Notes under the pieces: generated by a model
Told to the model about the DNA's origin: nothing
The model's input: the letters and a program-made list of their open reading frames with translations, nothing else
The model's database searches: none
Translations under genes and position numbers: made by a program
In this document: positions 1-64,000 of the stretch, piece after piece
How positions within the stretch are numbered: position 1 is the stretch's first letter
How the letters are laid out: every line of letters begins with the position of its first letter
Assembly (NCBI RefSeq): GCF_027946175.1
Contig: NZ_AP026671.1
Coordinates: forward strand, 992,001 to 1,056,000
Length of the DNA stretch: 64,000 nucleotides
Direction: 5' to 3'
From: Nitratiruptor tergarcus DSM 16512
Lineage (GTDB): Bacteria > Campylobacterota > Campylobacteria > Campylobacterales > Nitratiruptoraceae

Positions 1-1389
1 TCTCTTTTTAGCCTACTTAATATCAATAGCCAATCTCTCAACAGCTTCCAAAAAGGCATAGATCTTGTCAATAAAAATATAAATAATGTTAACAACAAAG
101 ACTACTCCAAAGAGAGGGCTGTTTTTACAGAACTTGCAAACTATGGTGTCTCTCTCACTGAAGCACACCGTATCTTTGATCAGCGCTACTTTGATCGCTT
201 TATACACGAAAATCAAAAATACTCTTTTTATAACGAGGTTGCATCATCTTTAGGCACTATTGAATCGATTTTTAATGACATTCAAGGAAGTGGACTAGCT
301 GAAGAGTTTAACAAATATTACCAAGCTATTAATGATATTATCAATGAACCAGATAATATCCCTGCGCGCAATGCATTTATAGAGCAAGCAAAGGTTTTGA
401 TATCCAAATTTCAAAACAGCTACGAATCGCTTGAAAATGAAAAAGACAACCTCCATCTAGCCATGCAAAGTGAAGCCGATACTATCAACAACCTTACCCA
501 AAGTCTCGCACTCATAAATAAAAAAATAGCAGGTCAACCCAAAAACCTCATCCCAGAGCAAGAAAAACTCAACTCGCTGCTCAATGAGCGTAATAAACTC
601 ATCAAAGATCTTAGTAAACATATCGATGTAAAGGTACGCTACAACCCAAATCAAACGGTTGATATCTTCAGTGCTAAAGGGCATGCTCTCGTTCTTCATG
701 ATAATAGGTATAAACTCAGCGTCGATACTTCCAATTCAAAAGACCTAGAATTCGACCTTAAAACATTTTCAGCCAAAATCTTCATTAATGGACAAGAACT
801 GACTGACGATTTTACCAAGGGTAGTCTCAGTGCAAAACTGCAAGTAGAAAAGACAATAGATGCTACTATTACTAAACTCAACAAGCTATTGCATACATTC
901 GCTATAGAAAATAATAATGTGAATAAAAGTGGTATTAAACTCAATGGAAATAATGGAAGCGATATTTTTTCTTCTACAGACTCTACACAGGAGATAAACC
1001 TTGCAAATATCAAAGTAGCTATCCAAAAACCTGATGAGATTGCAGCTGCAAAAGATGCAAATGATCTCCCAAATGATAACAGCAATATAAAAGATCTCTA
1101 TGCACTCAAAGGCAAACCAATAACTGAACTTGACAATAAAACATTCTATAACTATTATATAAAGATGGTAAGCGATATTGCGAATGAGAAAAATCGCAAT
1201 GAAGGTCTCGCGCATGATACTGAACAACTTGTCAATGCTTTGGACGATAAGTTGCAAGAGATTGGAGGGGTCAATCTCGATGAGGAGCTTGTCAATCTTA
1301 CGCAGTTGCAGCGATCATATCAAGCGGCAGCGAGAGTTATAAGTGTAACTGATAAACTATTAGAAACAGTTATGAGTATAATTCGCTAA
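1..1389 (+). CDS. flgK: Flagellar hook-filament junction protein 1 (HAP1), 5' end missing
   Basis: Frame 1 is open from the first base of the window, giving 462 visible residues. The visible N-terminus (SLFSLLNINSQSLNSF) matches the very start of FlgK proteins, so probably only one to three codons lie outside. The N-terminal rod/hook-type helix (VNKNINNVNNKDYSKERAV) and the C-terminal D0 helix (NLTQLQRSYQAAARVI...LLETVMSIIR) are both present. FlgK joins the hook to the filament cap structure and is exported by the flagellar type III system. flgL follows 51 bases later on the same strand, the usual flgK-flgL pair. The first ATG in this frame, at 397, is internal and is not the start. Confidence 0.93.
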   Translation, partial: SLFSLLNINSQSLNSFQKGIDLVNKNINNVNNKDYSKERAVFTELANYGVSLTEAHRIFDQRYFDRFIHENQKYSFYNEVASSLGTIESIFNDIQGSGLAEEFNKYYQAINDIINEPDNIPARNAFIEQAKVLISKFQNSYESLENEKDNLHLAMQSEADTINNLTQSLALINKKIAGQPKNLIPEQEKLNSLLNERNKLIKDLSKHIDVKVRYNPNQTVDIFSAKGHALVLHDNRYKLSVDTSNSKDLEFDLKTFSAKIFINGQELTDDFTKGSLSAKLQVEKTIDATITKLNKLLHTFAIENNNVNKSGIKLNGNNGSDIFSSTDSTQEINLANIKVAIQKPDEIAAAKDANDLPNDNSNIKDLYALKGKPITELDNKTFYNYYIKMVSDIANEKNRNEGLAHDTEQLVNALDDKLQEIGGVNLDEELVNLTQLQRSYQAAARVISVTDKLLETVMSIIR

Positions 1390-1413
1390 AATAAATCTGA
1401 AACTATCCGATAA
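1387..1413 (+). promoter_or_regulatory. Sigma28 (FliA) promoter of flgL
   Basis: TAAA at 1387-1390 and TCCGATAA at 1406-1413 are separated by 15 bases, the spacing of the classical TAAA-N15-GCCGATAA sigma28 promoter. Seven of eight bases of the -10 box match. The -35 box overlaps the flgK stop codon and the -10 lies 28 bases before the flgL start, so flgL can be expressed late on its own. The same architecture precedes fliC (5564-5590). Confidence 0.8.
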
Positions 1414-1440
1414 TGAAAAAAACTCTAAAAGAAGGGTATT

Positions 1441-2334
1441 ATGAGAGTAAGTAATAATCAGATTTATCATACATTCTTGAAGTATGATAAAACACGACAA
1501 GAAAATATTGCCCGTTACACCAATCAGATAGCATCTGGTAAGCGCATTCTCAACCCATCTGATGATATCGTAGCTGTCGCAAAATCACTCAAAGTAAAAG
1601 AGACAGCAAACGAGCTTGATGGATATTTGCGCAATATTACTACCATAGAAAATCATCAAATTGCAGCGCAAACTGCACTTACAAATATCTATGATGCAGC
1701 CCAGGATGCAAGAGCGGAAATAGTACGTCTCCTCAACCATGGCGTCTTGGACCAAGAAGATGCAGAGATTGTCGATGATTATCTTCAAGGACTCAAAAAC
1801 TATATCATTGATCAGGCAAATACAAAAATTGGAGATACCTATCTCTTTGCTGGTACAAAGAGTGATACAAAACCCTTTAATCCAGACGGAACATATAATG
1901 GCAATAATAAAACACAAACTGTTCCCGTATCTAAAGGATATGAAGTAGATAGCACATTTAATGGCAAAGAGGTTCTTGGTGCGCAATCAGGCAAGATAAA
2001 AATTGTAGAGATGATAGACCGTATTCATGACAAAATCCAAGCAGGTACTCTTACTGGCATTGATGACTCATGGCTAGAAGAGTTTGATAAAGGAATGGAA
2101 GAGATTTCAAGGCATCGCTCATTTATCGGTAGCCAGCAAAAGAATGTAGAAGATTTTAGGCTTCAACATGAAGCATACAAAACAATGTATAACGATATGA
2201 TCGCAAAATTTGAAGATGCAGATATAGCTGAAGCAGTCGCAAAGCTTGAGCAGTCTAAAGTAGCATATGAAGCTTCTATGGCAGTATTTTCACAAAACAA
2301 AGATCTCTCTTTACTCAAGTACTTCGCAGCCTAA
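1441..2334 (+). CDS. flgL: Flagellar hook-filament junction protein 3 (HAP3)
   Basis: 297-residue flagellin-family protein, the normal length for FlgL. The N-terminal D0 helix (MRVSNNQIYHTFLKY) is followed by the flagellin-like segment IASGKRILNPSDDIVAVAKS; the C-terminal D0 helix (VAKLEQSKVAYEASMAVFSQ) ends in LSLLKYFAA. FlgL forms the second junction ring on which the filament assembles. The ATG start has an AAGAAGGG ribosome site. It follows flgK but has its own sigma28 promoter, and its stop overlaps the convergent small gene at 2331-2585 by four bases. Transcription is probably ended by the hairpin at 2348-2384. Confidence 0.93.
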   Translation: MRVSNNQIYHTFLKYDKTRQENIARYTNQIASGKRILNPSDDIVAVAKSLKVKETANELDGYLRNITTIENHQIAAQTALTNIYDAAQDARAEIVRLLNHGVLDQEDAEIVDDYLQGLKNYIIDQANTKIGDTYLFAGTKSDTKPFNPDGTYNGNNKTQTVPVSKGYEVDSTFNGKEVLGAQSGKIKIVEMIDRIHDKIQAGTLTGIDDSWLEEFDKGMEEISRHRSFIGSQQKNVEDFRLQHEAYKTMYNDMIAKFEDADIAEAVAKLEQSKVAYEASMAVFSQNKDLSLLKYFAA

Positions 2335-2585
2335 AACCTATACTTTTTGAGGCTCTCTTGTTGCTGGAGAGCCTCAGCTTTTTTCTTTTTCTCTTTTTCA
2401 ATACAATCGATAATATAGTCAATTTGCTGTAGTATTGTTGGAAGTTTTCGTGTATCTATGGAGGTAAAATCTATACTATTAATTTGTTGGAGTTGTTTTT
2501 GAGCTTCATCGATATTGCCACTTTGCAGAGCAATTTGAAGGAGATCAAGAATCTGATCTATACTTTTGATTGTATTCCCTCCCAA
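2331..2585 (-). CDS. Small protein downstream of fliS, possible FliT-like chaperone
   Basis: An 84-residue acidic/polar, largely helical protein with a Lys-rich C-terminal helix (CIEKEKKKKAEALQQQ). I recognise no domain. Its place right after fliS at the end of a fliC-flaG-fliD-fliS operon is where fliT-type chaperone genes often sit, and its size and helical make-up fit, so a FliT-like role is inferred from context only. The only plausible start in this stretch is TTG at 2585, within the last codons of fliS and with a weak ribosome site (AGAGGG), implying translational coupling. Its last codons contain the flgKL terminator stem. Confidence 0.55.
   Translation of the reverse strand: MGGNTIKSIDQILDLLQIALQSGNIDEAQKQLQQINSIDFTSIDTRKLPTILQQIDYIIDCIEKEKKKKAEALQQQESLKKYRF
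2348..2384 (+). terminator. Rho-independent terminator of flgKL inside the convergent gene
   Basis: TGAGGCTCTC (2348-2357) and GAGAGCCTCA (2367-2376) form a perfect 10-bp stem with a 9-base loop, followed by GC and six T (2379-2384), then C and more T. It lies 14 bases after the flgL stop. The stem also encodes the last codons of the minus-strand gene at 2331-2585. Confidence 0.8.
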
Positions 2586-2923
2586 CCCTCTTTGAGACGA
2601 GACAATACTTCTATGAGATCATCAATGAGTTGCAAATCATTTTTGGCATGCACCTCAAAAAGACTGCGATTGATAAAATCGTAAAGCATATGGAGATTTG
2701 TAGCTATCTCGCCGCCATTTTTAAAATCAAGTGAACTGTCAAGTGCACGAATAATATCCCCTACTTTTGTAATATTACTAATTTTTGATTTAATATCACC
2801 ATTTTTGATATCCTCTTTTGCTGCTCTAAGACAGACTATCGCTTTATCATAAAGTAAAATAACTTGTTCTAGCGGTGAAGCAGTTTGCACACTATTTTTC
2901 ATATATGCATCTAATGGATTCAT
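2558..2923 (-). CDS. fliS: Flagellin export chaperone FliS
   Basis: 121 residues, typical FliS length. The N-terminus carries the family signature: NPLDAYMKNSVQTASPLEQVILLYDKAIVCL, broken here as NPLDAYMKNSV and SPLEQVILLYDKAI. FliS binds the C-terminal helix of newly made flagellin and keeps it unfolded for export; the four-helix pattern is visible. ATG start at 2923 with AAGGAA six bases upstream. It lies ten bases after fliD and overlaps the next small gene by 28 bases, so it belongs to the fliC-flaG-fliD-fliS operon. Confidence 0.92.
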   Translation of the reverse strand: MNPLDAYMKNSVQTASPLEQVILLYDKAIVCLRAAKEDIKNGDIKSKISNITKVGDIIRALDSSLDFKNGGEIATNLHMLYDFINRSLFEVHAKNDLQLIDDLIEVLSRLKEGWEGIQSKV

Positions 2924-2933
2924 CTATTTCCTT

Positions 2934-4241
2934 TTATTGCTTATTATTTTTTGGAAGAATTGCACTGATTCGCGAGCGCACATCATTCATTTGTGCAAGA
3001 AGTGAATCGAGATGGATAAACTGTTTTTTCAAAATATCACTCTCTTTATCGATTCTTTTTATCATTTGTTCGATACTATCTTCATACTTTTGTATTTTTC
3101 GCTGATAATTTTTCTCTTTTTGCTTGATAGTCCCTTGAGGATCAAAGAGGAAGTCTAGATATGACTCAAGACCTATTTTTACTTCATCTATCGTATTTTT
3201 TAGTTCATCTTTATTGTTTTTGAGAAGTGATTCAAACTCATCGCTACGTAGTGATATGTGTCCATTGGTATGATCTACATCTATGAGACCTCTTTCCATG
3301 AATGGAGTAAGTTTGTCAAAAATTGATGCACGGATAGAGTGAAGAGTATAATCTCCACTTAATTCTCCATTTCCGCTACTCTTTTGTTTAATATAATCAA
3401 CTAAAGAATTATAAGCACTAAAAAGATCTTCAATGGCTTGTCTTGGAGCCTCAGTATCTTGCTTAATATCTATTTGAATAGGATCACTGCTCTCTTTTTT
3501 GACAGTGATATCTATCCCATCAATAACATTAGAAAAGGTATTAGTTTGTGAGGTAACCTGCTGACCATAAATATCGATCACAGCATTTTGGGCAGTTTGC
3601 ACATGAGAGGCCTTATAGTTGCTACCAAGTTGCAGTTGATCGAGAAGATCACCAGTATCACTAAAGTTTATCTGACTGTTCTCGCCAGTTTTAGTTGAAG
3701 AGATAATAAGCTTATAACTGCTTCCATTGTAAAAAACAGAAGCATTAGCTTCGTTTGTAGCTTGATTGATTTTAATTGCAATGCTATCGAGTGTATCAGT
3801 TGTGGTATAGTCAACAGTTATATCTTGACCATTGATGCTCAGTGTCAATGTGCCATCTTGCGTAGCTACTGTATCGTCGCGATTAGTTTTCCCAGATTGC
3901 GATAGCCAAGCATCATTTGAAGCAAGTTGTGAAACGGTAAAAGAGAGCTTCGTAGAATTTACTTCGCTCTCATATGTGATATTTACTACTGCTACATCTT
4001 CATTACTTACATTCACCGTTTTTTTATCAACAATAGAACCATCTTTGATTTCATCAAACTTGTTCTTGAAATCTTCGAGCATATTTGCAAAGGCTTTAAA
4101 AGCAGACTCAGCCTTTTTAACTTTATCCTCTTTTTGCTCTATGAGATTTACTTGCTGAAATTTTAGCTGCTGAAATTTTTGCAATATAGACTGATAATCA
4201 AATTGCCCACTCAAATTACTCAAATAAATCTCACCAGCCAT
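2934..4241 (-). CDS. fliD: Flagellar filament cap protein (HAP2)
   Basis: 435 residues, near the short end for FliD. The N-terminal FliD_N region (MAGEIYLSNLSGQFDYQSIL followed by heptad-rich helices to about residue 70), the beta-rich centre with flagellin-IN-like repeats (SINGQDITVDYTTTDTLDSI at about 135-155), and the long C-terminal coiled coil (IKQKEKNYQRKIQKYEDSIE) follow the family order. FliD caps the growing filament and directs flagellin insertion. The ATG start at 4241 lies two bases after the flaG stop, with AAGGT upstream. Confidence 0.92.
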   Translation of the reverse strand: MAGEIYLSNLSGQFDYQSILQKFQQLKFQQVNLIEQKEDKVKKAESAFKAFANMLEDFKNKFDEIKDGSIVDKKTVNVSNEDVAVVNITYESEVNSTKLSFTVSQLASNDAWLSQSGKTNRDDTVATQDGTLTLSINGQDITVDYTTTDTLDSIAIKINQATNEANASVFYNGSSYKLIISSTKTGENSQINFSDTGDLLDQLQLGSNYKASHVQTAQNAVIDIYGQQVTSQTNTFSNVIDGIDITVKKESSDPIQIDIKQDTEAPRQAIEDLFSAYNSLVDYIKQKSSGNGELSGDYTLHSIRASIFDKLTPFMERGLIDVDHTNGHISLRSDEFESLLKNNKDELKNTIDEVKIGLESYLDFLFDPQGTIKQKEKNYQRKIQKYEDSIEQMIKRIDKESDILKKQFIHLDSLLAQMNDVRSRISAILPKNNKQ

Positions 4242-4243
4242 TA

Positions 4244-4609
4244 TTAAACCTTCTTCTCAAAGAGGAGTCCTGTTATCTCATCAATATATTTGGCAATTTT
4301 GAGTACTGATTCAGGCGGCAACTGACGAATTACCTCTTTTGTTTTGCTATCAACAATTTTTACCACTTGTATTCCTGTATCTTTATCTATTTCTACCCGT
4401 AATGATGAATTAAAAAGCTGCAACTTTTCATTGAGTTGTTCTACTGTTTTTTTTATTATATCATTTTGCATTAGAGGATCGAGTTTTTTAAACAATTCTT
4501 CATCGTTTAATTTTTTTTCATTTGAAGATGAAAGTTCATTTTTTTGAGCCAAATTTGCAGTATGCATATCTATTGCAGCTTGAGTAGATTGAATCGCTTT
4601 TACATCCAT
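4244..4609 (-). CDS. flaG: FlaG family protein
   Basis: 121 residues. The C-terminal half holds the FlaG signature: a flagellin-like strand-turn VVKIVDSKTKEVIRQLPPES and then VLKIAKYIDEITGLLFEKKV. The N-terminal 50 residues are polar and low in complexity, as usual in FlaG. FlaG modulates filament length in several bacteria; the mechanism is poorly known. It has a strong AAGGAG ribosome site and sits between fliC and fliD. The 65-base gap from fliC holds two stacked hairpins (4622-4680), the second of which abuts the flaG ribosome site. Confidence 0.88.
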   Translation of the reverse strand: MDVKAIQSTQAAIDMHTANLAQKNELSSSNEKKLNDEELFKKLDPLMQNDIIKKTVEQLNEKLQLFNSSLRVEIDKDTGIQVVKIVDSKTKEVIRQLPPESVLKIAKYIDEITGLLFEKKV

Positions 4610-4621
4610 ACTAAACTCCTT

Positions 4622-4680
4622 GATTCCTTAGCTAAACCCGCAAGCTTAGCTAAAGAATCGATAAGGGATATCCCTTATCG
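4622..4680 (-). promoter_or_regulatory. Two abutting stem-loops between fliC and flaG
   Basis: On the minus strand the first element (4659-4680) is a perfect 22-base palindrome, CGATAAGGGAT and its complement, containing the fliC stop codon. The second (4622-4659) has a 14-bp stem, GATTCTTTAGCTAA pairing with TTAGCTAAGGAATC (one G-T wobble), around a 10-base loop, and ends right at the flaG AAGGAG site. Neither is followed by a T run, so this looks less like a simple terminator than an mRNA stability, processing or partial-attenuation element that lets fliC be expressed far above flaG-fliD-fliS. Confidence 0.6.
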
Positions 4681-5532
4681 AAGAAGTTGTAGGACAAGCT
4701 GTGATTGCTGATTTGCTTGAGCAAGCATTGCAGTACCAGATTGCATGAGGATATTGTTTTTGGTAAATTCTGCCATCTCTTTAGCAAAATCGATATTTCT
4801 AATGCGGCTTTCCGCATCATTTGTATTGACTCTTTGTGTTTCATTATTTGATATAATTTTTTCTAGCTCAATTTGCGCAGAACCAAATTTTGCAGCCACT
4901 CGATCCACTGCCTTAATTAAAGCATCGACTTGAGAGATTGCTGCATTTGCTTTCGTTTGGCCAGTAACATTTATCGTATATGCTGTTCCTCCTATTGTCA
5001 CAGTTGAAGTAGCAGCTGAATTAGCGCCAGCTGCAGCTTGAGCTGTATCAGAAACTATTGCTAAACTCTGATTTGTTCTTCCACCATACTGAATGGTAAA
5101 AGTCTGCACTCCTGATGAAAATATAGTTCTTCCGTTAAACTCTGTATCAGAAAAAATCTTTCCAATTGCGTCAACAAGCTTATTGATATCTTGCTGTATA
5201 GTTTTACGGTTGGTATCATCATTAGTATCGTTTGCAGCCTGAATAGTTTTGGCTTTTATATCATTGAGGATGTTATAAACCTCTTCTAAACTCCCCTGTG
5301 CAATCTGCGCCAAACTCACACCATCTTGTGCATTTCTTGTACCTTGATCAAGAGAAACTGCAAATGTTTTCAATTGATCAGCAATATAGAGTCCTGCTGC
5401 ATCATCTGCTGCACGATTAATTCTATGACCAGTTGCCAGACGCTCCAAGTTTTTATTGACATTATGCTCAGTCTTTAGCATATTCGCATGCGTAAAATCA
5501 GACTGAAAGTTGTAGTTGATTTTGAGTGCCAT
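4675..5532 (-). CDS. fliC: Flagellin
   Basis: 285 residues, a short flagellin. The N-terminal D0/D1 region includes MLKTEHNVNKNLERLATGH and RINRAADDAAGLYIADQL; the C-terminal D1/D0 region includes AESRIRNIDFAKEMAEFTK and ends QANQQSQLVLQLLR. Only about 60 residues separate the conserved ends, so D2/D3 outer domains are almost absent. The D1 segment EEVYNILNDIKAKTIQAA resembles Campylobacter jejuni FlaA and not Salmonella FliC. Start ATG at 5532 with AGGAGG seven bases upstream. It is driven by the sigma28 promoter at 5564-5590 and is the only flagellin gene in the window. Confidence 0.96.
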   Translation of the reverse strand: MALKINYNFQSDFTHANMLKTEHNVNKNLERLATGHRINRAADDAAGLYIADQLKTFAVSLDQGTRNAQDGVSLAQIAQGSLEEVYNILNDIKAKTIQAANDTNDDTNRKTIQQDINKLVDAIGKIFSDTEFNGRTIFSSGVQTFTIQYGGRTNQSLAIVSDTAQAAAGANSAATSTVTIGGTAYTINVTGQTKANAAISQVDALIKAVDRVAAKFGSAQIELEKIISNNETQRVNTNDAESRIRNIDFAKEMAEFTKNNILMQSGTAMLAQANQQSQLVLQLLR

Positions 5533-5563
5533 TTTTTGCCTCCTGATTTTTTTTACACTTTTA

Positions 5564-5590
5564 GTATCGGAGACAAAAATTAATTTTTTA
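5564..5590 (-). promoter_or_regulatory. Sigma28 (FliA) promoter of fliC
   Basis: Read on the minus strand, TAAA (5587-5590) is followed after 15 bases by TCCGATAC (5564-5571), the sigma28 layout, one mismatch each side of CCGATA. It lies about 32 bases before the fliC ATG. It overlaps the stop codon of the upstream glycosyltransferase gene, so the filament operon has its own late promoter. Confidence 0.82.
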
Positions 5591-7031
5591 GCACTTTTTG
5601 GAGTTTTTCTACCAATTCATCTTCACCTAGCGCTTTGAGAGTATTGATATAATCAGGATATATCTCAATATTATAATTATCTATTAACGTTTTTTCAAAA
5701 TATATCCTTGCATTTTTATAATCTGCTTTTTGATAGTAGATTTTTGCAACTATTTCATTTATAGTTTTATCATTCTCACTATTTTGCAAAAACATTTGGG
5801 CAAATTGTAAACTTTTTTCATAGTTCTTACGATTGAAATAATATATAGCGAAATACTTTTCAAAAAAACTATTGTTATAAAAAATTTTTTCTATTTTTTT
5901 AAATAGTTTTAAAAATCTCTCATCATTATGCTCTTCAAAATATCTCAAAAGTAAATAAATTTTATATATATTTTTCTCTTTCTTCCAATTTTTATATATT
6001 TCATCTATCTCCTCTTTTGTAAAATAATCTAAAATTTTTTCTGTAATAACATCTATTTTATTGACAGATTCGCTTACTTGCACCTCAACCATTTTCATAC
6101 CTGGTTGAAAATCTATAGCATGTTCAAAAAATTTGAGATAATATTTCTTTGCTAAATCATACTTTTTTGCTGCAAAGAGTATTTCAGCTTTTTTATATAA
6201 ATAGTCCGGATGAAAGTTCCAAATTTTCAAAGCCCTATTTATTGCTCTAATAGCATTACAATAATCTTTATCTTTGAGATACGCCTCTACAAGATATGTC
6301 ATACCATAGGAGAAAAAGTGGTTATTCATTCTCTTTTCATCAAAAATATCAATAAATTTTTCTCCTATTTTTTTAAGTTTTTCATTGTACTTATCATCTT
6401 CATATGCAAGAATTGCGTATGTTTGCATAAAATAGAAATATTTAATAAAAATCTCTTTTTTGTCTTTTAAATTTTTAATTTCCGATTCTAATAATTTTAA
6501 ATTTCTTTTTGCTTTTTGAAGTTGTACATTTGTCTTTTGATATCCATAGTGATTAACAAAAATTGGTAGAGCTATAACTTCTTCAACATCGACTCTTTCA
6601 TGAATATCTCCTATCCATTTAATCTGTGGTTTATTTTTATGGATAAACGTTTGCGAAGAGATTGAGAGAACTCTCCCATCAAGACCAAAATTTTTCACAT
6701 AAATATTTATTGCATCATATGGAATCTCTTTATAACTCCTGATATACACTTGAAACTTATTAAACTCATCCTTTTCCAACTCAAAATCAGCATCAAAATG
6801 CCATATCCATTTACCCTCACATTTGCTTATCGCATAATTTCTCGCGTCTGCAAAACCGTTCCACTTTTTTTTATACACCTTACAGCCATACTCTTTGGCA
6901 ATCTCTATACTTCGATCAGTGGAACCTGTATCTACAACAACGATCTCATCAAATTTACCTTGGAGACTTTTGAGAAGTCTTGGAAGATTTTCCTCTTCGT
7001 TTTTCATGATAAGTGCGGCTGATATTTTCAT
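5580..7031 (-). CDS. Family 2 glycosyltransferase with C-terminal TPR-like repeats
   Basis: 483 residues from ATG 7031, which overlaps the upstream stop as ATGA; a two-codon-longer TTG start is less likely. Residues about 1-230 are a GT-A glycosyltransferase: VVVDTGSTDRS nucleotide-binding loop and the metal-binding DAD in WHFDADFEL, close to the WaaE/beta-1,4-glucosyltransferase type. The rest consists of aromatic-rich helical repeats (for example AIRAINRALKIWNFHPDYLY and ALQFAQ-like units) like TPRs. It probably transfers a sugar to a protein or surface polymer. Lying right beside fliC it is a candidate flagellin-modifying enzyme; acceptor and sugar are unknown. Confidence 0.82.
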   Translation of the reverse strand: MKISAALIMKNEEENLPRLLKSLQGKFDEIVVVDTGSTDRSIEIAKEYGCKVYKKKWNGFADARNYAISKCEGKWIWHFDADFELEKDEFNKFQVYIRSYKEIPYDAINIYVKNFGLDGRVLSISSQTFIHKNKPQIKWIGDIHERVDVEEVIALPIFVNHYGYQKTNVQLQKAKRNLKLLESEIKNLKDKKEIFIKYFYFMQTYAILAYEDDKYNEKLKKIGEKFIDIFDEKRMNNHFFSYGMTYLVEAYLKDKDYCNAIRAINRALKIWNFHPDYLYKKAEILFAAKKYDLAKKYYLKFFEHAIDFQPGMKMVEVQVSESVNKIDVITEKILDYFTKEEIDEIYKNWKKEKNIYKIYLLLRYFEEHNDERFLKLFKKIEKIFYNNSFFEKYFAIYYFNRKNYEKSLQFAQMFLQNSENDKTINEIVAKIYYQKADYKNARIYFEKTLIDNYNIEIYPDYINTLKALGEDELVEKLQKVLKN

Positions 7032-8914
7032 GACCAATACTTTTGAATAAATTCATTTTTATTTTCTTCATAGCTATTTGCTATTACTTTTATTCTTCTA
7101 TCTATTGCCTTAGTTTCTACACCAAATCTCTTCGCAACTTTTTGGCTTTCTAATTTCAAAGGATTTAAAAGATATGCAGCTCTTGCAAAATTTTTAGCTT
7201 GCCGTATATCTTCACTCTTTAGAGCCAATGTATAATAAAAAAGCCAAAAATTCTCAAACCCTCTCAATGATACGCCATCTATATTTTCTCGCATAAGAAG
7301 CTTTTTAATTTTTTGATATCTTTTAAGCAATTTTCTTAGCTTTTCATTCTCTTTCACATGTTGTAATGCATATTTAGCGATTGTTAAATTGTCACACTGT
7401 AGAGCTTGAGAAAATTTCATTCTTGCAATTTCCTCCGATTGAGATATATATTCAAATCCATAGTAAAGTGCATTCAGTCCATCAAAATAGCCTATGAGAC
7501 TTGAAGATAATTTTTGGTTTATATCTTTCATATCATCAAAATGATAGAAAATCTCTTCTAATCTGTAATACTTTAAATTTAATCTCATAGCTAAAGATTC
7601 ATAACTTCTATCAGCATAATAAACAGAATTTTCTCCATTTGTTGTATTAGATAAATGTATTCGCCATAAAGCAACCACATTATTAAGTTTTTTAAATCTA
7701 GCAGTTTTTGCGACCCTTATCCAAAATTCAAAATCCTGAGCTCTCTCAAAACGTTCATCATATTTTCCTATTTTCGTATAAAGTATTGTTTTCACCATTG
7801 ACCCAAGATTGGGTATATACGATCCTTTTCCTTCATATAACATTTGTAAGAGAGTATCTCCATTTTCAAAAAAATCTAATGGTGTAAATCTTAATTCCTG
7901 TTCGCCAAAAGAATTCAAATTTCCATAGACAACGTCAGGTGTTATATCTACATCATTAAGCAAATCAACGTATTTTTGCAAAATATTTGGCATTAATTTA
8001 TCGTCGTCATCAAGCCAAAGAATATACTCACCTCTAGCTTCTTCTATACATCTATTGCGTGTATATGGTCTTCCTCTGTTTTTTTCATTGGCAAAAAAGC
8101 GGATTTTAGGACTATTGAACTCCTCAATTACCTCTTGCATATCCACATCTGAGCCATCATCCACCACCACTATTTCATAATTTTCATAGTTTTGGTTAAG
8201 GGCACTTTGCAACGCTTCGCGTAAAAACTCTTTTCTATTGTATGTGGGAATGGCTATCGTAATCAACGGCTCATAGCTATTTTTTTTAAAATAGAGTTTT
8301 GCCGTACCTTTTTGTGTCTCATAATTTTCACTTCGTAAATTGTAATCATCCCTCAACCATTTCTCAACTATTTTCCTTTCTTCCTCTCTATGAGCATCAT
8401 CGAGTAATATAACTGTTTCATTGTTTAAATAGCTATAAAGTAATGGAAGAGCTGGATAACGTGCCAAAGGCTGCGTATCCATAGGTGGACCATCTACAAG
8501 TAAAATATCTATGGGAGCATCAATATGGAGTTGCGAGATATCGTACCATAACCACTCATCCTCATCTATTAAATAGTATTTCAAAGGAGCATAAAGAGGC
8601 TCGACAAACTTCAAAAGGTTATGAAGTTTAAGTTCGTTTTCTGTTTTTTTCAAATAATCGTAACTATGATCGAGTGAGATAATTTTAGAGTTGGGCGAAT
8701 GTTCTTTCAACAAATATGCCATTAAAATTGTAGAAACTCCACTTCCACATTCAACTATTATCAAATCTTTTTTATTTCGAATCTTTTTTAGTAATTCACG
8801 ATAGACAATTTTCATAAAATCTGCACTAGCAGCCCATCCTCCCAACCTATTAAGTGGATAGTTAAGATTAATAAATGATAAAATCTGCTCAAGATCTTCT
8901 AATTGATATTGCAT
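7028..8914 (-). CDS. Fusion of a SAM-methyltransferase-like domain and a family 2 glycosyltransferase
   Basis: 628 residues in three parts. Residues about 30-205 look like a class I methyltransferase fold: IIVECGSGVSTILMAYLL at 52-69 (motif I), SLDHS at 80-84, and ILLVDGPP at 137-144. Residues about 215-450 are a GT2 domain: ITIAIPTYNRKEFL, VVVDDGSD at 249-256 and the acidic cluster LWLDDDDKL at 299-307. The C-terminal 170 residues are helical and unassigned. ATG 8914 has GAGGAA upstream, and the 3' end overlaps the next gene as ATGA. It may both methylate and glycosylate one glycan; this is inferred. Confidence 0.8.
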   Translation of the reverse strand: MQYQLEDLEQILSFINLNYPLNRLGGWAASADFMKIVYRELLKKIRNKKDLIIVECGSGVSTILMAYLLKEHSPNSKIISLDHSYDYLKKTENELKLHNLLKFVEPLYAPLKYYLIDEDEWLWYDISQLHIDAPIDILLVDGPPMDTQPLARYPALPLLYSYLNNETVILLDDAHREEERKIVEKWLRDDYNLRSENYETQKGTAKLYFKKNSYEPLITIAIPTYNRKEFLREALQSALNQNYENYEIVVVDDGSDVDMQEVIEEFNSPKIRFFANEKNRGRPYTRNRCIEEARGEYILWLDDDDKLMPNILQKYVDLLNDVDITPDVVYGNLNSFGEQELRFTPLDFFENGDTLLQMLYEGKGSYIPNLGSMVKTILYTKIGKYDERFERAQDFEFWIRVAKTARFKKLNNVVALWRIHLSNTTNGENSVYYADRSYESLAMRLNLKYYRLEEIFYHFDDMKDINQKLSSSLIGYFDGLNALYYGFEYISQSEEIARMKFSQALQCDNLTIAKYALQHVKENEKLRKLLKRYQKIKKLLMRENIDGVSLRGFENFWLFYYTLALKSEDIRQAKNFARAAYLLNPLKLESQKVAKRFGVETKAIDRRIKVIANSYEENKNEFIQKYWS

Positions 8915-8981
8915 AATTGTTCCTCATTAAATGTATGATTTGTTTAATTTTAGCTAAAATAAAAATAAAAAAGGCTCAAAA

Positions 8982-10184
8982 ATGACTTTTGACGTTTGCA
9001 TAATCAATCAAAATAATGAAAATTTAGAAAAAACGTTGCAATCTTTAGACGCAAATAAAGAGTACATCTCACAAATAATAGTCTCTGGCAAAAGTGAGGA
9101 TAAAGGCATACAATCTTTAAATATAGATTCAAAAAATGAAGCAGATCACCGCAATGCATGTTTGGAAGCTGCAAAGAGTGAATATATCTTATGGCTGAGT
9201 CCCGATATAGAGCTTGAAGATGAAACACTCGAAGAGTATGCTGATATTTTAGATGAGATAGAGAGTGATGTAGATATTATCTATCCCAATGAAGTTTTTT
9301 TTGATGAAGAGGATGAAAAGATCAGAAATTACGAAGATTGGTATGGCAAAGAAGAACTTTTGCTCCAAAGTCTTTCATTAGAAAACCATCTTCCAAACTG
9401 GGCTGTTCTTACTAAAAAGAGTACACTTGAAAAATTTGGAGGGTTTGAATCACAATATAACGATTACACTTTCTATGCATTTATATATAAAAATCTTAAA
9501 AATCTCTCTCTTAAACTATCTGATTTAAGCTTTATTAATCATTATATTCATGAGAGCTTTATTGATACATCGTATCGCAGTAAACTCGTACGCGATATCG
9601 TAGAAAAATATACTTTGCAAGAGATTTTTCCAAAACTAAATTGGGAAAATGAGAATCTCGCACTCGCAACCGCTTACACGCTTATAGGTGATGTCCTAGC
9701 TAAATACTATAACTACTTCAACGCATCTTCATTTTATCGCAATGCAATGCTGAGCTTTCATAATCAAGAGACACTAAGAAAACTTATTGATGCATACCTA
9801 CAAATGGGACTTTTTGATGAGGCAAAACAGCTTCTTACCACACAAGATGCTACACAAGAGATGCAAGAAGAGTTATTACAAAAAATAGAGCAGACCCAAA
9901 AACTTGTACAAAATATTGAAAAATCTGTTGAAGAAGGAAAAAGTGGTGAGATATTAGCTATGGCAAATGATATAATGTCATATTATGAAGGAGCGCCGAT
10001 ATATAATGTGTTAGGAGTTATATATACTCTTAAGGGAGATTTAGAAAATGCATACAAATTTTTCTATAAAGCAGCAACTATGAATCCAATAGATAAAGAC
10101 ATTTTAGCTAACCTTGCAGAAATTGCAAAAAAGATACATAGAGAAAATGATGTAATTGCACTTTATGAAAGAATGACAAAATAA
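8982..10184 (+). CDS. Degenerate family 2 glycosyltransferase-like protein with TPR repeats
   Basis: 400 residues. The first 190 follow the GT2 layout, but the usual nucleotide-binding VDDGS loop reads IIVSGKSEDKG and the metal-binding DxD reads LWLSPDIELEDE, so only one acidic residue of the classic triplet remains. NWAVLTKKSTLEKFGGF matches the acceptor-side region of GT2 enzymes. From about residue 225 there are TPR-like helices (DVLAKYYNYFNASSFYRNAM; NVLGVIYTLKGDLENAYKFF). It is divergent from the other two glycosyltransferase genes (67-base gap) and co-directional with the PilZ gene eight bases on. Activity is uncertain; it may be a partner protein. Confidence 0.72.
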   Translation: MTFDVCIINQNNENLEKTLQSLDANKEYISQIIVSGKSEDKGIQSLNIDSKNEADHRNACLEAAKSEYILWLSPDIELEDETLEEYADILDEIESDVDIIYPNEVFFDEEDEKIRNYEDWYGKEELLLQSLSLENHLPNWAVLTKKSTLEKFGGFESQYNDYTFYAFIYKNLKNLSLKLSDLSFINHYIHESFIDTSYRSKLVRDIVEKYTLQEIFPKLNWENENLALATAYTLIGDVLAKYYNYFNASSFYRNAMLSFHNQETLRKLIDAYLQMGLFDEAKQLLTTQDATQEMQEELLQKIEQTQKLVQNIEKSVEEGKSGEILAMANDIMSYYEGAPIYNVLGVIYTLKGDLENAYKFFYKAATMNPIDKDILANLAEIAKKIHRENDVIALYERMTK

Positions 10185-10192
10185 GGATATCA

Positions 10193-11245
10193 ATGCAAGA
10201 AAATCTCTCGCGTTTTGATACGCTCAAGCTTGCTACGCAGTATTGGCACGGAGATGAGACTACGACAATACTTATAGTGGTGCTCTTTTTTTTGGCAATA
10301 GTTCTCTTTTTTATCATTGGTACAATTTTGCAAAAGAGACTCAAAGAAAAAAACATCCAGCACTATTTTGATATATATGCCAAAGAACGTGAACTAAATG
10401 AGCGCGAAAAAGAGACTCTTTGGAAATATGCCCATAAGATGGAGCGCGATCCCATGCTTGTATTGGAATTCAAAGCGCCTTTTGAAAAGGTAATGGATCT
10501 CTATATAAAAACAGATCCACACCCAGATGAGGAGCTTGTGAGGAGTCTGAGAAAAAAACTCGATTTTGAAGTAGTAAGCCCCTATATTCCTCTTATCACA
10601 ACAAAAGATATTGAAGTATTTCAAAATGGGCGTATGATTCTATCAAACAATAAAGCCCTCGATGTCGCACTCTACGATAAAGATGAAAAATATATGTATT
10701 GGCTCGTAATCGATGGCGACCTTCCGCTCTCTACACACCCGGGAGAGTATGTTAAAATAGTCTTTATCCGTCAAGATGATGGGATTTATAGTTTTGAGCA
10801 ACCAATAGCGGAAATCCTCAAAGAGTCTGGTAAAACAATTATTAAGATTCCTCATACATTTGAACTAAGCAGAACGCAACGCCGGGAAACTCCTCGCATA
10901 AAAATAGATATTCCTCTCAATTTCATCATCTATACCAATGATGGACAAAACGTTTTTGAAGGGAGGTTTGTCGATATTAGTGCGGGAGGGGCAAAGTTTT
11001 GTGCAAAAAATGATAATGATATATTAAAAAAGGTAAAGTTTGGTGATAATATGGAGCTTATTTTTAATCTCGACAAACATACATATACCCTAAGCTCCAA
11101 AGTGCTCGAAATCGATAGAAGACCGAAAAGTATCTGCTTTCGTACCCTCTTCGACAATATTGACAAAGAGATAAAAGAGCGGATTTTAGAGTTTGTGCTC
11201 AAAGAGCAGCTTAAACATGCCCAACTTAAAAGAAAACGCCAATGA
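10193..11245 (+). CDS. Membrane-anchored PilZ-domain c-di-GMP receptor (YcgR-like)
   Basis: 350 residues. One transmembrane segment at about 25-46 (TTTILIVVLFFLAIVLFFII) is followed by a basic/helical linker, a YcgR-N-like beta domain at about 130-225, and a PilZ domain at about 228-335. The c-di-GMP signature is intact: R231xxxR235 (RRETPR) and D261xSxxG266 (DISAGG). PilZ proteins of this layout bind c-di-GMP and, in the YcgR family, slow or bias the flagellar motor. The gene has AAGGAT upstream and overlaps the fliJ-like gene by four bases; the diguanylate cyclase at 12057 is three genes on in the same operon. Confidence 0.87.
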   Translation: MQENLSRFDTLKLATQYWHGDETTTILIVVLFFLAIVLFFIIGTILQKRLKEKNIQHYFDIYAKERELNEREKETLWKYAHKMERDPMLVLEFKAPFEKVMDLYIKTDPHPDEELVRSLRKKLDFEVVSPYIPLITTKDIEVFQNGRMILSNNKALDVALYDKDEKYMYWLVIDGDLPLSTHPGEYVKIVFIRQDDGIYSFEQPIAEILKESGKTIIKIPHTFELSRTQRRETPRIKIDIPLNFIIYTNDGQNVFEGRFVDISAGGAKFCAKNDNDILKKVKFGDNMELIFNLDKHTYTLSSKVLEIDRRPKSICFRTLFDNIDKEIKERILEFVLKEQLKHAQLKRKRQ

Positions 11246-11661
11246 GAGAGAAGAGCTTCAAGTTTTTTATAAAACAAAAAAGCATTCTTATCGATGAGAA
11301 GAGATTTGTAATAGCAAATTTGCAAAAAAAGATGGAAAACCTCCAAGAAAAAATAGATCAAAAAAAGAGTAAGATAGATTTACTAGACTCACAAGAGTAT
11401 GAATCTCTCTTTTCTTTACATAATGCAAAAGCTTTACAAAAAGAGCTCAAAAAAGAGATCGCACAACTTAACCAGCAAAAGAGAGTATTAGAAGAAGAGA
11501 TTGAAGAGATAAAAATAGAACTTAAAGAGATTTTCAGCCAAAAAAAGGCTTTAGAAAAGATGCTACAAAAACAGCGCATCGAAGCACAACATAAAAAAAT
11601 GCAAGAGGAAAACAGGTTAGCAGATGAGAGCCATTTACGTAAAACTCTTTTTCATAGTTAG
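11242..11661 (+). CDS. fliJ: FliJ-like coiled-coil export protein
   Basis: 139 residues, nearly all charged heptads forming two long helices (about 20-125), the antiparallel coiled coil seen in FliJ. FliJ is the central stalk of the FliHI ATPase complex and carries chaperones to FlhA. Sequence identity in FliJ is generally too low to be decisive, so the assignment rests on length (FliJ about 140-150), composition and position in a flagellar locus lacking another fliJ candidate. The start ATG overlaps the end of the PilZ gene and its end overlaps the next gene by 38 bases. Confidence 0.7.
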   Translation: MREKSFKFFIKQKSILIDEKRFVIANLQKKMENLQEKIDQKKSKIDLLDSQEYESLFSLHNAKALQKELKKEIAQLNQQKRVLEEEIEEIKIELKEIFSQKKALEKMLQKQRIEAQHKKMQEENRLADESHLRKTLFHS

Positions 11662-12070
11662 TGTCAGCAGCTTGCTTTTTGCTAATGAATGCAAAGAGAT
11701 ATCCAAAGAACTCAAAAAGCTTCAAGAACTTAAAACTGTTGTAGAAGCAAAGATTGCCAAAAATAAAAAACTGCTCCAAGAGATAAAAGCGCAAAAGAAG
11801 GCACTCCAAGATCTCAATGCTACTATAGAAAAGCAGATTGCCCAGATAGAGTCTCAAAGGTTCAAAAAGCTTGCAAAAGATTTTGAAAGTATGGATCCAG
11901 AGTATGCTGGAGAGAAACTCTCTAAAATAGAGGATCCAAAAATTGCAGCATATATTCTTTATAATATGAACTCAAGAAAAGCGGGCGAAGCACTCAATTA
12001 TGTAGCTCCAGAATCACTGAGTAAAATAGTCAAAATACTCACACAACTCAAAAAACATGAAAAAAAATAG
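11624..12070 (+). CDS. Periplasmic MotE/MgtE_N-like flagellar protein
   Basis: 148 residues with a cleavable signal peptide (about 1-20, ending SSLLFA). A coiled coil covers about 23-83 and an MgtE N-terminal-type helical domain about 84-148 (FESMDPEYAGEKLSKIED, YILYNMNSRKAGEALNYV). Proteins with signal peptide, coiled coil and MgtE_N domain are called MotE in rhizobia, where MotE chaperones the periplasmic motor protein MotC, and Campylobacter has a related motility-linked protein. It is not a magnesium transporter: the membrane domain is missing. The gene overlaps fliJ and the downstream cyclase gene, so all are translated together. Confidence 0.75.
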   Translation: MRAIYVKLFFIVSVSSLLFANECKEISKELKKLQELKTVVEAKIAKNKKLLQEIKAQKKALQDLNATIEKQIAQIESQRFKKLAKDFESMDPEYAGEKLSKIEDPKIAAYILYNMNSRKAGEALNYVAPESLSKIVKILTQLKKHEKK

Positions 12071-13526
12071 TCTCATACGTATCCTCTTTTTTCTTATAGT
12101 GTATGTTACACTCAGTGCCATTGCCACCTATTATTTTAGTATTGATAAAAGAGAACGCACAAAACTCTACCTTGCACAACAGATAGAGAAACTCTACTCT
12201 GAATACCAAGCTACCAAGTATGCTTATCGTATGCTTGCAAACTTCTTTTATGATGAGTTGAGTCACGATACAAAATTTCTCCAGCTCCTTGTGTCGTGGC
12301 AAAAAGATTCAAAAGTAGGAAAAGAGATAGAAAGGTTCTTGAGCCAAAAATTTAGATTATTGCAAAAATATGAGATAAATTATCTCACTATCTATGATCC
12401 TTCTGGCAATATTGTAGCGAGTATGCATAAAATGGCACCATTAAAGAGGAAAAAGAGTAAGCTTTTCGAAAAAAAAGAGACAACAAATGAGCTGGTTATT
12501 GAATTTAAAAAGCCATTCTATTTTCAACGCAATATGGTAGGAATCTATAAAGCAGCTATCAGTTACAATGTATTTAAAAATAGACTTGCAAAACTTTTCA
12601 AAGGTTATTATGAGTACATTATAAATGGTACACTTATTAACAAAAAGGTCTTCAGCTACGGCAACTACCTCTTTGTCCAAAGCGATCTTCACAAAGATTT
12701 TTACTATGAACAAAGCTCTAAGTCGCTACAAAATAGTAGGCAAAAAGAGCTCATCCATCGCATTAATAGTACAATAAAAGAGAAAATCGCTTCCTCTTTA
12801 GCAAAAAGAAAAAATTTTGCAATTTTGACAAAAATAGATGACACATATTATACGGTCTCATTTCTTGCTATAAAAGGAAAAGAGCATATAGGATATCTCA
12901 TATCATATAAACCAGACTCCAATACAGCAATTTTTGAGTCGATCTTTTTGCAAAATGTCATCCTTAGCAATATCATTATAGCAATAGTACTCCTATTCAT
13001 TTACTACGTGCTTGAAACGAGAAACCGCTTTGAGATGATGGCGGTGACAGACAAGCTTACCAAGCTTTATAACCGTTACAAATTCTATTCTATTGCAGAG
13101 CAAGAGATCCAAAGAGCAAAAAGGAACAAAAGGCCTTTTGCAATTATAATGTTTGATATAGACAAATTTAAACTTATCAACGATACGTATGGACATGATA
13201 TAGGTGATCTGGTACTCAAAGAGATCTCGCAAATAATTCGCAAAAATATTCGAAGATACGATTACGCTTTTCGCTGGGGTGGAGAGGAGTTTATTATCCT
13301 AGCTCCAGAGACAGATATAAAAAATGCGATGAAACTTGCAGAAAAGATTCGTAAACTTATAGAAAATCATTCATTTGAAGAAGTTGGCAAAGTGACGATT
13401 AGTTTGGGTGTGACGCAGTTTGATCCTGAAAATGAAGATAATATTGATGCAGCGATTAAACGGGCTGACAATGCCTTATATCTATCCAAAAAAGAGGGGC
13501 GCAATAGAGTTACTCTAGCTGTGTAG
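12057..13526 (+). CDS. Diguanylate cyclase with periplasmic sensor domain
   Basis: 489 residues. TM1 about 8-27, a roughly 270-residue periplasmic double-sensor-like region, TM2 about 300-318, then a GGDEF domain to the end. The active-site loop is RWGGEEF (GGEEF at 408-412, an active variant). The substrate and metal residues in FDIDKFKLINDTYGHDIGD are present, and the RxxD inhibitory site is intact (RRYD, 399-402), so product feedback is expected. It makes c-di-GMP from two GTP. It overlaps the MotE-like gene by 14 bases and is in one operon with a PilZ receptor. The 3' end overlaps convergent flhB by 12 bases. Confidence 0.92.
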   Translation: MKKNSLIRILFFLIVYVTLSAIATYYFSIDKRERTKLYLAQQIEKLYSEYQATKYAYRMLANFFYDELSHDTKFLQLLVSWQKDSKVGKEIERFLSQKFRLLQKYEINYLTIYDPSGNIVASMHKMAPLKRKKSKLFEKKETTNELVIEFKKPFYFQRNMVGIYKAAISYNVFKNRLAKLFKGYYEYIINGTLINKKVFSYGNYLFVQSDLHKDFYYEQSSKSLQNSRQKELIHRINSTIKEKIASSLAKRKNFAILTKIDDTYYTVSFLAIKGKEHIGYLISYKPDSNTAIFESIFLQNVILSNIIIAIVLLFIYYVLETRNRFEMMAVTDKLTKLYNRYKFYSIAEQEIQRAKRNKRPFAIIMFDIDKFKLINDTYGHDIGDLVLKEISQIIRKNIRRYDYAFRWGGEEFIILAPETDIKNAMKLAEKIRKLIENHSFEEVGKVTISLGVTQFDPENEDNIDAAIKRADNALYLSKKEGRNRVTLAV

Positions 13527-14570
13527 TCCCTGCTTTTTATAGATTTTAGCAAATATTTTAGCAATCGCTTGATAGAGACTCTCTGGTACAAAATCTCCTA
13601 TATCACACGCTTGATAGAGAGCTCTTGCTAAAGGAGGATTCTCTTCAATTGGTACATTATGAAGCCTTGCCTCCTCTTTTATGCGCAGAGCAATTCTATC
13701 TACACCCTTTGCCACTACTTTGGGCGCTTGCATTTTGCCTCTTTCATATTTCAAGGCAACGGCATAGTGCTCTGGGTTGGTAATGACTACATCTGCTTTT
13801 GCAACTTCAGCCATCATTCGTGTCAGGCTCATCTCACGCATTTTCTTTCTAATGGCAGATTTTATTTGTGGGTTTCCTTCATAGAGTTTTTGCTCCTCTT
13901 TTATCTCTTGTTTACTCATTTTAATATTCTCTTCAAACTCGTACTTACGAAAGAAAAAGTCAATAACACTCACAGGAATTGAAAGAAGCGCAAATCCCAA
14001 AATCATTATAAGTGTATATTTCATCATCAAATATGCATCATCATAGATTCCTGTTGCAGCAAACCGCAATACCCCTTCAAGTAAGTAACTTACTAAGTAG
14101 TATGAAACAACTGTAGCCACTATGAGTTTTAAGAGATTTTTAAACAGTTCAAAAAGTGTCTTGAGTGAAAAGATCCTCTTAAGGCCAGAGATAGGGTCAA
14201 TTTTTTCTAATTTTGGAATGAGAGGTTTGAAAGTAAACAGAAAACCAAACTGCGCAACATTGGAAAATATGCCTATAATAAGAAGCAAACCAAAAATAGG
14301 GAGAAGTAAAATTGCAAGATCTTTTACTATTTCATAAATAATAGCGTAATTATACTCTGGAATATTGTGCAAAGGATCAGAGAAAAAATGGATAAAAATT
14401 TTATAGAGTCTCTCAAAGGCAAAAGGTATATAAAAAAGCAGTGTCAAAAATACTGTTATTAAAGAGGCGCTAATAGCAATATCCATACTCTTGGCCACCT
14501 GCCCCTCTTCGCGCGCCTTCTCACGCCTCCGGGGGGTGGCCTTTTCGGTTTTATCTGGATCTTTGGCCAT
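13515..14570 (-). CDS. flhB: Flagellar export switch protein FlhB
   Basis: 351 residues: a basic N-terminus (KDPDKTEKATPRRREKAREE), four transmembrane segments between about 30 and 205, and a cytoplasmic domain. FlhB changes export specificity from rod/hook to filament subunits after autocleavage at N|PTH. Here the motif reads NPEH (residues 265-268, DNA 13767-13778), with Asn, Pro and His kept but Thr replaced by Glu. The rest of the site (VVITN, HYAVALKYE) is normal. It directly abuts fliR (stop and start adjacent) with AGGAAAATAG upstream, and heads the 3' end of the large flagellar block. Confidence 0.95.
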   Translation of the reverse strand: MAKDPDKTEKATPRRREKAREEGQVAKSMDIAISASLITVFLTLLFYIPFAFERLYKIFIHFFSDPLHNIPEYNYAIIYEIVKDLAILLLPIFGLLLIIGIFSNVAQFGFLFTFKPLIPKLEKIDPISGLKRIFSLKTLFELFKNLLKLIVATVVSYYLVSYLLEGVLRFAATGIYDDAYLMMKYTLIMILGFALLSIPVSVIDFFFRKYEFEENIKMSKQEIKEEQKLYEGNPQIKSAIRKKMREMSLTRMMAEVAKADVVITNPEHYAVALKYERGKMQAPKVVAKGVDRIALRIKEEARLHNVPIEENPPLARALYQACDIGDFVPESLYQAIAKIFAKIYKKQGLHS

Positions 14571-15347
14571 CTATTTTCCTAAACTTTTTATAAGATATAT
14601 TATATCGTGAATGAGATCTTTGAGATACTGCTCTCCAGCAAAGACAATCACAGAAGCTCCTAACGCCAAAGCTGCAAGACCTATAAATATCTGTAAAGGA
14701 AGTCCAACAATAAAAACATTGATTTGAGGTATGAGGCGATTTACAAGAGCTAAAGCAAGATTTACGAGATAGAGGATAAGTGCAAAAGGAAAAGCCAGTT
14801 TAAAAGCTAAAACAAAAATTGTAAAACTATTTTGTATGATATATTGCCAAAACCCTCCCTGGATATGCATCATACCCAATGGAATATATGAAAAACTCAT
14901 AAAAAGCGCCGAAACAAAATACCCATAAGCACCTGAAGCAAAAAAAATGATATAAAAAAGCATCAAAAAGAGTTTACTCAACACTGAAATTTGTCCATAA
15001 GTTGGATCAAACATATTAACAACTGTTAGCCCCATGAAATAGCTTATTATTTCCGCTGCATAGGAAAATGCCGATACAAAAAAATTGACTAAAAGCCCTA
15101 TACCAAATCCTATGAGCAGCTCTAAAAGAATCATGAGCAAGATTTTGTAGAGTGTGATATCTTCCAAAGAGAACGTAAATGAGATATTTTTGACTATAAA
15201 AAATGAAAGACTCACCACTAATAAAATTTTGACATTTGTTGGTATCATTGTAGTATTGAAAAATGGAAAGCTCAAAAATAGGGCTATAATACGCGTAAAA
15301 ACAAGTGATATTGCAATAGCATCATGTACAGTGACAAGAGGCGTCAT
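14571..15347 (-). CDS. fliR: Flagellar export gate protein FliR
   Basis: 258 residues, six predicted membrane segments (for example ILLVVSLSFFIV, FALILYLVNLALALVNRL), with the conserved FliR motif ALALVNRLIPQINVFIVGLP near 195-214. FliR forms the core export gate with FliP and FliQ in the basal-body membrane. It overlaps fliQ as ATGA and abuts flhB, the order fliP-fliQ-fliR-flhB seen in many bacteria and suggestive of stoichiometric co-translation. Confidence 0.95.
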   Translation of the reverse strand: MTPLVTVHDAIAISLVFTRIIALFLSFPFFNTTMIPTNVKILLVVSLSFFIVKNISFTFSLEDITLYKILLMILLELLIGFGIGLLVNFFVSAFSYAAEIISYFMGLTVVNMFDPTYGQISVLSKLFLMLFYIIFFASGAYGYFVSALFMSFSYIPLGMMHIQGGFWQYIIQNSFTIFVLAFKLAFPFALILYLVNLALALVNRLIPQINVFIVGLPLQIFIGLAALALGASVIVFAGEQYLKDLIHDIIYLIKSLGK

Positions 15348-15613
15348 TGTATCAGTGTATGAATGGATTCAAAAATAGATCGAAAATAGTCGGTAAGCTC
15401 TACAAACATCCATGAACCAAACACTATTAAAGCAATGACAGTTGCTACAATTTTTGGAATAAATGTAAGTGTCATCTCTTGGATCTGGGTGGCTGCTTGA
15501 AAAATACTTACCAACATCCCTACCCCAAATGCTGTAAGAAGAACAGGCCCCCCAACAATTAAAGAGGTTTTGAGCATCTGCTCAATGAGTGTTATTACTT
15601 GATCTAGATTCAT
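15344..15613 (-). CDS. fliQ: Flagellar export gate protein FliQ
   Basis: 89 residues, the invariable size for FliQ, with two hydrophobic hairpin helices (TSLIVGGPVLLTAFGVGMLV and PKIVATVIALIVFGSWMFV) joined by the conserved FQAATQIQEMTLTFIPK loop. It forms the lateral part of the FliPQR export gate. It overlaps both neighbours by four bases. Confidence 0.95.
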   Translation of the reverse strand: MNLDQVITLIEQMLKTSLIVGGPVLLTAFGVGMLVSIFQAATQIQEMTLTFIPKIVATVIALIVFGSWMFVELTDYFRSIFESIHTLIQ

Positions 15614-16320
15614 TTGTAACTCTCTATTAAAGCTTTAATTAAAAGTTCCCATCCATCAGAGAGTATAAACAAAATTAACTTAAAAGGGAGTGAGATCATC
15701 ATAGGAGGGATCATCATCATACCCATAGACATCAAAATACTTGCTACCAAGAGATCTATTACCAAAAATGGTAAGAATATAACAAAAGCAACCTCAAAAG
15801 CAATTTTTATCTCACTGACTAAAAATGCAGGAATAAGGGTAGTAAGCGAGATATCTTCTGGCTTTGTTACCTGCTCTTTTGTAATATTTAAAAAGAGTTG
15901 AATATCTTTTTTTTGCGTGTTTTGCAGCAGAAATTTTTTTACTGGTTTGATTGCCAGTTCTAGTGCAGTTTTATCATCAATTTTTTTTTGCATAAAGGGC
16001 TCAATTGCTTGTGTATTGATATCGATAAATACTGGTTTCATGATAAAAAATGTCAAAAAAAGTGCCAATGCTATAATTACTTGATTTGGCGGGGACTGAG
16101 GGATACCTAGTGCATGACGAAGAAGTGAAAGCACAATAACAATACGTGTAAAAGAGGTAACAGTAATCAAAATTGCTGGTGCGAGACTAAGTATAGTTAT
16201 AAGAAAGAGAATCTTAAGAGAAATGTCAAGATTTTTAAGCTGTGCAACAGTTTCTTCTACAACACCTGCAGCAAAGAGGGGTAATGTTAAAAAAGCAAAA
16301 ATTCCAAATAGTCTATACAC
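15610..16320 (-). CDS. fliP: Flagellar export gate protein FliP
   Basis: 236 residues with an N-terminal signal-like segment (FGIFAFLTLPLFAAG) and four membrane helices. The FliP/SctR signature TSFTRIVIVLSLLRHALG and the C-terminal MGMMMIPPMMISLPFKLILF are clear. Five FliP subunits make the core of the export channel. The start is GTG at 16320 with GAGAGG six bases upstream, inside the end of fliO; no ATG is available near it. Confidence 0.95.
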   Translation of the reverse strand: MYRLFGIFAFLTLPLFAAGVVEETVAQLKNLDISLKILFLITILSLAPAILITVTSFTRIVIVLSLLRHALGIPQSPPNQVIIALALFLTFFIMKPVFIDINTQAIEPFMQKKIDDKTALELAIKPVKKFLLQNTQKKDIQLFLNITKEQVTKPEDISLTTLIPAFLVSEIKIAFEVAFVIFLPFLVIDLLVASILMSMGMMMIPPMMISLPFKLILFILSDGWELLIKALIESYK

Positions 16321-16585
16321 TTTCCCTCTCTTTTTTCCACTCTTTTAGTACTCTTATACCATTTTCATCAGAGGCAAGCAATATAATATCATCTTTAATC
16401 TCTACTAAATAGATATATCTGTTTCTTCCAAGAATTTTGGTCTCTTTGATTTTGATCTCTCTATTTTGCTTGGAGAGTTTTGGAAAGTTGTTATTAAAAT
16501 AGTAGTAGAGCGCATAAAGAAAAATTATAATAAGAGAAAAAGTAGCAAGAAACTTGATTATCGCATAGCTATCCTGCAAGATCAA
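16313..16585 (-). CDS. fliO: Flagellar assembly protein FliO
   Basis: Up to 90 residues: one membrane helix (FLATFSLIIIFLYALYYYF) followed by a small FliO-type beta domain (KIKETKILGRNRYIYLVEIKDDIILLASDENGI, seen as ETKILGRNRYIYLVEI and LLASDENGIRVL). FliO scaffolds assembly of the FliP ring. The start is a TTG: 16585 or, with better spacing from AAGGAT, 16579. It overlaps fliN upstream and fliP downstream. Confidence 0.85.
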   Translation of the reverse strand: MILQDSYAIIKFLATFSLIIIFLYALYYYFNNNFPKLSKQNREIKIKETKILGRNRYIYLVEIKDDIILLASDENGIRVLKEWKKERESV

Positions 16586-16817
16586 CTATCCTTACGCCAT
16601 ATTTTTCATTTGCAATAACAATCTCACCAATAGCAAAGGGGGCATCGTTGAGAGTGACTGTCACATACTCTTCTACGCTCTTATCAAGCTCTATCACATC
16701 ACCCTCTTTGAGAGCAAGTATCTCTACGAGTAGTTTCTCAGTACTACCCACATTTATACTAAGCTTGAGATTGATATCTTGTAAAAACTCTAGTCCTGGA
16801 TTTTGTGGATTTTCCAT
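16569..16817 (-). CDS. fliN: Minimal flagellar switch protein FliN (SpoA domain only)
   Basis: 82 residues, consisting of little more than the SpoA/C-ring domain: LKLSINVGSTEKLLVEILAL, GDVIELDKSVEEYVTVTLND, GEIVIANEKYGVRIVDL. Ordinary FliN proteins have 100-140 residues, so the N-terminal extension is absent. FliN forms the base of the C-ring and docks FliH. A second FliN-domain protein with a long N-terminus is encoded at 37183, so the two probably form the FliN-FliN/Y heterodimer or tetramer of the switch. ATG start, GGAT upstream. Confidence 0.9.
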   Translation of the reverse strand: MENPQNPGLEFLQDINLKLSINVGSTEKLLVEILALKEGDVIELDKSVEEYVTVTLNDAPFAIGEIVIANEKYGVRIVDLAG

Positions 16818-16829
16818 GATTATAATCCA

Positions 16830-17339
16830 TTATGCTGTTTGAATGACAAAGTCAGTAAAATAGACATTTTTCACGCCACCAATAGGCAAAATGGCATTAA
16901 CTCGCTTTAAAATCTCCTCTTTAAGCTCCTCTATCCCTTCGGCAGTTCTTAGTTCACTTGAACTTTTTGTAAAAAGCAGTGTCGTAATTGCATCTTTTAC
17001 CTGTGGAAGTCTCTTATCAAGCTCTGCTTTGATTTTTTCATCCTGTACATCGAGCACAATGCTAATTTTAAGATATCTGTCAGCATCTTTATCTTGGAGA
17101 TTTACAATAAACGTACCTACATCAAACTGCACCCCAAGATCTTCTACATTTTTAATCTCTTCAACAACTTTTTCGGCTTTTTTTTCTTTTTGCTCCTCTT
17201 TTTTCTTATCAAGCACCAAAAATTTATAAGCAGCCGCTCCGCCACCTCCTATGAGTATAAGCAGTATAAGGAGTATAAGAATGAGCTTTTTTTTACCGCC
17301 TTTTTTCTCCTCTTGCTGCTCCTTTGTCTCTTCAGCCAT
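16830..17339 (-). CDS. fliL: Flagellar basal body-associated protein FliL
   Basis: 169 residues from ATG 17339 (AAAGG upstream); a one-codon-longer TTG start is less likely. Charged N-terminus, one membrane helix at about 19-42 (KLILILLILLILIGGGGAAA), a Lys/Glu linker and a periplasmic FliL domain with ADRYLKISIVLDV and PQVKDAITTLLFTKSSSEL. The C-terminus ends VKNVYFTDFVIQ as in FliL. FliL rings surround the stator units and help torque. It lies between flgE and fliN. Confidence 0.93.
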   Translation of the reverse strand: MAEETKEQQEEKKGGKKKLILILLILLILIGGGGAAAYKFLVLDKKKEEQKEKKAEKVVEEIKNVEDLGVQFDVGTFIVNLQDKDADRYLKISIVLDVQDEKIKAELDKRLPQVKDAITTLLFTKSSSELRTAEGIEELKEEILKRVNAILPIGGVKNVYFTDFVIQTA

Positions 17340-17348
17340 CAAATACCT

Positions 17349-18662
17349 TTATCGTTTTATATCCATTGTTGTCTGGATGATTTGATCGCCCGTTGTAATT
17401 GTTTTTGCATTGGCTTGATATGCTCTTTGAGCAGTAATAAGATTGATAAACTCTTTTGAGATATCTACATTGCTCATCTCAAGCATACCGCTTCGTACTT
17501 TGCTAATCACACCTCCTGGTACTATTATCGGCGTAAATGTTTTTTGATTTGGTAAATAGAGGTTGTCTCCTTTTCTTATGAGAATCTCTTTATCTTTAAA
17601 CGTAGCAACACCGAGTTTTGCAACATCTTTGACCTGACCATTTGTATAAGATCCCTTGAGCACTCCATCCTCTGAAACAGAAATGTTCATCAAATCACCC
17701 TTGCCATAACCATCTTGTTGAGAGTAAAAAATAAAATCCGAAGCAACTTCACTTACATTATCGAAAGACATAGTTAGAGAAAGAGGAGATGCTGCACCAT
17801 TTGTTAACGGGAATGATGGCTGAGGATCGTTTCCGCTTTTAGATTGATTTCCTTGAGCATCATAGGTATATGTTGCCGTATTAGTCCCATCAGAAGCTGA
17901 TGTTATTCTTCCTTGATCATCGAATTCCAAAGTCAATGTATTATTTTGAGTTCCAGTTGGAACTTCACCATCCAATAACACCACTACCTCCCATCGTCTA
18001 GCAGTTTCATCAGTATGCCTATAATAATAAGAAAGAGTATGAGAGTTACCTAAACTATCATATGCAGGCATTGTATTAATATAATTATAAGTAGAGGTAT
18101 TATTTTGATCAAAAGGTATTGATATCACTGGAACACTAGAATCAAGATTTGTTGGCTCTTCAAAACTAACTTTGGAAGTCATATGAGGTGCTAGTGAACT
18201 TGGGATATTCACATCTTCCAGATCACCTATCATATTTCCATTTTCATCCAGTTTCCATCCTTGCAGTTTATATCCGGATTGATTAATAATGTCTCCATTG
18301 GCATCTATCCTGAAATTACCGTCTCTTGTATAATATTGTAAATCATTGGCACTGGGACTACGTACAATAAAAAAACCTTCTCCATCAAGTGCAAGAGAGA
18401 GTGGTTGATTGGTGTTTTTAAATGCCCCTTGACTAAAATCTTTTGTAGTTGATCCAACAAAAGATCCACCACCTATCTCTCTATTTTTTGGTGCCCCACC
18501 TGCTGAAAAAGTTGTCAAAGAGCTTGAAACTAAATCATTAAAATTGACAACTTCTTGCTTGTAACCATTTGTATTTACATTGGCGATATTATCTGAAATC
18601 ACAGATAGCCAATCCCTGTTTGCTCCTAAACCTGTATTTCCTGTATAAAATGACTGGAGCAT
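17349..18662 (-). CDS. flgE: Flagellar hook protein
   Basis: 437 residues. The N-terminal motif FYTGNTGLGANRDWLSVISD then NIANVNTNGYKQ, and the C-terminal EFINLITAQRAYQANAKTIT, are the hook/rod family ends; the centre holds FlgE D1/D2 beta regions (GDLMNISVSEDGVLKGSYTNG). Length is that of gammaproteobacterial FlgE (about 400) and roughly half of the long hook proteins of Campylobacter and Helicobacter. AGGAGG ribosome site; two bases after flgD. Confidence 0.95.
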   Translation of the reverse strand: MLQSFYTGNTGLGANRDWLSVISDNIANVNTNGYKQEVVNFNDLVSSSLTTFSAGGAPKNREIGGGSFVGSTTKDFSQGAFKNTNQPLSLALDGEGFFIVRSPSANDLQYYTRDGNFRIDANGDIINQSGYKLQGWKLDENGNMIGDLEDVNIPSSLAPHMTSKVSFEEPTNLDSSVPVISIPFDQNNTSTYNYINTMPAYDSLGNSHTLSYYYRHTDETARRWEVVVLLDGEVPTGTQNNTLTLEFDDQGRITSASDGTNTATYTYDAQGNQSKSGNDPQPSFPLTNGAASPLSLTMSFDNVSEVASDFIFYSQQDGYGKGDLMNISVSEDGVLKGSYTNGQVKDVAKLGVATFKDKEILIRKGDNLYLPNQKTFTPIIVPGGVISKVRSGMLEMSNVDISKEFINLITAQRAYQANAKTITTGDQIIQTTMDIKR

Positions 18663-18663
18663 T

Positions 18664-19314
18664 TTAGCCTCCTATCTTCTCAATATTTGCTATATCGATG
18701 GTACCTTTATCATAAATTGCTACGATATTTGCACCATCCTTTTCTATTCCTGTAACAAGCGCAGTAGCTTTTACTTTCGCATCTACTCTCTCTTCGCCCT
18801 CTTTAGCAACAACACTTACTCTATAATATCCATCTTCAATCGTTTCATCATCCACCTCGAAAATATATTTCTCATTTGCTTTTAGATCACTATACTCTTT
18901 TTTAGCAACAATATCTCCCTCTTCATTACTCAGATACACTACAGCATGGTTAGCATCTTTTTTCAAAGAAAATTGCACTTCGCTCTTGCCATTTTGTACA
19001 AACGTGTTGTCACCCTCATATAACACTTTTTTTCCTATTAGATTGGTAGCATTCATAAAAAGTGTATTATTGTTATTAAGAGCATTCACAGAGTCTTCAA
19101 AATTTTTCATCACTTCTAACTCGCGAAGCTTCACAGTATTATCTATGAATTTTGTAATATCTTGCGCTTCAAAAGGATCTTGATACTGGAATGATGTAAG
19201 CAATACTTTCAAAAAACCTTCTTGGTCTATTTGAGAGTTGTCATAATTTGCATCATAAACTTTGATCTCTTTGCCACTAAGACCTTGAAGTGTGTCGATA
19301 GCGCTAGTCGCCAT
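18664..19314 (-). CDS. flgD: Hook-cap scaffolding protein
   Basis: 216 residues. The FlgD N-terminal signature is seen in DQEGFLKVLLTSFQYQDPFE and FIDNTVKLRELEVMKNFEDS, followed by tudor/FlgD Ig-like beta domains (GKKVLYEGDNTFVQNGKSEV; IFEVDDETIEDGYYRVSVVA). FlgD caps the growing hook and is left behind by FlgK. A 75-base gap separates it from fliI; AAAGGTGA ribosome site. Confidence 0.93.
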   Translation of the reverse strand: MATSAIDTLQGLSGKEIKVYDANYDNSQIDQEGFLKVLLTSFQYQDPFEAQDITKFIDNTVKLRELEVMKNFEDSVNALNNNNTLFMNATNLIGKKVLYEGDNTFVQNGKSEVQFSLKKDANHAVVYLSNEEGDIVAKKEYSDLKANEKYIFEVDDETIEDGYYRVSVVAKEGEERVDAKVKATALVTGIEKDGANIVAIYDKGTIDIANIEKIGG

Positions 19315-19389
19315 AAGTCACCTTTATAATGCTAGTTAAAAAAGATTGTAACCCAAACAAAATTAATAAAACTTTAAAATTATTGAATT

Positions 19390-20688
19390 TTAGGCTGATT
19401 CGATAGAATTTATCAATTTTTGCAGTTCTAAAAAGCTCTCTTGCAGATTTTTTTTAGTATCGACTGATTGTTTTAGAAATGCTTCAAGCTTGTCATAATT
19501 TTCAATTGCCAAATCTATTTTTGGTGAAGATCCCTTTTTATAAAGCCCCATATTGATCATATCTTCAGCATCTTTGTATGTTGCAAGAAGATTAATAAAT
19601 GTAGACTGCATCTGTGCTACTTCATCACTTACAAGTTGAGGAGCAAGACGGCTAATACTTTTTAGAGGATCGACTGCTGGAAAGATTCTTTTTTGTGCCA
19701 TCTCTTTTGATAGCACTATATGACCGTCTAAAAATCCTACCGCTGCATCAGCTACAGGGTCACTTGCTATCTCATCTCCCTCTACAAGAACAGTATAAAT
19801 ACCAGTAATTGATCCTTTTCCACTAAATGTTCCGGCTTGCTCTATGATTTTTGGCAAAAGTGAAAAGACTGAAGGAGTGTACCCTTTGGAGGTGGGCGGC
19901 TCGCCTATGGCAAGACCAATTTCACGCTGCGCCATCGCAAGTCTTGTGAGAGAATCTACAAGAAAAAGGACATTTTTATTACGATTAGAAAAATAGTTAG
20001 CAATAGCAATAGCAACATAGACTGCTCTTACTTTTGCTAAAGGTGTTTGATCAGATGTAGCAGCAACCACTACAGACTTTTGCAATGCTTTTTCGGTTAA
20101 ATTATCTTCAATAAACTCTCTTACCTCTCTTCCTCGCTCTCCAATGAGCGCAATTACGTTGACATCCGCTTCTGTATAGCGAGAAATCATACCAAGCAGG
20201 GTACTTTTTCCAACACCAGCACTTGCAAAAATACCTACTCTTTGCCCTTTTCCAATCGTTAATAATCCATTGATACTACGTATGCCAATATCAAGAGGCT
20301 CTTTGATGCGGTCACGAAGTAAGGGATTGAGCGGATCATTTTTGAGGTAATATTTATTCTCATAGCGAACAAAATCTTTATTAAGAGGGTTTCCAAATGG
20401 ATCTATTACACAGCCTAACAGATCTTCTCCTACACCTACATTCACTCGCTCTAGTGAAGCTTCAACAAAACTCCCAACTTTAATACCTCTTGTATCATCA
20501 TAAGCCATGAGCAAAGTTTTGCCCTCTTTAAAACCAACTACTTCAGCTTCTAGTCCATTTTCCAAATAGCACGAATCCCCAATGGAGACATTAGGCAAAT
20601 AGGCCTCTATAATAGGGCCGCTTACCCCTATGATACGCCCTTTGACAATAAACTTAGGTAAGCTTTTTAGTCTCTCTTTTAATTTCAT
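19390..20688 (-). CDS. fliI: Flagellum-specific ATPase FliI
   Basis: 432 residues, an F1-beta-like ATPase. Walker A is ASAGVGKST (about 161-169), Walker B VLFLVDSLTR, and the type III ATPase signature GYTPSVFSLLPKIIEQAG is present. FliI unfolds and feeds export substrates with FliH and FliJ. It overlaps the fliH end by 35 bases and has only a weak ribosome site (AAAAG), suggesting coupled translation. Confidence 0.96.
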   Translation of the reverse strand: MKLKERLKSLPKFIVKGRIIGVSGPIIEAYLPNVSIGDSCYLENGLEAEVVGFKEGKTLLMAYDDTRGIKVGSFVEASLERVNVGVGEDLLGCVIDPFGNPLNKDFVRYENKYYLKNDPLNPLLRDRIKEPLDIGIRSINGLLTIGKGQRVGIFASAGVGKSTLLGMISRYTEADVNVIALIGERGREVREFIEDNLTEKALQKSVVVAATSDQTPLAKVRAVYVAIAIANYFSNRNKNVLFLVDSLTRLAMAQREIGLAIGEPPTSKGYTPSVFSLLPKIIEQAGTFSGKGSITGIYTVLVEGDEIASDPVADAAVGFLDGHIVLSKEMAQKRIFPAVDPLKSISRLAPQLVSDEVAQMQSTFINLLATYKDAEDMINMGLYKKGSSPKIDLAIENYDKLEAFLKQSVDTKKNLQESFLELQKLINSIESA

Positions 20689-21343
20689 CTTTTATAACAT
20701 TCAACTTTTCTTCTATTTTATTTTCTATTTTAAAATCGTGAAACTCTATAATAAATTCGTTTTCTTTTAGTTCCTCACTTCTTTTTACTTGTACTGTTTC
20801 AAAACGTTTTTTTATATCTTCAAACATATTTGGCGAAACAATAATATCAAGTGGCATATAGTTGCTAAAGTCCTCCAGTAGTTTCTCTATAGCTTCGGTA
20901 ATAGTTTGCATATTTTTTTTGTCAATAAAGAGAAATTCTAGTATTTCATTGACATTATCCAATACAATATCTGTGAAACGGTGGAGAAAAAGATTGTATT
21001 TTTGTGCAAACTCTTTCTCAAAATCGAGATATTTAGTCTGCAGATGTGCAATCTCTTGCTCTTTTTCTTGTAAAAAATGAGATTTTAGTTCTTGGATTTT
21101 AACCTCAAGAACCTTATTAAATTTTTGCTCTGCGTCACTAAATCCCTGCTCATAACTCTCCTTTGATACTTTGGCTATGAGCTCTTTATACTCTTTCTCC
21201 ATCTCTTCTATTTTTTGCTGATAAAAGCGCTCTATCTCCTTTATCTTTTCATCAAAATTTTCTGTATCAACTTTTTCTTTAAGCTCTTTACTCGCCTCTT
21301 GCATCTGCTCAAAAGCTGTAAAATCGTCAAGTTCTAATTTCAT
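20654..21343 (-). CDS. fliH: Flagellar export ATPase regulator FliH
   Basis: 229 residues from ATG 21343, which overlaps the fliF stop as ATGA and has GAAGAGAG upstream; an upstream ATG at 21364 lies within fliF. The N-terminal half is a long charged coiled coil (EEMEKEYKELIAKVSKESYE, EQGFSDAEQKF), the C-terminal part an E2-stalk-like domain with LDIIVSPNMFEDIKKRF. FliH inhibits and localises FliI at the C-ring via FliN. Position between fliF and fliI fits. Confidence 0.88.
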   Translation of the reverse strand: MKLELDDFTAFEQMQEASKELKEKVDTENFDEKIKEIERFYQQKIEEMEKEYKELIAKVSKESYEQGFSDAEQKFNKVLEVKIQELKSHFLQEKEQEIAHLQTKYLDFEKEFAQKYNLFLHRFTDIVLDNVNEILEFLFIDKKNMQTITEAIEKLLEDFSNYMPLDIIVSPNMFEDIKKRFETVQVKRSEELKENEFIIEFHDFKIENKIEEKLNVIKDEIKRETKKLT

Positions 21344-22953
21344 TTGCTCTCTTCTTTTATCCATTTGCTAATCATATCTGCAAGTATATCGGGATTTTCT
21401 TCTGCAACTTCCAAAATTCTTGTATAGAGGGGCTCTTTCTCAAAATTAAAAATATCTTCTTCTTTCGCATGGAGCGCTGCTGCAGCTTCTGCTGCTTGCG
21501 CCCCAGCACCTTGCAACGCTTCTACTTGTTTAGCTTCTAGCTCTTGCAATTTCGCTCTTCTTCTTTTCATCAAGAGTGTAGCAACAAGTCCAAAAAGTAT
21601 AAGTACCATTAATACTATAGCTCCTATAAGAAGATAAATTTGCATAGTTTTTTCTTGAGGAGCAGCTACACTCTCAGCCGGTTTTGTAGTCTCAAAAGGT
21701 ACACTTACTACAGTAACTTTATCTCCTCGCTGCTCGTCAAACCCAATTGCACTCTTTATAAGACGCTCATAAGCAGCAAGCTCCTCTTTGCTTCTTGGTA
21801 CATACTCTACTGTAACGGTACCGTTTTTATCGATTTTTTTAATGTATTTGCCATCTACAAGTACCCCAACACTTATCTTTTTTACTTTAAAAACATTCTT
21901 CTTGGTAACTATGTACGATTTTGTCACATCATAATTGGTAGTAACATCTTTTTTATTTTTATCTAAAAGGAGATTATTGTTTTTTCTATTAATAGTGGCT
22001 GGAACATTTGTCGGTGTTCCAGGAGCACCAACTTTTTGCTTCTCAAATCCTTTTGTTTTTTCTTGAATCTTTCTCTCACTGACAATAGCTACCTTGTCTG
22101 GATCATATATCTCATCTTTTTTATTAACTTTAGATGTCTCTACATCTACACTTGCTCGCACGACGACTTTTTGTGCTCCAAGAGCTCGTGCTAGCATCGA
22201 TTGAATGCTCTTTTCAATCTCTCGTTTGATTTTTCTTTTGATATTGACAATATCGCTAGGCTCATCTTGTTTTTCATTGGCAACGAGATCTGAGAGTACT
22301 CGGCCTTGATTGTCAACCACTGTTACATTTTGTGGTTTGAGTTTGGCAACTGCATGAGAAACGAGAAATATAATTGCTTTAACCTGCTCTTTACTCAAAT
22401 CTTTACCAGGCCATAGTGAAACAATAACAGATGCTTTTGCTTCATCCTCTTCTCTTGCAAATATAGAATCTTGTGGCAATGCAATGTTGACTTTTGCTTC
22501 CTTTATTGCATCAATCTTTTTGATAGTACGGGCTAATTCACCTTCAATTGCGCGAATATAATTAATGTTTTCTTGAAAATGGGTAGCTCCCATTTTCGGC
22601 TCATTAAAGATCTCAAATCCTACATCATGCGATGAGGGAATACCTTTTGCAGCAAGCTTGAGGCGAATATCATAAATTTTATCTTTTGGTACAAGAATAA
22701 TAGATCCATCACCTTTGACTTCATAAGGAATATTTTCTTGCTGCAGTTCTGAGAGAATCTTTCCTGCATCATCAGGACTTAGGTTTGTATAGAGTACACC
22801 ATAACGCTCTTTTGAAATATCACGAAAGAGAAGTGCTGAGAGAAGGATAATAATAGCTATAACACTAAGAGCTAAAAAGAGTGTTTTAAGGAAATTCTGA
22901 TTTTCAAAAAGCTCTTTTGCTTTTGTTTGAAGTGTAGTAAAATCTAGTGCCAA
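21340..22953 (-). CDS. fliF: MS-ring protein FliF
   Basis: 537 residues, two membrane segments (about 20-44 and 443-463) flanking the periplasmic YscJ/FliF domain (YGVLYTNLSPDDAGKILSEL, IRAIEGELARTIKKIDAIKE, KASVIVSLWPGKDLS). The C-terminal helix YTRILEVAEENPDILADMIS-KW is the FliG-binding site. The start is TTG 22953 with GAGGTGA upstream and no nearby ATG. fliG, normally next to fliF, lies instead 16 kb away at 38807. Confidence 0.95.
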   Translation of the reverse strand: MALDFTTLQTKAKELFENQNFLKTLFLALSVIAIIILLSALLFRDISKERYGVLYTNLSPDDAGKILSELQQENIPYEVKGDGSIILVPKDKIYDIRLKLAAKGIPSSHDVGFEIFNEPKMGATHFQENINYIRAIEGELARTIKKIDAIKEAKVNIALPQDSIFAREEDEAKASVIVSLWPGKDLSKEQVKAIIFLVSHAVAKLKPQNVTVVDNQGRVLSDLVANEKQDEPSDIVNIKRKIKREIEKSIQSMLARALGAQKVVVRASVDVETSKVNKKDEIYDPDKVAIVSERKIQEKTKGFEKQKVGAPGTPTNVPATINRKNNNLLLDKNKKDVTTNYDVTKSYIVTKKNVFKVKKISVGVLVDGKYIKKIDKNGTVTVEYVPRSKEELAAYERLIKSAIGFDEQRGDKVTVVSVPFETTKPAESVAAPQEKTMQIYLLIGAIVLMVLILFGLVATLLMKRRRAKLQELEAKQVEALQGAGAQAAEAAAALHAKEEDIFNFEKEPLYTRILEVAEENPDILADMISKWIKEESK

Positions 22954-22962
22954 TTACTCACC

Positions 22963-23247
22963 TCATACCTGCATACGCATAATCTCTTGATAAGCTTCAA
23001 TAGCCTTGTTGCGAATTTCAGTAGCAAGGCGGAGAGAAATATCAGCTTTTTCTATGGTACTCATAAGTTCTACCAAATTATCCACATCGCCTTGTATAAG
23101 TTTTGCTTGTGCACTGCTGGCAGCTTGAAGATCGCCATTGACATCTGCAACAAATTTTTCTACAAGATCTGCAAAATCACTCTTTTGAGATGTTTGGACT
23201 TGCGCAAGATTTGCAGAAAGTGCACTTGATACACCATCTATTTTCAT
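22963..23247 (-). CDS. fliE: Basal-body rod/MS-ring junction protein FliE
   Basis: 94 residues, normal FliE length, with the C-terminal signature VDNLVELMSTIEKADISLRL and NKAIEAYQEIMRMQV. FliE links the MS-ring and export gate to the rod. AAGGAAT ribosome site; between flgC and fliF as in the widespread flgBC-fliE cluster. Confidence 0.94.
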   Translation of the reverse strand: MKIDGVSSALSANLAQVQTSQKSDFADLVEKFVADVNGDLQAASSAQAKLIQGDVDNLVELMSTIEKADISLRLATEIRNKAIEAYQEIMRMQV

Positions 23248-23257
23248 TTTTTATTCC

Positions 23258-23665
23258 TTACACTTTTATAATTTCTAAACTTTTAAGAAGCATATCTTTT
23301 TGTGTATTAAACGCCGTAAGATTTGCTTCATAAGTCCTCATTGCAGAAATCATATCAACCATCTCTCGCATAGGATCTATATTTGGCAGTTTCACATATC
23401 CTCTCTCATCAGCTAAAGGATTTTGTGGATCGTATTTGAGTTTATATGGTGTTTGATCCTCTATCACCTCCTTAATAGCAACTTTTGAAAGAGGCACACC
23501 ATTTTGGGCATCAAGAACCTCTTCAAATACTGGGATTTTTCGTCTATATGGGTTGCCTTTGTCATCAACTGCATTGCTATTTGCCATGTTGCTCGAAATG
23601 ATGTCCATTCTATATTTTTGGACAGAAAGACCAGTTTGTGAAACTTCAAGCCCTTTAAAAATCAT
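23258..23665 (-). CDS. flgC: Proximal rod protein FlgC
   Basis: 135 residues. FlgC ends are clear: FKGLEVSQTGLSVQKYRMDI then SSNMANSNA at the N-terminus, and NPLADERGYVKLPNIDPMRE followed by MVDMISAMRTYEANLTAFNT at the C-terminus. It forms part of the rod that crosses the periplasm. GGGAG ribosome site, two bases after flgB. Confidence 0.95.
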   Translation of the reverse strand: MIFKGLEVSQTGLSVQKYRMDIISSNMANSNAVDDKGNPYRRKIPVFEEVLDAQNGVPLSKVAIKEVIEDQTPYKLKYDPQNPLADERGYVKLPNIDPMREMVDMISAMRTYEANLTAFNTQKDMLLKSLEIIKV

Positions 23666-23667
23666 TG

Positions 23668-24033
23668 TTATCTCCCACTAATGACGAGTTTAAGTTTTGC
23701 AAACTCTTTTTTGAGATTTTCTGCCAAAGATTTATACATAATCGAACTCTCTGCAAGCTTAGCGAGCTCTTCTTGTACATCTACACGGTTGTCATCATAT
23801 CCCCGTATTTTTGAAAGCTCTATCTCTTTAAATTTTTTCCCATTACTTGTAGGCTCAATATGTTTGGGATTATCTTTTTTCAACTCCATACTACGCTCTA
23901 ACTCTTTTGCAAAAACCAGTTCTTTAGGCACATACCCTGGTGTATCGGCATTAGCAATATTTGATTGGATCACTTTTGTTCTTTCAAGATAGAAAGAGGC
24001 AGTTTGAGAGATTTTATCAATTTTATCCCACAT
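23668..24033 (-). CDS. flgB: Proximal rod protein FlgB
   Basis: 121 residues from ATG 24033. This start has AAGGAAT seven bases upstream, lies just after the upstream stop and gives the usual FlgB length; a start at 24111 would add 26 unrelated residues read from inside the TPR gene. The rod signature is TKVIQSNIANADTPGYVPKE, and the C-terminus has SSIMYKSLAENLKKEFAKLK. FlgB is the most membrane-proximal rod protein. Confidence 0.94.
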   Translation of the reverse strand: MWDKIDKISQTASFYLERTKVIQSNIANADTPGYVPKELVFAKELERSMELKKDNPKHIEPTSNGKKFKEIELSKIRGYDDNRVDVQEELAKLAESSIMYKSLAENLKKEFAKLKLVISGR

Positions 24034-24035
24034 AT

Positions 24036-26009
24036 CTATTCCTTCACAGCAGCTTGCAGTAGCATATCTTCTATTGCGAGTTTTGCCAATATATTCCATG
24101 TCGTGTTGCAATCTTTTGCAGACTCTACCAACTTCTTAGCATACTCTATTTTACCAATTCTAACATAAGAGAGAGATAATACGCCATTTAAGAAGCAGTC
24201 TTTTTGAATCTGCTTTGCTAATGGCCCCAAGAGATCGATAAGCTTTTCATACTGCTCTTTATCAAGAAGCTTTTTAGCAAAAAGTTGTACAAATTTTTGC
24301 ACTACCTCATCATGTTCATAATTTTTCGCTAACAAAAGACTTTGATCATGTAAAAATGTGGTATCTACTTTGTTTGTGCGCAGCAATACTATATTGGCAA
24401 AAATATTTCTATAAAGATCGCTTTTAGGACACAGAGCTACAGTTTTTTCATAAACCCCTGGACACTCTTTTTGTGCAATAAAGCAGATTTTTGCGTAGAG
24501 TTTATAAAATTTACAGCTATGTACTTTACTTTTTTGTAAAACCTCCAAAGCTTTATCAAACATTCTGTTTTGATAGAGTGCTTCGAGATACACATAAAGT
24601 ACCTCTCGTGTATTGTAGCGTTTGGACAAATACTCTAAAAGAGCTATGCGCAAAGACTCTCTCTTACATTCATGCAAAAAAGAGGCGACACGTAAAAGTG
24701 TTTGCAGTTCAAAAACAGCCTTAAAAAACTCCGGATTGGCACTATAAAGCATACATAGAGCATGAGAGCGCTTTGTATCGATATACTCTTGCCAAAGCCG
24801 CGCAAAATACTCTTTGTGCTCATATTTTAGCTGCTTTGCAGAGACCAATGACAACTCCCAGCTCAATCGCTTATAGAGTTTTTGACTATCAAGAGAAAAA
24901 GCCTCAAGTCCAAAGTTGGCAAGTGCAAAGAGTCCTATATAGCTGTTGCGATATTTGACCAGTGTTTTTACTGTAAATCTTAAGGGATCTTGTAAAAATT
25001 CCTCATTAGGAAAATATTTTTTAATGTAATAAGCACTCTTTTTATCCTTACGGATAATATAGAGAAGTTTTAGTCTTGCTACTGTAGCCAGAGGTGTTTG
25101 CGGAAAGTTTTTTATAAGACGAATATAGTAGTTGATGCTACTTTTGTAATCTTTTTGCAAAAACTTAATATCACCCAAGCGCAAAAGGGCTTTTTGCAAT
25201 ACCTCTTTATTTTTCACATAATTCAAGATCCTACGAAATAGCACTTCAGCAAATTTCAGATCTCCATATCTGTATGCATTTTCTGCAACATAGTAATAAT
25301 AAGAGGGATTATCAATAAGATAGCTCTCAAACTCTCTATAGGTTTTTTTGAAAAACTCCAAAGCCTTTCCATACTCGCCTTTTGCAAAGTAGTACATTCC
25401 TTGCAAAAAAGCAAACTCTTTTTTTTGCGTTTTTTCTAAATTTTCAATTGTAAGAATAAGCATATATTTTGTTGCTAAATCCATTCTTTTGAGCCATACG
25501 GCTGTACGCAAGAGCCCCATGAGGATATTGAGCTTCTCTTTTTTCGTAGTAGCCTGTTTAAAAGCTATCTTATAATTTGAAAATGCTCTTTCATAAAATC
25601 CAAGATTTTCGTAAATATTCCCTTTGAGATAGTAGTACTCACTATCTTTTTTACCACCTTTTGCTAAGTACGTATTCAAATAGTTTATTGCAGACCAGAG
25701 ATACTTCTTGTCTCCGATTCTCTTTCCAATATAGAGATAGGTATGAGCAACCATAAAAAGAGATTGCAGATAATAAGGAGATTGAGGAAATTTTGTCAAA
25801 TAGGTAAATTCATCCAATGCTCTATAATAGGATCCATAGCGAAAGTCTCGCATGGCGTTTTCAAAAACTCTTTTTTCATTTTTATAAATTTTCGAAATTT
25901 GTTGTGTAGCATTACCTTCTTGTGTAGAAGAGAGAGTTTCTTGAACAGTATTAATTTCAGCAGTTACAAATAGAGGAAAAAGTAGAAGAAAAAGACTAAA
26001 CCTTAACAT
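24036..26009 (-). CDS. Large periplasmic TPR protein, possible PflA-like motor scaffold
   Basis: 657 residues. A signal peptide (MLRFSLFLLLFPLFVTA) precedes a short linker and then helical repeats throughout, several with TPR spacing (YYRALDEFTYLTKFPQSPYY, EYGKALEFFKKTYREFESYL, DYKSSINYYIRLIKNFPQTP). Campylobacter motors carry a periplasmic TPR scaffold, PflA, of about this size and design, so a PflA-like role in the torque scaffold is a reasonable inference; TPRs alone do not prove it. The gene overlaps fliK by 14 bases and nearly touches flgB, so it is translated within the flagellar operon. Confidence 0.7.
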   Translation of the reverse strand: MLRFSLFLLLFPLFVTAEINTVQETLSSTQEGNATQQISKIYKNEKRVFENAMRDFRYGSYYRALDEFTYLTKFPQSPYYLQSLFMVAHTYLYIGKRIGDKKYLWSAINYLNTYLAKGGKKDSEYYYLKGNIYENLGFYERAFSNYKIAFKQATTKKEKLNILMGLLRTAVWLKRMDLATKYMLILTIENLEKTQKKEFAFLQGMYYFAKGEYGKALEFFKKTYREFESYLIDNPSYYYYVAENAYRYGDLKFAEVLFRRILNYVKNKEVLQKALLRLGDIKFLQKDYKSSINYYIRLIKNFPQTPLATVARLKLLYIIRKDKKSAYYIKKYFPNEEFLQDPLRFTVKTLVKYRNSYIGLFALANFGLEAFSLDSQKLYKRLSWELSLVSAKQLKYEHKEYFARLWQEYIDTKRSHALCMLYSANPEFFKAVFELQTLLRVASFLHECKRESLRIALLEYLSKRYNTREVLYVYLEALYQNRMFDKALEVLQKSKVHSCKFYKLYAKICFIAQKECPGVYEKTVALCPKSDLYRNIFANIVLLRTNKVDTTFLHDQSLLLAKNYEHDEVVQKFVQLFAKKLLDKEQYEKLIDLLGPLAKQIQKDCFLNGVLSLSYVRIGKIEYAKKLVESAKDCNTTWNILAKLAIEDMLLQAAVKE

Positions 26010-27969
26010 TCACTGAGCCATTTGCACTCTTTGTTTGTTCACTACTGTCCTCAGAAAAGAACTCTGTTTGCTTTTCTCTATCTTTTATTCTTACTCTATA
26101 CCTTTCATATCCGCTATCTTTCATTACATTTTCAACGTATTCTTGCAAATCTGGTTGTAACTGGAGCGGAGATTGGGATATAAAATGAAGATTGAGACGG
26201 TTTTGTGTCATAGATATATTGATATAGGTGTTTTCTATTTTTATACGTACAGCTCTTTGTTGCAAATTCTGCTCAAAAAACTCATGCTCGCCTTCAGTTT
26301 GCATAAACTCTTGCGCCAAATGACTACCGTCATCATGAAACATATCATGACTTTGACTATCATGCTTTCCTGAAGAGTTTTGCTGTAAAGTAGCCTGCTC
26401 TACGCCTCTTTTTTCACTATGGTTTGGAAGATCTTTATTTATTATTTGTTGCGTTCCATCATGATTATTATGCTTCAAATGGAGGATGACTTCTGCCAAG
26501 TCTCTATCAATATCAGTACTTGTCTGTAGCTGTGTAATAGGTTCTTTTGATCTATTTGCTATTTTTTCTTTATGTATTGTATGCAGCTTATTTATCTTTA
26601 TTTTTGATGACGACATAAGGGATATTTTCTTATCAAAATCTCTTTTTATTGCTGTTTTCATAAAAGGCAACTCATGAGATGATTCAAAAATGTTCTCATT
26701 TCTTTGCAATATATCGTAGAGTTGATCTTTATCTTTTTTAACATTACGCTTATTATCTATAAACATTGACTGAGTTTGAGAAAGTTGTGGAGCAATATTA
26801 CCTGCACTCTTTTGTATATTTTTTATTTTATTTAACTGCATCTCATCATTAGCAGATATTTCTCTTTTCCAATTTGTTGGTAGAGATTGGATAGTTTTTT
26901 GTTTTATAAATGCCTTCGATACAATGAGGCTTTTACCCTTTTTTTCCTCGGCAATTACTTTTGATTCAATTTGAGAAAGTTGTCGAGTATGTAGATCATG
27001 GATTTTCGTAGAGCTTTGGATATTTTCTCCACTATTTTGTGTATTTTTTATTTTATCATCAGAAAATATTTCTTTTTGCCAATTTGTTGCTAGAGACTGG
27101 ATGGTTTTTTGTTTTGCAAATACCTTTAATACAGTCTGGCTTTTACTCTTTTTTTGCTCGGCAACTGCTTTTGCTTTAACGGGCTTTTGTTGTTCTTGTA
27201 TTATATTGCCTGAAAAAGAGTTTTGAAGATTTTCTACATTTTGTAAAGGTAGATCTTTTTTTGACTTTTCCTGACTCTTTGCAAAAGTCTGCTTTTTCGT
27301 TTGTTTTGCTGCAGGTACACTATAGAAATTGGAAAGTGCAACTTCTCTTTTTATTGTATTTCTTTTATAAGATTTTACCTCTATAAATGGAGAAGCATGA
27401 TTTATAAATGTACTCTCAAACTGCTTTTTATCTTTTACAACGACAGTTTCATTGCCAGTATTATAAAAGTTATCTTTATTTGACTGCTGCAATTTTTTTG
27501 AAGCTTCTTGCTGTAAATCTTTATTATTTATTAGATTGGCATCTGTATGTGGGGTTATTTTTTGTGCAATACTATCCTCACGGATAAAAGCCCGTTTCTC
27601 ATCTCTTTGCACAATACGTGGCTTTTGCTCTTTTTCAAATCCTTGCAAGAACTTTTCATTGCCATATTGCTGATTATTTACAATATCGTTGTACTTTTTT
27701 AATATATCGTGTAGTTGTATTTTATTGGGAGAACCAAAATTATTTTGAGTAGTTGGAAATTTTTGATTGGATGATATAAAAATATTACGTAAAATGGGAC
27801 TTTTTTCATGCAGTACTTTTATGCTCTCTTGCCCATTTTTTGGCAGTTGCAGGATTTTTCCAAGAATTTGGGTAAAACTCTCTTTTTGAGATATAGCAGC
27901 ACCTTTTACTGCTACTCCCTGCTGTGAAGAGACAAAACCCTGTTTGAGCAAGAGATCAAAAATGTTCAT
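25996..27969 (-). CDS. fliK: Hook-length control protein FliK
   Basis: 657 residues, polar, Gln/Lys/Asn-rich and low in complexity until the C-terminal domain (about 565-640), which has the FliK export-switch pattern AVRIKIENTYINISMTQNRL and LQPDLQEYVENVMKDSGYER. FliK acts as a molecular ruler and triggers FlhB switching. The central region contains an internal duplication (see repeat). Overlaps fliA as ATGA. It is long for FliK (about 400-600), though the hook protein here is short. Confidence 0.85.
   Translation of the reverse strand: MNIFDLLLKQGFVSSQQGVAVKGAAISQKESFTQILGKILQLPKNGQESIKVLHEKSPILRNIFISSNQKFPTTQNNFGSPNKIQLHDILKKYNDIVNNQQYGNEKFLQGFEKEQKPRIVQRDEKRAFIREDSIAQKITPHTDANLINNKDLQQEASKKLQQSNKDNFYNTGNETVVVKDKKQFESTFINHASPFIEVKSYKRNTIKREVALSNFYSVPAAKQTKKQTFAKSQEKSKKDLPLQNVENLQNSFSGNIIQEQQKPVKAKAVAEQKKSKSQTVLKVFAKQKTIQSLATNWQKEIFSDDKIKNTQNSGENIQSSTKIHDLHTRQLSQIESKVIAEEKKGKSLIVSKAFIKQKTIQSLPTNWKREISANDEMQLNKIKNIQKSAGNIAPQLSQTQSMFIDNKRNVKKDKDQLYDILQRNENIFESSHELPFMKTAIKRDFDKKISLMSSSKIKINKLHTIHKEKIANRSKEPITQLQTSTDIDRDLAEVILHLKHNNHDGTQQIINKDLPNHSEKRGVEQATLQQNSSGKHDSQSHDMFHDDGSHLAQEFMQTEGEHEFFEQNLQQRAVRIKIENTYINISMTQNRLNLHFISQSPLQLQPDLQEYVENVMKDSGYERYRVRIKDREKQTEFFSEDSSEQTKSANGSVNVKV
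26854..27168 (-). repeat. Internal duplication in fliK
   Basis: Residues 268-302 and 338-372 of FliK are two copies exactly 70 residues apart, sharing KQKTIQSL-TNW at the core (KQKTIQSLATNW and KQKTIQSLPTNW). A third, more decayed start of the unit (QLSQTQSMFIDNK, about 395) follows the second copy's QLSQIESKVIAEE. DNA copies lie at 27064-27168 and 26854-26958. Confidence 0.85.
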
Positions 27970-28601
27970 GTCTGCTCCAGATCTTTTAAAATAGTTTTAA
28001 GTTTTTTAATAGCCTGCGTCTTTATCTGTGATACACGCGACTGGGAAATCCCCAACGTTTGCGCAATCTCTTTTGGCTCCCGCTCTTCAAAGAAGAACAT
28101 CTGCAATGTTCTCTTCTCCTTCTCGCTCAGCTGCTCCATAGCCATTGCAATCAAGTCACCAACTTGAGAAGAGATCGCCTGATCTTCAGGCCCTATATCA
28201 TCACTTATCATCACATCTATAAGGCGCATCGAATCATCACCAGATCCAATAGCCTTATCCATACTTATCATTATAGCTAAATTTGAAAGAGGAATATCTT
28301 TGCCCTCCTCTTTTTCTTTTTTTATCTTTTCACGCATACTACGAGGCATTATGTGAAGGCTACGCAAATAATCTAAAATTTCTCCTCTGATTTTTATATA
28401 CGCATACGTGGAAAATTGGGCTTTGCTCTCATCAAATTTGTCAATTGCTTTTATGAGACCTATAATGCCTGTGTTTACCAGCTCATCAAACTCTATACCC
28501 GCATCACGTGGCAGTTTAAAAAAAATTTTTGATGCCACTTTTTTTACTAAGGGGGTATTATCGAGTATAATCTGCTGCTTCTGCTCCACAGTAACTTTCA
28601 T
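27966..28601 (-). CDS. fliA: Flagellar sigma factor 28
   Basis: 211 residues. Region 2 is clear (EFDELVNTGIIGLIKAIDKF, FSTYAYIKIRGEILDYLRSL) and region 4 carries the helix-turn-helix EIAQTLGISQSRVSQIKTQA. It is about 25 residues shorter than enteric FliA, mostly in region 3. It would read the TAAA-N15-TCCGATAA promoters found before flgL, fliC and the chemotaxis genes. It sits between flhG and fliK with ATGA overlap to fliK. No anti-sigma gene (flgM) was found in the window. Confidence 0.94.
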   Translation of the reverse strand: MKVTVEQKQQIILDNTPLVKKVASKIFFKLPRDAGIEFDELVNTGIIGLIKAIDKFDESKAQFSTYAYIKIRGEILDYLRSLHIMPRSMREKIKKEKEEGKDIPLSNLAIMISMDKAIGSGDDSMRLIDVMISDDIGPEDQAISSQVGDLIAMAMEQLSEKEKRTLQMFFFEEREPKEIAQTLGISQSRVSQIKTQAIKKLKTILKDLEQT

Positions 28602-28604
28602 ACG

Positions 28605-29450
28605 TTAATTCTTTCCCATAAAATCAAAGAGTTTTTGCCAAAATTTATCATGAGTTACAGATTCAACTTTGAGCTCCTCTTTGCATATTCTTCTTATACT
28701 ATTAGTGTATCCATCCTTTGGATAGAGTACTGCAACAAGCTCTTTTCTCTTTACTGCTTGACGAAGATTGTTTGTAAAGGGAAGAACCCCTAGCAGCTCG
28801 ATATCTATTCCGAGAAATTTATTTGTAGAAATTTTAAGTTTATTGAATGTCTGCTCCCCCTCCTCTTTGTTTTTACACATATTGACAACTATTTTGAAGT
28901 TGTCATATTTATAGAGATTATAAAGCGTCTTTATTAGTGCATATGCATCCATGAGTGCAGTTGGTTCTGGAGTAGTAATCACATAGGATTTATGCGACGC
29001 TCGCAAAAAGGATGCAACCTTTTCATCTATTCCAGCTCCTGTGTCTATAATAATATAGTCATACTCTTGTGACACAAGTTCAAGCTGATTAATCACAGTC
29101 TGTATCGAAACATCTTCCATTTCAAAGAAATCATCAATACCTGAAAAGCCTACCAATACATCAAATCCAGCAGCATGTTGGATAATATTTTCTATTTTCT
29201 CACCTGTAAAAAGATGCTTAATATTCTTGCCTTTATCCAAACCTAAAAAGAGATGCACATTCGCCATACCTATATCTGCATCAATAAGGAGCACCCTCTT
29301 TTTAAACTCATTTGCCAATATATAAGAAAAATTGACAGCAAAATTGGTCTTACCTACGCCCCCTTTTCCACTAGCAATGGTAATAAATTTACTATTTTTT
29401 GTATCGCTTTTGGATACAAGTTCTCTTAGACCACTCGCTTGATCAATCAT
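28605..29450 (-). CDS. flhG: Flagellar number regulator FlhG (FleN/YlxH), MinD-like ATPase
   Basis: 281 residues. The N-terminus carries DQASGLRELV, the short DQAxxLR motif that activates the FlhF GTPase. The deviant Walker A is ASGKGGVGKTNFAVN, then LIDADIGMANVHLFLG, and the C-terminus is amphipathic. FlhG limits flagellar number with FlhF. Overlaps the flhF end as ATGA. Confidence 0.95.
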   Translation of the reverse strand: MIDQASGLRELVSKSDTKNSKFITIASGKGGVGKTNFAVNFSYILANEFKKRVLLIDADIGMANVHLFLGLDKGKNIKHLFTGEKIENIIQHAAGFDVLVGFSGIDDFFEMEDVSIQTVINQLELVSQEYDYIIIDTGAGIDEKVASFLRASHKSYVITTPEPTALMDAYALIKTLYNLYKYDNFKIVVNMCKNKEEGEQTFNKLKISTNKFLGIDIELLGVLPFTNNLRQAVKRKELVAVLYPKDGYTNSIRRICKEELKVESVTHDKFWQKLFDFMGKN

Positions 29451-30619
29451 ACACTCTCACCTAATATATAGTTGGCAATCCTCTCAGGATTGAGTACTCG
29501 AATATCTTCTGGAACCTTTTGACCAGTACTAATAAATGATACTGGAATGTTACTTTTGATAGGAAGATTGAGCAAAATTCCAGGCTTATATGTCTCATCA
29601 ATTTTTGTAAAAAAGATTTCGCTTATAGGGAAAAAAGTTCGATAACGGTTGACAATCTCCATCGCTTCAGAGTTTTTATAGTTACAGCTAATAACTAAGG
29701 ATATCTCCATAAAATCGCTTCCACTTCCTAAAATCTCTTTCATCTCACCAAGTCGCCAATAATCATAGTGACTACGTCCCACTGTATCAATGAGCACTAC
29801 ATCAACTCCATTAAGATTTTGCAACGTCTTTTTAAGGTTTTTCGAATCAGTTATGGCATAAAAAGGGATATTGAGAATATTAGAAAAGGAGCGTGCTTGC
29901 TGAATAGCTCCTACTTTAAATGTATCAATACTTATAACTGCGATTTTGAGTTTTTGGTTGATAACAAGCTCAGAAGCTATTTTGAAAAGATTTGTTGTTT
30001 TCCCAACACCAGTTGGGCCTACAAAAGCAAAAACCTTAAAGGCACCTTTTTGGATTTTGAGGGGGCCTTTGAATTTAATCTTTTTTTCTATGGCTTTGAC
30101 AAGAGCCTCTTTAAAAAAAGAGGTGTTGAGATCAAACTTATTTGCATCAATATCAAATCCACAGGACTCTTTAACAAGAAGTTTTGCAATTTTTGGATCT
30201 ACATCTTTTTTGATAAGAAGCTTAATAAGTTCTAAAGCATCTCCTGTAAACTCTTTAAACTCTTCTGCAAAATTGAGTGGAGCTGCAATATTGGCATGTG
30301 GAGGCACTTCTCCAAAATTCACTTCACCTTTTACTATCGCTTTTTTCAAAGGTTCAATCTTTTTATCAATCATCTTCTCTATACGCTCTAAAAAGCGATC
30401 TACCTCTTGATTTTTCTCCTCTTTTGCCAAAATATCAAAAAAACCCTCTTCTGGTGTTGGAACTTGAACAAAAAGTGAATATTTTTTCTTCTTCAAAAAA
30501 GGAATCAATCCCTTCTCACTCACTTCGTAGCTTATTATTTTCACCTCATCGCCGTACTCCTTTTTTGCTTGCTGTATCAGCTCATCAAGGTTGTAACCTT
30601 CATACTTAACTATTTCCAT
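29447..30619 (-). CDS. flhF: Flagellar placement GTPase FlhF (SRP-like)
   Basis: 390 residues from ATG 30619 (AAGG upstream); a TTG three codons earlier is too close to that site. An N-terminal B domain (YNLDELIQQAKKEYGDEVKI), an N domain and a G domain with FVGPTGVGKTTNLFKIA (G1), VISIDTFKVGAIQQ and VLIDTVGRSHYD are visible. FlhF places the first flagellar components at the pole. It lies between flhA and flhG, the common flhA-flhF-flhG-fliA order. Confidence 0.94.
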   Translation of the reverse strand: MEIVKYEGYNLDELIQQAKKEYGDEVKIISYEVSEKGLIPFLKKKKYSLFVQVPTPEEGFFDILAKEEKNQEVDRFLERIEKMIDKKIEPLKKAIVKGEVNFGEVPPHANIAAPLNFAEEFKEFTGDALELIKLLIKKDVDPKIAKLLVKESCGFDIDANKFDLNTSFFKEALVKAIEKKIKFKGPLKIQKGAFKVFAFVGPTGVGKTTNLFKIASELVINQKLKIAVISIDTFKVGAIQQARSFSNILNIPFYAITDSKNLKKTLQNLNGVDVVLIDTVGRSHYDYWRLGEMKEILGSGSDFMEISLVISCNYKNSEAMEIVNRYRTFFPISEIFFTKIDETYKPGILLNLPIKSNIPVSFISTGQKVPEDIRVLNPERIANYILGESV

Positions 30620-32693
30620 GTAATTCAACCTTAGCTACGACATTGAGTTTTGTTTTTGGCTCAATCTCATTGTATGCAAGCACCGCTACATTTGCCAAAT
30701 AGGGCTCTAAAATCTTTCTCACATATCGCCTTACAGATGATGAAGTGAGTAAAACAGGGGTACGCTGATTGATAATAAACTTTTCTAAATTTGCATTTAT
30801 CTGTGTGATAAAGTTTTGAAGCATGAGAGGATCTAGAGGTGGCAAATTACCCTCATACTCTTTGATTTTTTCAAAAAGATACTCTTCACTGGAACTCCCC
30901 AATGTCATTGCATACAAAACACCATCTTTGGCATAGATAGAAGTAATAAGGCGAGATAAGGATTCACGTACAAGTTCAGTTAATATATCTGTGTCTGCTG
31001 TTTTTGTAATATTATCTGCAAGAGACTCTATGATAGTAAGAAGATCTTTGATGGGAATATTTTCTCTCAGCAGATTTTGCAGTACTCTATGCAGCACAGA
31101 GTAAGAGACCTGTTCAGGAATAATCTCTTTGACTATCGGATAACGCTTTGCAAGTGCTTCGACGAGATCTTTTGTCTCACTGCGCCCTAAAATTTCATAC
31201 GAATGGTTTTTAATTACTTCTGAAAGATGAGTAATAATAACTGTTGCCACATCTACTACGGTATACCCCAGTATTTTGGCTCTATCTTTTTGGCTTGCAT
31301 CAATCCAGTAGGCTTTGAGGTTAAATGTTGGCTCTCTCGTCTCAATCCCTTCAATCTCCCCTTTCGTACTACCAGTATCGATTGCTAGATATTTGTCTGG
31401 ATAGACCTCACCGCGAGCTACCTCTATCCCCCGAATCAAAATACGATATTCGCCTGATTGCAGCTCAAGATTATCTTTGATATGTATCAAAGGGATAATA
31501 ATACCGAGCTCTTTACTCAGCTGCTTTCGCAATGATTTTATACGCTTGACAAGCTCACCACCTTGCTTTTCATCTACCATTGGGATAAGTGTATAACCGA
31601 TCTCAAAAGATATACTCTCTGGCTGTACGACAAGTTCTTCTTCAGTCTCTTCTTCAGTTTGCTTGATAATCTCTTTTGCTTGCTGCTGGGCCTGCTCCAT
31701 CTCTCTTCTTTTGAGATCTAGCTGCATCATATAAGCTGTAATAGCAAGCAAAGATGCCAGTGTCATAAAAGGGATAAAAGGCATACCTGGCACTACTCCC
31801 ATGACAACAAGAGCGCCAGCAGTCATATACAAAGCTTTTGGATAGCCTGTAAGCTGTGAAAAGATCTCTTTACCAAGATTTTCTTGCGATACTGCTCGTG
31901 TCACCATCAGGCCTGCTGCTGTAGATGTAATAAGTGAAGGAATTTGTCCAACAAGTCCATCACCAACAGTCAAAATGGTAAAGTTTGCCGTTGCAGTTGC
32001 GATATCCATACCATGCTGCGACATCCCAATAGCTATACCGCCTATAATATTTATTAGTGTAATAATTATGCCAGCAATTGCATCACCGCGAATAAATTTA
32101 CTCGCACCATCCATTGCACCATAAAAATCGGCCTCCTTAGCTATCTCTTCTCGCCTCTTTTTTGCCTCCTCTTCATCGATTAAACCAGCATTGAGATCTG
32201 CATCAATTGCCATCTGTTTTCCTGGCATTGCATCGAGTGTAAAGCGCGCACCAACTTCACTGATTCTCTCTGTACCTTTGGTGATTACAATGAAGTTGAT
32301 AGTCACAAGTACAATAAAAACAATAATTCCTACAACATAGTTACCGCCCACTACATACTGACCAAAGCTCTCTATAAGCTTTCCCGCTGCACTTGGCCCT
32401 TCGTGACCATGCAAAAGTATTCTTCTAGTGGTTGCTACGTTGAGTGATAGGCGAAAAAGTGTAGCAATCAGTAAAAGGGATGGAAAAGCTGAAATTTGCA
32501 GTGGATTTGTCACATACACTGCAGACATTAGCATCACGAGTGAGAGCGTAATACTTGTGGTGAGCAAAATATCAAGCAAAAAAGGAGGTACAGGAAGTAC
32601 CATAGAGCCTAAAATGGCTAAAATAAGTACAATAACAATAGCATCTGAGTGCTCATTAACTTTGGTAAAAAAAAGCTCAAAATTAGCTGTCAT
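30606..32693 (-). CDS. flhA: Flagellar export gate protein FlhA
   Basis: 695 residues. Eight membrane helices in the first 330 (VLILAILGSMVLPVPPFLLD, PSLLLIATLFRLSLNVATTR), the FHIPEP-family loop with FTLDAMPGKQMAIDADLNAG and the cytoplasmic four-subdomain part (LHRVLQNLLRENIPIKDLLT). FlhA is the nonameric ring that receives substrate-chaperone complexes. Overlaps flgJ upstream (ATGA) and flhF downstream. Confidence 0.96.
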   Translation of the reverse strand: MTANFELFFTKVNEHSDAIVIVLILAILGSMVLPVPPFLLDILLTTSITLSLVMLMSAVYVTNPLQISAFPSLLLIATLFRLSLNVATTRRILLHGHEGPSAAGKLIESFGQYVVGGNYVVGIIVFIVLVTINFIVITKGTERISEVGARFTLDAMPGKQMAIDADLNAGLIDEEEAKKRREEIAKEADFYGAMDGASKFIRGDAIAGIIITLINIIGGIAIGMSQHGMDIATATANFTILTVGDGLVGQIPSLITSTAAGLMVTRAVSQENLGKEIFSQLTGYPKALYMTAGALVVMGVVPGMPFIPFMTLASLLAITAYMMQLDLKRREMEQAQQQAKEIIKQTEEETEEELVVQPESISFEIGYTLIPMVDEKQGGELVKRIKSLRKQLSKELGIIIPLIHIKDNLELQSGEYRILIRGIEVARGEVYPDKYLAIDTGSTKGEIEGIETREPTFNLKAYWIDASQKDRAKILGYTVVDVATVIITHLSEVIKNHSYEILGRSETKDLVEALAKRYPIVKEIIPEQVSYSVLHRVLQNLLRENIPIKDLLTIIESLADNITKTADTDILTELVRESLSRLITSIYAKDGVLYAMTLGSSSEEYLFEKIKEYEGNLPPLDPLMLQNFITQINANLEKFIINQRTPVLLTSSSVRRYVRKILEPYLANVAVLAYNEIEPKTKLNVVAKVELHGNS

Positions 32694-32968
32694 TTACTAT
32701 TCTTTTCGTACTCTTTTAGAGCAGCTTCTATATACTCTTTGATACCTAAAGCATCACTATCACTTATCGCCTTGGCTAATTGCATATCTACCATATCAAG
32801 ATACATTTTTGAAGAAAATGAATTTCCCAATAGCATACCTTGAGGGAGAGTTTTGCGCACCTCTTTAAGAAACATATGTACAAACTCCTCTTCAAAGGCT
32901 TTTGTAGCCATTTGAGAGCTCTTTATTTGTGAAAGCTTCGCAATGTCCCAGTATGCTTCTACTTTCAT
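32690..32968 (-). CDS. flgJ: Rod-binding FlgJ domain protein (no muramidase)
   Basis: 92 residues matching only the N-terminal rod-binding half of FlgJ: FEEEFVHMFLKEVRKTLPQG and YLDMVDMQLAKAISDSDALG. The C-terminal peptidoglycan hydrolase domain of enteric FlgJ is missing, so a separate enzyme must open the wall, as in other Campylobacterota. Lies between flgI and flhA. Confidence 0.88.
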   Translation of the reverse strand: MKVEAYWDIAKLSQIKSSQMATKAFEEEFVHMFLKEVRKTLPQGMLLGNSFSSKMYLDMVDMQLAKAISDSDALGIKEYIEAALKEYEKNSK

Positions 32969-32977
32969 TTTTCTATC

Positions 32978-34069
32978 CTACATTATCACAATTTTTGCAT
33001 GAAGCTTGCCCGCTTTTTTTATTGCTTCAATTATAGCAATGAGATCTCTAGGTGAAATTCCAAGATCGTTAAGCGCCTTGACAAGGTCTTTGAGAGACGG
33101 CGATCGAATTGCAAAAATTCTACCATTTTCTTCTTTAATTGAAGTTGTAACAGACTCGCTTTTTACCGTTTTTCCAGGGGAAAGTGGATTTGGTTGGGAA
33201 ACAAAAGGCTCTTTTTGCACAGTCACATAGATATTGCCATGCGATATGTAAACAGGAGTGTCAATCTTAATATCACCACTCATAATAACTGTGCCTGTTC
33301 TTTCATAAATAATGATTTTTGGTTCATTTGATGTTTCAACAGGCATAGCGAGTATCTGAGAAATAAACTTGACTTTATCTGGCATTGTTGGTGAAGGGAA
33401 AAACACTCTAATAGTAGCTGCATCCATAGCATAAGCTAAGGTCTGTTTGAAATGGCTATTGATAGCTTCAACAATATTTTTCGCTAGTTTAAAATTGGGA
33501 TGTTTGAGTGTCAAAGTGACAAATCGCTGGGAATCGAAACTATAGGGAAGATCTTTTTCGATAATTGCGCCGTTGGGAATAATTCCGGTAGTTGTAAAAT
33601 TTTTACTAACTTTACCACCTTTATTAGATTCACTATACCCCCCACCTGTAGATACTGGTCCTTGAGCAAAAGCATATATTTTTTTATCTGGACCAAAAAG
33701 AGGTGTACGAATGAGTACACCATTGCCAATATCTTTTGCATCACCCATGGAGGATACTGTAACATCAGCCATCATACCGCTTTTTGCAAAAGGTGGGAGT
33801 TTGGCAGTTACAATCACTGCAGCAGCATTTTTTGTTTTCACATCTTTAGGATCGATATTGATTCCCATCTTTTTGAGCATATTAGCAATGCTTAGAAGTG
33901 TAAATTTTGTAGTAGTTCCATCTCCAGTGCCATGAAGTCCAACGACAATACCGTATCCTGTAAGATAGTTTTCTCGTACGCCTTGAATATTTACCTCATC
34001 CCCTATGCGTACCTCAACTGCCGATAAATTTATAAGGAGAAGTAAAACACCTATTACGAAACGGAGCAA
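32978..34069 (-). CDS. flgI: Flagellar P-ring protein
   Basis: 363 residues with a short signal peptide (VIGVLLLLINLSAVEV). Typical FlgI blocks follow: RENYLTGYGIVVGLHGTGDG, ANMLKKMGINIDPKDVKTKN, PKIIIYERTGTVIMSGDIKI, LNDLGISPRDLIAIIEAIKK. It forms the periplasmic P ring. Start is TTG 34069 with AGGATAG upstream; no ATG is near. Confidence 0.95.
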   Translation of the reverse strand: MLRFVIGVLLLLINLSAVEVRIGDEVNIQGVRENYLTGYGIVVGLHGTGDGTTTKFTLLSIANMLKKMGINIDPKDVKTKNAAAVIVTAKLPPFAKSGMMADVTVSSMGDAKDIGNGVLIRTPLFGPDKKIYAFAQGPVSTGGGYSESNKGGKVSKNFTTTGIIPNGAIIEKDLPYSFDSQRFVTLTLKHPNFKLAKNIVEAINSHFKQTLAYAMDAATIRVFFPSPTMPDKVKFISQILAMPVETSNEPKIIIYERTGTVIMSGDIKIDTPVYISHGNIYVTVQKEPFVSQPNPLSPGKTVKSESVTTSIKEENGRIFAIRSPSLKDLVKALNDLGISPRDLIAIIEAIKKAGKLHAKIVIM

Positions 34070-34105
34070 TTTTCTATCCTGCTAGTTAAATATAATTTAT
34101 TATAA

Positions 34106-34789
34106 CTAAAATGGCCATATTTTCATAATGAAATTTGCAAGCCAGCCGGGACGCTGTGTAGTATTTAAAAACCCTTTTCCATTGTATTCAACATACATAT
34201 CTGCAATTTTTGATGAGTCAATACTATTGTCAGGATTGATATCTTGAGGTTTTACTATGCCAGATATTTTGATGTATTGTGTATCATTGTTGATTTTGAC
34301 ATATTTTGTACCTACAATAAAAAGGTTACCGTTGGGATAGACTTTTACCACTCGTGCTGTTATTTTCGCTATGAGTTTAGCACTTCTATTGGTACCGCCT
34401 TTTCCTTGAAATGCATTGGTTGATTTTTGATTAATTCCAAATATAGTCGATTTGTTGTGAGGAAGCTTTTTATCCAGTACCGTCACAGATGGAAAAGAGA
34501 GGTTAAGATTGTTACTCCTTTGGCTCTTTGTATCTGTTGTTCCAGTACCTTGGAGATTTTCATTGACCAATATCGTAACAATATCACCTATATTATGTGC
34601 TTTTGCATCACTAAAGAGATTATCATACCCTGTATAAAGAGATCCTGGGGCTTTATATGTGGGCTTAGGAGCAACTTCACTCATAACTGGTATTTTTGGC
34701 GGCTCTTTTTGGACAAGCTCCTTTTGGGCACATCCACTGAGTAGTATTAATAGACAAAACCAACTACACCGTTGGACAAAACTTTGCAT
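34106..34789 (-). CDS. flgH: Flagellar L-ring lipoprotein
   Basis: 227 residues. The lipobox LSGC ends an 18-20 residue signal, so it is an outer-membrane lipoprotein. FlgH blocks include SLYTGYDNLFSDAKAHNIGD, ILVNENLQGTGTTDTKSQRS and the C-terminal YVEYNGKGFLNTTQRPGWLA. AAGGT upstream; its 5' end overlaps flgA by 43 bases. Confidence 0.94.
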   Translation of the reverse strand: MQSFVQRCSWFCLLILLSGCAQKELVQKEPPKIPVMSEVAPKPTYKAPGSLYTGYDNLFSDAKAHNIGDIVTILVNENLQGTGTTDTKSQRSNNLNLSFPSVTVLDKKLPHNKSTIFGINQKSTNAFQGKGGTNRSAKLIAKITARVVKVYPNGNLFIVGTKYVKINNDTQYIKISGIVKPQDINPDNSIDSSKIADMYVEYNGKGFLNTTQRPGWLANFIMKIWPF

Positions 34790-35688
34790 CGTAGTACCTT
34801 ATTTGAAGAGAGATTCTTGACTCGTATTATATCACCTACATTTCCATTCTCAAGAGCAAGACCAAGAAGCTCAATATGTATGCCATCTCTTTGATAGATG
34901 ATTTTCACACTTCTTTTTCTTTTGACGGCATAGTTTGGCTCTATCATATACTCTTTGATAATCACATTTGCTCCGATATCTCTCTTTGCCACAGCTCCTA
35001 ATACTTCGCCAGCAGACACAAATTTTTGTGCAGAATTTTTTAGGCGCACTTTTTTGGTTGTAATATCTCTATCTGTAATAACGGTTCCTTTTGGAATTTT
35101 TTTGGTGGCTACTGCAGCTTGTATAAAACGCTCTATAGCTACACTTGCGCGCAGACTCTTTAATACTTTTCGTTGTGAAAAGATTTTTATCCGTAGATAT
35201 ATATGAGCAAAGCTGACTGTGGTGGGCTTTATTGCAATATGATACCCCTCAGGAGGTATTTTTATTGCTACTTTTGGCAAATCAATGCTTTTAATACGAA
35301 TATGAGGATAGTTTGCTTGTATAAATTCTTCTATCTGCTTTCGCAGATTCTGTTTTGTAAGAAGAGTTGCTTTTTTAAACAGAACTACTTTTTGACCAAC
35401 TATTTTGACTTTTTTCGTATCAATCAAACTATTTGCCAATATTTTGGTTATTTCTGCTTGAGTAATGACTCCATCGCTACGATATTGAGGAGGGATTTGC
35501 AATGAGGCTATAAGATTTTTTATATTTGATGGTGCTTCAATAGTAGCGATATCGGCTAACTTTAAAGGAGATTTATCTAAAACGCTTGTTTTTAGTACTA
35601 TGAGATTTTGCGCAGCAGCAAAAAGGACTAAGCCTAAAAGGAGAAAAAGATTACGACTTAAGATTCGCAACAGTTCGCAGCATCTCAT
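34747..35688 (-). CDS. flgA: P-ring assembly chaperone FlgA
   Basis: 313 residues with a signal peptide (FLLLGLVLFAAAQ). The C-terminal SAF-type domain is evident: KKIPKGTVITDRDITTKKVR, VLGAVAKRDIGANVIIKEYM, LENGNVGDIIRVKNLSSNKV. FlgA helps FlgI assemble in the periplasm. The gene overlaps flgG upstream by 38 bases and flgH downstream by 43, so the exact start is uncertain. Confidence 0.9.
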   Translation of the reverse strand: MRCCELLRILSRNLFLLLGLVLFAAAQNLIVLKTSVLDKSPLKLADIATIEAPSNIKNLIASLQIPPQYRSDGVITQAEITKILANSLIDTKKVKIVGQKVVLFKKATLLTKQNLRKQIEEFIQANYPHIRIKSIDLPKVAIKIPPEGYHIAIKPTTVSFAHIYLRIKIFSQRKVLKSLRASVAIERFIQAAVATKKIPKGTVITDRDITTKKVRLKNSAQKFVSAGEVLGAVAKRDIGANVIIKEYMIEPNYAVKRKRSVKIIYQRDGIHIELLGLALENGNVGDIIRVKNLSSNKVLRCKVLSNGVVGFVY

Positions 35689-36451
35689 CTGAAGTTGTCA
35701 CACCTTTTGAGTTCATTTCGTATGCCCTTTGAGCAACGATAAGATTTACCATCTCCTCAACGATATTGACATTGGAACTTTCTAAAAATCCTTGAGAGAG
35801 CTTTCCAAAACCATCTGTGTTAGGATCTCCTTCCACTGCTTCAGATGAAGCTTCAGTAGCCAAAAAGAGGTTTTGTCCTATTGCTTTAAGTCCTGCAGGA
35901 TTCACAAAACGATAGAGCTTGATATCTCCTAACTCTTCTACAGTTTGCGTACCTCCCTCATTGCGTACGGCATTGACTTTTCCATTAGGGCTAATAGAGA
36001 TACTTACAAGAGTCTCAGGTGAGTTTACCTGAATATTTGGCATGAGCTTATACCCTTCGCTTGTTACAATATATCCCTCATTGTCGATTTGAAAATTCCC
36101 TGCTCTTGTATATGCTTCACCCCCATTAGGAAGCTCGATTTTAAAAAAACCTCTCCCCTCGATCGCTACATCAAGATCTCTTTCAGTGTGCTTGAGGCTT
36201 CCTTGAGAAAAGATCTTACTTACATCAGAGACTTTTACTCCCAAGCCGACTTGGATTCCTGATGGTACTCTATTGCCATCAGCACTTACTACGCCGGGAT
36301 CTTTGATATTTTGATAGATAAGATCTTCAAAGTTTGCTCTGCTCTGTTTAAATCCCACTGTATTGACATTTGCAATATTGTGAGAAACAACATCCAAGTT
36401 TGTCTGCTGCGCAGCCATTCCCGAAGCTGATGTCCATAGTGCCCGTATCAT
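35651..36451 (-). CDS. flgG: Distal rod protein FlgG
   Basis: 266 residues. MIRALWTSASGMAAQQTNLD and VSHNIANVNTVGFKQSRANF are textbook FlgG, as is the C-terminal SSNVNIVEEMVNLIVAQRAY. It forms the distal rod. AAGGAG ribosome site. flgF lies 11 bases upstream. Confidence 0.96.
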   Translation of the reverse strand: MIRALWTSASGMAAQQTNLDVVSHNIANVNTVGFKQSRANFEDLIYQNIKDPGVVSADGNRVPSGIQVGLGVKVSDVSKIFSQGSLKHTERDLDVAIEGRGFFKIELPNGGEAYTRAGNFQIDNEGYIVTSEGYKLMPNIQVNSPETLVSISISPNGKVNAVRNEGGTQTVEELGDIKLYRFVNPAGLKAIGQNLFLATEASSEAVEGDPNTDGFGKLSQGFLESSNVNIVEEMVNLIVAQRAYEMNSKGVTTSDEMLRTVANLKS

Positions 36452-36462
36452 CTTCTCTCCTT

Positions 36463-37179
36463 TTAAGCTTTACCGATTTCATTTGTTTTTTGATTGAGTT
36501 GCTCGAGACTCTTTATCATGTTACTATACATCTCAAATCTTCTTTGCGCAGTAATAAGTGAAGTCATCTCTACAATAGGATTGAGATTGCTTCCTTCTAA
36601 AAATCCCTGTTTAAGTTTATATGTAGCAGGCTGCTCACTCCCCTTTGCAAGATAATAGGTATCACCCATAGGTTCAATTTTTGCAAAATCTTTAATTTGT
36701 AGTTTTGCTACTGCTTCTCCCTGTTGATAGATTGTCCCATCTTCACCAAGATCTACTCTTTTGCGTGAATCAAGCTTTATAGGTTTATCTCTATCATCAA
36801 GCAAGAAATTACCATTTTTATCCACTAGATACCCCTCTTCATTGAGGAAAAAGTGGCCGCTGCGTGTAAGTATCTTTTCTCCCCCTTTTTGCACAAGAAA
36901 ATACCCACTTCCTTCAATAGCAAAATCAAGAGGATTCCCTGTTTGCCTCAATGGACCCTGTTTCATATCAATAAGAGTCTCTTGAAACCGTGGGAAAACA
37001 AAAAGGTGATTTGCATCCCCTCCATTTTCATCAAGTCTTTGACTCATCTCTTTTATAAGGAGTTTTTTAAACCCATCCGTATTGGCATTGGCAATATTGT
37101 TAGTGGTAGTGTCGAGCTGCTCCATCGCACGTGACCCACCACTTGCTAGCATATAGATCGATTGCATATCAAGGGCCAT
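36463..37179 (-). CDS. flgF: Proximal rod protein FlgF
   Basis: 238 residues, same family as FlgG but shorter: MLASGGSRAMEQLDTTTNNI, ANTDGFKKLLIKEMS, FLEGSNLNPIVEMTSLITAQ-RRFEM. Its position before flgG and length identify FlgF. GAGGT ribosome site, three bases after the fliN/Y stop. Confidence 0.9.
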   Translation of the reverse strand: MALDMQSIYMLASGGSRAMEQLDTTTNNIANANTDGFKKLLIKEMSQRLDENGGDANHLFVFPRFQETLIDMKQGPLRQTGNPLDFAIEGSGYFLVQKGGEKILTRSGHFFLNEEGYLVDKNGNFLLDDRDKPIKLDSRKRVDLGEDGTIYQQGEAVAKLQIKDFAKIEPMGDTYYLAKGSEQPATYKLKQGFLEGSNLNPIVEMTSLITAQRRFEMYSNMIKSLEQLNQKTNEIGKA

Positions 37180-37182
37180 TTT

Positions 37183-37689
37183 TTACCTCTCTAAAATCTT
37201 TAGTCTATCTTCTGGTTTTATAATGTGGGTTATTTTGATACCAAAGTTATTTTTTACTGTATAGAGCTCTCCTTTTGCAATGACTCTTCCATTTACTTTG
37301 AGATCTATTGGCTCATTGACATACCTATCAAGCTCTATAACACTGTTTGGATTGAGTTTGAGCACATCCTCTAAAGGCATCTGCGTTGATCCAATCTCCA
37401 CAGTAATTTCAAGTGGAATATCCAGTAAAAGTGAGAGCTTCGAATCAACACTCTTTTCATACTCACCAAACTCATCTAATGGTTTTGTATTCTCTTCATC
37501 ATTATAACTCATTTGAGCAAACTGCTGTGCCATAAGCTCGTCTGGACTTAACTCTTCACTCTTTTCATCAGCATTCTCTTCTTGTGTGCTCTCTTGGGCT
37601 TCCGGTTCCTCTATCTGTTCATCACCCATATCTGCAAACTGTTGTGCCATGAGCTCATCTGGACTCAGTTCTTTATTCTCTTCACTCAT
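37183..37689 (-). CDS. Second FliN-domain switch protein (FliN/FliY-like) with tandem CheY-docking-like peptides
   Basis: 168 residues. The C-terminal 80 form a SpoA/FliN domain (LSLLLDIPLEITVEIGSTQM, LNPNSVIELDRYVNEPIDLK, GELYTVKNNFGIKITHI). The first 85 residues are acidic and unstructured and hold two nearly identical peptides, ELSPDELMAQQFADM (7-21) and ELSPDELMAQQFAQM (46-60). These resemble the FliM N-terminal CheY-binding peptide (LSQEEIDALL here). There is no CheC/FliY phosphatase domain. It overlaps fliM by eight bases. With the minimal FliN (16569) it likely completes the C-ring base. Confidence 0.88.
   Translation of the reverse strand: MSEENKELSPDELMAQQFADMGDEQIEEPEAQESTQEENADEKSEELSPDELMAQQFAQMSYNDEENTKPLDEFGEYEKSVDSKLSLLLDIPLEITVEIGSTQMPLEDVLKLNPNSVIELDRYVNEPIDLKVNGRVIAKGELYTVKNNFGIKITHIIKPEDRLKILER
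37510..37671 (-). repeat. Tandem 15-residue motif in the FliN/Y N-terminus
   Basis: Copies at 37627-37671 and 37510-37554 encode ELSPDELMAQQFA-M, 39 codons apart, with 14 of 15 residues identical. The DNA copies differ at several third positions, so the protein sequence has been conserved while the DNA has drifted, which argues for selection and not a recent duplication. Confidence 0.88.
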
Positions 37690-38653
37690 TCTCTTCTTCC
37701 TTACTTACTTCCTCTTTTAGAAGTGCTGCATAACGATCTCCAACTTTACCCAGTCTACATACAAATTTCTCTTTATCTGCAATGCGGAGCTTTACTAGAT
37801 CCTCTTTACTTACATCTAACATCAACTCAGTACCTACTTCCCAACCTATGATTTCTCGCAAAAAATACTCTTTTTTTGCTAGCTCCAACGTTACCTCTAC
37901 ATCTGTTTGCAATAAAAGCTCATTGAGCTTCTCTTTCCACGCAGTATCTACCTCTCCTGAGAATTCGCTATATATCACATCTTTAATAGGCAAGAACATT
38001 CCTTGCGGATAGCAAAAATATATAGGAGCCTCATACCCATCAATATCAACAAGACACTCTGCAATAATAACCTTCTCATTTCCTGAAGTTATTTTTGCAA
38101 GAGCAGGATTGAGCTCAGTCGATCTCTTCTCTACTTCAATATTATATACTAAAGAAAATGTTTCTTGCAGTTTTTTAAGAGCCAAATCTATAAAATCTTT
38201 AATCACATAGGTCTCAAGTTTTGTAAACTCTCTTCCTTCTACTTTAAAAGGTTTAGCAGGTCCTCCAAACATCACACTGATTATTGTAAAAACAAGTCTT
38301 GAATCCACAACTAAAAGAGCTGTCTCTTTCAAAGGTTTCATCGTAAAGGTTGTATAACTTGAGGGCATTGGAATTTTAAACATAAATGTATTGAAGCGTG
38401 TAATGTATATGCTCTCTTTGGAGACCATATTTATTTTTGGAAGAAGTTTACGAATATCATCACGAAAACTCTTAGCCCATCGCTCATAAATGAGTTCTAA
38501 GCCAGGAAGTCCACCTTTTTTAATACTTTCAAGTTCACTAAAATCAAAAGGTCGGATATCTGATTGCTCTTGCGGCTCTTCTGTTGCACCAGCATCATCA
38601 CCGCCAAGTAGCGCATCAATCTCCTCTTGGGAGAGAAATTCTTGTTCAGACAT
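37682..38653 (-). CDS. fliM: Flagellar motor switch protein FliM
   Basis: 323 residues. N-terminal CheY-P docking peptide FLSQEEIDALLGGDD (5-19), the CheC-like middle domain (RWAKSFRDDIRKLLPKINMV, SVMFGGPAKPFKVEGREFTK) and a C-terminal SpoA domain (LTLELAKKEYFLREIIGWEV region). FliM receives the chemotaxis signal and changes rotor direction. A 153-base AT-rich gap with a candidate promoter (38721-38750) separates it from fliG. Confidence 0.95.
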   Translation of the reverse strand: MSEQEFLSQEEIDALLGGDDAGATEEPQEQSDIRPFDFSELESIKKGGLPGLELIYERWAKSFRDDIRKLLPKINMVSKESIYITRFNTFMFKIPMPSSYTTFTMKPLKETALLVVDSRLVFTIISVMFGGPAKPFKVEGREFTKLETYVIKDFIDLALKKLQETFSLVYNIEVEKRSTELNPALAKITSGNEKVIIAECLVDIDGYEAPIYFCYPQGMFLPIKDVIYSEFSGEVDTAWKEKLNELLLQTDVEVTLELAKKEYFLREIIGWEVGTELMLDVSKEDLVKLRIADKEKFVCRLGKVGDRYAALLKEEVSKEEENE

Positions 38654-38720
38654 CCTTAACCTTCATAAATCACTTAATAAAATTATATTTTCTCATTCTA
38701 TTTTATTGATAAAACTATAT

Positions 38721-38750
38721 ATTATATTTGATTATCGTCAATTTTTACAA
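38721..38750 (-). promoter_or_regulatory. Candidate sigma70 promoter of the fliM-flgF block
   Basis: On the minus strand TTGTAA (38745-38750) and a perfect TATAAT (38721-38726) are 18 bases apart, 68 bases before the fliM start, in the only sizeable gap of the block. I saw no sigma54-type TGGC-N8-TGC element here. Confidence 0.5.
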
Positions 38751-38806
38751 GCTATTTATTTAGAAATAACAAAAAACGTCAAAACAGATACATTTCTCCC
38801 ATAAAA

Positions 38807-39856
38807 TCATACATACTCTTCACCGGCGCCAAATTCAATAACACCTTTATTGATGAGATTTTTGATCTCTTCAATAACTTTCTTCTGCGCTTTTTCTACA
38901 TCACTCTTTTTCACTGGACCCAATACTTCCATATCCTCCAGGAACATCTCTGCAGCTCTTTTTGACATATTAGAAAGAAATTTATTGAGTATATCCTCTG
39001 GTGCACCCTTGAGTGCGAGCATGAGATCGTTTTTATCAATGTTTTTGAGTATCTCAATAATAGCTTTGTTGTCAAGTTTGATAATATCTTCAAATTTAAA
39101 CATTCTCTCTTCGATATTATCAGCTAAAAGTTCATCCTCTTTACGTACATCTTCAAGGAGTTCTACTTGGAGATCTTTTGGCAATGCATTCACAATTTCT
39201 GCTGCAACATCAATACCACTAAGAGTCTCTTCATTGCCAGCACCAATTGTGAGAAGCTCCTCTTCAAGAGTGTTAGCTACAACTTTGAGAGTTTGTGAAG
39301 AGATTTTTTCTATAGAAGCGATACGTTTAATAACCTCTTCTTGTACATTAGTCACACCAACGCGCTTAGGAATATATTGCAAAATCTCCGCAGCTTTGGA
39401 GGGTTTAAGCTGTGATAATATCAGTGCAATTACTTGAGGATGCTCATCTTTGATAAGGTTCGCAACCATTTTGGCATCAAGTTTTTCCAACTCTTTAAAT
39501 ATCGCTTTTCCCTCTTGCTCATCAAATGTTTCGCTGAGGAGTTTTTCTAAAAGCTCAGGAGGCAACGCCTCTTGTAAGATTTTTTTGAGATGATCTGGAG
39601 CAATTTTAACAGGCGATATATTTTTTAGATGCTCGTATGCCTCTTCAAGAACAGATTTGAGCACCTCTTTAGAGGGGGTTTCCAAAGATAATATAGTTTT
39701 AATGAGTTTTTCAATCTCATGCTCTTTAAGCCTTTTGAAAATATGTACCGTCACCTCTTCTGGTAATGATGAAATAAGTATTGCAGCTTTTTGTAATCCG
39801 TTTACACTTTTTTTGTCATCAGCCGCCAAATTAAACCTTTTTTGCTTTTGGAACAT
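38807..39856 (-). CDS. fliG: Flagellar motor switch protein FliG
   Basis: 349 residues with the three FliG domains: N-terminal KAAILISSLPEEVTVHIFKR, middle DEHPQVIALILSQLKPSKAA with the EHPQ motif, and C-terminal FEDIIKLDNKAIIEILKNID and DLMLALKGAPEDILNKFLSN, carrying the charged torque ridge. FliG links FliF and FliM and meets the stator. No clear ribosome site precedes the ATG. It is divergent from the chemotaxis operon and separated from fliF, its usual neighbour. Confidence 0.95.
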   Translation of the reverse strand: MFQKQKRFNLAADDKKSVNGLQKAAILISSLPEEVTVHIFKRLKEHEIEKLIKTILSLETPSKEVLKSVLEEAYEHLKNISPVKIAPDHLKKILQEALPPELLEKLLSETFDEQEGKAIFKELEKLDAKMVANLIKDEHPQVIALILSQLKPSKAAEILQYIPKRVGVTNVQEEVIKRIASIEKISSQTLKVVANTLEEELLTIGAGNEETLSGIDVAAEIVNALPKDLQVELLEDVRKEDELLADNIEERMFKFEDIIKLDNKAIIEILKNIDKNDLMLALKGAPEDILNKFLSNMSKRAAEMFLEDMEVLGPVKKSDVEKAQKKVIEEIKNLINKGVIEFGAGEEYV

Positions 39857-39872
39857 TTTAATATTTTTTTAT

Positions 39873-39898
39873 TAAAAATCCTATGAAATTACCGATAA
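39873..39898 (+). promoter_or_regulatory. Sigma28 (FliA) promoter of the chemotaxis operon
   Basis: TAAA (39873-39876) and ACCGATAA (39891-39898) are 14 bases apart, one short of the ideal 15; the -10 box matches seven of eight consensus bases. It is 30 bases before the ATG at 39928. It shows that the first gene starts at 39928, not at the upstream ATG at 39883, which lies inside the promoter. Confidence 0.68.
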
Positions 39899-39927
39899 TC
39901 ACAAAAATCACCTGCAAAGGGATACGC

Positions 39928-40269
39928 ATGTCAGGATTGAATAATGAGCAAATAGCAATAGCAATAAATCATATCAATTTAGCAAAAGACGAGATTACTG
40001 AGTGTGCTAATACTCTCTATGCGACACTAGAGATGTTAGAAGAGCAGTGCGATAATCATGAGATGAAAGAGAGCATTATCAAAGCAATCGCTACATTGCA
40101 AATGCAAGACATTGTCACACAAAGGTTAACAAAACTAGAAGATTTTATGCAGCGTATCGATACTGTAACTTCTCTTCCTCAAGACAATGCATATCTTGAA
40201 GAGTTTGCGTGGGAAAATGAAGTGGATCAAAACGATATAGATGCAATGTTCAATGAAAGAAAAGGATAA
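39928..40269 (+). CDS. Short CheZ-like CheY-P phosphatase candidate
   Basis: 113 residues from ATG 39928, with AAAGG upstream. Two long helices (about 8-40 and 44-78) make a hairpin like the CheZ core. The second contains QMQDIVTQRLTKL, with D61 and Q65 in the DxxxQ spacing of CheZ catalytic residues. The C-terminus reads DQNDIDAMFNERKG (100-113), close to the FliM CheY-docking peptide (QAEIDALL type) and analogous to the CheY-binding tail of CheZ. About half the size of enteric CheZ. First gene of the che operon, three bases before cheA. Function is inferred from motifs and position. Confidence 0.72.
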   Translation: MSGLNNEQIAIAINHINLAKDEITECANTLYATLEMLEEQCDNHEMKESIIKAIATLQMQDIVTQRLTKLEDFMQRIDTVTSLPQDNAYLEEFAWENEVDQNDIDAMFNERKG

Positions 40270-40272
40270 TCT

Positions 40273-42321
40273 ATGCATATACAAATAACAGAAGATATGC
40301 AAGAGATTTTGGATGAGTTTATACAAGAAGCTGAAGAGATCCTAGAAAATCTCGATCAAGAGCTCATAGAGCTGGAAAATGATCCTACAAACAAAGAGTT
40401 ACTCAACCAGATTTTTCGGGGTATGCATACCCTTAAAGGTGGAGCAGGTTTTTTAGGCTTAGAAAGTATCATCAATCTTGCCCATATCATCGAAAGTATT
40501 TTCGACAAACTTCGCAACGATGAACTCCAGCTCAATTCAGATATGATGGATACGATTTTGGAAGGTATCGATATTATCAAAAACTCTATCGAAACACTCA
40601 AAACACAAAATGAGATTCCAGACACACAAGATATTCAAGGCATATTAGATAAACTTAATGATCTTCTTGAAGGAAAAGAAATAACATCAACACAAGAAGA
40701 ACCTGTAGAAGATGCAGCACCTCAAGCGCAAGAAGATATAACTCAATCACATGATGAAGACCAAGAAGTACCCGTAGCACAGATAGATAAAGAGATTGAA
40801 ATTGTGTTTCATGAAGATGTAGATCCAGATATCCAAAAACTCATCTTGCAATATCCTGATAAATCTATGATAGAGATCCTCGATGAACTCATATTGCTTC
40901 CACCAGAAGAGCGAGATATGGATCTCATCGCAAAACTTGATGAACTCATTCAGCAAGGCAAAGATGTAGAGGATCTCATTGTACAAAAAATTGTAAAAGA
41001 AAAAAAAGAGCTTGAAGAAAAAACAATTGAAGAAAAGTGCGAGGTTGTAGAAGCACCTCAAGAAGAAAAGAAGCAAAAAGCTCCAGCACCATCTCCCAAA
41101 GCGCCAGCCAAAAAGGCAAAAAAAGAGGAAGGGGAGACGATACGTATCGATATAGAGAGAGTCTCTACACTCATGAATCTGGTGGGAGAACTTGTTTTAG
41201 ATCGCAACCGTATTGTCAAACTTACATCCAGACTCAACACTACACAAGATGATACAGAAGTTATCGAAGAGCTTAGTGAAGCAATAGCTGGAATGAGTAG
41301 AAGCGTCTCAGATTTGCAAGAAGTGGTAATGAAACTGCGCATGCAGCCAGTAAAACGTATTTTTAGTAAATTTCCTCGCATCGTAAGAGATTTGGCAAAA
41401 AAAGTTGGCAAAAAAATCAATCTTGAACTCGAAGGTGAAGATACAGAAATCGATAGAAGTATTCTCAATCAGCTTGAAGATCCGCTCATTCACTTGGTAC
41501 GTAACTCTATCGATCACGGCATAGAGCCACCTGAAGAGCGTATCGCAAAAGGTAAACCAGAATATGGCACAATTTTGCTCTCGGCTCTTCAAGAGGGAGA
41601 TCGCATCATCGTATCAATTGAGGATGATGGACGTGGAATAGATCCAGATAAGGTCAAACAAAAAGCTATAGAAAAAGGGCTTATTAGACCTGAGCAAGCA
41701 GAACAGATGAGTGATAAAGAAGCGTTTGAACTCATTTTTATGCCTGGATTTTCTACAGTGGAAAAGGTAAGCGATTTGAGTGGACGTGGTGTAGGAATGG
41801 ATGTGGTAGCAAATGTGATTCACTCTTTGCGCGGAGCAATTGAAGTAGAGAGTGAAAAAGATGAGGGAACTAAAATCACTATGAAACTTCCACTTACAGT
41901 TGCTATCATACGTACCCTTATGGTGGGCGTTAATAATCGTATATTTGCTATACCACTTTTTAGCGTTGTTGAAATTATTAAATACCGTCCAGAAGATATC
42001 AAAGATGTTGGTATTTATAAATCACTTATGCTCAGAGACGAAGTCTATCTCTTTTTTCATCTCAATGAGCTTTTTGATATAGAAAGTAGCAGTGAAAACA
42101 AATTTGTCATTATCATCAACATTGGAGAAAAAAATATCGCTATTGCAGTAGATAATCTCTATGGAGAAGAAGAGATTGTTATTAAACCTCTTGGTGAGAT
42201 GCTCAAAGATGTAGAAGGTATTGCAGGAGCAACTATTACAGGTGATGGAAAAGTGGTACTGATACTTGATATTAAATCTCTTATCAACGATAAACGTAAC
42301 GATCTCATAGGAGTTATCTAA
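40273..42321 (+). CDS. cheA: Chemotaxis histidine kinase
   Basis: 682 residues. Hpt domain at about 1-105 with phospho-His H52 in MHTLKGGAGF; an acidic linker/P2 region (about 130-290); P3 dimerisation helix (VSTLMNLVGELVLDRNRI); ATPase with N box HLVRNSIDHGIE, DDGRGI and GRGVGMDVV; and a CheW-like P5 domain to the end (LPLTVAIIRTLMVGV...LDIKSLI). Unlike CheA of Campylobacter and Helicobacter, it has no C-terminal receiver domain. Good AAAGGA site. Overlaps cheW as TAATG. Confidence 0.95.
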   Translation: MHIQITEDMQEILDEFIQEAEEILENLDQELIELENDPTNKELLNQIFRGMHTLKGGAGFLGLESIINLAHIIESIFDKLRNDELQLNSDMMDTILEGIDIIKNSIETLKTQNEIPDTQDIQGILDKLNDLLEGKEITSTQEEPVEDAAPQAQEDITQSHDEDQEVPVAQIDKEIEIVFHEDVDPDIQKLILQYPDKSMIEILDELILLPPEERDMDLIAKLDELIQQGKDVEDLIVQKIVKEKKELEEKTIEEKCEVVEAPQEEKKQKAPAPSPKAPAKKAKKEEGETIRIDIERVSTLMNLVGELVLDRNRIVKLTSRLNTTQDDTEVIEELSEAIAGMSRSVSDLQEVVMKLRMQPVKRIFSKFPRIVRDLAKKVGKKINLELEGEDTEIDRSILNQLEDPLIHLVRNSIDHGIEPPEERIAKGKPEYGTILLSALQEGDRIIVSIEDDGRGIDPDKVKQKAIEKGLIRPEQAEQMSDKEAFELIFMPGFSTVEKVSDLSGRGVGMDVVANVIHSLRGAIEVESEKDEGTKITMKLPLTVAIIRTLMVGVNNRIFAIPLFSVVEIIKYRPEDIKDVGIYKSLMLRDEVYLFFHLNELFDIESSSENKFVIIINIGEKNIAIAVDNLYGEEEIVIKPLGEMLKDVEGIAGATITGDGKVVLILDIKSLINDKRNDLIGVI

Positions 42322-42830
42322 TGAACGACATTGAAGTATTAGGTCTTAGTGAAACAATAGAAGAAGATCTTAAAGAAGAGCAGCGAGTTATTGCTTTTTT
42401 ACTTAATAAGGAACTTATTGGCATTGATATCAAAAACATTATCAAAATTACAAAGCGTCTTGATATAACTCCTGTACCTAAAACACCAGAGCATATATTA
42501 GGAGTGATGAATCTGCGTGGCAATATTGTACCAGTAGTCAATGTAAAGCAGATGCTGGGGCTTCCTCACGACAAAAAAGAGGAACAAGAATTTATCCTTA
42601 TTATCGATTCAGCTATTGGCAATATCGGACTTATGATTGATCAAGTGGTAGGCGCTATAACAATAGATGATGAAGAGATACTCCCAGCTCCTATCAACTC
42701 TATCGGGATTGATGCTAAATATATAACTGGAGTGGTCGTTACTGATGAAGAGGTAGGTGATAAAAACCTTCTCATCCTTCTTGATATTGAAAAACTGTTT
42801 CATAAATCTGACCAAGAAAACGAAGAATAA
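42321..42830 (+). CDS. cheW: Chemotaxis coupling protein CheW
   Basis: 169 residues, a single CheW domain: RVIAFLLNKELIGIDIKNII, VPKTPEHILGVMNLRGNIVP, VVNVKQMLGLP. It couples chemoreceptors to CheA. An N-terminal extension of about 20 residues (DIEVLGLSETIEEDLKEEQ) precedes the domain. AGGAG upstream; start overlaps the cheA stop. Confidence 0.95.
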   Translation: MNDIEVLGLSETIEEDLKEEQRVIAFLLNKELIGIDIKNIIKITKRLDITPVPKTPEHILGVMNLRGNIVPVVNVKQMLGLPHDKKEEQEFILIIDSAIGNIGLMIDQVVGAITIDDEEILPAPINSIGIDAKYITGVVVTDEEVGDKNLLILLDIEKLFHKSDQENEE

Positions 42831-42839
42831 GAGGCTGCC

Positions 42840-43799
42840 ATGAGAAAAAAAGAGTATCTACCTAAAATTTTGGAGACGGGAGCAAATGAACTTGAAGTTA
42901 TAGATTTTCGCATGTTTGAAGAACTCGAAGATGGGAATGTTTATGAGTGGGTTTTAGGTGTCAACGTCGCCAAAGTCAAAGAGGTAATCCAGCGCCCCAC
43001 CAATATATTTCGCTCTCCCGGTATGCCGCCTGAAGTAGAAGGACTAGCAAAAATCCGTGAAGATGTCATACCAATCGTAAATCTGGAAAAGTGGATGAAA
43101 ATAAAAGCTCCTGCTGACAAAGAGAGCAAATATGCTATAGTTATGGAGTTTTTACGTGAGATTATAGGTATTTTAGTGCATGAAGCTAAAAGAATTCGCC
43201 GCATCAAGTGGACAGATATTAAAAAACCCCCAGCTAGCGTAGATGAAAAACTGGGAGGAAAAGTTGTAGGGGTAATAGAAATAGAAGATAACCAACTCCT
43301 TCTTTTATTAGATTTTGAAGGAATTTTGGATGAACTTGGCATGATAAAAGTTTTCAATGTAGAAGATAAAGATGAGTATGGAAAGAGTGATACATCTTAC
43401 AATATACTGATTCTCGATGACAGTCCAGTTGCAAGAAAAATTATTCGTAAAATTCTTACACAAGATGGACATAATGTTTATGAAGTTGAAAGCGGAATTG
43501 ATGGCCTCAAATACCTTGAATCACTTAAAGAGGAAGCTCAAAAAGAGGGAAAAGATATTACAGACAAAATACAACTCATAATTAGTGATATTGAGATGCC
43601 AGGAATGGATGGGCTGACATTTACAAAAAGAGTAAAAGAAGATCCAGTATTGTCAAAAATTCCTGTAGTTATCAATACATCACTATCTGATAAAGCAACA
43701 GTTGATAAAACAAGATTTGTCAATGCAGATGCACATCTTGTAAAATTTGATACAAAAGATCTTTTACATATAGTTCATGAATATGCAATAAAAAAATAG
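42840..43799 (+). CDS. cheV: CheV: CheW domain fused to a receiver domain
   Basis: 319 residues. CheW-like domain at about 35-175 (EWVLGVNVAKVKEVIQRPTN, EGLAKIREDVIPIVNLEKWM) and a receiver at about 195-319 with LILDDSPVARK, phospho-acceptor in LIISDIEMPGMDG, and conserved T/K positions (INTSLS, LVKF). CheV couples receptors to CheA and tunes them by phosphorylation, which may replace the receiver missing from CheA here. AGAGG upstream. Confidence 0.94.
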   Translation: MRKKEYLPKILETGANELEVIDFRMFEELEDGNVYEWVLGVNVAKVKEVIQRPTNIFRSPGMPPEVEGLAKIREDVIPIVNLEKWMKIKAPADKESKYAIVMEFLREIIGILVHEAKRIRRIKWTDIKKPPASVDEKLGGKVVGVIEIEDNQLLLLLDFEGILDELGMIKVFNVEDKDEYGKSDTSYNILILDDSPVARKIIRKILTQDGHNVYEVESGIDGLKYLESLKEEAQKEGKDITDKIQLIISDIEMPGMDGLTFTKRVKEDPVLSKIPVVINTSLSDKATVDKTRFVNADAHLVKFDTKDLLHIVHEYAIKK

Positions 43800-43808
43800 G
43801 GAGGATAA

Positions 43809-44204
43809 ATGGCATTACCAGATAAAAACATAAGAATTTTAGTAGTAGATGATGCACCTATGATTCGCAGAATTCTCAAAAACCTTCTCAAAGAGATGGG
43901 ATTTAGCAATATTGATGAAGCAGAAGATGGTATGGTAGCACTCCAAAAACTTCGTAGCCAAAAATACGATTTTGTTATTACTGATTGGAATATGCCAAAT
44001 CTTACAGGCATTGAGCTTGTTCAAGAGATTAGAAAAGATCCCAATCTCAAATCTTTACCGATAATGATGGTTACAGCAGAAGCAAAAAAAGAAAATATCA
44101 TACTAGCCCTTAAAAGCGGAGTCAATAACTATATCGTCAAACCTTTCACTCCAGAAAATGTCAAAGCTAAAATCGAGGCAATCTTTTCGGCCAAAAAAAA
44201 GTAA
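43809..44204 (+). CDS. cheY: Chemotaxis response regulator CheY
   Basis: 131 residues, a lone receiver: ILVVDDAPMIRRILKNLL, phospho-acceptor in FVITDWNMPNLTG, switch Thr in MMVTAEA and Lys in YIVKPFTPE. Phospho-CheY binds the docking peptides of FliM and probably FliN/Y and reverses the motor. Strong GGGAGGA ribosome site. Confidence 0.95.
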   Translation: MALPDKNIRILVVDDAPMIRRILKNLLKEMGFSNIDEAEDGMVALQKLRSQKYDFVITDWNMPNLTGIELVQEIRKDPNLKSLPIMMVTAEAKKENIILALKSGVNNYIVKPFTPENVKAKIEAIFSAKKK

Positions 44205-44216
44205 CAGGAGCACAAA

Positions 44217-45536
44217 ATGAGCAAAAAAGAGCTAAAACTAGAAAATGTAGATGAATGCAGAGAAGATCTCGAAACTTGTATAAGAGAAAAAGAGACGATT
44301 TTGAAAAATGGAAAAAGACAATGGATAAGAAGTGGTATCAATTTAAGCGAAGGTATCTTTAATGCAAGTTTAGTTGCAACTGGAATCTATAATTTTAAAA
44401 ACCGTTTTTCAAAGTTTAACGATACGTTCGACAAAATCACAAGTACAAGCGAAGAGAGTCTCAAAATCACTGATACTATTATGCATAGTATTTCTGAGAT
44501 AGAGCAGGCACAGAAAGATACAACCACTGAAATTGAAAATGGCGAAAATATCTTAAATAAAACAAACCAAGATATCTTAGAGTCTGTTAAAGCTATGGAC
44601 AATCTTACAAAAACCACAGAAGAACTCAAAAGAAAAATCAGTGGTATCGACCATGTGCTTAATGTCATCTTAGAAATCACTGAACAAACAAACCTCCTTG
44701 CACTCAACGCAGCAATCGAAGCAGCCCGAGCTGGAGAAGTAGGACGTGGATTTGCAGTTGTAGCTGATGAAGTAAGAAAACTAGCTGAAAAGACAAGCAA
44801 AAGTGCAAGTGAGATACGTGAAGTAACAATTTCAGTTATGGATGAGATGGATAATACATCAAAAGTGGTTGGAAACGCAAAAACAATTGTAGAAGATAGT
44901 GCAGAAGGTGCAAGTAATGTACTAAAAACCTTCCGTAAAATAAAAGAGACAAGTAATAGTGTAACGCATCTTATTCAACGCCAAATCCAATATACTAACC
45001 AACAAAAAGAGCATATCTATACCTTTAATGATGAAATTTTAAAACTTAATGAAGATCTCAAACAGGCTCAAGATTTAGCTCATATAACTGGACTCCGCAT
45101 CTTCTCAACAATCGATTTCATGAATGAAGGAATTGAAAAGTGTGAAGTAAATGAAAAAGATGAGGTGATCACAAAACTTTTTGATGCAATTAAAACACAT
45201 TCAGTCTATATTATGAATGTTGCGAAAGTTCTTGAAGGTTATGAAAATATTTCTCTTCAAGATTTTACATCTTGCAATTTTGGTAGATGGTTCTATTCTG
45301 GAGAGGCTTTTAAAGCATTAAAGCCATACGGTGATGAGGTAATAGCGCTCCTTGAAGGCACCGAAGATCTTCATAAAAAAGTACATAATCTTGCTTTTGA
45401 ATTAATAAGGCTACAAAAAGAGGGTAGAAAAAATGAAGTTTTTGAAAAAATTGAAGAGCTTGCAGACACAGCCAATGCAATTGTAAAAGAACTAACAAAA
45501 ATAGTAGCAATTATTTCTGCAAAAGAGCTCGAATAA
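44217..45536 (+). CDS. Cytoplasmic chemoreceptor with C-terminal zinc-binding CZB domain
   Basis: 439 residues without a membrane segment. The signalling tip is complete ([20 protein letters not shown] then [20 protein letters not shown]). The C-terminal 130 residues are a CZB domain with the four-ligand pattern: H in [15 protein letters not shown] in [14 protein letters not shown], and two H in [18 protein letters not shown]. This layout is that of TlpD of Helicobacter, which senses oxidants or zinc status in the cytoplasm. Fifth gene of the che operon, GGAG upstream. Confidence 0.92.
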
Positions 45537-45546
45537 AGGCTGTAAA

Positions 45547-46992
45547 ATGACATATAAAAATATTTATAATAAAAGAGGGATTGAGCCCAAAAATAGCGAA
45601 TCCCCTTTTGCCCTTGATGAGCTATTCTTTTCAATTACTGATCCAAAAGGTATAATCCTTACAGGAAACGATGTTTTTCAAGAAGTTTCAAAGTTTGATA
45701 GAGATGAACTCATTGGTAAACCACACAATATCATACGTCATCCAGATATGCCACGAGCTATCTTTAAAGCTGTGTGGGATACTATCAAAGCAGGAAAACC
45801 TTTTGTAGGGTACGTAAAAAATATGGCAAAAGATGGCAGCTACTACTGGGTCTTAGCTGCAATTTATCCTGTTGTAAATGAGGAAGGAGAAATAGAGAAA
45901 TATATCTCCATTCGTCTTAAGCCCTCTTCCAAGATATTTGATCTTATCCCCAATCTTTACAAAGAGATTTTAGAAGTTGAACTCAAAAACGATATGGAGA
46001 GTGCACACGCCTTTTTAATGGAAAAACTCCATGCACTTGGTTTTGAAACATATGAAGATTTTTCAAAAAGAGCATTTTTTGAAGAGATTGAAAGTAGAGA
46101 GAAACTTCTTGATAATCAAAATAACGTCTCTTGTCAAACAGATTTAACACAAGTTAATAATAAAAATATTGGATTTATTGATTTACTATGTAATCTCCAA
46201 ACAATCTTTTTCCGTCTCAACCGCTACTTTAATGAGATTTTTGGAAAAGTAAATCTTTTTTTAAATCTCAATGAGGAACTCAACAAAAAAAGTAAGTTTA
46301 TTTATGAACTGGCAGAAGATATCCGTCTACTCTCACTCAATGCTTCAATAGAGAGCTATAAAATAAAAAAGGATGGAGTCTCTTTCTCTACACTCTCACA
46401 TGAGATGCGAAAAAATGCTGAACTAAGCGAACGTAAGATTTTGCAACTTAGTAAAATCATAGAAAATACAAAAAAAGATATCGAAGATATAGGCTTTAAT
46501 ATTCTCTCCTCTAAACTCATTATTGAGATGATTACCTTCTTTATCAAAGAGATGATCCAAAACCTCTCACAAGCCTCACTCAGCCATGAAAAACAGCAAG
46601 AAGTTATCAATAACATTAACGAACTCTTTGAGCTTTTGCGAATATATGCAAAACACTTAGCAATAAATGTGGATAAATCTAAAAGTCAACTGCGTTCAAT
46701 GTATTACAACATTCAAGAGCTCAATGTCCTCATCAATAGGCTCGACTTTATCCACATCAATGGTCTTATTGAATCTGCTCATACTAAAGAGGAAGGCGGA
46801 GGATTTACAATTATATTTTCACAAATGCTCAAACTCATAGAGGCAGCTAAAAGCGAAATAATAAATTTGGAAACAAGTATTTATAGCGCTTCAGAAGAGA
46901 ATCAAAACGTCAATCTTATTACGCAAATTGCTCAAAGAAAGATAATGAAGTTACAAAAGGAGTATGGTGCAGTTTTAAGCTCTTATATCTAG
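45547..46992 (+). CDS. PAS protein with two degenerate chemoreceptor signalling tips
   Basis: 481 residues. An Aer-type PAS domain fills about 20-130 (GIILTGNDVFQEVSKFDRDE, IRHPDMPRAIFKAVWDTIKA, DGSYYWVLAAIYPV). No membrane segment. Two tip-like hairpins follow: LLSLNASIESYKIKKDGVSF (261-280) and FIHINGLIESAHTKEEGGGF (401-420), exactly 140 residues apart and matching the LNAAIEAA...GxGF tip of receptors loosely. The CheA/CheW contact residues are poorly kept. It may be an energy-taxis sensor relative of Aer/CetB or a modified receptor. Last gene of the che operon. Confidence 0.78.
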   Translation: MTYKNIYNKRGIEPKNSESPFALDELFFSITDPKGIILTGNDVFQEVSKFDRDELIGKPHNIIRHPDMPRAIFKAVWDTIKAGKPFVGYVKNMAKDGSYYWVLAAIYPVVNEEGEIEKYISIRLKPSSKIFDLIPNLYKEILEVELKNDMESAHAFLMEKLHALGFETYEDFSKRAFFEEIESREKLLDNQNNVSCQTDLTQVNNKNIGFIDLLCNLQTIFFRLNRYFNEIFGKVNLFLNLNEELNKKSKFIYELAEDIRLLSLNASIESYKIKKDGVSFSTLSHEMRKNAELSERKILQLSKIIENTKKDIEDIGFNILSSKLIIEMITFFIKEMIQNLSQASLSHEKQQEVINNINELFELLRIYAKHLAINVDKSKSQLRSMYYNIQELNVLINRLDFIHINGLIESAHTKEEGGGFTIIFSQMLKLIEAAKSEIINLETSIYSASEENQNVNLITQIAQRKIMKLQKEYGAVLSSYI

Positions 46993-47792
46993 TCTAAGAT
47001 CTCTTCTAGCTTTTTAAATGCTTTTTGTAAAATGCGCTCATTATATCTTTCACAATCACTTTTGAGAGATTTTTTAAAACTAAGCCTCTTTATCTCCTCT
47101 TTACTTGCACCCTCATCAATCGCTCTTTTGAGCTCTTCGTCTATATCAAGCTCCATATTAGCAAGCTCCCAAAGGGTAATACCAAAAGCACGAGAGTATT
47201 TAATAGCATCACTATCTGCTAATACAAGGTAGTTACGATCCTCTTCATCGATATAGTTTATAACACCTTTTGTATCAAAAAAACCGTACTTATCACCTAA
47301 AAAAATATCAAATTGCGACTCTATTTCACGCATCTCATTCCATCGATTGAGAGCAAATACAGTTTTTAGCTCACTATTAGCATTTTTAAGTTTTTGGTAG
47401 ATGTGAATGGCACTTGTCGCATCAAGCTCCCCATCCATTAACGGAATAACAACTGCATCTAAAGCATATACCATACCACTATCTATAAGTGCATCGAGTA
47501 CATATACAGCTGTCTTATTTGCACCTACATCCATAACAATATTATTTTCAAGAAGCAAGATATCACGCAATTCCTCACGAAGATCTTGCCCTGCAACACC
47601 TATACGCTCTAGCCATACCAAACGGCTCTTTTCAAAAGAGATACTATCTTCGTTTTCATCATCAAGTTCAAAAAATGATACTGGGTTTTGCGATTTCTGG
47701 TAGAGAAAGGGAGCTACTAATTGCATGCTGATCGTACTTTTTCCAACACCTCCTTTGGTGTTGATTACAGCAATTTTATAAAATTTTTGCAT
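46989..47792 (-). CDS. ParA/MinD-like ATPase beside the chemoreceptor genes
   Basis: 267 residues. Deviant Walker A NTKGGVGKST (11-20), Walker A' region ENNIVMDVGANKTAV, and a helical C-terminus rich in charge (LKRAIDEGASKEEIKRLSFK). No DNA-binding partner (ParB) is nearby. ParA-like proteins such as ParC and PpfA place chemosensory arrays in other bacteria; this gene is convergent with and overlaps the last chemotaxis gene by four bases, so a similar role is possible but unproven. AGAGG upstream of ATG 47792. Confidence 0.75.
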   Translation of the reverse strand: MQKFYKIAVINTKGGVGKSTISMQLVAPFLYQKSQNPVSFFELDDENEDSISFEKSRLVWLERIGVAGQDLREELRDILLLENNIVMDVGANKTAVYVLDALIDSGMVYALDAVVIPLMDGELDATSAIHIYQKLKNANSELKTVFALNRWNEMREIESQFDIFLGDKYGFFDTKGVINYIDEEDRNYLVLADSDAIKYSRAFGITLWELANMELDIDEELKRAIDEGASKEEIKRLSFKKSLKSDCERYNERILQKAFKKLEEILD

Positions 47793-47830
47793 TACTACCT
47801 CTTATTACATCTTTGAGGTAATTATACCAA

Positions 47831-47850
47831 AAGCGAGGTCTCCCTCGCTT
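47831..47850 (-). terminator. Hairpin after mrp
   Basis: AAGCGAGG (47831-47838) and CCTCGCTT (47843-47850) form a perfect 8-bp stem with a 4-base loop at the end of mrp (the inner stem begins just beyond its stop). On the minus strand four T follow within CTTTTGG, so termination is moderate. Confidence 0.6.
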
Positions 47851-49015
47851 AGTGATTACATCCGCATCCACCATCTTGATGGCCGCCACTTTGTGTATTG
47901 CCACCAGTAGAGCATGCACTCACACCTGGAGGTGTTGTTGGTTGGATCATCTCGTTGCTCGCCCCTCCCTCTTCATTCACTTTTTCGATAAAGTGCCAGA
48001 GTCTGTTTGCAGCTTGATGATAGCGCTTTGCAGTCTCACTCTCAGGATGATAGAAAACTACCGGTTTTCCTTCATCACCCCCTTCCCTAATTGCTGGCTC
48101 AATTGGAATCTCCCCGAGTACACTTGTTCCATACTCAAGAGCTACATCATGTGATGTACCTTTGCCAAAAATATCACTCTCAGTGCTACAATTTGGACAG
48201 ATAAAACCACTCATGTTTTCTACAATACCAGCAATTGGAATATGGAGTTTTTTGAACATATCAAGACTTCGTCTACTATCATCAAGACTCACCATCTGTG
48301 GTGTTGTAACTGTTACTCCAGCAGTCACTGGTACACTCTGTGCTAGAGTCAGCTGTGCATCACCAGTTCCTGGAGGCATATCGATAAAGAGCACATCCAA
48401 ATCACTCCATAAAATATCTCTTAAAAACTGCTCAACCGCCTTCATAATCATTGCACCGCGCCAAATGAGTGACTGCCCTTCTTCCATAAGTACACCCATA
48501 CTCATCACTTCTACACCATATTTTGTCTCAATAGGCTTAACTTTATTGCCAACAACTTCTGGCTGTGCTCCGAGAATTCCCATCATACGAGGGATATTTG
48601 GGCCATAAATATCTGCATCAAGGATTCCTACTTTTTTGCCTTGCATTGCAGTTGCGATTGCGAGGTTGACTGTAGTAGTCGATTTACCAACTCCCCCTTT
48701 ACCACTACTTATCATCACAAAATTTTTCACTTGAGGAGCGAGATTTTTTCCTCTACTTGATGTCTCTCTTGGCATTTTTGGCTGATGAATATTGACAACA
48801 ACCTCTTTTGCCCCTTCAAGCTGCAGCTTTTTTGTGATTTCATCACGCAGTTGCTGTGCTACTTCCGGAGCACTTGAAGTGATATCGAGCTCCACAAAAA
48901 CTCTGTCTCCACTTACTTCTACAGCTTTAACAAAACCAAATGTCACGATATCTTTGGTAAAACCAGGATATGCAACAGTGCCTAAAACCTCTTTTACTTT
49001 TGCTTCATTTAGCAT
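47849..49015 (-). CDS. mrp: Mrp/ApbC iron-sulfur carrier ATPase
   Basis: 388 residues. N-terminal MIP18/DUF59 domain (about 1-85), linker, then a P-loop ATPase with SSGKGGVGKSTTTVNLA, LDADIYGPNIPRMMGI and the Fe-S bridging CxxC in GFICPNCSTE. The C-terminus has an extra Gly/Cys/His-rich tail ending CGCNH. Mrp proteins carry 4Fe-4S clusters to target enzymes, useful here with many Fe-S respiratory proteins nearby. AAGGAG eight bases before ATG. Confidence 0.93.
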   Translation of the reverse strand: MLNEAKVKEVLGTVAYPGFTKDIVTFGFVKAVEVSGDRVFVELDITSSAPEVAQQLRDEITKKLQLEGAKEVVVNIHQPKMPRETSSRGKNLAPQVKNFVMISSGKGGVGKSTTTVNLAIATAMQGKKVGILDADIYGPNIPRMMGILGAQPEVVGNKVKPIETKYGVEVMSMGVLMEEGQSLIWRGAMIMKAVEQFLRDILWSDLDVLFIDMPPGTGDAQLTLAQSVPVTAGVTVTTPQMVSLDDSRRSLDMFKKLHIPIAGIVENMSGFICPNCSTESDIFGKGTSHDVALEYGTSVLGEIPIEPAIREGGDEGKPVVFYHPESETAKRYHQAANRLWHFIEKVNEEGGASNEMIQPTTPPGVSACSTGGNTQSGGHQDGGCGCNH

Positions 49016-49108
49016 TACACTGCTCCTTTATTTTTAATTCGGATAAATTTTATCCTATTTAACTTTAATAGAGATTAATTTTTGAGGTAAATGCAGAATA
49101 TAGTGCAG

Positions 49109-49124
49109 CGGAGCTTATGCTCCG
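49109..49124 (-). terminator. Hairpin at the end of thiC
   Basis: CGGAGC (49109-49114) and GCTCCG (49119-49124) pair around TTAT, which contains the thiC stop codon. No T run follows on the minus strand, so it may protect the mRNA end more than terminate. Confidence 0.4.
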
Positions 49125-50449
49125 TGCTCTTCGAGGATAGTTTGTGTGATTTTATAACTACAAAATTTAGGTCCACACATAGAGCAAAATTCAGCCTCTT
49201 TAAAAACATCTTGTGGAAGGGTTTCATCGTGATACTCACGCGCACGATCGGGGTCGAGTGCAAGTTCAAACTGCTTATTCCAATCAAAATGATACCTCGC
49301 ATCACTCATAGCATCATCTACGTCTCTTGCACCTTTTCTTCCTCTTGCAATATCTGCTGCATGGGCAGCTATTTTATACGCTACAATACCTTCGCGCACA
49401 TCTTGGGCATTTGGAAGGCCAAGGTGCTCTTTAGGTGTCACATAGCAAAGCATACTCGCTCCATACCAGCCAGCCATTGCAGCGCCAATTGCACTTGCAA
49501 GATGATCATATCCTGCAGCGATATCGGTAACAAGCGGACCTAATACATAAAAAGGTGCTTCATGGCAGTAGTCGCGCTCTATTTTAATATTGCGCTCGAT
49601 CTGATTCATTGGAACATGCCCCGGCCCTTCGATCATCACTTGGACATCTTTATCCCATGCTTTGAGTGTGAGCTCACCTAAAACTTTGAGCTCTTCAAGC
49701 TGCGCATCATCGCTTGCATCAGCAAGGCATCCCGGTCGCAAGCTATCTCCAAGAGAGAGGCTTACATCATATTTGCGACAAATATCTAAAATATCATCAA
49801 AGGCCGTATAGAATGGATTTTCTTTATGGTAATGCATCATCCACGCTGCCATCAAACTGCCACCTCTTGAGACTATTCCCATTTTTCTCTTAGCTACAAG
49901 TGGCATGAAACGGAGTAAAAATCCAGCATGGATAGTAAAGTAGCTTACACCCTGCTGCGCCTGGCGCTCTATGACTTCAAGCATCTTATCAATAGTAAGA
50001 TCTTCTATTTTATTATTGCAGTCATGGAGGATTTGATAGATTGGTACTGTACCAATAGGAACTTCTGCATTTTTGATAACCTCTTGCCTGATTGCATCAA
50101 GATCTCCACCAGTTGAGAGATCCATAATAGTATCAGCACCATATTTTTGGCACACTTTCACCTTTTCAACTTCGCCCTCAATATCGCTTGCTAATGCACT
50201 ACTTCCAATATTTGCATTGATTTTACACTTTGCTGCAATTCCTATTGCCATCGGTTTTTGATGGATATGATTAACATTAGCAGGAATTATCATGCGTCCA
50301 CGCGCTACCTCTTTTCGCACTGTCTCAGGCTCCAGCCCTTCAACTTGTGCTACATATTGCATCTCCTCAGTGATAATGCCCTGTTTAGCATAGTACATTT
50401 GTGTTTTAACAGTATTATTTTTTCTCTTTTCAACCCATTCTCTTCTCAT
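49115..50449 (-). CDS. thiC: Phosphomethylpyrimidine synthase (radical SAM)
   Basis: 444 residues from ATG 50449 with GGAG upstream; a TTG five codons earlier overlaps the ribosome site. ThiC rearranges aminoimidazole ribotide to hydroxymethylpyrimidine phosphate in thiamine synthesis. The Fe-S motif is CSMCGPKFC (CxxCxxxxC) near the C-terminus, and blocks such as [40 protein letters not shown] and [20 protein letters not shown] are classic. Only about 115 bases separate it from divergent ispDF and no TPP riboswitch is visible. Confidence 0.97.
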
Positions 50450-50566
50450 ATTTTTCTCCTTCAAAGCTTAAAGCTAAGGCTGGCTTTTCAAAATATTACT
50501 CAAAAAAGATAAAAAAAAGCTTTTATTATGTATAATTTTGTAACATTCAGGGAAAAAGGATAAATA

Positions 50567-51688
50567 TTGTCCGAGATCACACTTGTGTTACTAGGAGCTG
50601 GTGCCTCTTCGCGCTTTACACTGCCAGTAAAGAAACAGTGGTTATGGATAGGTGATGAGCCTCTATGGCTCTATGTGTTACACAGATTTACATCTTTTGC
50701 ACAATTTAACAATATCATACTTACAGCCCATCCTCAAGAAAAACCACTTTTTGAAAAGTATAGTAATGCTTTGGTCATACCAGGTGGAAATACAAGACAA
50801 GAATCAATACGCAATGCTCTTGAGCATGTAAGAAGCGAATATGTCCTCATTAGCGATATAGCAAGAGTCTGTGTGCAAAAAGAGGTAATAGAAAGAATCC
50901 TTGAACAAAAAGGCAAAGCAGATTGCATTGCTCCCTATGTACCAGCAGTAGATACTGTTATGTATAAAAATGAAACAATTGATAGAAGTGAAGTAAAACT
51001 TATCCAAACTCCACAGCTCTCTCGCACAAAAATATTACAAGAAGCTCTTTTACAAGAGAGAGAGTTTACAGATGAGAGCTCAGCAATTAAAGCTCTTGGA
51101 AAAGATGTAGTGTATGTATTAGGAAGCGAGAAGCAGCGTAAACTTACATACAAAGAAGATCTTCACTATCTTGATTGCCTACAACCCCCAGCAAATACGC
51201 AGCGTGTTGGAATGGGATTTGATGTACACGCATTTTGCGAAGGTAGGCCTCTCATGCTTTGTGGAGTAGAAGTTCCTCACCATTTAGGACTAGCTGGACA
51301 TTCTGATGCAGATGTGGCAATCCATGCTATTATTGATGCACTTATGGGGGCTGCGGGATTTGGCGATATTGGAGAACTTTTTCCTGATAGCAATATGGAA
51401 TATAAAGATATTGACTCAAAAGTTTTGCTACAAAAAACTGCTACACTTCTGCGTCAATGCGGATTTACAATCGTGCAGATTGATCTTACTATTATGGCGC
51501 AAGCGCCAAAACTTCTCGATTTTAAACCTGCAATGCAACAAACCATTGCATCACTGCTTGAGCTACCCCCGCATAACCTTAATATAAAAGCCACAACTAC
51601 GGAGAAGTTAGGATTTGTAGGACGCAAAGAAGGAATAGCTGCACAAGCTATTGCTACATTGAAATATTTTGATTGGAGAAAAATATGA
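50567..51688 (+). CDS. ispDF: Bifunctional IspD-IspF enzyme of the MEP isoprenoid pathway
   Basis: 373 residues. Residues about 1-205 are the IspD cytidylyltransferase (LVLLGAGASSRFTLPVKKQW; IPGGNTRQESIRNALEHV); from about 213 the IspF cyclodiphosphate synthase (VGMGFDVHAFCEGRPLMLCG; GHSDADVAIHAIIDALMGAA; GFGDIGELFPD; KATTTEKLGFVGR). The fusion catalyses steps 3 and 5 of the pathway and is common in Campylobacterota. Start is TTG 50567 with AAAAGGA six bases upstream. Confidence 0.95.
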   Translation: MSEITLVLLGAGASSRFTLPVKKQWLWIGDEPLWLYVLHRFTSFAQFNNIILTAHPQEKPLFEKYSNALVIPGGNTRQESIRNALEHVRSEYVLISDIARVCVQKEVIERILEQKGKADCIAPYVPAVDTVMYKNETIDRSEVKLIQTPQLSRTKILQEALLQEREFTDESSAIKALGKDVVYVLGSEKQRKLTYKEDLHYLDCLQPPANTQRVGMGFDVHAFCEGRPLMLCGVEVPHHLGLAGHSDADVAIHAIIDALMGAAGFGDIGELFPDSNMEYKDIDSKVLLQKTATLLRQCGFTIVQIDLTIMAQAPKLLDFKPAMQQTIASLLELPPHNLNIKATTTEKLGFVGRKEGIAAQAIATLKYFDWRKI

Positions 51689-52575
51689 GAGTATTAATTG
51701 TCGAAAATGAGATATATTTAGCTCAAAGCATCTCTGCAAAACTGAGTGAAATAGGTTTTCAGTGTGAACTGGCTGCTGGAATCAAAGATGCTTTGAGTGA
51801 TAAAAACTATGATGTCATACTACTCTCTACCAACATTAATGGTCAAGATTTTTATCCTGTACTCAACGCTTTTAAAGATAAAATCGTCATTTTACTTGTA
51901 ACACATCTTACTCATGATACTGTAGCTGAACCGCTGCAAAAGGGAGCCAATGATTACATTATTAAACCATTTATTATGGATGAACTTATTCGCAAAATAA
52001 ATCACCTCATAGAGCATGAACATCTAAAAAAAGAAAATCTTGCATACAAAGCATATATTGCTCACTCCTTTAAAGGATTACAAATAGACAATATCTCCAT
52101 CAAAGAACCCCTCCCCCTCTTTATAAAAACGAATTATCAAAAATATGCCGATGCATATGCATTCTCATTTGCTAATCTCTTACAAGAGCCCTTTAAATTC
52201 TACTCACTTACTGAAAAAGGGATCTTCAATAAAATCAAAAATGAAAAAGATACACAACTCCTCTATATTAGTGATTTTCAGACACTTAAAAAAAGCGAAA
52301 AGCAGCAGTTTTTCGATATTATCAAAGATAAAAGAGCAATTGTCTCTACTACTGAATCTGCAGAAGAGGAGATACCTTTTAAGACAATCTTTCTTAAAAG
52401 CGATAACAAAATATTTGATAGGAATGATATTCTCACTATAGATGAGTATGTCAAATATATAATTATAAATTATCAAAACAAATTTCCCGATACTATGCTC
52501 TCAAAAAAATTGGGGATTTCTCGCAAAAGCCTTTGGGAAAAAAGGAAAAAATATGAAATCTTTAAGAAAAAATAA
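51685..52575 (+). CDS. Atypical orphan response regulator, HP1021/Cj1608-type
   Basis: 296 residues from ATG 51685, overlapping the ispDF stop as ATGA. The N-terminal receiver fold (MRVLIVENEIYLAQSISAKL, NDYIIKPFIMDELI) lacks the phospho-acceptor: the usual Asp after strand 3 is Ser48 in DVILLSTNING, and the acidic pair reads EN. A middle region of about 130 residues is followed by a Fis-type helix-turn-helix (TMLSKKLGISRKSLWEKRKK). Size, Asp loss and position after ispDF match Helicobacter HP1021, a phosphorylation-independent regulator of oriC and redox genes. Confidence 0.85.
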   Translation: MRVLIVENEIYLAQSISAKLSEIGFQCELAAGIKDALSDKNYDVILLSTNINGQDFYPVLNAFKDKIVILLVTHLTHDTVAEPLQKGANDYIIKPFIMDELIRKINHLIEHEHLKKENLAYKAYIAHSFKGLQIDNISIKEPLPLFIKTNYQKYADAYAFSFANLLQEPFKFYSLTEKGIFNKIKNEKDTQLLYISDFQTLKKSEKQQFFDIIKDKRAIVSTTESAEEEIPFKTIFLKSDNKIFDRNDILTIDEYVKYIIINYQNKFPDTMLSKKLGISRKSLWEKRKKYEIFKKK

Positions 52576-53740
52576 AATCTATATCGATAAAGAGGCGCTC
52601 GCTTCATTAGCTCTCGTGCAAGAGGGACTTCTCTTTCCAGTCGATAAACTTATGAATGAAAAAGAGACGCAAGAGGTAGACCGCACTAAAGAGTATAAAA
52701 ATAGAACTTTTCCTTTCTCTTTCATTCTCGCACCCAGTGGAAAAAAGAATCAAGAGGTTATTAAAGCTTTAAAAAAAGGGGATAAAGTCGCACTTGTTGA
52801 AAATGATAGAGATGTAGGTGAGATTGAAGTCGAAGAGGTTTTTACAATTGATCCACTACAACGTATCAAAAATATATATGGTACAGATGATATCTCTCAT
52901 CCAGGTATTAAAAAGAATCTCCAAAGACTTGGAAAATATGCTGTTAGTGGTAAATTTCATGTTATTTTTGATGATTTGAAAAGAACAAAAGAGCTTATCG
53001 CAAAAAAGAAAAAAGAGCTTAAAGCAAAAAATGTGGCAGCTATTATGCTTGCAGCAAAACCTCTCCATAGAGCCCACGAAAGACTCATTCGGCTTACTAT
53101 GGAAAATAGCGACCTTGTAGTACTCTTTTTACTCAAACCCTACACTGAAGATAGATTTTCCTATGAGCTGCGTAAAAAGTGTCTTGAGTATTTTGTGAGT
53201 AACTACCTTCCAAAAAATCGTGTCATTATAGCACCATTAGAAAACACCTATATTTTTGCTGGATTTAATGAATTGATTCTCGATGCAATCGTAGCACAAA
53301 ACTTTGGTTGCACAAAACTGGTTGTAGGAAAAAACCACGCGGGTCTGGGACTTTATTACGATAAAAATAGCGTAAAAAGTGTTTTTGATAATATCAAAGG
53401 CATTACTATTGAAATCGAAACAGTAAGTGAGTTTGTATACTGTAATGAGTGTAAAACATTAGTGAGCACCAATACCTGTCCTCACGGTACGCATCACCAT
53501 ATCTCCTACCATGCAGACTCTATTTTAGAACTTCTAGAGCTTGGTATTTTGCCGCCTGCAGTTTTAGTGCGCAAAGAGATAAGTGCTATAATTTTGAGTG
53601 AGCTCTTTCCAAATAGATTTAAAAATCTTGAAAAACTCTTTGCTGACCTCATACCAAACCCAGGCCTCATAGTCAAACATAATGAAGAAGATTTCTATAA
53701 AGAACTCATGAAACTCTATCAAACTACCTCTTTGACATAG
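52553..53740 (+). CDS. ATP-sulfurylase-like protein with altered QxRN motif
   Basis: 395 residues of the Sat/PUA-sulfurylase layout: N-terminal PUA-like part, then catalytic core. The HxxH motif is intact (KPLHRAHERL, 169-178), but the sulfate-binding QxRN just before it reads LAAK (166-169). The second ATP/sulfate loop is GKNHAG in place of GRDHAG, and AGPREA reads AGFNEL. A CNEC...CPHG zinc-like site is present. Without the QxRN Arg, ordinary sulfate adenylation is doubtful. Overlaps the regulator gene by 23 bases, as in the Campylobacter Cj1608-Cj1609 pair. Confidence 0.8.
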   Translation: MKSLRKNKIYIDKEALASLALVQEGLLFPVDKLMNEKETQEVDRTKEYKNRTFPFSFILAPSGKKNQEVIKALKKGDKVALVENDRDVGEIEVEEVFTIDPLQRIKNIYGTDDISHPGIKKNLQRLGKYAVSGKFHVIFDDLKRTKELIAKKKKELKAKNVAAIMLAAKPLHRAHERLIRLTMENSDLVVLFLLKPYTEDRFSYELRKKCLEYFVSNYLPKNRVIIAPLENTYIFAGFNELILDAIVAQNFGCTKLVVGKNHAGLGLYYDKNSVKSVFDNIKGITIEIETVSEFVYCNECKTLVSTNTCPHGTHHHISYHADSILELLELGILPPAVLVRKEISAIILSELFPNRFKNLEKLFADLIPNPGLIVKHNEEDFYKELMKLYQTTSLT

Positions 53741-53748
53741 GAAAAACC

Positions 53749-54207
53749 ATGCAAAAATGTTTTCTTACAGGATGCTATACTGGACTCCTCCCAAAAGCTC
53801 CCGGCACATGGGGAACGCTCTTTGGAGCAGTTTTAGCTTGGATTATTTTACTTTTTATGCCCCAATCAACACTCTTTTTGCTTGTTGTTCTCATAACTAT
53901 TATTGCTATAAAAGAGATTAACAAATATGAAGAAGCAACAAAAACACACGATGATCCTTCAATAGTTATTGATGAGATTGCTGGTATTTGGTTAGCAATC
54001 TCTCTCCTACCTAGTACCACACTGCCTTGGCTTTTATTGAGTATACTCTTTTTTAGATTTTTCGATATCAAAAAGCCTTCATATATAGGAAAACTTGAAA
54101 AACTCCCCGGTGGCATTGGTGTTATGGCAGATGACCTTTTAGCAGGAGTTCTTGCAGGACTATCTACAGGTTTAGTATACGTTGTTTTTACGCACAATCT
54201 GTTATAA
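53749..54207 (+). CDS. pgpA: Phosphatidylglycerophosphatase A
   Basis: 152 residues, a membrane enzyme that removes the phosphate from phosphatidylglycerophosphate. Signature blocks: LLPKAPGTWGTLFGAVLAWI and HDDPSIVIDEIAGIWLA (acidic catalytic residues), then KPSYIGKLEKLPGGIGVMAD and DLLAGVLAG. Follows the Sat-like gene by eight bases, with AGGAAA upstream. Confidence 0.93.
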   Translation: MQKCFLTGCYTGLLPKAPGTWGTLFGAVLAWIILLFMPQSTLFLLVVLITIIAIKEINKYEEATKTHDDPSIVIDEIAGIWLAISLLPSTTLPWLLLSILFFRFFDIKKPSYIGKLEKLPGGIGVMADDLLAGVLAGLSTGLVYVVFTHNLL

Positions 54208-54227
54208 TGAAAAAAAGGAGGTGTACA

Positions 54228-54845
54228 ATGAAAAAACTGCTCATATTGCTATTTACTGCACTAGCACTTTTTGCAAGTCCATATACAGGGTTTATGAAGC
54301 TTAAAAAGGGTGATTGGGCTAAATATATAATCTATACCGATGAAGGTACATTTTCAATGACTACAAAGTTTCTCGGTACCACCGAGTATAAGGGACTTAA
54401 AGTCAATATTGTAGAAATAGAGAGTAACGGAATGGTTACGCAATACTGGAGTGCAGTAGGAAATGATAGAGCTATCCAAAAACTTATAACAAAAACACCT
54501 CAAGGTATTATGTGTATGAGTGAAGAGATGATAGGAATGATGAATGCAGATAAAAATGCTGGATACCATACAACAACACCTAAAGAGTATAACCCCAATA
54601 AACCGCATATTAAATTTGCAACCTACACTCTTCCCAATGGAAAAAAGATAAAAGTTGCTATATTTAAAAATAAAAAGAGTGAAGTTTGGGTAAGCTCGCA
54701 AGTTCCTTTTGGCATTGTACTTGCAAAAGAGAATGGAAAGACAGTTATGAAACTTGAAGACTTTGGAAGTGGTGCAAAACCTACAATACCACTTAAAGAG
54801 GCGCGTAGCTGTACACCTATGGCATTGCCATTTCCAACAATGTAA
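54228..54845 (+). CDS. Secreted protein of unknown function
   Basis: 205 residues from ATG 54228, which has a perfect AAGGAGGT five bases upstream; a longer frame from 54207 is rejected. A signal peptide (KKLLILLFTALALFAS) leads into a mature beta-rich protein with two Cys (CMSEEM, CTPM) that could pair, and Lys-rich strands (YTLPNGKKIKVAIFKNKKSE). I recognise no family. It follows pgpA by 20 bases. Confidence 0.72.
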   Translation: MKKLLILLFTALALFASPYTGFMKLKKGDWAKYIIYTDEGTFSMTTKFLGTTEYKGLKVNIVEIESNGMVTQYWSAVGNDRAIQKLITKTPQGIMCMSEEMIGMMNADKNAGYHTTTPKEYNPNKPHIKFATYTLPNGKKIKVAIFKNKKSEVWVSSQVPFGIVLAKENGKTVMKLEDFGSGAKPTIPLKEARSCTPMALPFPTM

Positions 54846-54863
54846 AGCGGGCTTACGCCTGCT
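54846..54863. terminator. Hairpin between two convergent genes
   Basis: AGCGGGC (54846-54852) and GCCTGCT (54857-54863) pair with one G-T wobble around TTAC, exactly between the stop of the secreted protein gene and the stop of the 155-residue gene. Without T runs it may serve both strands weakly. Confidence 0.4.
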
Positions 54864-55320
54864 CTACCTCTTCAAAATTTTGCAAGATTTTATCTAACAC
54901 TTTTCTAAACTTCTCATAAGCCTCTTTTTTGCCTTCAAAAATTTTCGCACTGTGAGGAAAGTTTTGTGCCAATTCATCATAGACAGCAATCTTTTGTTTT
55001 GCTGTAGCATCAACTGCATCAATAAAAGCAGCAAACCCCTCTTTGGAGGTAATAGAACGAAGAATGTCTCTGAGCATTCTTTTACGCTCTCGTACCTGTA
55101 CATCTTCATCAATCATAAGGCCTATCACTTTGATATCTAATCGACTAAAATAGATCCCACAACGTACAGGTGCTAGCATATACTTTTGAATTGTCTCTAT
55201 AAACCCACTCTCTTCATCCTCGGCCGTTTCACACCCAATTTCACACGCTTCCTCTTTTATATCTTTTACAGCTTTGAGTGCATCAAACTCTTTTTTAATA
55301 TCATCAAAATTGATATCCAT
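54853..55320 (-). CDS. Unknown acidic protein in the molybdoenzyme accessory operon
   Basis: 155 residues, helical and acidic, with two Cys near the start (EEACEIGCETAEDEES) and a central block YMLAPVRCGIYFSRLDIKVI, RERKRMLRDILRSI. No known domain is recognised. ATG 55320 has AAGGA six bases upstream. Last gene of the torD-ferredoxin-unknown-unknown operon, which suggests a part in maturing or serving a respiratory enzyme. Confidence 0.7.
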   Translation of the reverse strand: MDINFDDIKKEFDALKAVKDIKEEACEIGCETAEDEESGFIETIQKYMLAPVRCGIYFSRLDIKVIGLMIDEDVQVRERKRMLRDILRSITSKEGFAAFIDAVDATAKQKIAVYDELAQNFPHSAKIFEGKKEAYEKFRKVLDKILQNFEEVEQA

Positions 55321-55329
55321 TCTTTTCCT

Positions 55330-55683
55330 TTATATCTTTTTTACTAAATCTAATAGTTTTCTATCATCAATGAGCGTCTCCTCTTGTGCTGTGAAAAACT
55401 CTAACCCATTTTTGCCCTTTTTGCTCATAAGCAGATACCCATCAATTCCGAAAAACTGGGCAGATTTTTGTTGAAACTCTGGCATAAATATAGTAACTTC
55501 AAGTTTTGAGTCTGCAAGATTGTAAATAAAGAATCCAAAATCCTCTTCATTGATGTTTATACCAATAAGCATCAACCCATCTTTGGCAACCTCTTTGTTT
55601 ACGACACTTATAAAAGCTTTGCCAAATGTATCATGCCCAGCTACTGCTATGAGTTTTTTTCCATGAATATCTTCAGGTCTCAT
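55330..55683 (-). CDS. Unknown protein coupled to the polyferredoxin gene
   Basis: 117 residues from ATG 55683, overlapping the ferredoxin stop as ATGA with GGGGGAT upstream; a GTG four codons earlier is less likely. Alternating strands and helices (KLIAVAGHDTFGKAFISVVN, LMLIGININEEDFGFFIYNL, IDGYLLMSKKGKNGLEFF) suggest a small alpha/beta fold. No family recognised. Probably acts with the ferredoxin. Confidence 0.7.
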   Translation of the reverse strand: MRPEDIHGKKLIAVAGHDTFGKAFISVVNKEVAKDGLMLIGININEEDFGFFIYNLADSKLEVTIFMPEFQQKSAQFFGIDGYLLMSKKGKNGLEFFTAQEETLIDDRKLLDLVKKI

Positions 55684-56744
55684 TCTATCCCCCACAACTG
55701 TTTTGCCTCTTCCTCTTCGATTTTACATCTTTGACAAATTTTCTCTCCACCAAAATAGGTAAAACATATTCCACAATCTTCACATCTTACTATTGTAAAT
55801 TTCGCTAATATTTTGGCTTCAGGTTCGAAAAACTGCTTTGTATCAAAATATTCAGCTAGCTTGATGCTTCCTTTTTCACACACATCATGACACAGATGAC
55901 ATCGCACACAAAGCAAAGGATCAAACAAAATTGCAGACGCCTTACTCGTGGTACTGAGTGCCTCTGTTGGGCATATACGATAACAAATAGAGCAGTTATC
56001 GCAGCTCTCATCAATCTCTTTTTCTGATGTAAAACTCAAATGCTCATTTTCAAGATACTTGTAGTTTGCTGGTTTTTCAATTTTTTTAAGAAGAGTAAAG
56101 AGGAGTTTTCGCTTATTTGGAATACTCTTTTGCCTAATGGCTCGAATCTGCTCTGTATCAAGGCCAACTGTTGGATCTTCTAAAGCTTCAAGCTGCTCAT
56201 CAATTTTTGCTTTCGTTTTTACTACATTTTTGAGTGTAAAGATATTAAAAAACTCTCTCCTATCTGGAACATTCTCTTTTTGCACTCCAAGTTTTTTGGC
56301 TTGCACTCCTCTTTGCTCAATAGCCTCAAGTACATAGTTGGCTTCTGCAATATTGTGCTCTATTTGCGCAAAACACTTCTCTTTAATATCACATGTCTCA
56401 CAGTGTCCAATATCAAGCACAATCTCTTTGACTGCCCCAAGCGCTATGAGATACTCCACTCCTAATGCTGCAAGGCAGACAAAGTTGCTTTTACATGAAA
56501 TGATTTTTTCATCAGATTTTACAAAATCAAAAAAGAACTCTGTAACATTAAAATCACTCAGTTGCAATGCTTCAGTGGGACACACCCCAACACATGCGCC
56601 ACAATCGATACAGCCATCTTGCTTTAATGCAAGCGACCCTTCTTGCGTCTCAATTACATCAGCAGGGCAGATCTGCTCACAACTATTGCACTCATTTAGT
56701 TTTGAGTAGTAGCGGACACACTTAGCCGCATCAAGCCTTATCAA
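55680..56744 (-). CDS. Polyferredoxin with several 4Fe-4S clusters
   Basis: 354 residues. Ferredoxin-type motifs: CNSCEQICP (near 18-27), CIDCGACVGVCP (about 41-52), CDNCSICYRICP (about 246-257) and CVRCHLCHDVC (about 278-288). There is also a CETCDIKEKC site near 113 and paired CxxC motifs at the C-terminus (CEDCGICF, CQRC). Likely cytoplasmic electron carrier or assembly protein. The start is TTG 56744, overlapping the torD-like stop (TTGA) with GAGGAG five bases upstream. Confidence 0.85.
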   Translation of the reverse strand: MIRLDAAKCVRYYSKLNECNSCEQICPADVIETQEGSLALKQDGCIDCGACVGVCPTEALQLSDFNVTEFFFDFVKSDEKIISCKSNFVCLAALGVEYLIALGAVKEIVLDIGHCETCDIKEKCFAQIEHNIAEANYVLEAIEQRGVQAKKLGVQKENVPDRREFFNIFTLKNVVKTKAKIDEQLEALEDPTVGLDTEQIRAIRQKSIPNKRKLLFTLLKKIEKPANYKYLENEHLSFTSEKEIDESCDNCSICYRICPTEALSTTSKASAILFDPLLCVRCHLCHDVCEKGSIKLAEYFDTKQFFEPEAKILAKFTIVRCEDCGICFTYFGGEKICQRCKIEEEEAKQLWGIE

Positions 56745-57349
56745 GCAATCTCCTCACTCAAATACTCATAATCTTCAAGCAAAAACTCTAAAGCAAGCTT
56801 TGCAGCATCTTTATAAAATGGTGTACGAGCTTGCTCTACAACATTGATAAAATACATTGGAGCAAATTGTAAAAGATGATTTTCTAAAAACTTCTTTTGC
56901 TCTGCTTTTATCGATTGCACAGCCTCTTCGTCGTTCTCTTCTTCAGCCTTTTGCTGCGCTTCGGTAAGTAGCTTCATAAACTCTAGCTCCACTCCAATAT
57001 GATCAGGGCTTACTACGCGCGCCCTCTCATAATCCACACGAAATCCCAAATCATTATATACCTGCAATACAGGATTTGCTCCACCGCTCTCTATCATTCC
57101 GTCTTCACGCGTATAAAAAGTCTCATACGGTATAAGATGAAGTACTGCAATGTCAGTGAAATCTACGTTGAGAACTTCATTGATAAGTTTATAGCGGCTC
57201 TTATTTTGACGCTCTCTCCATTCATAGTAATGAGGAAAAAGTTCTTGAAAATTTGGTAATTTTTCAATGGTAGCAAGCGTTAAATCATCCATCTCGCCAA
57301 CAAAAATTCTTGAAATAAGTCCATACATTGCATTTCTACTATGAGTCAA
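56741..57349 (-). CDS. TorD/DmsD-family molybdoenzyme chaperone
   Basis: 202 residues, all helical. Family features: IPYETFYTREDGMI with its Pro/Tyr/Glu, the DHIGVELEFMKLLTEAQQ core and FLENHLLQFAPMYFINVVEQ. Such chaperones bind the Tat signal of molybdopterin enzymes until the cofactor is inserted. The client may be the Tat-signalled catalytic subunit encoded at 57895. Start TTG 57349 (AGGAT upstream); an ATG at 57328 is an alternative. Confidence 0.85.
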   Translation of the reverse strand: MTHSRNAMYGLISRIFVGEMDDLTLATIEKLPNFQELFPHYYEWRERQNKSRYKLINEVLNVDFTDIAVLHLIPYETFYTREDGMIESGGANPVLQVYNDLGFRVDYERARVVSPDHIGVELEFMKLLTEAQQKAEEENDEEAVQSIKAEQKKFLENHLLQFAPMYFINVVEQARTPFYKDAAKLALEFLLEDYEYLSEEIA

Positions 57350-57387
57350 AAACTATCCTTTTATATAAAATTATCTTAGCTTCAAAG

Positions 57388-57400
57388 TTGATTTTATCAA
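57388..57400. promoter_or_regulatory. FNR/CRP-like palindrome in the divergent promoter region
   Basis: TTGATTTTATCAA is a dyad of TTGAT and ATCAA around three bases; FNR sites normally have four. It lies between the divergent TorD-operon and cytochrome c genes, 78 bases from the latter's start, where an oxygen- or redox-sensing CRP/FNR-family regulator would fit. Confidence 0.3.
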
Positions 57401-57477
57401 TTTTGTTTATTATTATACAGTGTGTCATTTATTTTTACCTTAAGCACTTTATGGGATCTTCAAACTAAGGAGAGTAT

Positions 57478-57849
57478 ATGAAAAAAGCCCTTCTTTTAAG
57501 TATCACTGCAATTTATCTATTAGCACAGGATAGTAATGTAACACAAGGTGAGCAGCTCTATACAAAAAATGGATGTTATGGATGTCACGGCAGTAAAGCT
57601 GAAGGTGCAAACAGTTTTCCAAAACTCGCTGGAAAAAGTGAGTCTTATATAATTAAACGACTTCATGGATACAAAAATGGAACTATCCATTCCAATAGAG
57701 CCGATATGATGACACCTTTTGCTAAAGCATTAAATGAAAATGAGATAAAGGCAATTGCCCAGTATATTCACTCTCTTGGTAAGAAGAAACTGTTTGATGA
57801 AGAGCGCTATTTTCAAGATTATGAGATAGGAACAAGTAGCGGGAGCTAA
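57478..57849 (+). CDS. Small periplasmic class I cytochrome c (c553-like)
   Basis: 123 residues with a signal peptide (ALLLSITAIYLLAQ). One haem motif CYGCH near residue 33 and a likely axial Met in MMTPFAKALN. NEIKAIAQYIHSLG is the closing helix of c553/c552-type cytochromes. Electron carrier in the periplasm, maybe for the molybdoenzyme on the opposite strand. AAGGAG ribosome site. Confidence 0.9.
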   Translation: MKKALLLSITAIYLLAQDSNVTQGEQLYTKNGCYGCHGSKAEGANSFPKLAGKSESYIIKRLHGYKNGTIHSNRADMMTPFAKALNENEIKAIAQYIHSLGKKKLFDEERYFQDYEIGTSSGS

Positions 57850-57868
57850 AATTTATTTACTTATATAT

Positions 57869-57892
57869 TACACAAGCCAAAAGGCTTGTGTA
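57869..57892. terminator. Perfect hairpin between convergent cytochrome and reductase genes
   Basis: TACACAAGCC (57869-57878) and GGCTTGTGTA (57883-57892) form a perfect 10-bp stem with an AAAA loop, 20 bases after the cytochrome stop and two before the reductase stop. No T run on either side, but the symmetry suits a two-way transcript end. Confidence 0.6.
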
Positions 57893-57894
57893 CA

Positions 57895-60800
57895 TTACCC
57901 TTTATACATAGGGTTTTTATAGGCTCTTAATGTAAGAGGTGTTGCAGGTCGTTTGATCCAAGGTGGACGTCTAAACTTCATCTTCTCGCTTACTGGACGA
58001 GTCAGTTTATCCCTCCAAGCTTGATATGTTTTGAAGTTATTTTCATAGTTCACATAGACATCACCAAACTTATCACCCGGTTTTGCTTTTTCGATATAAA
58101 CCATCTGATGCCACGCATGGTTACCTGCAATTGGATCTGGATGCACTGGAGCTACTGCATTTTGCCATGCACCAGTTAAACCATCCCACCAGATGTTATC
58201 GAGATCTTTATTGATCTCTTTAAATTGCCAGCTATCTTCTCGTTTCTTAAGTCCCTTATCTAGTCCCTCTTTTGCGCGCATCTTACCGATTTTACCATCC
58301 ATCTCCATTTTATACAGAGGTGCTCCAACTCCCATGACACCAAGCTTATGCTCAAACCCAGGAATCTCTACCGCATTTTTAAGTTTCCATCGTCCTGCGT
58401 GGTGACTATTTGCTAAAACTCCTGGTCTTGTAGCTTCAGTTGGAATTGCCATTGCAACAAAATATCCACTTTCAAGCCCACTTACTGTATCCACGATTCG
58501 TACTCGAATCTTATCGCCTTTTTTAATTCCTAGTCTCTTCGCATCACTTGTATGGATCCATATAGGGTTATGGTTTTGGCTAATCTCCATCAAATGCTTA
58601 GAGTTAACGCTTCGTGTATGGATGTTGTATGGCAATCTATAAATTGTATTGAGTGCAAATTGGTTTTTATCTTTAATATAATCGTGGTGAACCTGTGTTA
58701 CGAGATGCACCATCTCTTTGCGCTCTCTCCTATCTCGTGGGTAGATAGGAATTGCATATTCAGGCCACTGATACTCTTTTGCAAGCCAATCTACATAGAA
58801 ATCGAGTCTCTTATCTGGTGTATGGAACCCATGATAGACTTTCCCATCAATTTCTATTCCAAATGGCTTTCCATCATGATAGAGTACATCATACTCATCT
58901 TTTTCTACATGGTCTTTATGAACTTTCTTCCCATGAATAGTGTAATACTCTCCATCAAATGGAATCTCTTCTTCTTGTGGTTTATATACATCAGTCTCTT
59001 CTGTCCATGCACCTCTATCTCTCATAAACTCATAGCAAGGATACTTACTGTTTGGATATGCTGCAATTGCTGCTTTTTTAAGTTTTGGTAAGTTAGCAAA
59101 TGCTGCATCATAGAGCTCTGCAATTGTGATAGCCCGGTTTGGATCCTCTTTACTTGCCCAGTACTGTTTTACGCCATATTTTCCATCTGGATCAACATAG
59201 TGAACAAAAAGATTTGCCCAAAACTCATTCTCTTCCCAAATTTCCCCAAGACCAGCTTTAATATGTGCTTCAAGTGTTGCTCTTGTTGGATCTTTTGGCT
59301 TCCATCCCATTTTTTCTAATGCAACTCTTAAAGCTGGTTGTCTAAATGCTGTCCACTGCTCTGGTTTTGTAGGAGCAGATTGCTGGTCATGTCTCTCGCC
59401 AGAAAGCCCTGTTGGCAATACATAATCACAGTACCAGTTTGTCTCACTCCAGGTTGGTGAAAGGTTGAATGTTAGTTCAAACTTGTCTTCTCGCTTCAGT
59501 GCTTCTATCCATCGGAAACCATCTGGATTGATCCAAACTGGGTTATACATACGTGGTACCCATACAGCTATTTTTTCTGCTACTTTAAATCCTCGTTTAT
59601 TCCATTTTTCTCTCCACTCATCATCCATAATAAGGTGTGGAAGCAAAAAACTCATCTCGTATGTAGAGAGTGGATACTCTGGTGGCCATGAGTAGTCATT
59701 CCATGTATCGACACGCTCTGGCGCTTTTCCAGCTACTGTCGCTTTGAAAAATTTACCGTTGACACTTACTTCATGCCAATGGTGCCAACTTACTCCACCA
59801 ATATCACCTTTAAGTGCACCAGTGAGTGCTAGGAGCAAGAAGCCACTTCTTGTGTTCATCCATCCACCTCTATGGCCAATAGTCCCAGCTCGCCATAAAT
59901 AAGTTGATATTTTATCTCCAGCATCCTGTATCATCTCCCAAAGCTGTTCAAGCTTATACTCTTGCCCTTCAAGCTTACACTCTTTGACAACAAAGTCAAG
60001 ATCGTATGGCTTATACATATCTTTGAGTAGCTCAACAAAACTCTCATAGCTCTCATCTTTTGGAAGTCTGCTAATATACCCTTTTTCTTTGATGAAGCCC
60101 AGATACTCTTTATCTTTCATGAGTTTCTTCCAGTTGACCCAGTTTTTCACAAATTCATGGTCAACCATATCTTCACCATTTTTCTTCTTCTCATGAAGTA
60201 CTCTATTTGCTAAGTAAAGATACAATGCAGCTTCTGTTCCAGGCCAAACTGGAAGCCAAAGATCAGCCATACCAGCACTATTTGAGAGACGTGGATCAAT
60301 TACAACAAGTTTTGCACCTTTCTTTCTTGCATCTGCAATTAATCCTGCACTTTGTTGGAAGTAGTGTCCTGCATCTGCAGCATGGGAAGATTGCAAGAAA
60401 ATAAGCCTACTATTTGCCCAGTCTGGTGAGTTCCTATCATCATTTGCCCACTGGATTGAACCTTGTCTTGCACCTGCACTACAGATGTTAGTATGTGAGT
60501 CAAATCCGTCAAAACCAAGTGTGTGAGGCACTTTCCCACTAAATCCATTCTCATTTGGTCGACCGACATGGTAGATGAACATTTTTCTACTTACTTCATC
60601 ACCTTTTTCTAAAAGTTCGGCTACTTTTTTGCCGATCTCTTTCATAGCATCATCCCAGGTTACGCGAACCCACTTTCCTTCACCTCTTTTGCTTCCAGGT
60701 GCACGCTTAAGTGGGAATGGGACTCTATCTGGATCATACATCTGTGACCAAACTGCATACCCTTTTGCACAGTTGCGACCACGGCTTCCCGTATGGAGCG

Positions 60801-61182
60801 GGTTACCCATATATTTTTTAACTGTTAAGCTCTTTTTGTCAACCCACGCAGTCAAACCACACCCAGCTTCACAGTTACTACATACTGTTGGAACAATGAC
60901 AAAATCATTTACATAGATACCATCTGGGTTATCTTCGCTTTGTACACCTTTGCGATCTATACCACCTCTTTTCCAATCGTCACCATCAAGCTCTTTAAAA
61001 TCATCCCACTCTTCAAGTGGAGGATAAAAAGAGATGGTTTTTGGTGTATTGGTAAATTTTCCTACTTCTTCACTTTTTGCTTCAGCAATAGTTTCAAATA
61101 CACCTTTGCTCACAGCTATTCCTGCTACTGCAGCAGCTGCTGTGCCTTTGAGAAAATTTCTTCTACTTTCTAAAAAACTCAT
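57895..61182 (-). CDS. Catalytic subunit of a DMSO-reductase-family molybdoenzyme (Ttr/Psr type)
   Basis: 1095 residues with a Tat signal (SRRNFLKGTAAAAVAG). A 4Fe-4S site uses C101, C104, C108 and C138. The metal ligand is Cys234 in TNICSAGARQ. Molybdopterin-binding blocks include IVIDPRLSNSAGMADLWLPV and the C-terminal LGIKKGDKIRVRIVDT. At 1095 residues it is longer than PsrA/PhsA (about 760) and nearer to tetrathionate reductase TtrA (about 1020). Subunit order B-C-A on the strand also matches ttrBCA. Substrate (tetrathionate, polysulfide, other sulfur or arsenic species) is not settled. AAGGAG site. Confidence 0.9.
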   Translation of the reverse strand: MSFLESRRNFLKGTAAAAVAGIAVSKGVFETIAEAKSEEVGKFTNTPKTISFYPPLEEWDDFKELDGDDWKRGGIDRKGVQSEDNPDGIYVNDFVIVPTVCSNCEAGCGLTAWVDKKSLTVKKYMGNPLHTGSRGRNCAKGYAVWSQMYDPDRVPFPLKRAPGSKRGEGKWVRVTWDDAMKEIGKKVAELLEKGDEVSRKMFIYHVGRPNENGFSGKVPHTLGFDGFDSHTNICSAGARQGSIQWANDDRNSPDWANSRLIFLQSSHAADAGHYFQQSAGLIADARKKGAKLVVIDPRLSNSAGMADLWLPVWPGTEAALYLYLANRVLHEKKKNGEDMVDHEFVKNWVNWKKLMKDKEYLGFIKEKGYISRLPKDESYESFVELLKDMYKPYDLDFVVKECKLEGQEYKLEQLWEMIQDAGDKISTYLWRAGTIGHRGGWMNTRSGFLLLALTGALKGDIGGVSWHHWHEVSVNGKFFKATVAGKAPERVDTWNDYSWPPEYPLSTYEMSFLLPHLIMDDEWREKWNKRGFKVAEKIAVWVPRMYNPVWINPDGFRWIEALKREDKFELTFNLSPTWSETNWYCDYVLPTGLSGERHDQQSAPTKPEQWTAFRQPALRVALEKMGWKPKDPTRATLEAHIKAGLGEIWEENEFWANLFVHYVDPDGKYGVKQYWASKEDPNRAITIAELYDAAFANLPKLKKAAIAAYPNSKYPCYEFMRDRGAWTEETDVYKPQEEEIPFDGEYYTIHGKKVHKDHVEKDEYDVLYHDGKPFGIEIDGKVYHGFHTPDKRLDFYVDWLAKEYQWPEYAIPIYPRDRRERKEMVHLVTQVHHDYIKDKNQFALNTIYRLPYNIHTRSVNSKHLMEISQNHNPIWIHTSDAKRLGIKKGDKIRVRIVDTVSGLESGYFVAMAIPTEATRPGVLANSHHAGRWKLKNAVEIPGFEHKLGVMGVGAPLYKMEMDGKIGKMRAKEGLDKGLKKREDSWQFKEINKDLDNIWWDGLTGAWQNAVAPVHPDPIAGNHAWHQMVYIEKAKPGDKFGDVYVNYENNFKTYQAWRDKLTRPVSEKMKFRRPPWIKRPATPLTLRAYKNPMYKG

Positions 61183-61191
61183 ATCGACTCC

Positions 61192-62160
61192 TTAACTGAG
61201 TGGTAGTAATTGTGGGATAATAAGCCATACATGTTTTGTGATATACAAACCCACAATCGCTGAAACGCTAGCCAAATAAAGCAGTGACGCACTTCTGCTT
61301 TTAAGGCTAAAATAGACTAAAATCATTGGGATAATAAATGCAAGCCACTGTCCAGCCCAGAACATTGCATGATATGCGCCATGCTCTTTTACATACGCTA
61401 AAATTGCTGCAACCTCTTCAGCTTTCATATGTCCAAAATAGTATTCACCCATATAGATTGTAAAGCTCAAAAATGCACTCACACCAAGAATAATTGCCAA
61501 ATCACGTTTTATCTCATAGCCCCATTTTCCACCAATAATAAGAAATACTGCACTACCAGTTAAAAGAGCTGCTAACATCATCTGCACAAGTTCTGTTGGA
61601 GTTTGCCAAAGCTCTCGTGCAGTTGCTTCGCCCATGATAGTAGCTGTGTACATAGTAACTGGTACTGCTAGGACTACAGCAGCTTTTAAAAGAGGAGAAT
61701 AGAGTGAATCACTAAGAACCTCACACTTTTTAGTAAGCTCTCTTACAAATCTTGGCATCTTATCTTCATGTTTTTTAGCAAAATTTTTGAGAGCTATAAG
61801 CATCATGATAAAAATGATACCTGTAAACACTGTCGCCATCCAAGCACCAACTGTAATAGCACTAGTAAAATGAGGATAAGCAAATATATGCCACATTCGC
61901 AGCGGCTGATGGAGATCTAAGAGTGTAAAGAGTAAAAAGATATTTAAAAAGATAAATGAAATAAGAGGCATCCAAAACTTCACCTCTTCTCCAACTTTGT
62001 CGTTATAGCGTGCTAAAAGATATGCACCGATAAAAACAACACCTGTACCAATACTTTTTGCCCACATATTGAGTGTAATCATCCATCCCCAAATCACCTC
62101 TGGAATTGGGACATCAAGCGTTACAATTGCATTTGTTGCTGCTACTGTATGTTCTACCAT
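61192..62160 (-). CDS. NrfD/PsrC/TtrC-type membrane quinone subunit
   Basis: 322 residues with about eight membrane helices (IGTGVVFIGAYLLARYND, AWMATVFTGIIFIMMLIALK, PILVYFSLKSRSASLLYLAS). NrfD-family proteins exchange electrons with quinol and anchor the catalytic pair. Start overlaps the Fe-S subunit stop as TAATG and the catalytic subunit follows nine bases on. Confidence 0.92.
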   Translation of the reverse strand: MVEHTVAATNAIVTLDVPIPEVIWGWMITLNMWAKSIGTGVVFIGAYLLARYNDKVGEEVKFWMPLISFIFLNIFLLFTLLDLHQPLRMWHIFAYPHFTSAITVGAWMATVFTGIIFIMMLIALKNFAKKHEDKMPRFVRELTKKCEVLSDSLYSPLLKAAVVLAVPVTMYTATIMGEATARELWQTPTELVQMMLAALLTGSAVFLIIGGKWGYEIKRDLAIILGVSAFLSFTIYMGEYYFGHMKAEEVAAILAYVKEHGAYHAMFWAGQWLAFIIPMILVYFSLKSRSASLLYLASVSAIVGLYITKHVWLIIPQLLPLS

Positions 62161-62804
62161 TAGTGACCTCCTATATGGTCTAAATGCGTGATTTTATTGA
62201 AAAGATTGTATCCCTCTTCTCTCTTCGCTGCCAATGGATTGAGCTGTACTTGACCACCACCTACATAAAAATGTTTCGGATGAGTGTTTTTCTCTGGTTT
62301 TCTTACTTGTACGCCACCATCTTTTTGATGTTGCATAATATATTGGCTAATATGACTCGTTGGATCGTCAAGATCTCCAAAGATATTTGCTTCAACCGGA
62401 CATGCTACAACACATGCTGGCATCATCTCACTTGCAATTCTATGTGCACAGTATGTACATTTATCTGCAGTATTTGTGACTGGATCCATATAAATCGCAC
62501 CATATGGGCAAGCCATCATACATCCTGCACAGCCGATACATCTCTCTTTGTCGATATTGACAATACCGTTTTCAAGATAGTGCAAAGCACTCACTGGACA
62601 GATACGCTCACACGGTGCATCTTCGCAATGGTTACAACGGAGTGGCGTATATGTTCTTTTTGTTTCAGGATATACACCTACATCCACATACTTTACACGA
62701 AGTCTCCAGCTATGCAGTGGAACCTTATTTTCCACTTTACAAGCAACTTCGCAGCCCTTACACCCCATACATAGGTCAAGGTCGACCAAAAAGCCTAGCT
62801 TCAT
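62160..62804 (-). CDS. Four-cluster Fe-S electron-transfer subunit (PsrB/TtrB type)
   Basis: 214 residues from ATG 62804, which has GAAAGGAGA just upstream; a TTG five codons earlier is inside that site. Four ferredoxin motifs: CMGCKGCEVAC, CNHCEDAPCERICP, CIGCAGCMMACP and CTYC...CVVACP. It passes electrons from the membrane subunit to the catalytic subunit. First gene of the operon. Confidence 0.93.
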   Translation of the reverse strand: MKLGFLVDLDLCMGCKGCEVACKVENKVPLHSWRLRVKYVDVGVYPETKRTYTPLRCNHCEDAPCERICPVSALHYLENGIVNIDKERCIGCAGCMMACPYGAIYMDPVTNTADKCTYCAHRIASEMMPACVVACPVEANIFGDLDDPTSHISQYIMQHQKDGGVQVRKPEKNTHPKHFYVGGGQVQLNPLAAKREEGYNLFNKITHLDHIGGH

Positions 62805-63061
62805 ACTTTCTCCTTTCAACTGATAAGCACCAGTGTTATAAGCTTGACTTTTAATAACTATAAGCCAAGCTAAATACCGAAAATGCGCTATTTCATAGCT
62901 ATTAATAGTCTAACACTCTTTGCTTAACTTTGACTAAAAAATTGTAAAATTGAAAGATTTTTGCAATAAATAAGTTGAAAAAATGAAACAAATAGAGAGA
63001 ATTTCTATTTACAATTTTTTAAATTCAGTTATATTGATTTATTTTTCAATTTATTTTGAAT
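62805..63061 (-). promoter_or_regulatory. AT-rich regulatory gap before the molybdoenzyme operon
   Basis: The longest gene-free stretch in the window. On the minus strand a TATAAC -10-like box (62835-62840) and a weak TTATAG -35 (62858-62863) are 17 bases apart. A dyad, AGCTTG (62841-62846) and CAAGCT (62866-62871), covers the -35 region and could be an operator. No ORF, RNA gene or clear terminator of the upstream gene is seen in the rest. Confidence 0.35.
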
Positions 63062-63802
63062 TTAATTTATGATTTTTGTGATGTATTTGGATGGTGTAAT
63101 ATCAAAGTAGATATTGATTGCATTTGGAAAATGAAGCTCTTGCGGATTGCGCTCTTCTTTGGGAAGAGCGTAGTCTGATGGCCATATTTTTTGCTTTGGA
63201 CATAAGCTCATCAAAGGTACTTGCATTTCATATGCTGCCAAAGCTATGGGGAAGCTACCCACTTTATGGACTAATCCAAAACTGCCTATACCATCAGCTC
63301 CAAAAACTACTACATCCACCTCTTTGATGAGTGTTGCAGCAGCTGCATCTATGATGAGAGTTGCATCGATGCCATCTTGCAGAAGTTGCTGTGCTAAAAC
63401 TCTGCCCTCATTTTTTGGTCTCGATTCTGTACACAATACTTGCACATCTTTTGCTTCCAATAGCGCTTTATAGACAAGGGAGCTAAAGGAGTGCGTTAAA
63501 ATCTTTTTACCTCTTAGTATTGGTGCAGCTTTTTGTACTATAAGCTCGTTTGCTTTTTCAAACTCTATCCACCATTTATCACAAAGAGTCGGGGAAAAGT
63601 TTTGTAAATTGTTCTCAATAAAAGAGGCAAAGTTATAGATTGAAGCCATGAACGGCTGTGCATTTTTTAGTTTTGGAAGTATTAGTGGAAGTTCATTGAA
63701 AGAGGCTTTTTTTACAAGTTCTATGCTCTTTTTCGTTAGATATGTAGCTCCATGAAAAGAATCATTCGCTATCTCATCTATCTCTTTCTCCCACCACTTC
63801 AT
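63062..63802 (-). CDS. eIF-2B-alpha/MtnA-like sugar-phosphate isomerase family protein
   Basis: 246 residues. The C-terminal Rossmann-like half has family hallmarks: VLCTESRPKNEGRVLAQQLL, VDVVVFGADGIGSFGLVHKV and GSFPIALAAYEMQVPLM. Relatives include archaeal and eukaryotic translation factor 2B, methylthioribose-1-phosphate isomerase (about 350 residues) and ribose-1,5-bisphosphate isomerase (about 320). This one is shorter in the N-terminal half. Substrate unknown. It starts two bases after the radical SAM gene's stop, so they are co-transcribed. Confidence 0.8.
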   Translation of the reverse strand: MKWWEKEIDEIANDSFHGATYLTKKSIELVKKASFNELPLILPKLKNAQPFMASIYNFASFIENNLQNFSPTLCDKWWIEFEKANELIVQKAAPILRGKKILTHSFSSLVYKALLEAKDVQVLCTESRPKNEGRVLAQQLLQDGIDATLIIDAAAATLIKEVDVVVFGADGIGSFGLVHKVGSFPIALAAYEMQVPLMSLCPKQKIWPSDYALPKEERNPQELHFPNAINIYFDITPSKYITKIIN

Positions 63803-63804
63803 AG

Positions 63805-64000
63805 CTACTCTTGTAAACTTTTAATTTTTACTAAATAGCTATATTTCATATCTAGTTCAAAACTCTCATTTGTAGGATATTCATAGCCAAATACATCCTT
63901 CCACAATGAGTGATCCTCCATACACATATAAAAAAATACTTTTCCATGCCATGGCTTTAAAGACTCATAAGCAAAACGAAAAAGCTCTCTTTTGATTGAG
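63805..64000 (-). CDS. C-terminus of a spore-photoproduct-lyase-like radical SAM protein (partial)
   Basis: The frame is open from the window edge to TAG at 63805-63807: 64 residues. It includes FRFAYESLKPWHGKVFFYMC and MEDHSLWKDVFGYEYPTNES, resembling the end of SPL-family proteins (the CMES..WKKVFG block). The radical SAM CxxxCxxC region lies outside the window, so this is a tentative family call. Non-sporulating bacteria often carry such SPL-like genes of unknown role. Confidence 0.6.
   Translation of the reverse strand, partial: SIKRELFRFAYESLKPWHGKVFFYMCMEDHSLWKDVFGYEYPTNESFELDMKYSYLVKIKSLQE

Follow-up and report, generated by a model that had tools for sequence, protein, structure and literature searches.

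A 113-residue CheZ-like protein as the probable CheY-P phosphatase of the Nitratiruptor chemotaxis operon

In the analysed stretch of DNA from the vent bacterium Nitratiruptor tergarcus (64,000 nucleotides, hereafter the window), the first gene of the chemotaxis operon very probably codes for the phosphatase that acts on CheY-P in this system, namely a CheZ cut down to its two working parts, the catalytic hairpin and the CheY-docking tail. CheZ is the enzyme that terminates the CheY-P swimming signal. Observed here are the motifs of both parts and their conservation, a profile relationship to known CheZ proteins, the operon with its promoter and the absence of other known phosphatases. The product would be a size-minimal form of a known kind of enzyme with no new mechanism, left unnamed by current Pfam and NCBIfam models, and the running text of the literature searched nowhere describes the gene as a phosphatase.

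The gene, referred to below as minimal cheZ, was found where the initial annotation had placed it, as an open reading frame of 113 residues at positions 39928-40269 of the forward strand and at the head of the operon; besides the frame itself, its assignment draws on conservation among homologs and on profile matches. An alternative in-frame ATG at 39883 would give a product of 128 residues, and the start at 39928 is favoured since the upstream codon falls inside a conserved promoter element, the predicted ribosome binding site AAAGGG (39916-39921, +) precedes the downstream one, and the starts of homologs agree with it; AAAGG or AAAAGGG stands at the same place in nearly all of them. The putative sigma-28 (FliA)-type promoter of the che operon, TAAA-N-ACCGATAAT (39873-39899, +), is conserved upstream of most homologs in the form of an element resembling TTAAA-N-[A/T]CCGATAAT, located at most about 60 nt 5' of the start. 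The pattern TAAAN{13,17}CCGATA occurs five times in the window versus 0.5 expected, and fliA is encoded in the same window (27966-28601).

Gene order in the operon is cheZ-cheA-cheW-cheV-cheY-MCP(CZB)-PAS/MCP, all on the forward strand. cheA (40273-42321) starts 3 nt downstream of the end of minimal cheZ and encodes Hpt, H-kinase_dim, HATPase and CheW domains with no receiver domain detected; it is followed by cheW (42321-42830, assigned by domain match), cheV (42840-43799, CheW and Response_reg domains) and cheY (43809-44204), the proposed substrate. Domain matches further assign a cytoplasmic chemoreceptor with a C-terminal CZB domain (44217-45536) and a protein combining a PAS domain with a short MCP signalling region (45547-46992). 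Sequence identity between the operon CheY and its E. coli counterpart is 54%, and D57, W58, N59, T87, K91, K92, Y106, K109 and K119 are conserved, so that all docking and active-site residues that were checked are kept.

Homologs of the window protein were found in 22 of 60 related genomes searched, including Nitratiruptor (named in L025 and L028) and two sister genera. Twenty loci encoding 107-171 residues were extracted, and the start of cheA lies within a few bases downstream of minimal cheZ in each of them; leaving out the near-identical L011, 19 rows constitute alignment A1, with 28-59% identity. The columns invariant in A1 are A12, H15, E22, D61, I62, Q65, R66, F73, F93, W95, E98, Q101 and D105; conservation down to 28% identity thus covers the catalytic pair as well as the tail. 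The predicted catalytic motif D61xxxQ65 (40108-40122, +; D61 is GAC at 40108-40110 and Q65 is CAA at 40120-40122) aligns with DxxxQ of the HP0170-type CheZ and with D143/Q147 of E. coli CheZ, which bears out the CheZ catalytic spacing ascribed to this pair from the sequence, and the conservation in orthologs proposed as a check on it holds in all 19 homologs. With 9 Asp and 8 Gln among 113 residues, about 0.6 DxxxQ are expected from composition (109 x 9/113 x 8/112); the motif alone would be weak evidence, and it is its conservation that exceeds chance. The surroundings of D61 (Q58, Q60, I62 and R66) are invariant or nearly so as well, and of the AXXF(Y)Q motif (PMC7750401) F, M or L at D-2 and Q at D-1 (17/19) are retained while Ala at D-5 is not conserved. 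One sister-genus homolog (L020) has a 171-residue form that is extended by 36 residues at the N terminus and lengthened in the hairpin loop and the linker and, judged from its sequence, is an intermediate between minimal and normal CheZ.

AlphaFold2 modelling of the monomer from six sequences (mean pLDDT 79, pTM 0.63, low in the tail) places helices 7-40 and 44-80 in a hairpin, the second helix, which carries the catalytic Asp and Gln in DxxxQ spacing, being kinked at 58-59. This hairpin (residues 7-80; 39946-40167, +; pLDDT 86-92 over residues 11-80 in 10-residue blocks), which the initial annotation had anticipated, is followed by short helices 87-96 and 101-109, the latter with low confidence, and the same layout is predicted for a homolog of 41% identity. 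In the model this is the bundle-linker-tail order of CheZ, the hairpin measuring about 74 residues versus 134 in E. coli CheZ (boundaries from PMC7750401). Foldseek with the model gave no PDB match at E<=0.001 and generic hairpins only, as expected because a plain hairpin cannot be discriminated, and a profile search of PDB sequences returned only generic coiled coils. A small helical hairpin in a flagellar neighbourhood, with weak sub-threshold matches to FlgN (E 0.0096), FliJ and FliS_cochap, may also suggest a flagellar export chaperone or another flagellar coiled-coil protein of FlgN/FliJ/FliS type. We regard this as scarcely credible, since these matches are scattered, with no more than two members apiece, whereas CheZ is matched more often than any other Pfam family, the protein has an invariant DxxxQ and a CheZ-like tail, and its gene always adjoins cheA and not a chaperone substrate.

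The predicted C-terminal CheY-docking peptide QNDIDAMFNE (Q101-E110; 40228-40257, +) has invariant Q101 and D105 and aligns with C-terminal peptides of CheZ, so that at the level of sequence the CheY-binding C terminus characteristic of CheZ is present. The corresponding tail reads QDQVDDLLDSLGF in E. coli CheZ and QNDVDDILKSYGL, QENVDDILKSYGL and QKDVDDILKEFGI in the sister genera, where it almost matches proteobacterial CheZ tails (VDDILKSYGL versus VDDLLDSLGF of E. coli). Thus, the peptide noticed initially is indeed at its proposed place and is CheZ-like, but its description as FliM-type needs to be amended: the tail is nearer to CheZ than to the FliM peptide, and "CheZ tail" is the better name since the sister-genus tails are nearer to that of E. 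coli CheZ. The FliM peptide QAEIDALLNG used for that comparison is E. coli-like, and FliM of the source genome itself (fliM at 37682-38653, -) has the putative N-terminal CheY-binding peptide FLSQEEIDALLGG. FliM shares a QxxIDALL-type CheY-binding peptide with minimal CheZ, but there it forms the N-terminal end of a SpoA switch protein, whereas in minimal CheZ it closes a CheZ hairpin at the C terminus; no Pfam match to the SpoA switch domain of FliM/FliN was found in the minimal CheZ protein. Just before the tail lies the conserved linker FAWENEV (F93-V99; 40204-40224, +), in which F93, W95 and E98 are invariant and which is more constant than the tail itself; DNA coding for FAWENE occurs once in the source genome, within minimal cheZ, and at most once in each of seven related genomes.

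This pattern, with the tail and the preceding FAWENEV conserved at least as strongly as the hairpin, might be read as that of a non-catalytic adaptor or FliM competitor whose tail binds CheY and holds CheY-P near CheA with no phosphatase activity. We consider such a role very improbable, since docking alone leaves unexplained why D61 and Q65, together with Q58, Q60, I62 and R66, are invariant or nearly so, and no further member of the known CheY phosphatase families is encoded. The latter follows from a search of 120 genomes of the order with A3, a profile of the long Campylobacterota CheZ (HP0170/Cj0700 type, itself recognized as NF041271 at 3.7e-61), and from a CheA search over the same set. 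CheA is present in all 11 genomes of the family to which the window belongs and a separate long CheZ in none of them (0/11), versus 88 of the order's 92 remaining genomes with CheA (Fisher p 7e-12, although the family is one clade and represents one evolutionary event, not 11). Weak A3 matches in four genomes (G004, G005, G008 and G018) coincide with the short gene itself, and a further one, in G017 (E 0.017), lies at another place in the genome and is insignificant. Profiles of CheX and CheC gave no match in 8/8 family genomes, no CheC/CheX domain was matched in the minimal CheZ protein, and PF04344 found nothing in the source genome. Given that the CheY residues are kept and that long CheZ, CheX and CheC were not found, the system has a standard CheY without another known phosphatase; with cheA adjoining in every member, the genomic setting fits the role of minimal CheZ as the CheY phosphatase. 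Outside the family, four CheA-bearing genomes (G028, G077, G089 and G094) have no match to the long CheZ profile; some of them may hold a divergent CheZ, because a further genome (G189) of the genus of G077 and G089 has a weak long-CheZ match in a 186-residue frame.

Assignment to the CheZ family had to be made through intermediates. Compared alone with Pfam and NCBIfam, the window protein matched no CheZ model and nothing meaningful, and its single-sequence HMM and PDB searches gave noise only; the HMM search suggested by the initial annotation thus failed for the single protein and succeeded for its family. Among the 19 members, five match PF04344 CheZ below the cut-off (best E 1.9e-5) and three match NF041271 CheZ (best E 2.6e-4), also below the cut-off; the 171-residue form aligns to positions 107-202 of the 203 of PF04344 with 25.9 bits versus the required 30.7. 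No member seen passes the curated cut-off of either model, which is a matter of detection threshold and not a biological feature. Comparison of A1 with A3 gave a probability of 88.7 and a score of 42.8 with DxxxQ and the tail both in register (best of 60 column-shuffled controls, 18.7), and comparison with A4, the short CheZ-like set from family f9 (probably Arcobacteraceae), a probability of 94.7 and a score of 47.1 (best shuffled control, 17.8). The match to the HP0170-type family supports the original proposal of a half-size CheZ with catalytic and docking parts packed together. Direct hhalign comparison with six proteobacterial CheZs (A5) was not significant (probability 2.9, score 20.7, with one of 60 shuffles higher at 21.7), though in the expected register, D61 with D143, Q65 with Q147 and tail with tail; CheZ membership therefore rests on the intermediates. 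This lack of significant direct similarity, and the repeated origin of response regulator phosphatases with an inserted amide residue (CheZ, CheX and Rap; PMC3035606), would suit an independent acquisition of the CheZ catalytic and docking motifs by an unrelated hairpin, CheZ-like in function but not homologous. Such convergence is in our estimate very improbable: shuffled controls fall far short of the profile similarity to the HP0170-type and to the short Arcobacter-type CheZ, the HP0170-type match spans both parts in order, and the 171-residue form bridges to Pfam CheZ. Two hits outside the family were discarded, an Azospirillum match with E=6 in tblastn of the window protein against plasmids, where the matches were noise, and a Treponema locus (L030) from a contig scan with exact peptides of the window protein, which is a chance match inside an unrelated large membrane protein.

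As a reduced CheZ, the protein would most likely dephosphorylate CheY-P by the normal mechanism, in which an acidic residue pairs with the active-site lysine of the receiver and a glutamine orients water on the phospho-aspartate (PMC3035606). By analogy with CheZ, from which dimer, docking and catalysis are all inferred here, a four-helix bundle would form from two hairpins, QNDIDAMF as the C-terminal helix would dock on the surface of CheY-P also used by FliM, D61 would pair with the lysine of the CheY active site and Q65 would position the attacking water on the phospho-aspartate. For the HP0170-type CheZ, phosphatase activity was tested in H. pylori; this protein depends on the corresponding residues D189 and Q193 and on its last 12 residues, whereas it can do without the first 39 (PMC11237671). 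E. coli CheZ (214 residues) consists of N-terminal helix 1-34, bundle 35-168, linker 169-199 and tail helix 199-214, and the tip of its hairpin, D(D/E)WF with aromatic residues 97 and 98, binds CheA-short (PMC7750401). Minimal CheZ has instead only hairpin 7-80, linker and tail: both the N-terminal helix and the D(D/E)WF tip are absent from its sequence, and measured against E. coli CheZ the losses would comprise the N-terminal helix, about half of the hairpin on its outer side together with this tip, and half of the linker. By the same analogy, it is what remains when the dispensable parts of CheZ are removed.

E. coli CheZ (PF04344; structure 1KMI) has D143/Q147 and a tail aligned with those of minimal CheZ, and the cheZ-cheA order is also found in a plasmid-borne Photobacterium che cluster. 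CheZ of the HP0170/Cj0700 type (NF041271) likewise has DxxxQ in a helix, a QxQD context and a C-terminal acidic-hydrophobic docking peptide, but it comprises about 220-300 residues with an N-terminal MTQEELDALM and a longer hairpin, whereas the 113 residues of minimal CheZ have no N-terminal peptide; its gene lies away from cheA, beside trhP (PMC9321776), while minimal cheZ is directly upstream of cheA. In the long Campylobacterota CheZ of A3 (L048, L049, L053 and L057) FliM-like peptides are seen at either end, MTQEELDALM N-terminally and one of the SQEEIEELI type C-terminally, which possibly gives two CheY-docking sites per subunit. Azorhizobium caulinodans CheZ, with a shortened four-helix bundle lacking D(D/E)WF, is a precedent, though with 236 residues and a longer N-terminal helix (PMC7750401); this, together with the dispensable N-terminal 39 residues of the H. 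pylori protein (PMC11237671), indicates that N-terminal helix and tip are not required for a CheZ.

The short CheZ-like proteins of family f9 (L044-L047 and L056) resemble minimal CheZ in size (about 112-120 residues), DxxxQ hairpin and docking-like C-terminal peptide; unlike it, they lack FAWENEV, and their gene, located between truD-like and MCP genes with cheA not adjoining, is a second copy besides a long CheZ (296-385-residue frame). Spo0E, YisI and YnzD are tiny hairpin proteins with a phosphatase role (PMC3035606) towards a response regulator. They act on Spo0A-P with an SQELD motif, which is absent from the minimal CheZ sequence, and unlike minimal CheZ they are not known to have a CheZ-type DxxxQ or a docking tail. 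Helical proteins of about 120 residues, likewise DxxxQ hairpins, with LQHQDILTQQLN (LQYQDIITQQLS in L052) and tails such as EDLSELF were also seen in other families (L051, L052, L055 and L058), and the neighbour of L051 and L055 resembles a cmoB-type methyltransferase gene, not che genes.

As the CheA-short-binding tip is missing, placement of minimal CheZ, if there is any, must work differently, and FAWENEV is, as a speculation, a candidate for this role. A wider and tentative proposal, which we hold possible but would not favour, is that this is the smallest natural CheZ, produced by a lineage that cut off the CheA-recruiting tip and the N-terminal helix and evolved FAWENEV for the lost role, e.g., as an anchor to CheA or the array or as a second contact with CheY-P, thereby combining catalysis, docking and placement in 113 residues. 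The linker offers a concrete new target for mutation, and the protein shows how small a CheZ can be and represents a compact scaffold for separating catalysis from docking and localisation.

In Nitratiruptor, according to PMC9321776, the native F3 chemotaxis and flagella were replaced by an F14 set from Aquificota, and atypical G+C of its chemotaxis/flagella cluster was noted in an earlier genome paper (PMC2147049). A missing long CheZ and a short gene in the same operon fit this replacement. Minimal CheZ fills a gap, since Nitratiruptor-type F14 chemotaxis would otherwise be without a recognisable way to end the CheY-P signal. As short forms escape the CheZ models of Pfam and NCBIfam, the number of genomes recorded as "without CheZ" is overestimated. 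In the same window, a FliN-like protein of 168 residues (37183-37689, -) carries an N-terminal tandem repeat ELSPDELMAQQFA-[DQ]M, which resembles a doubled CheY-docking peptide of the FliM/FliY type.
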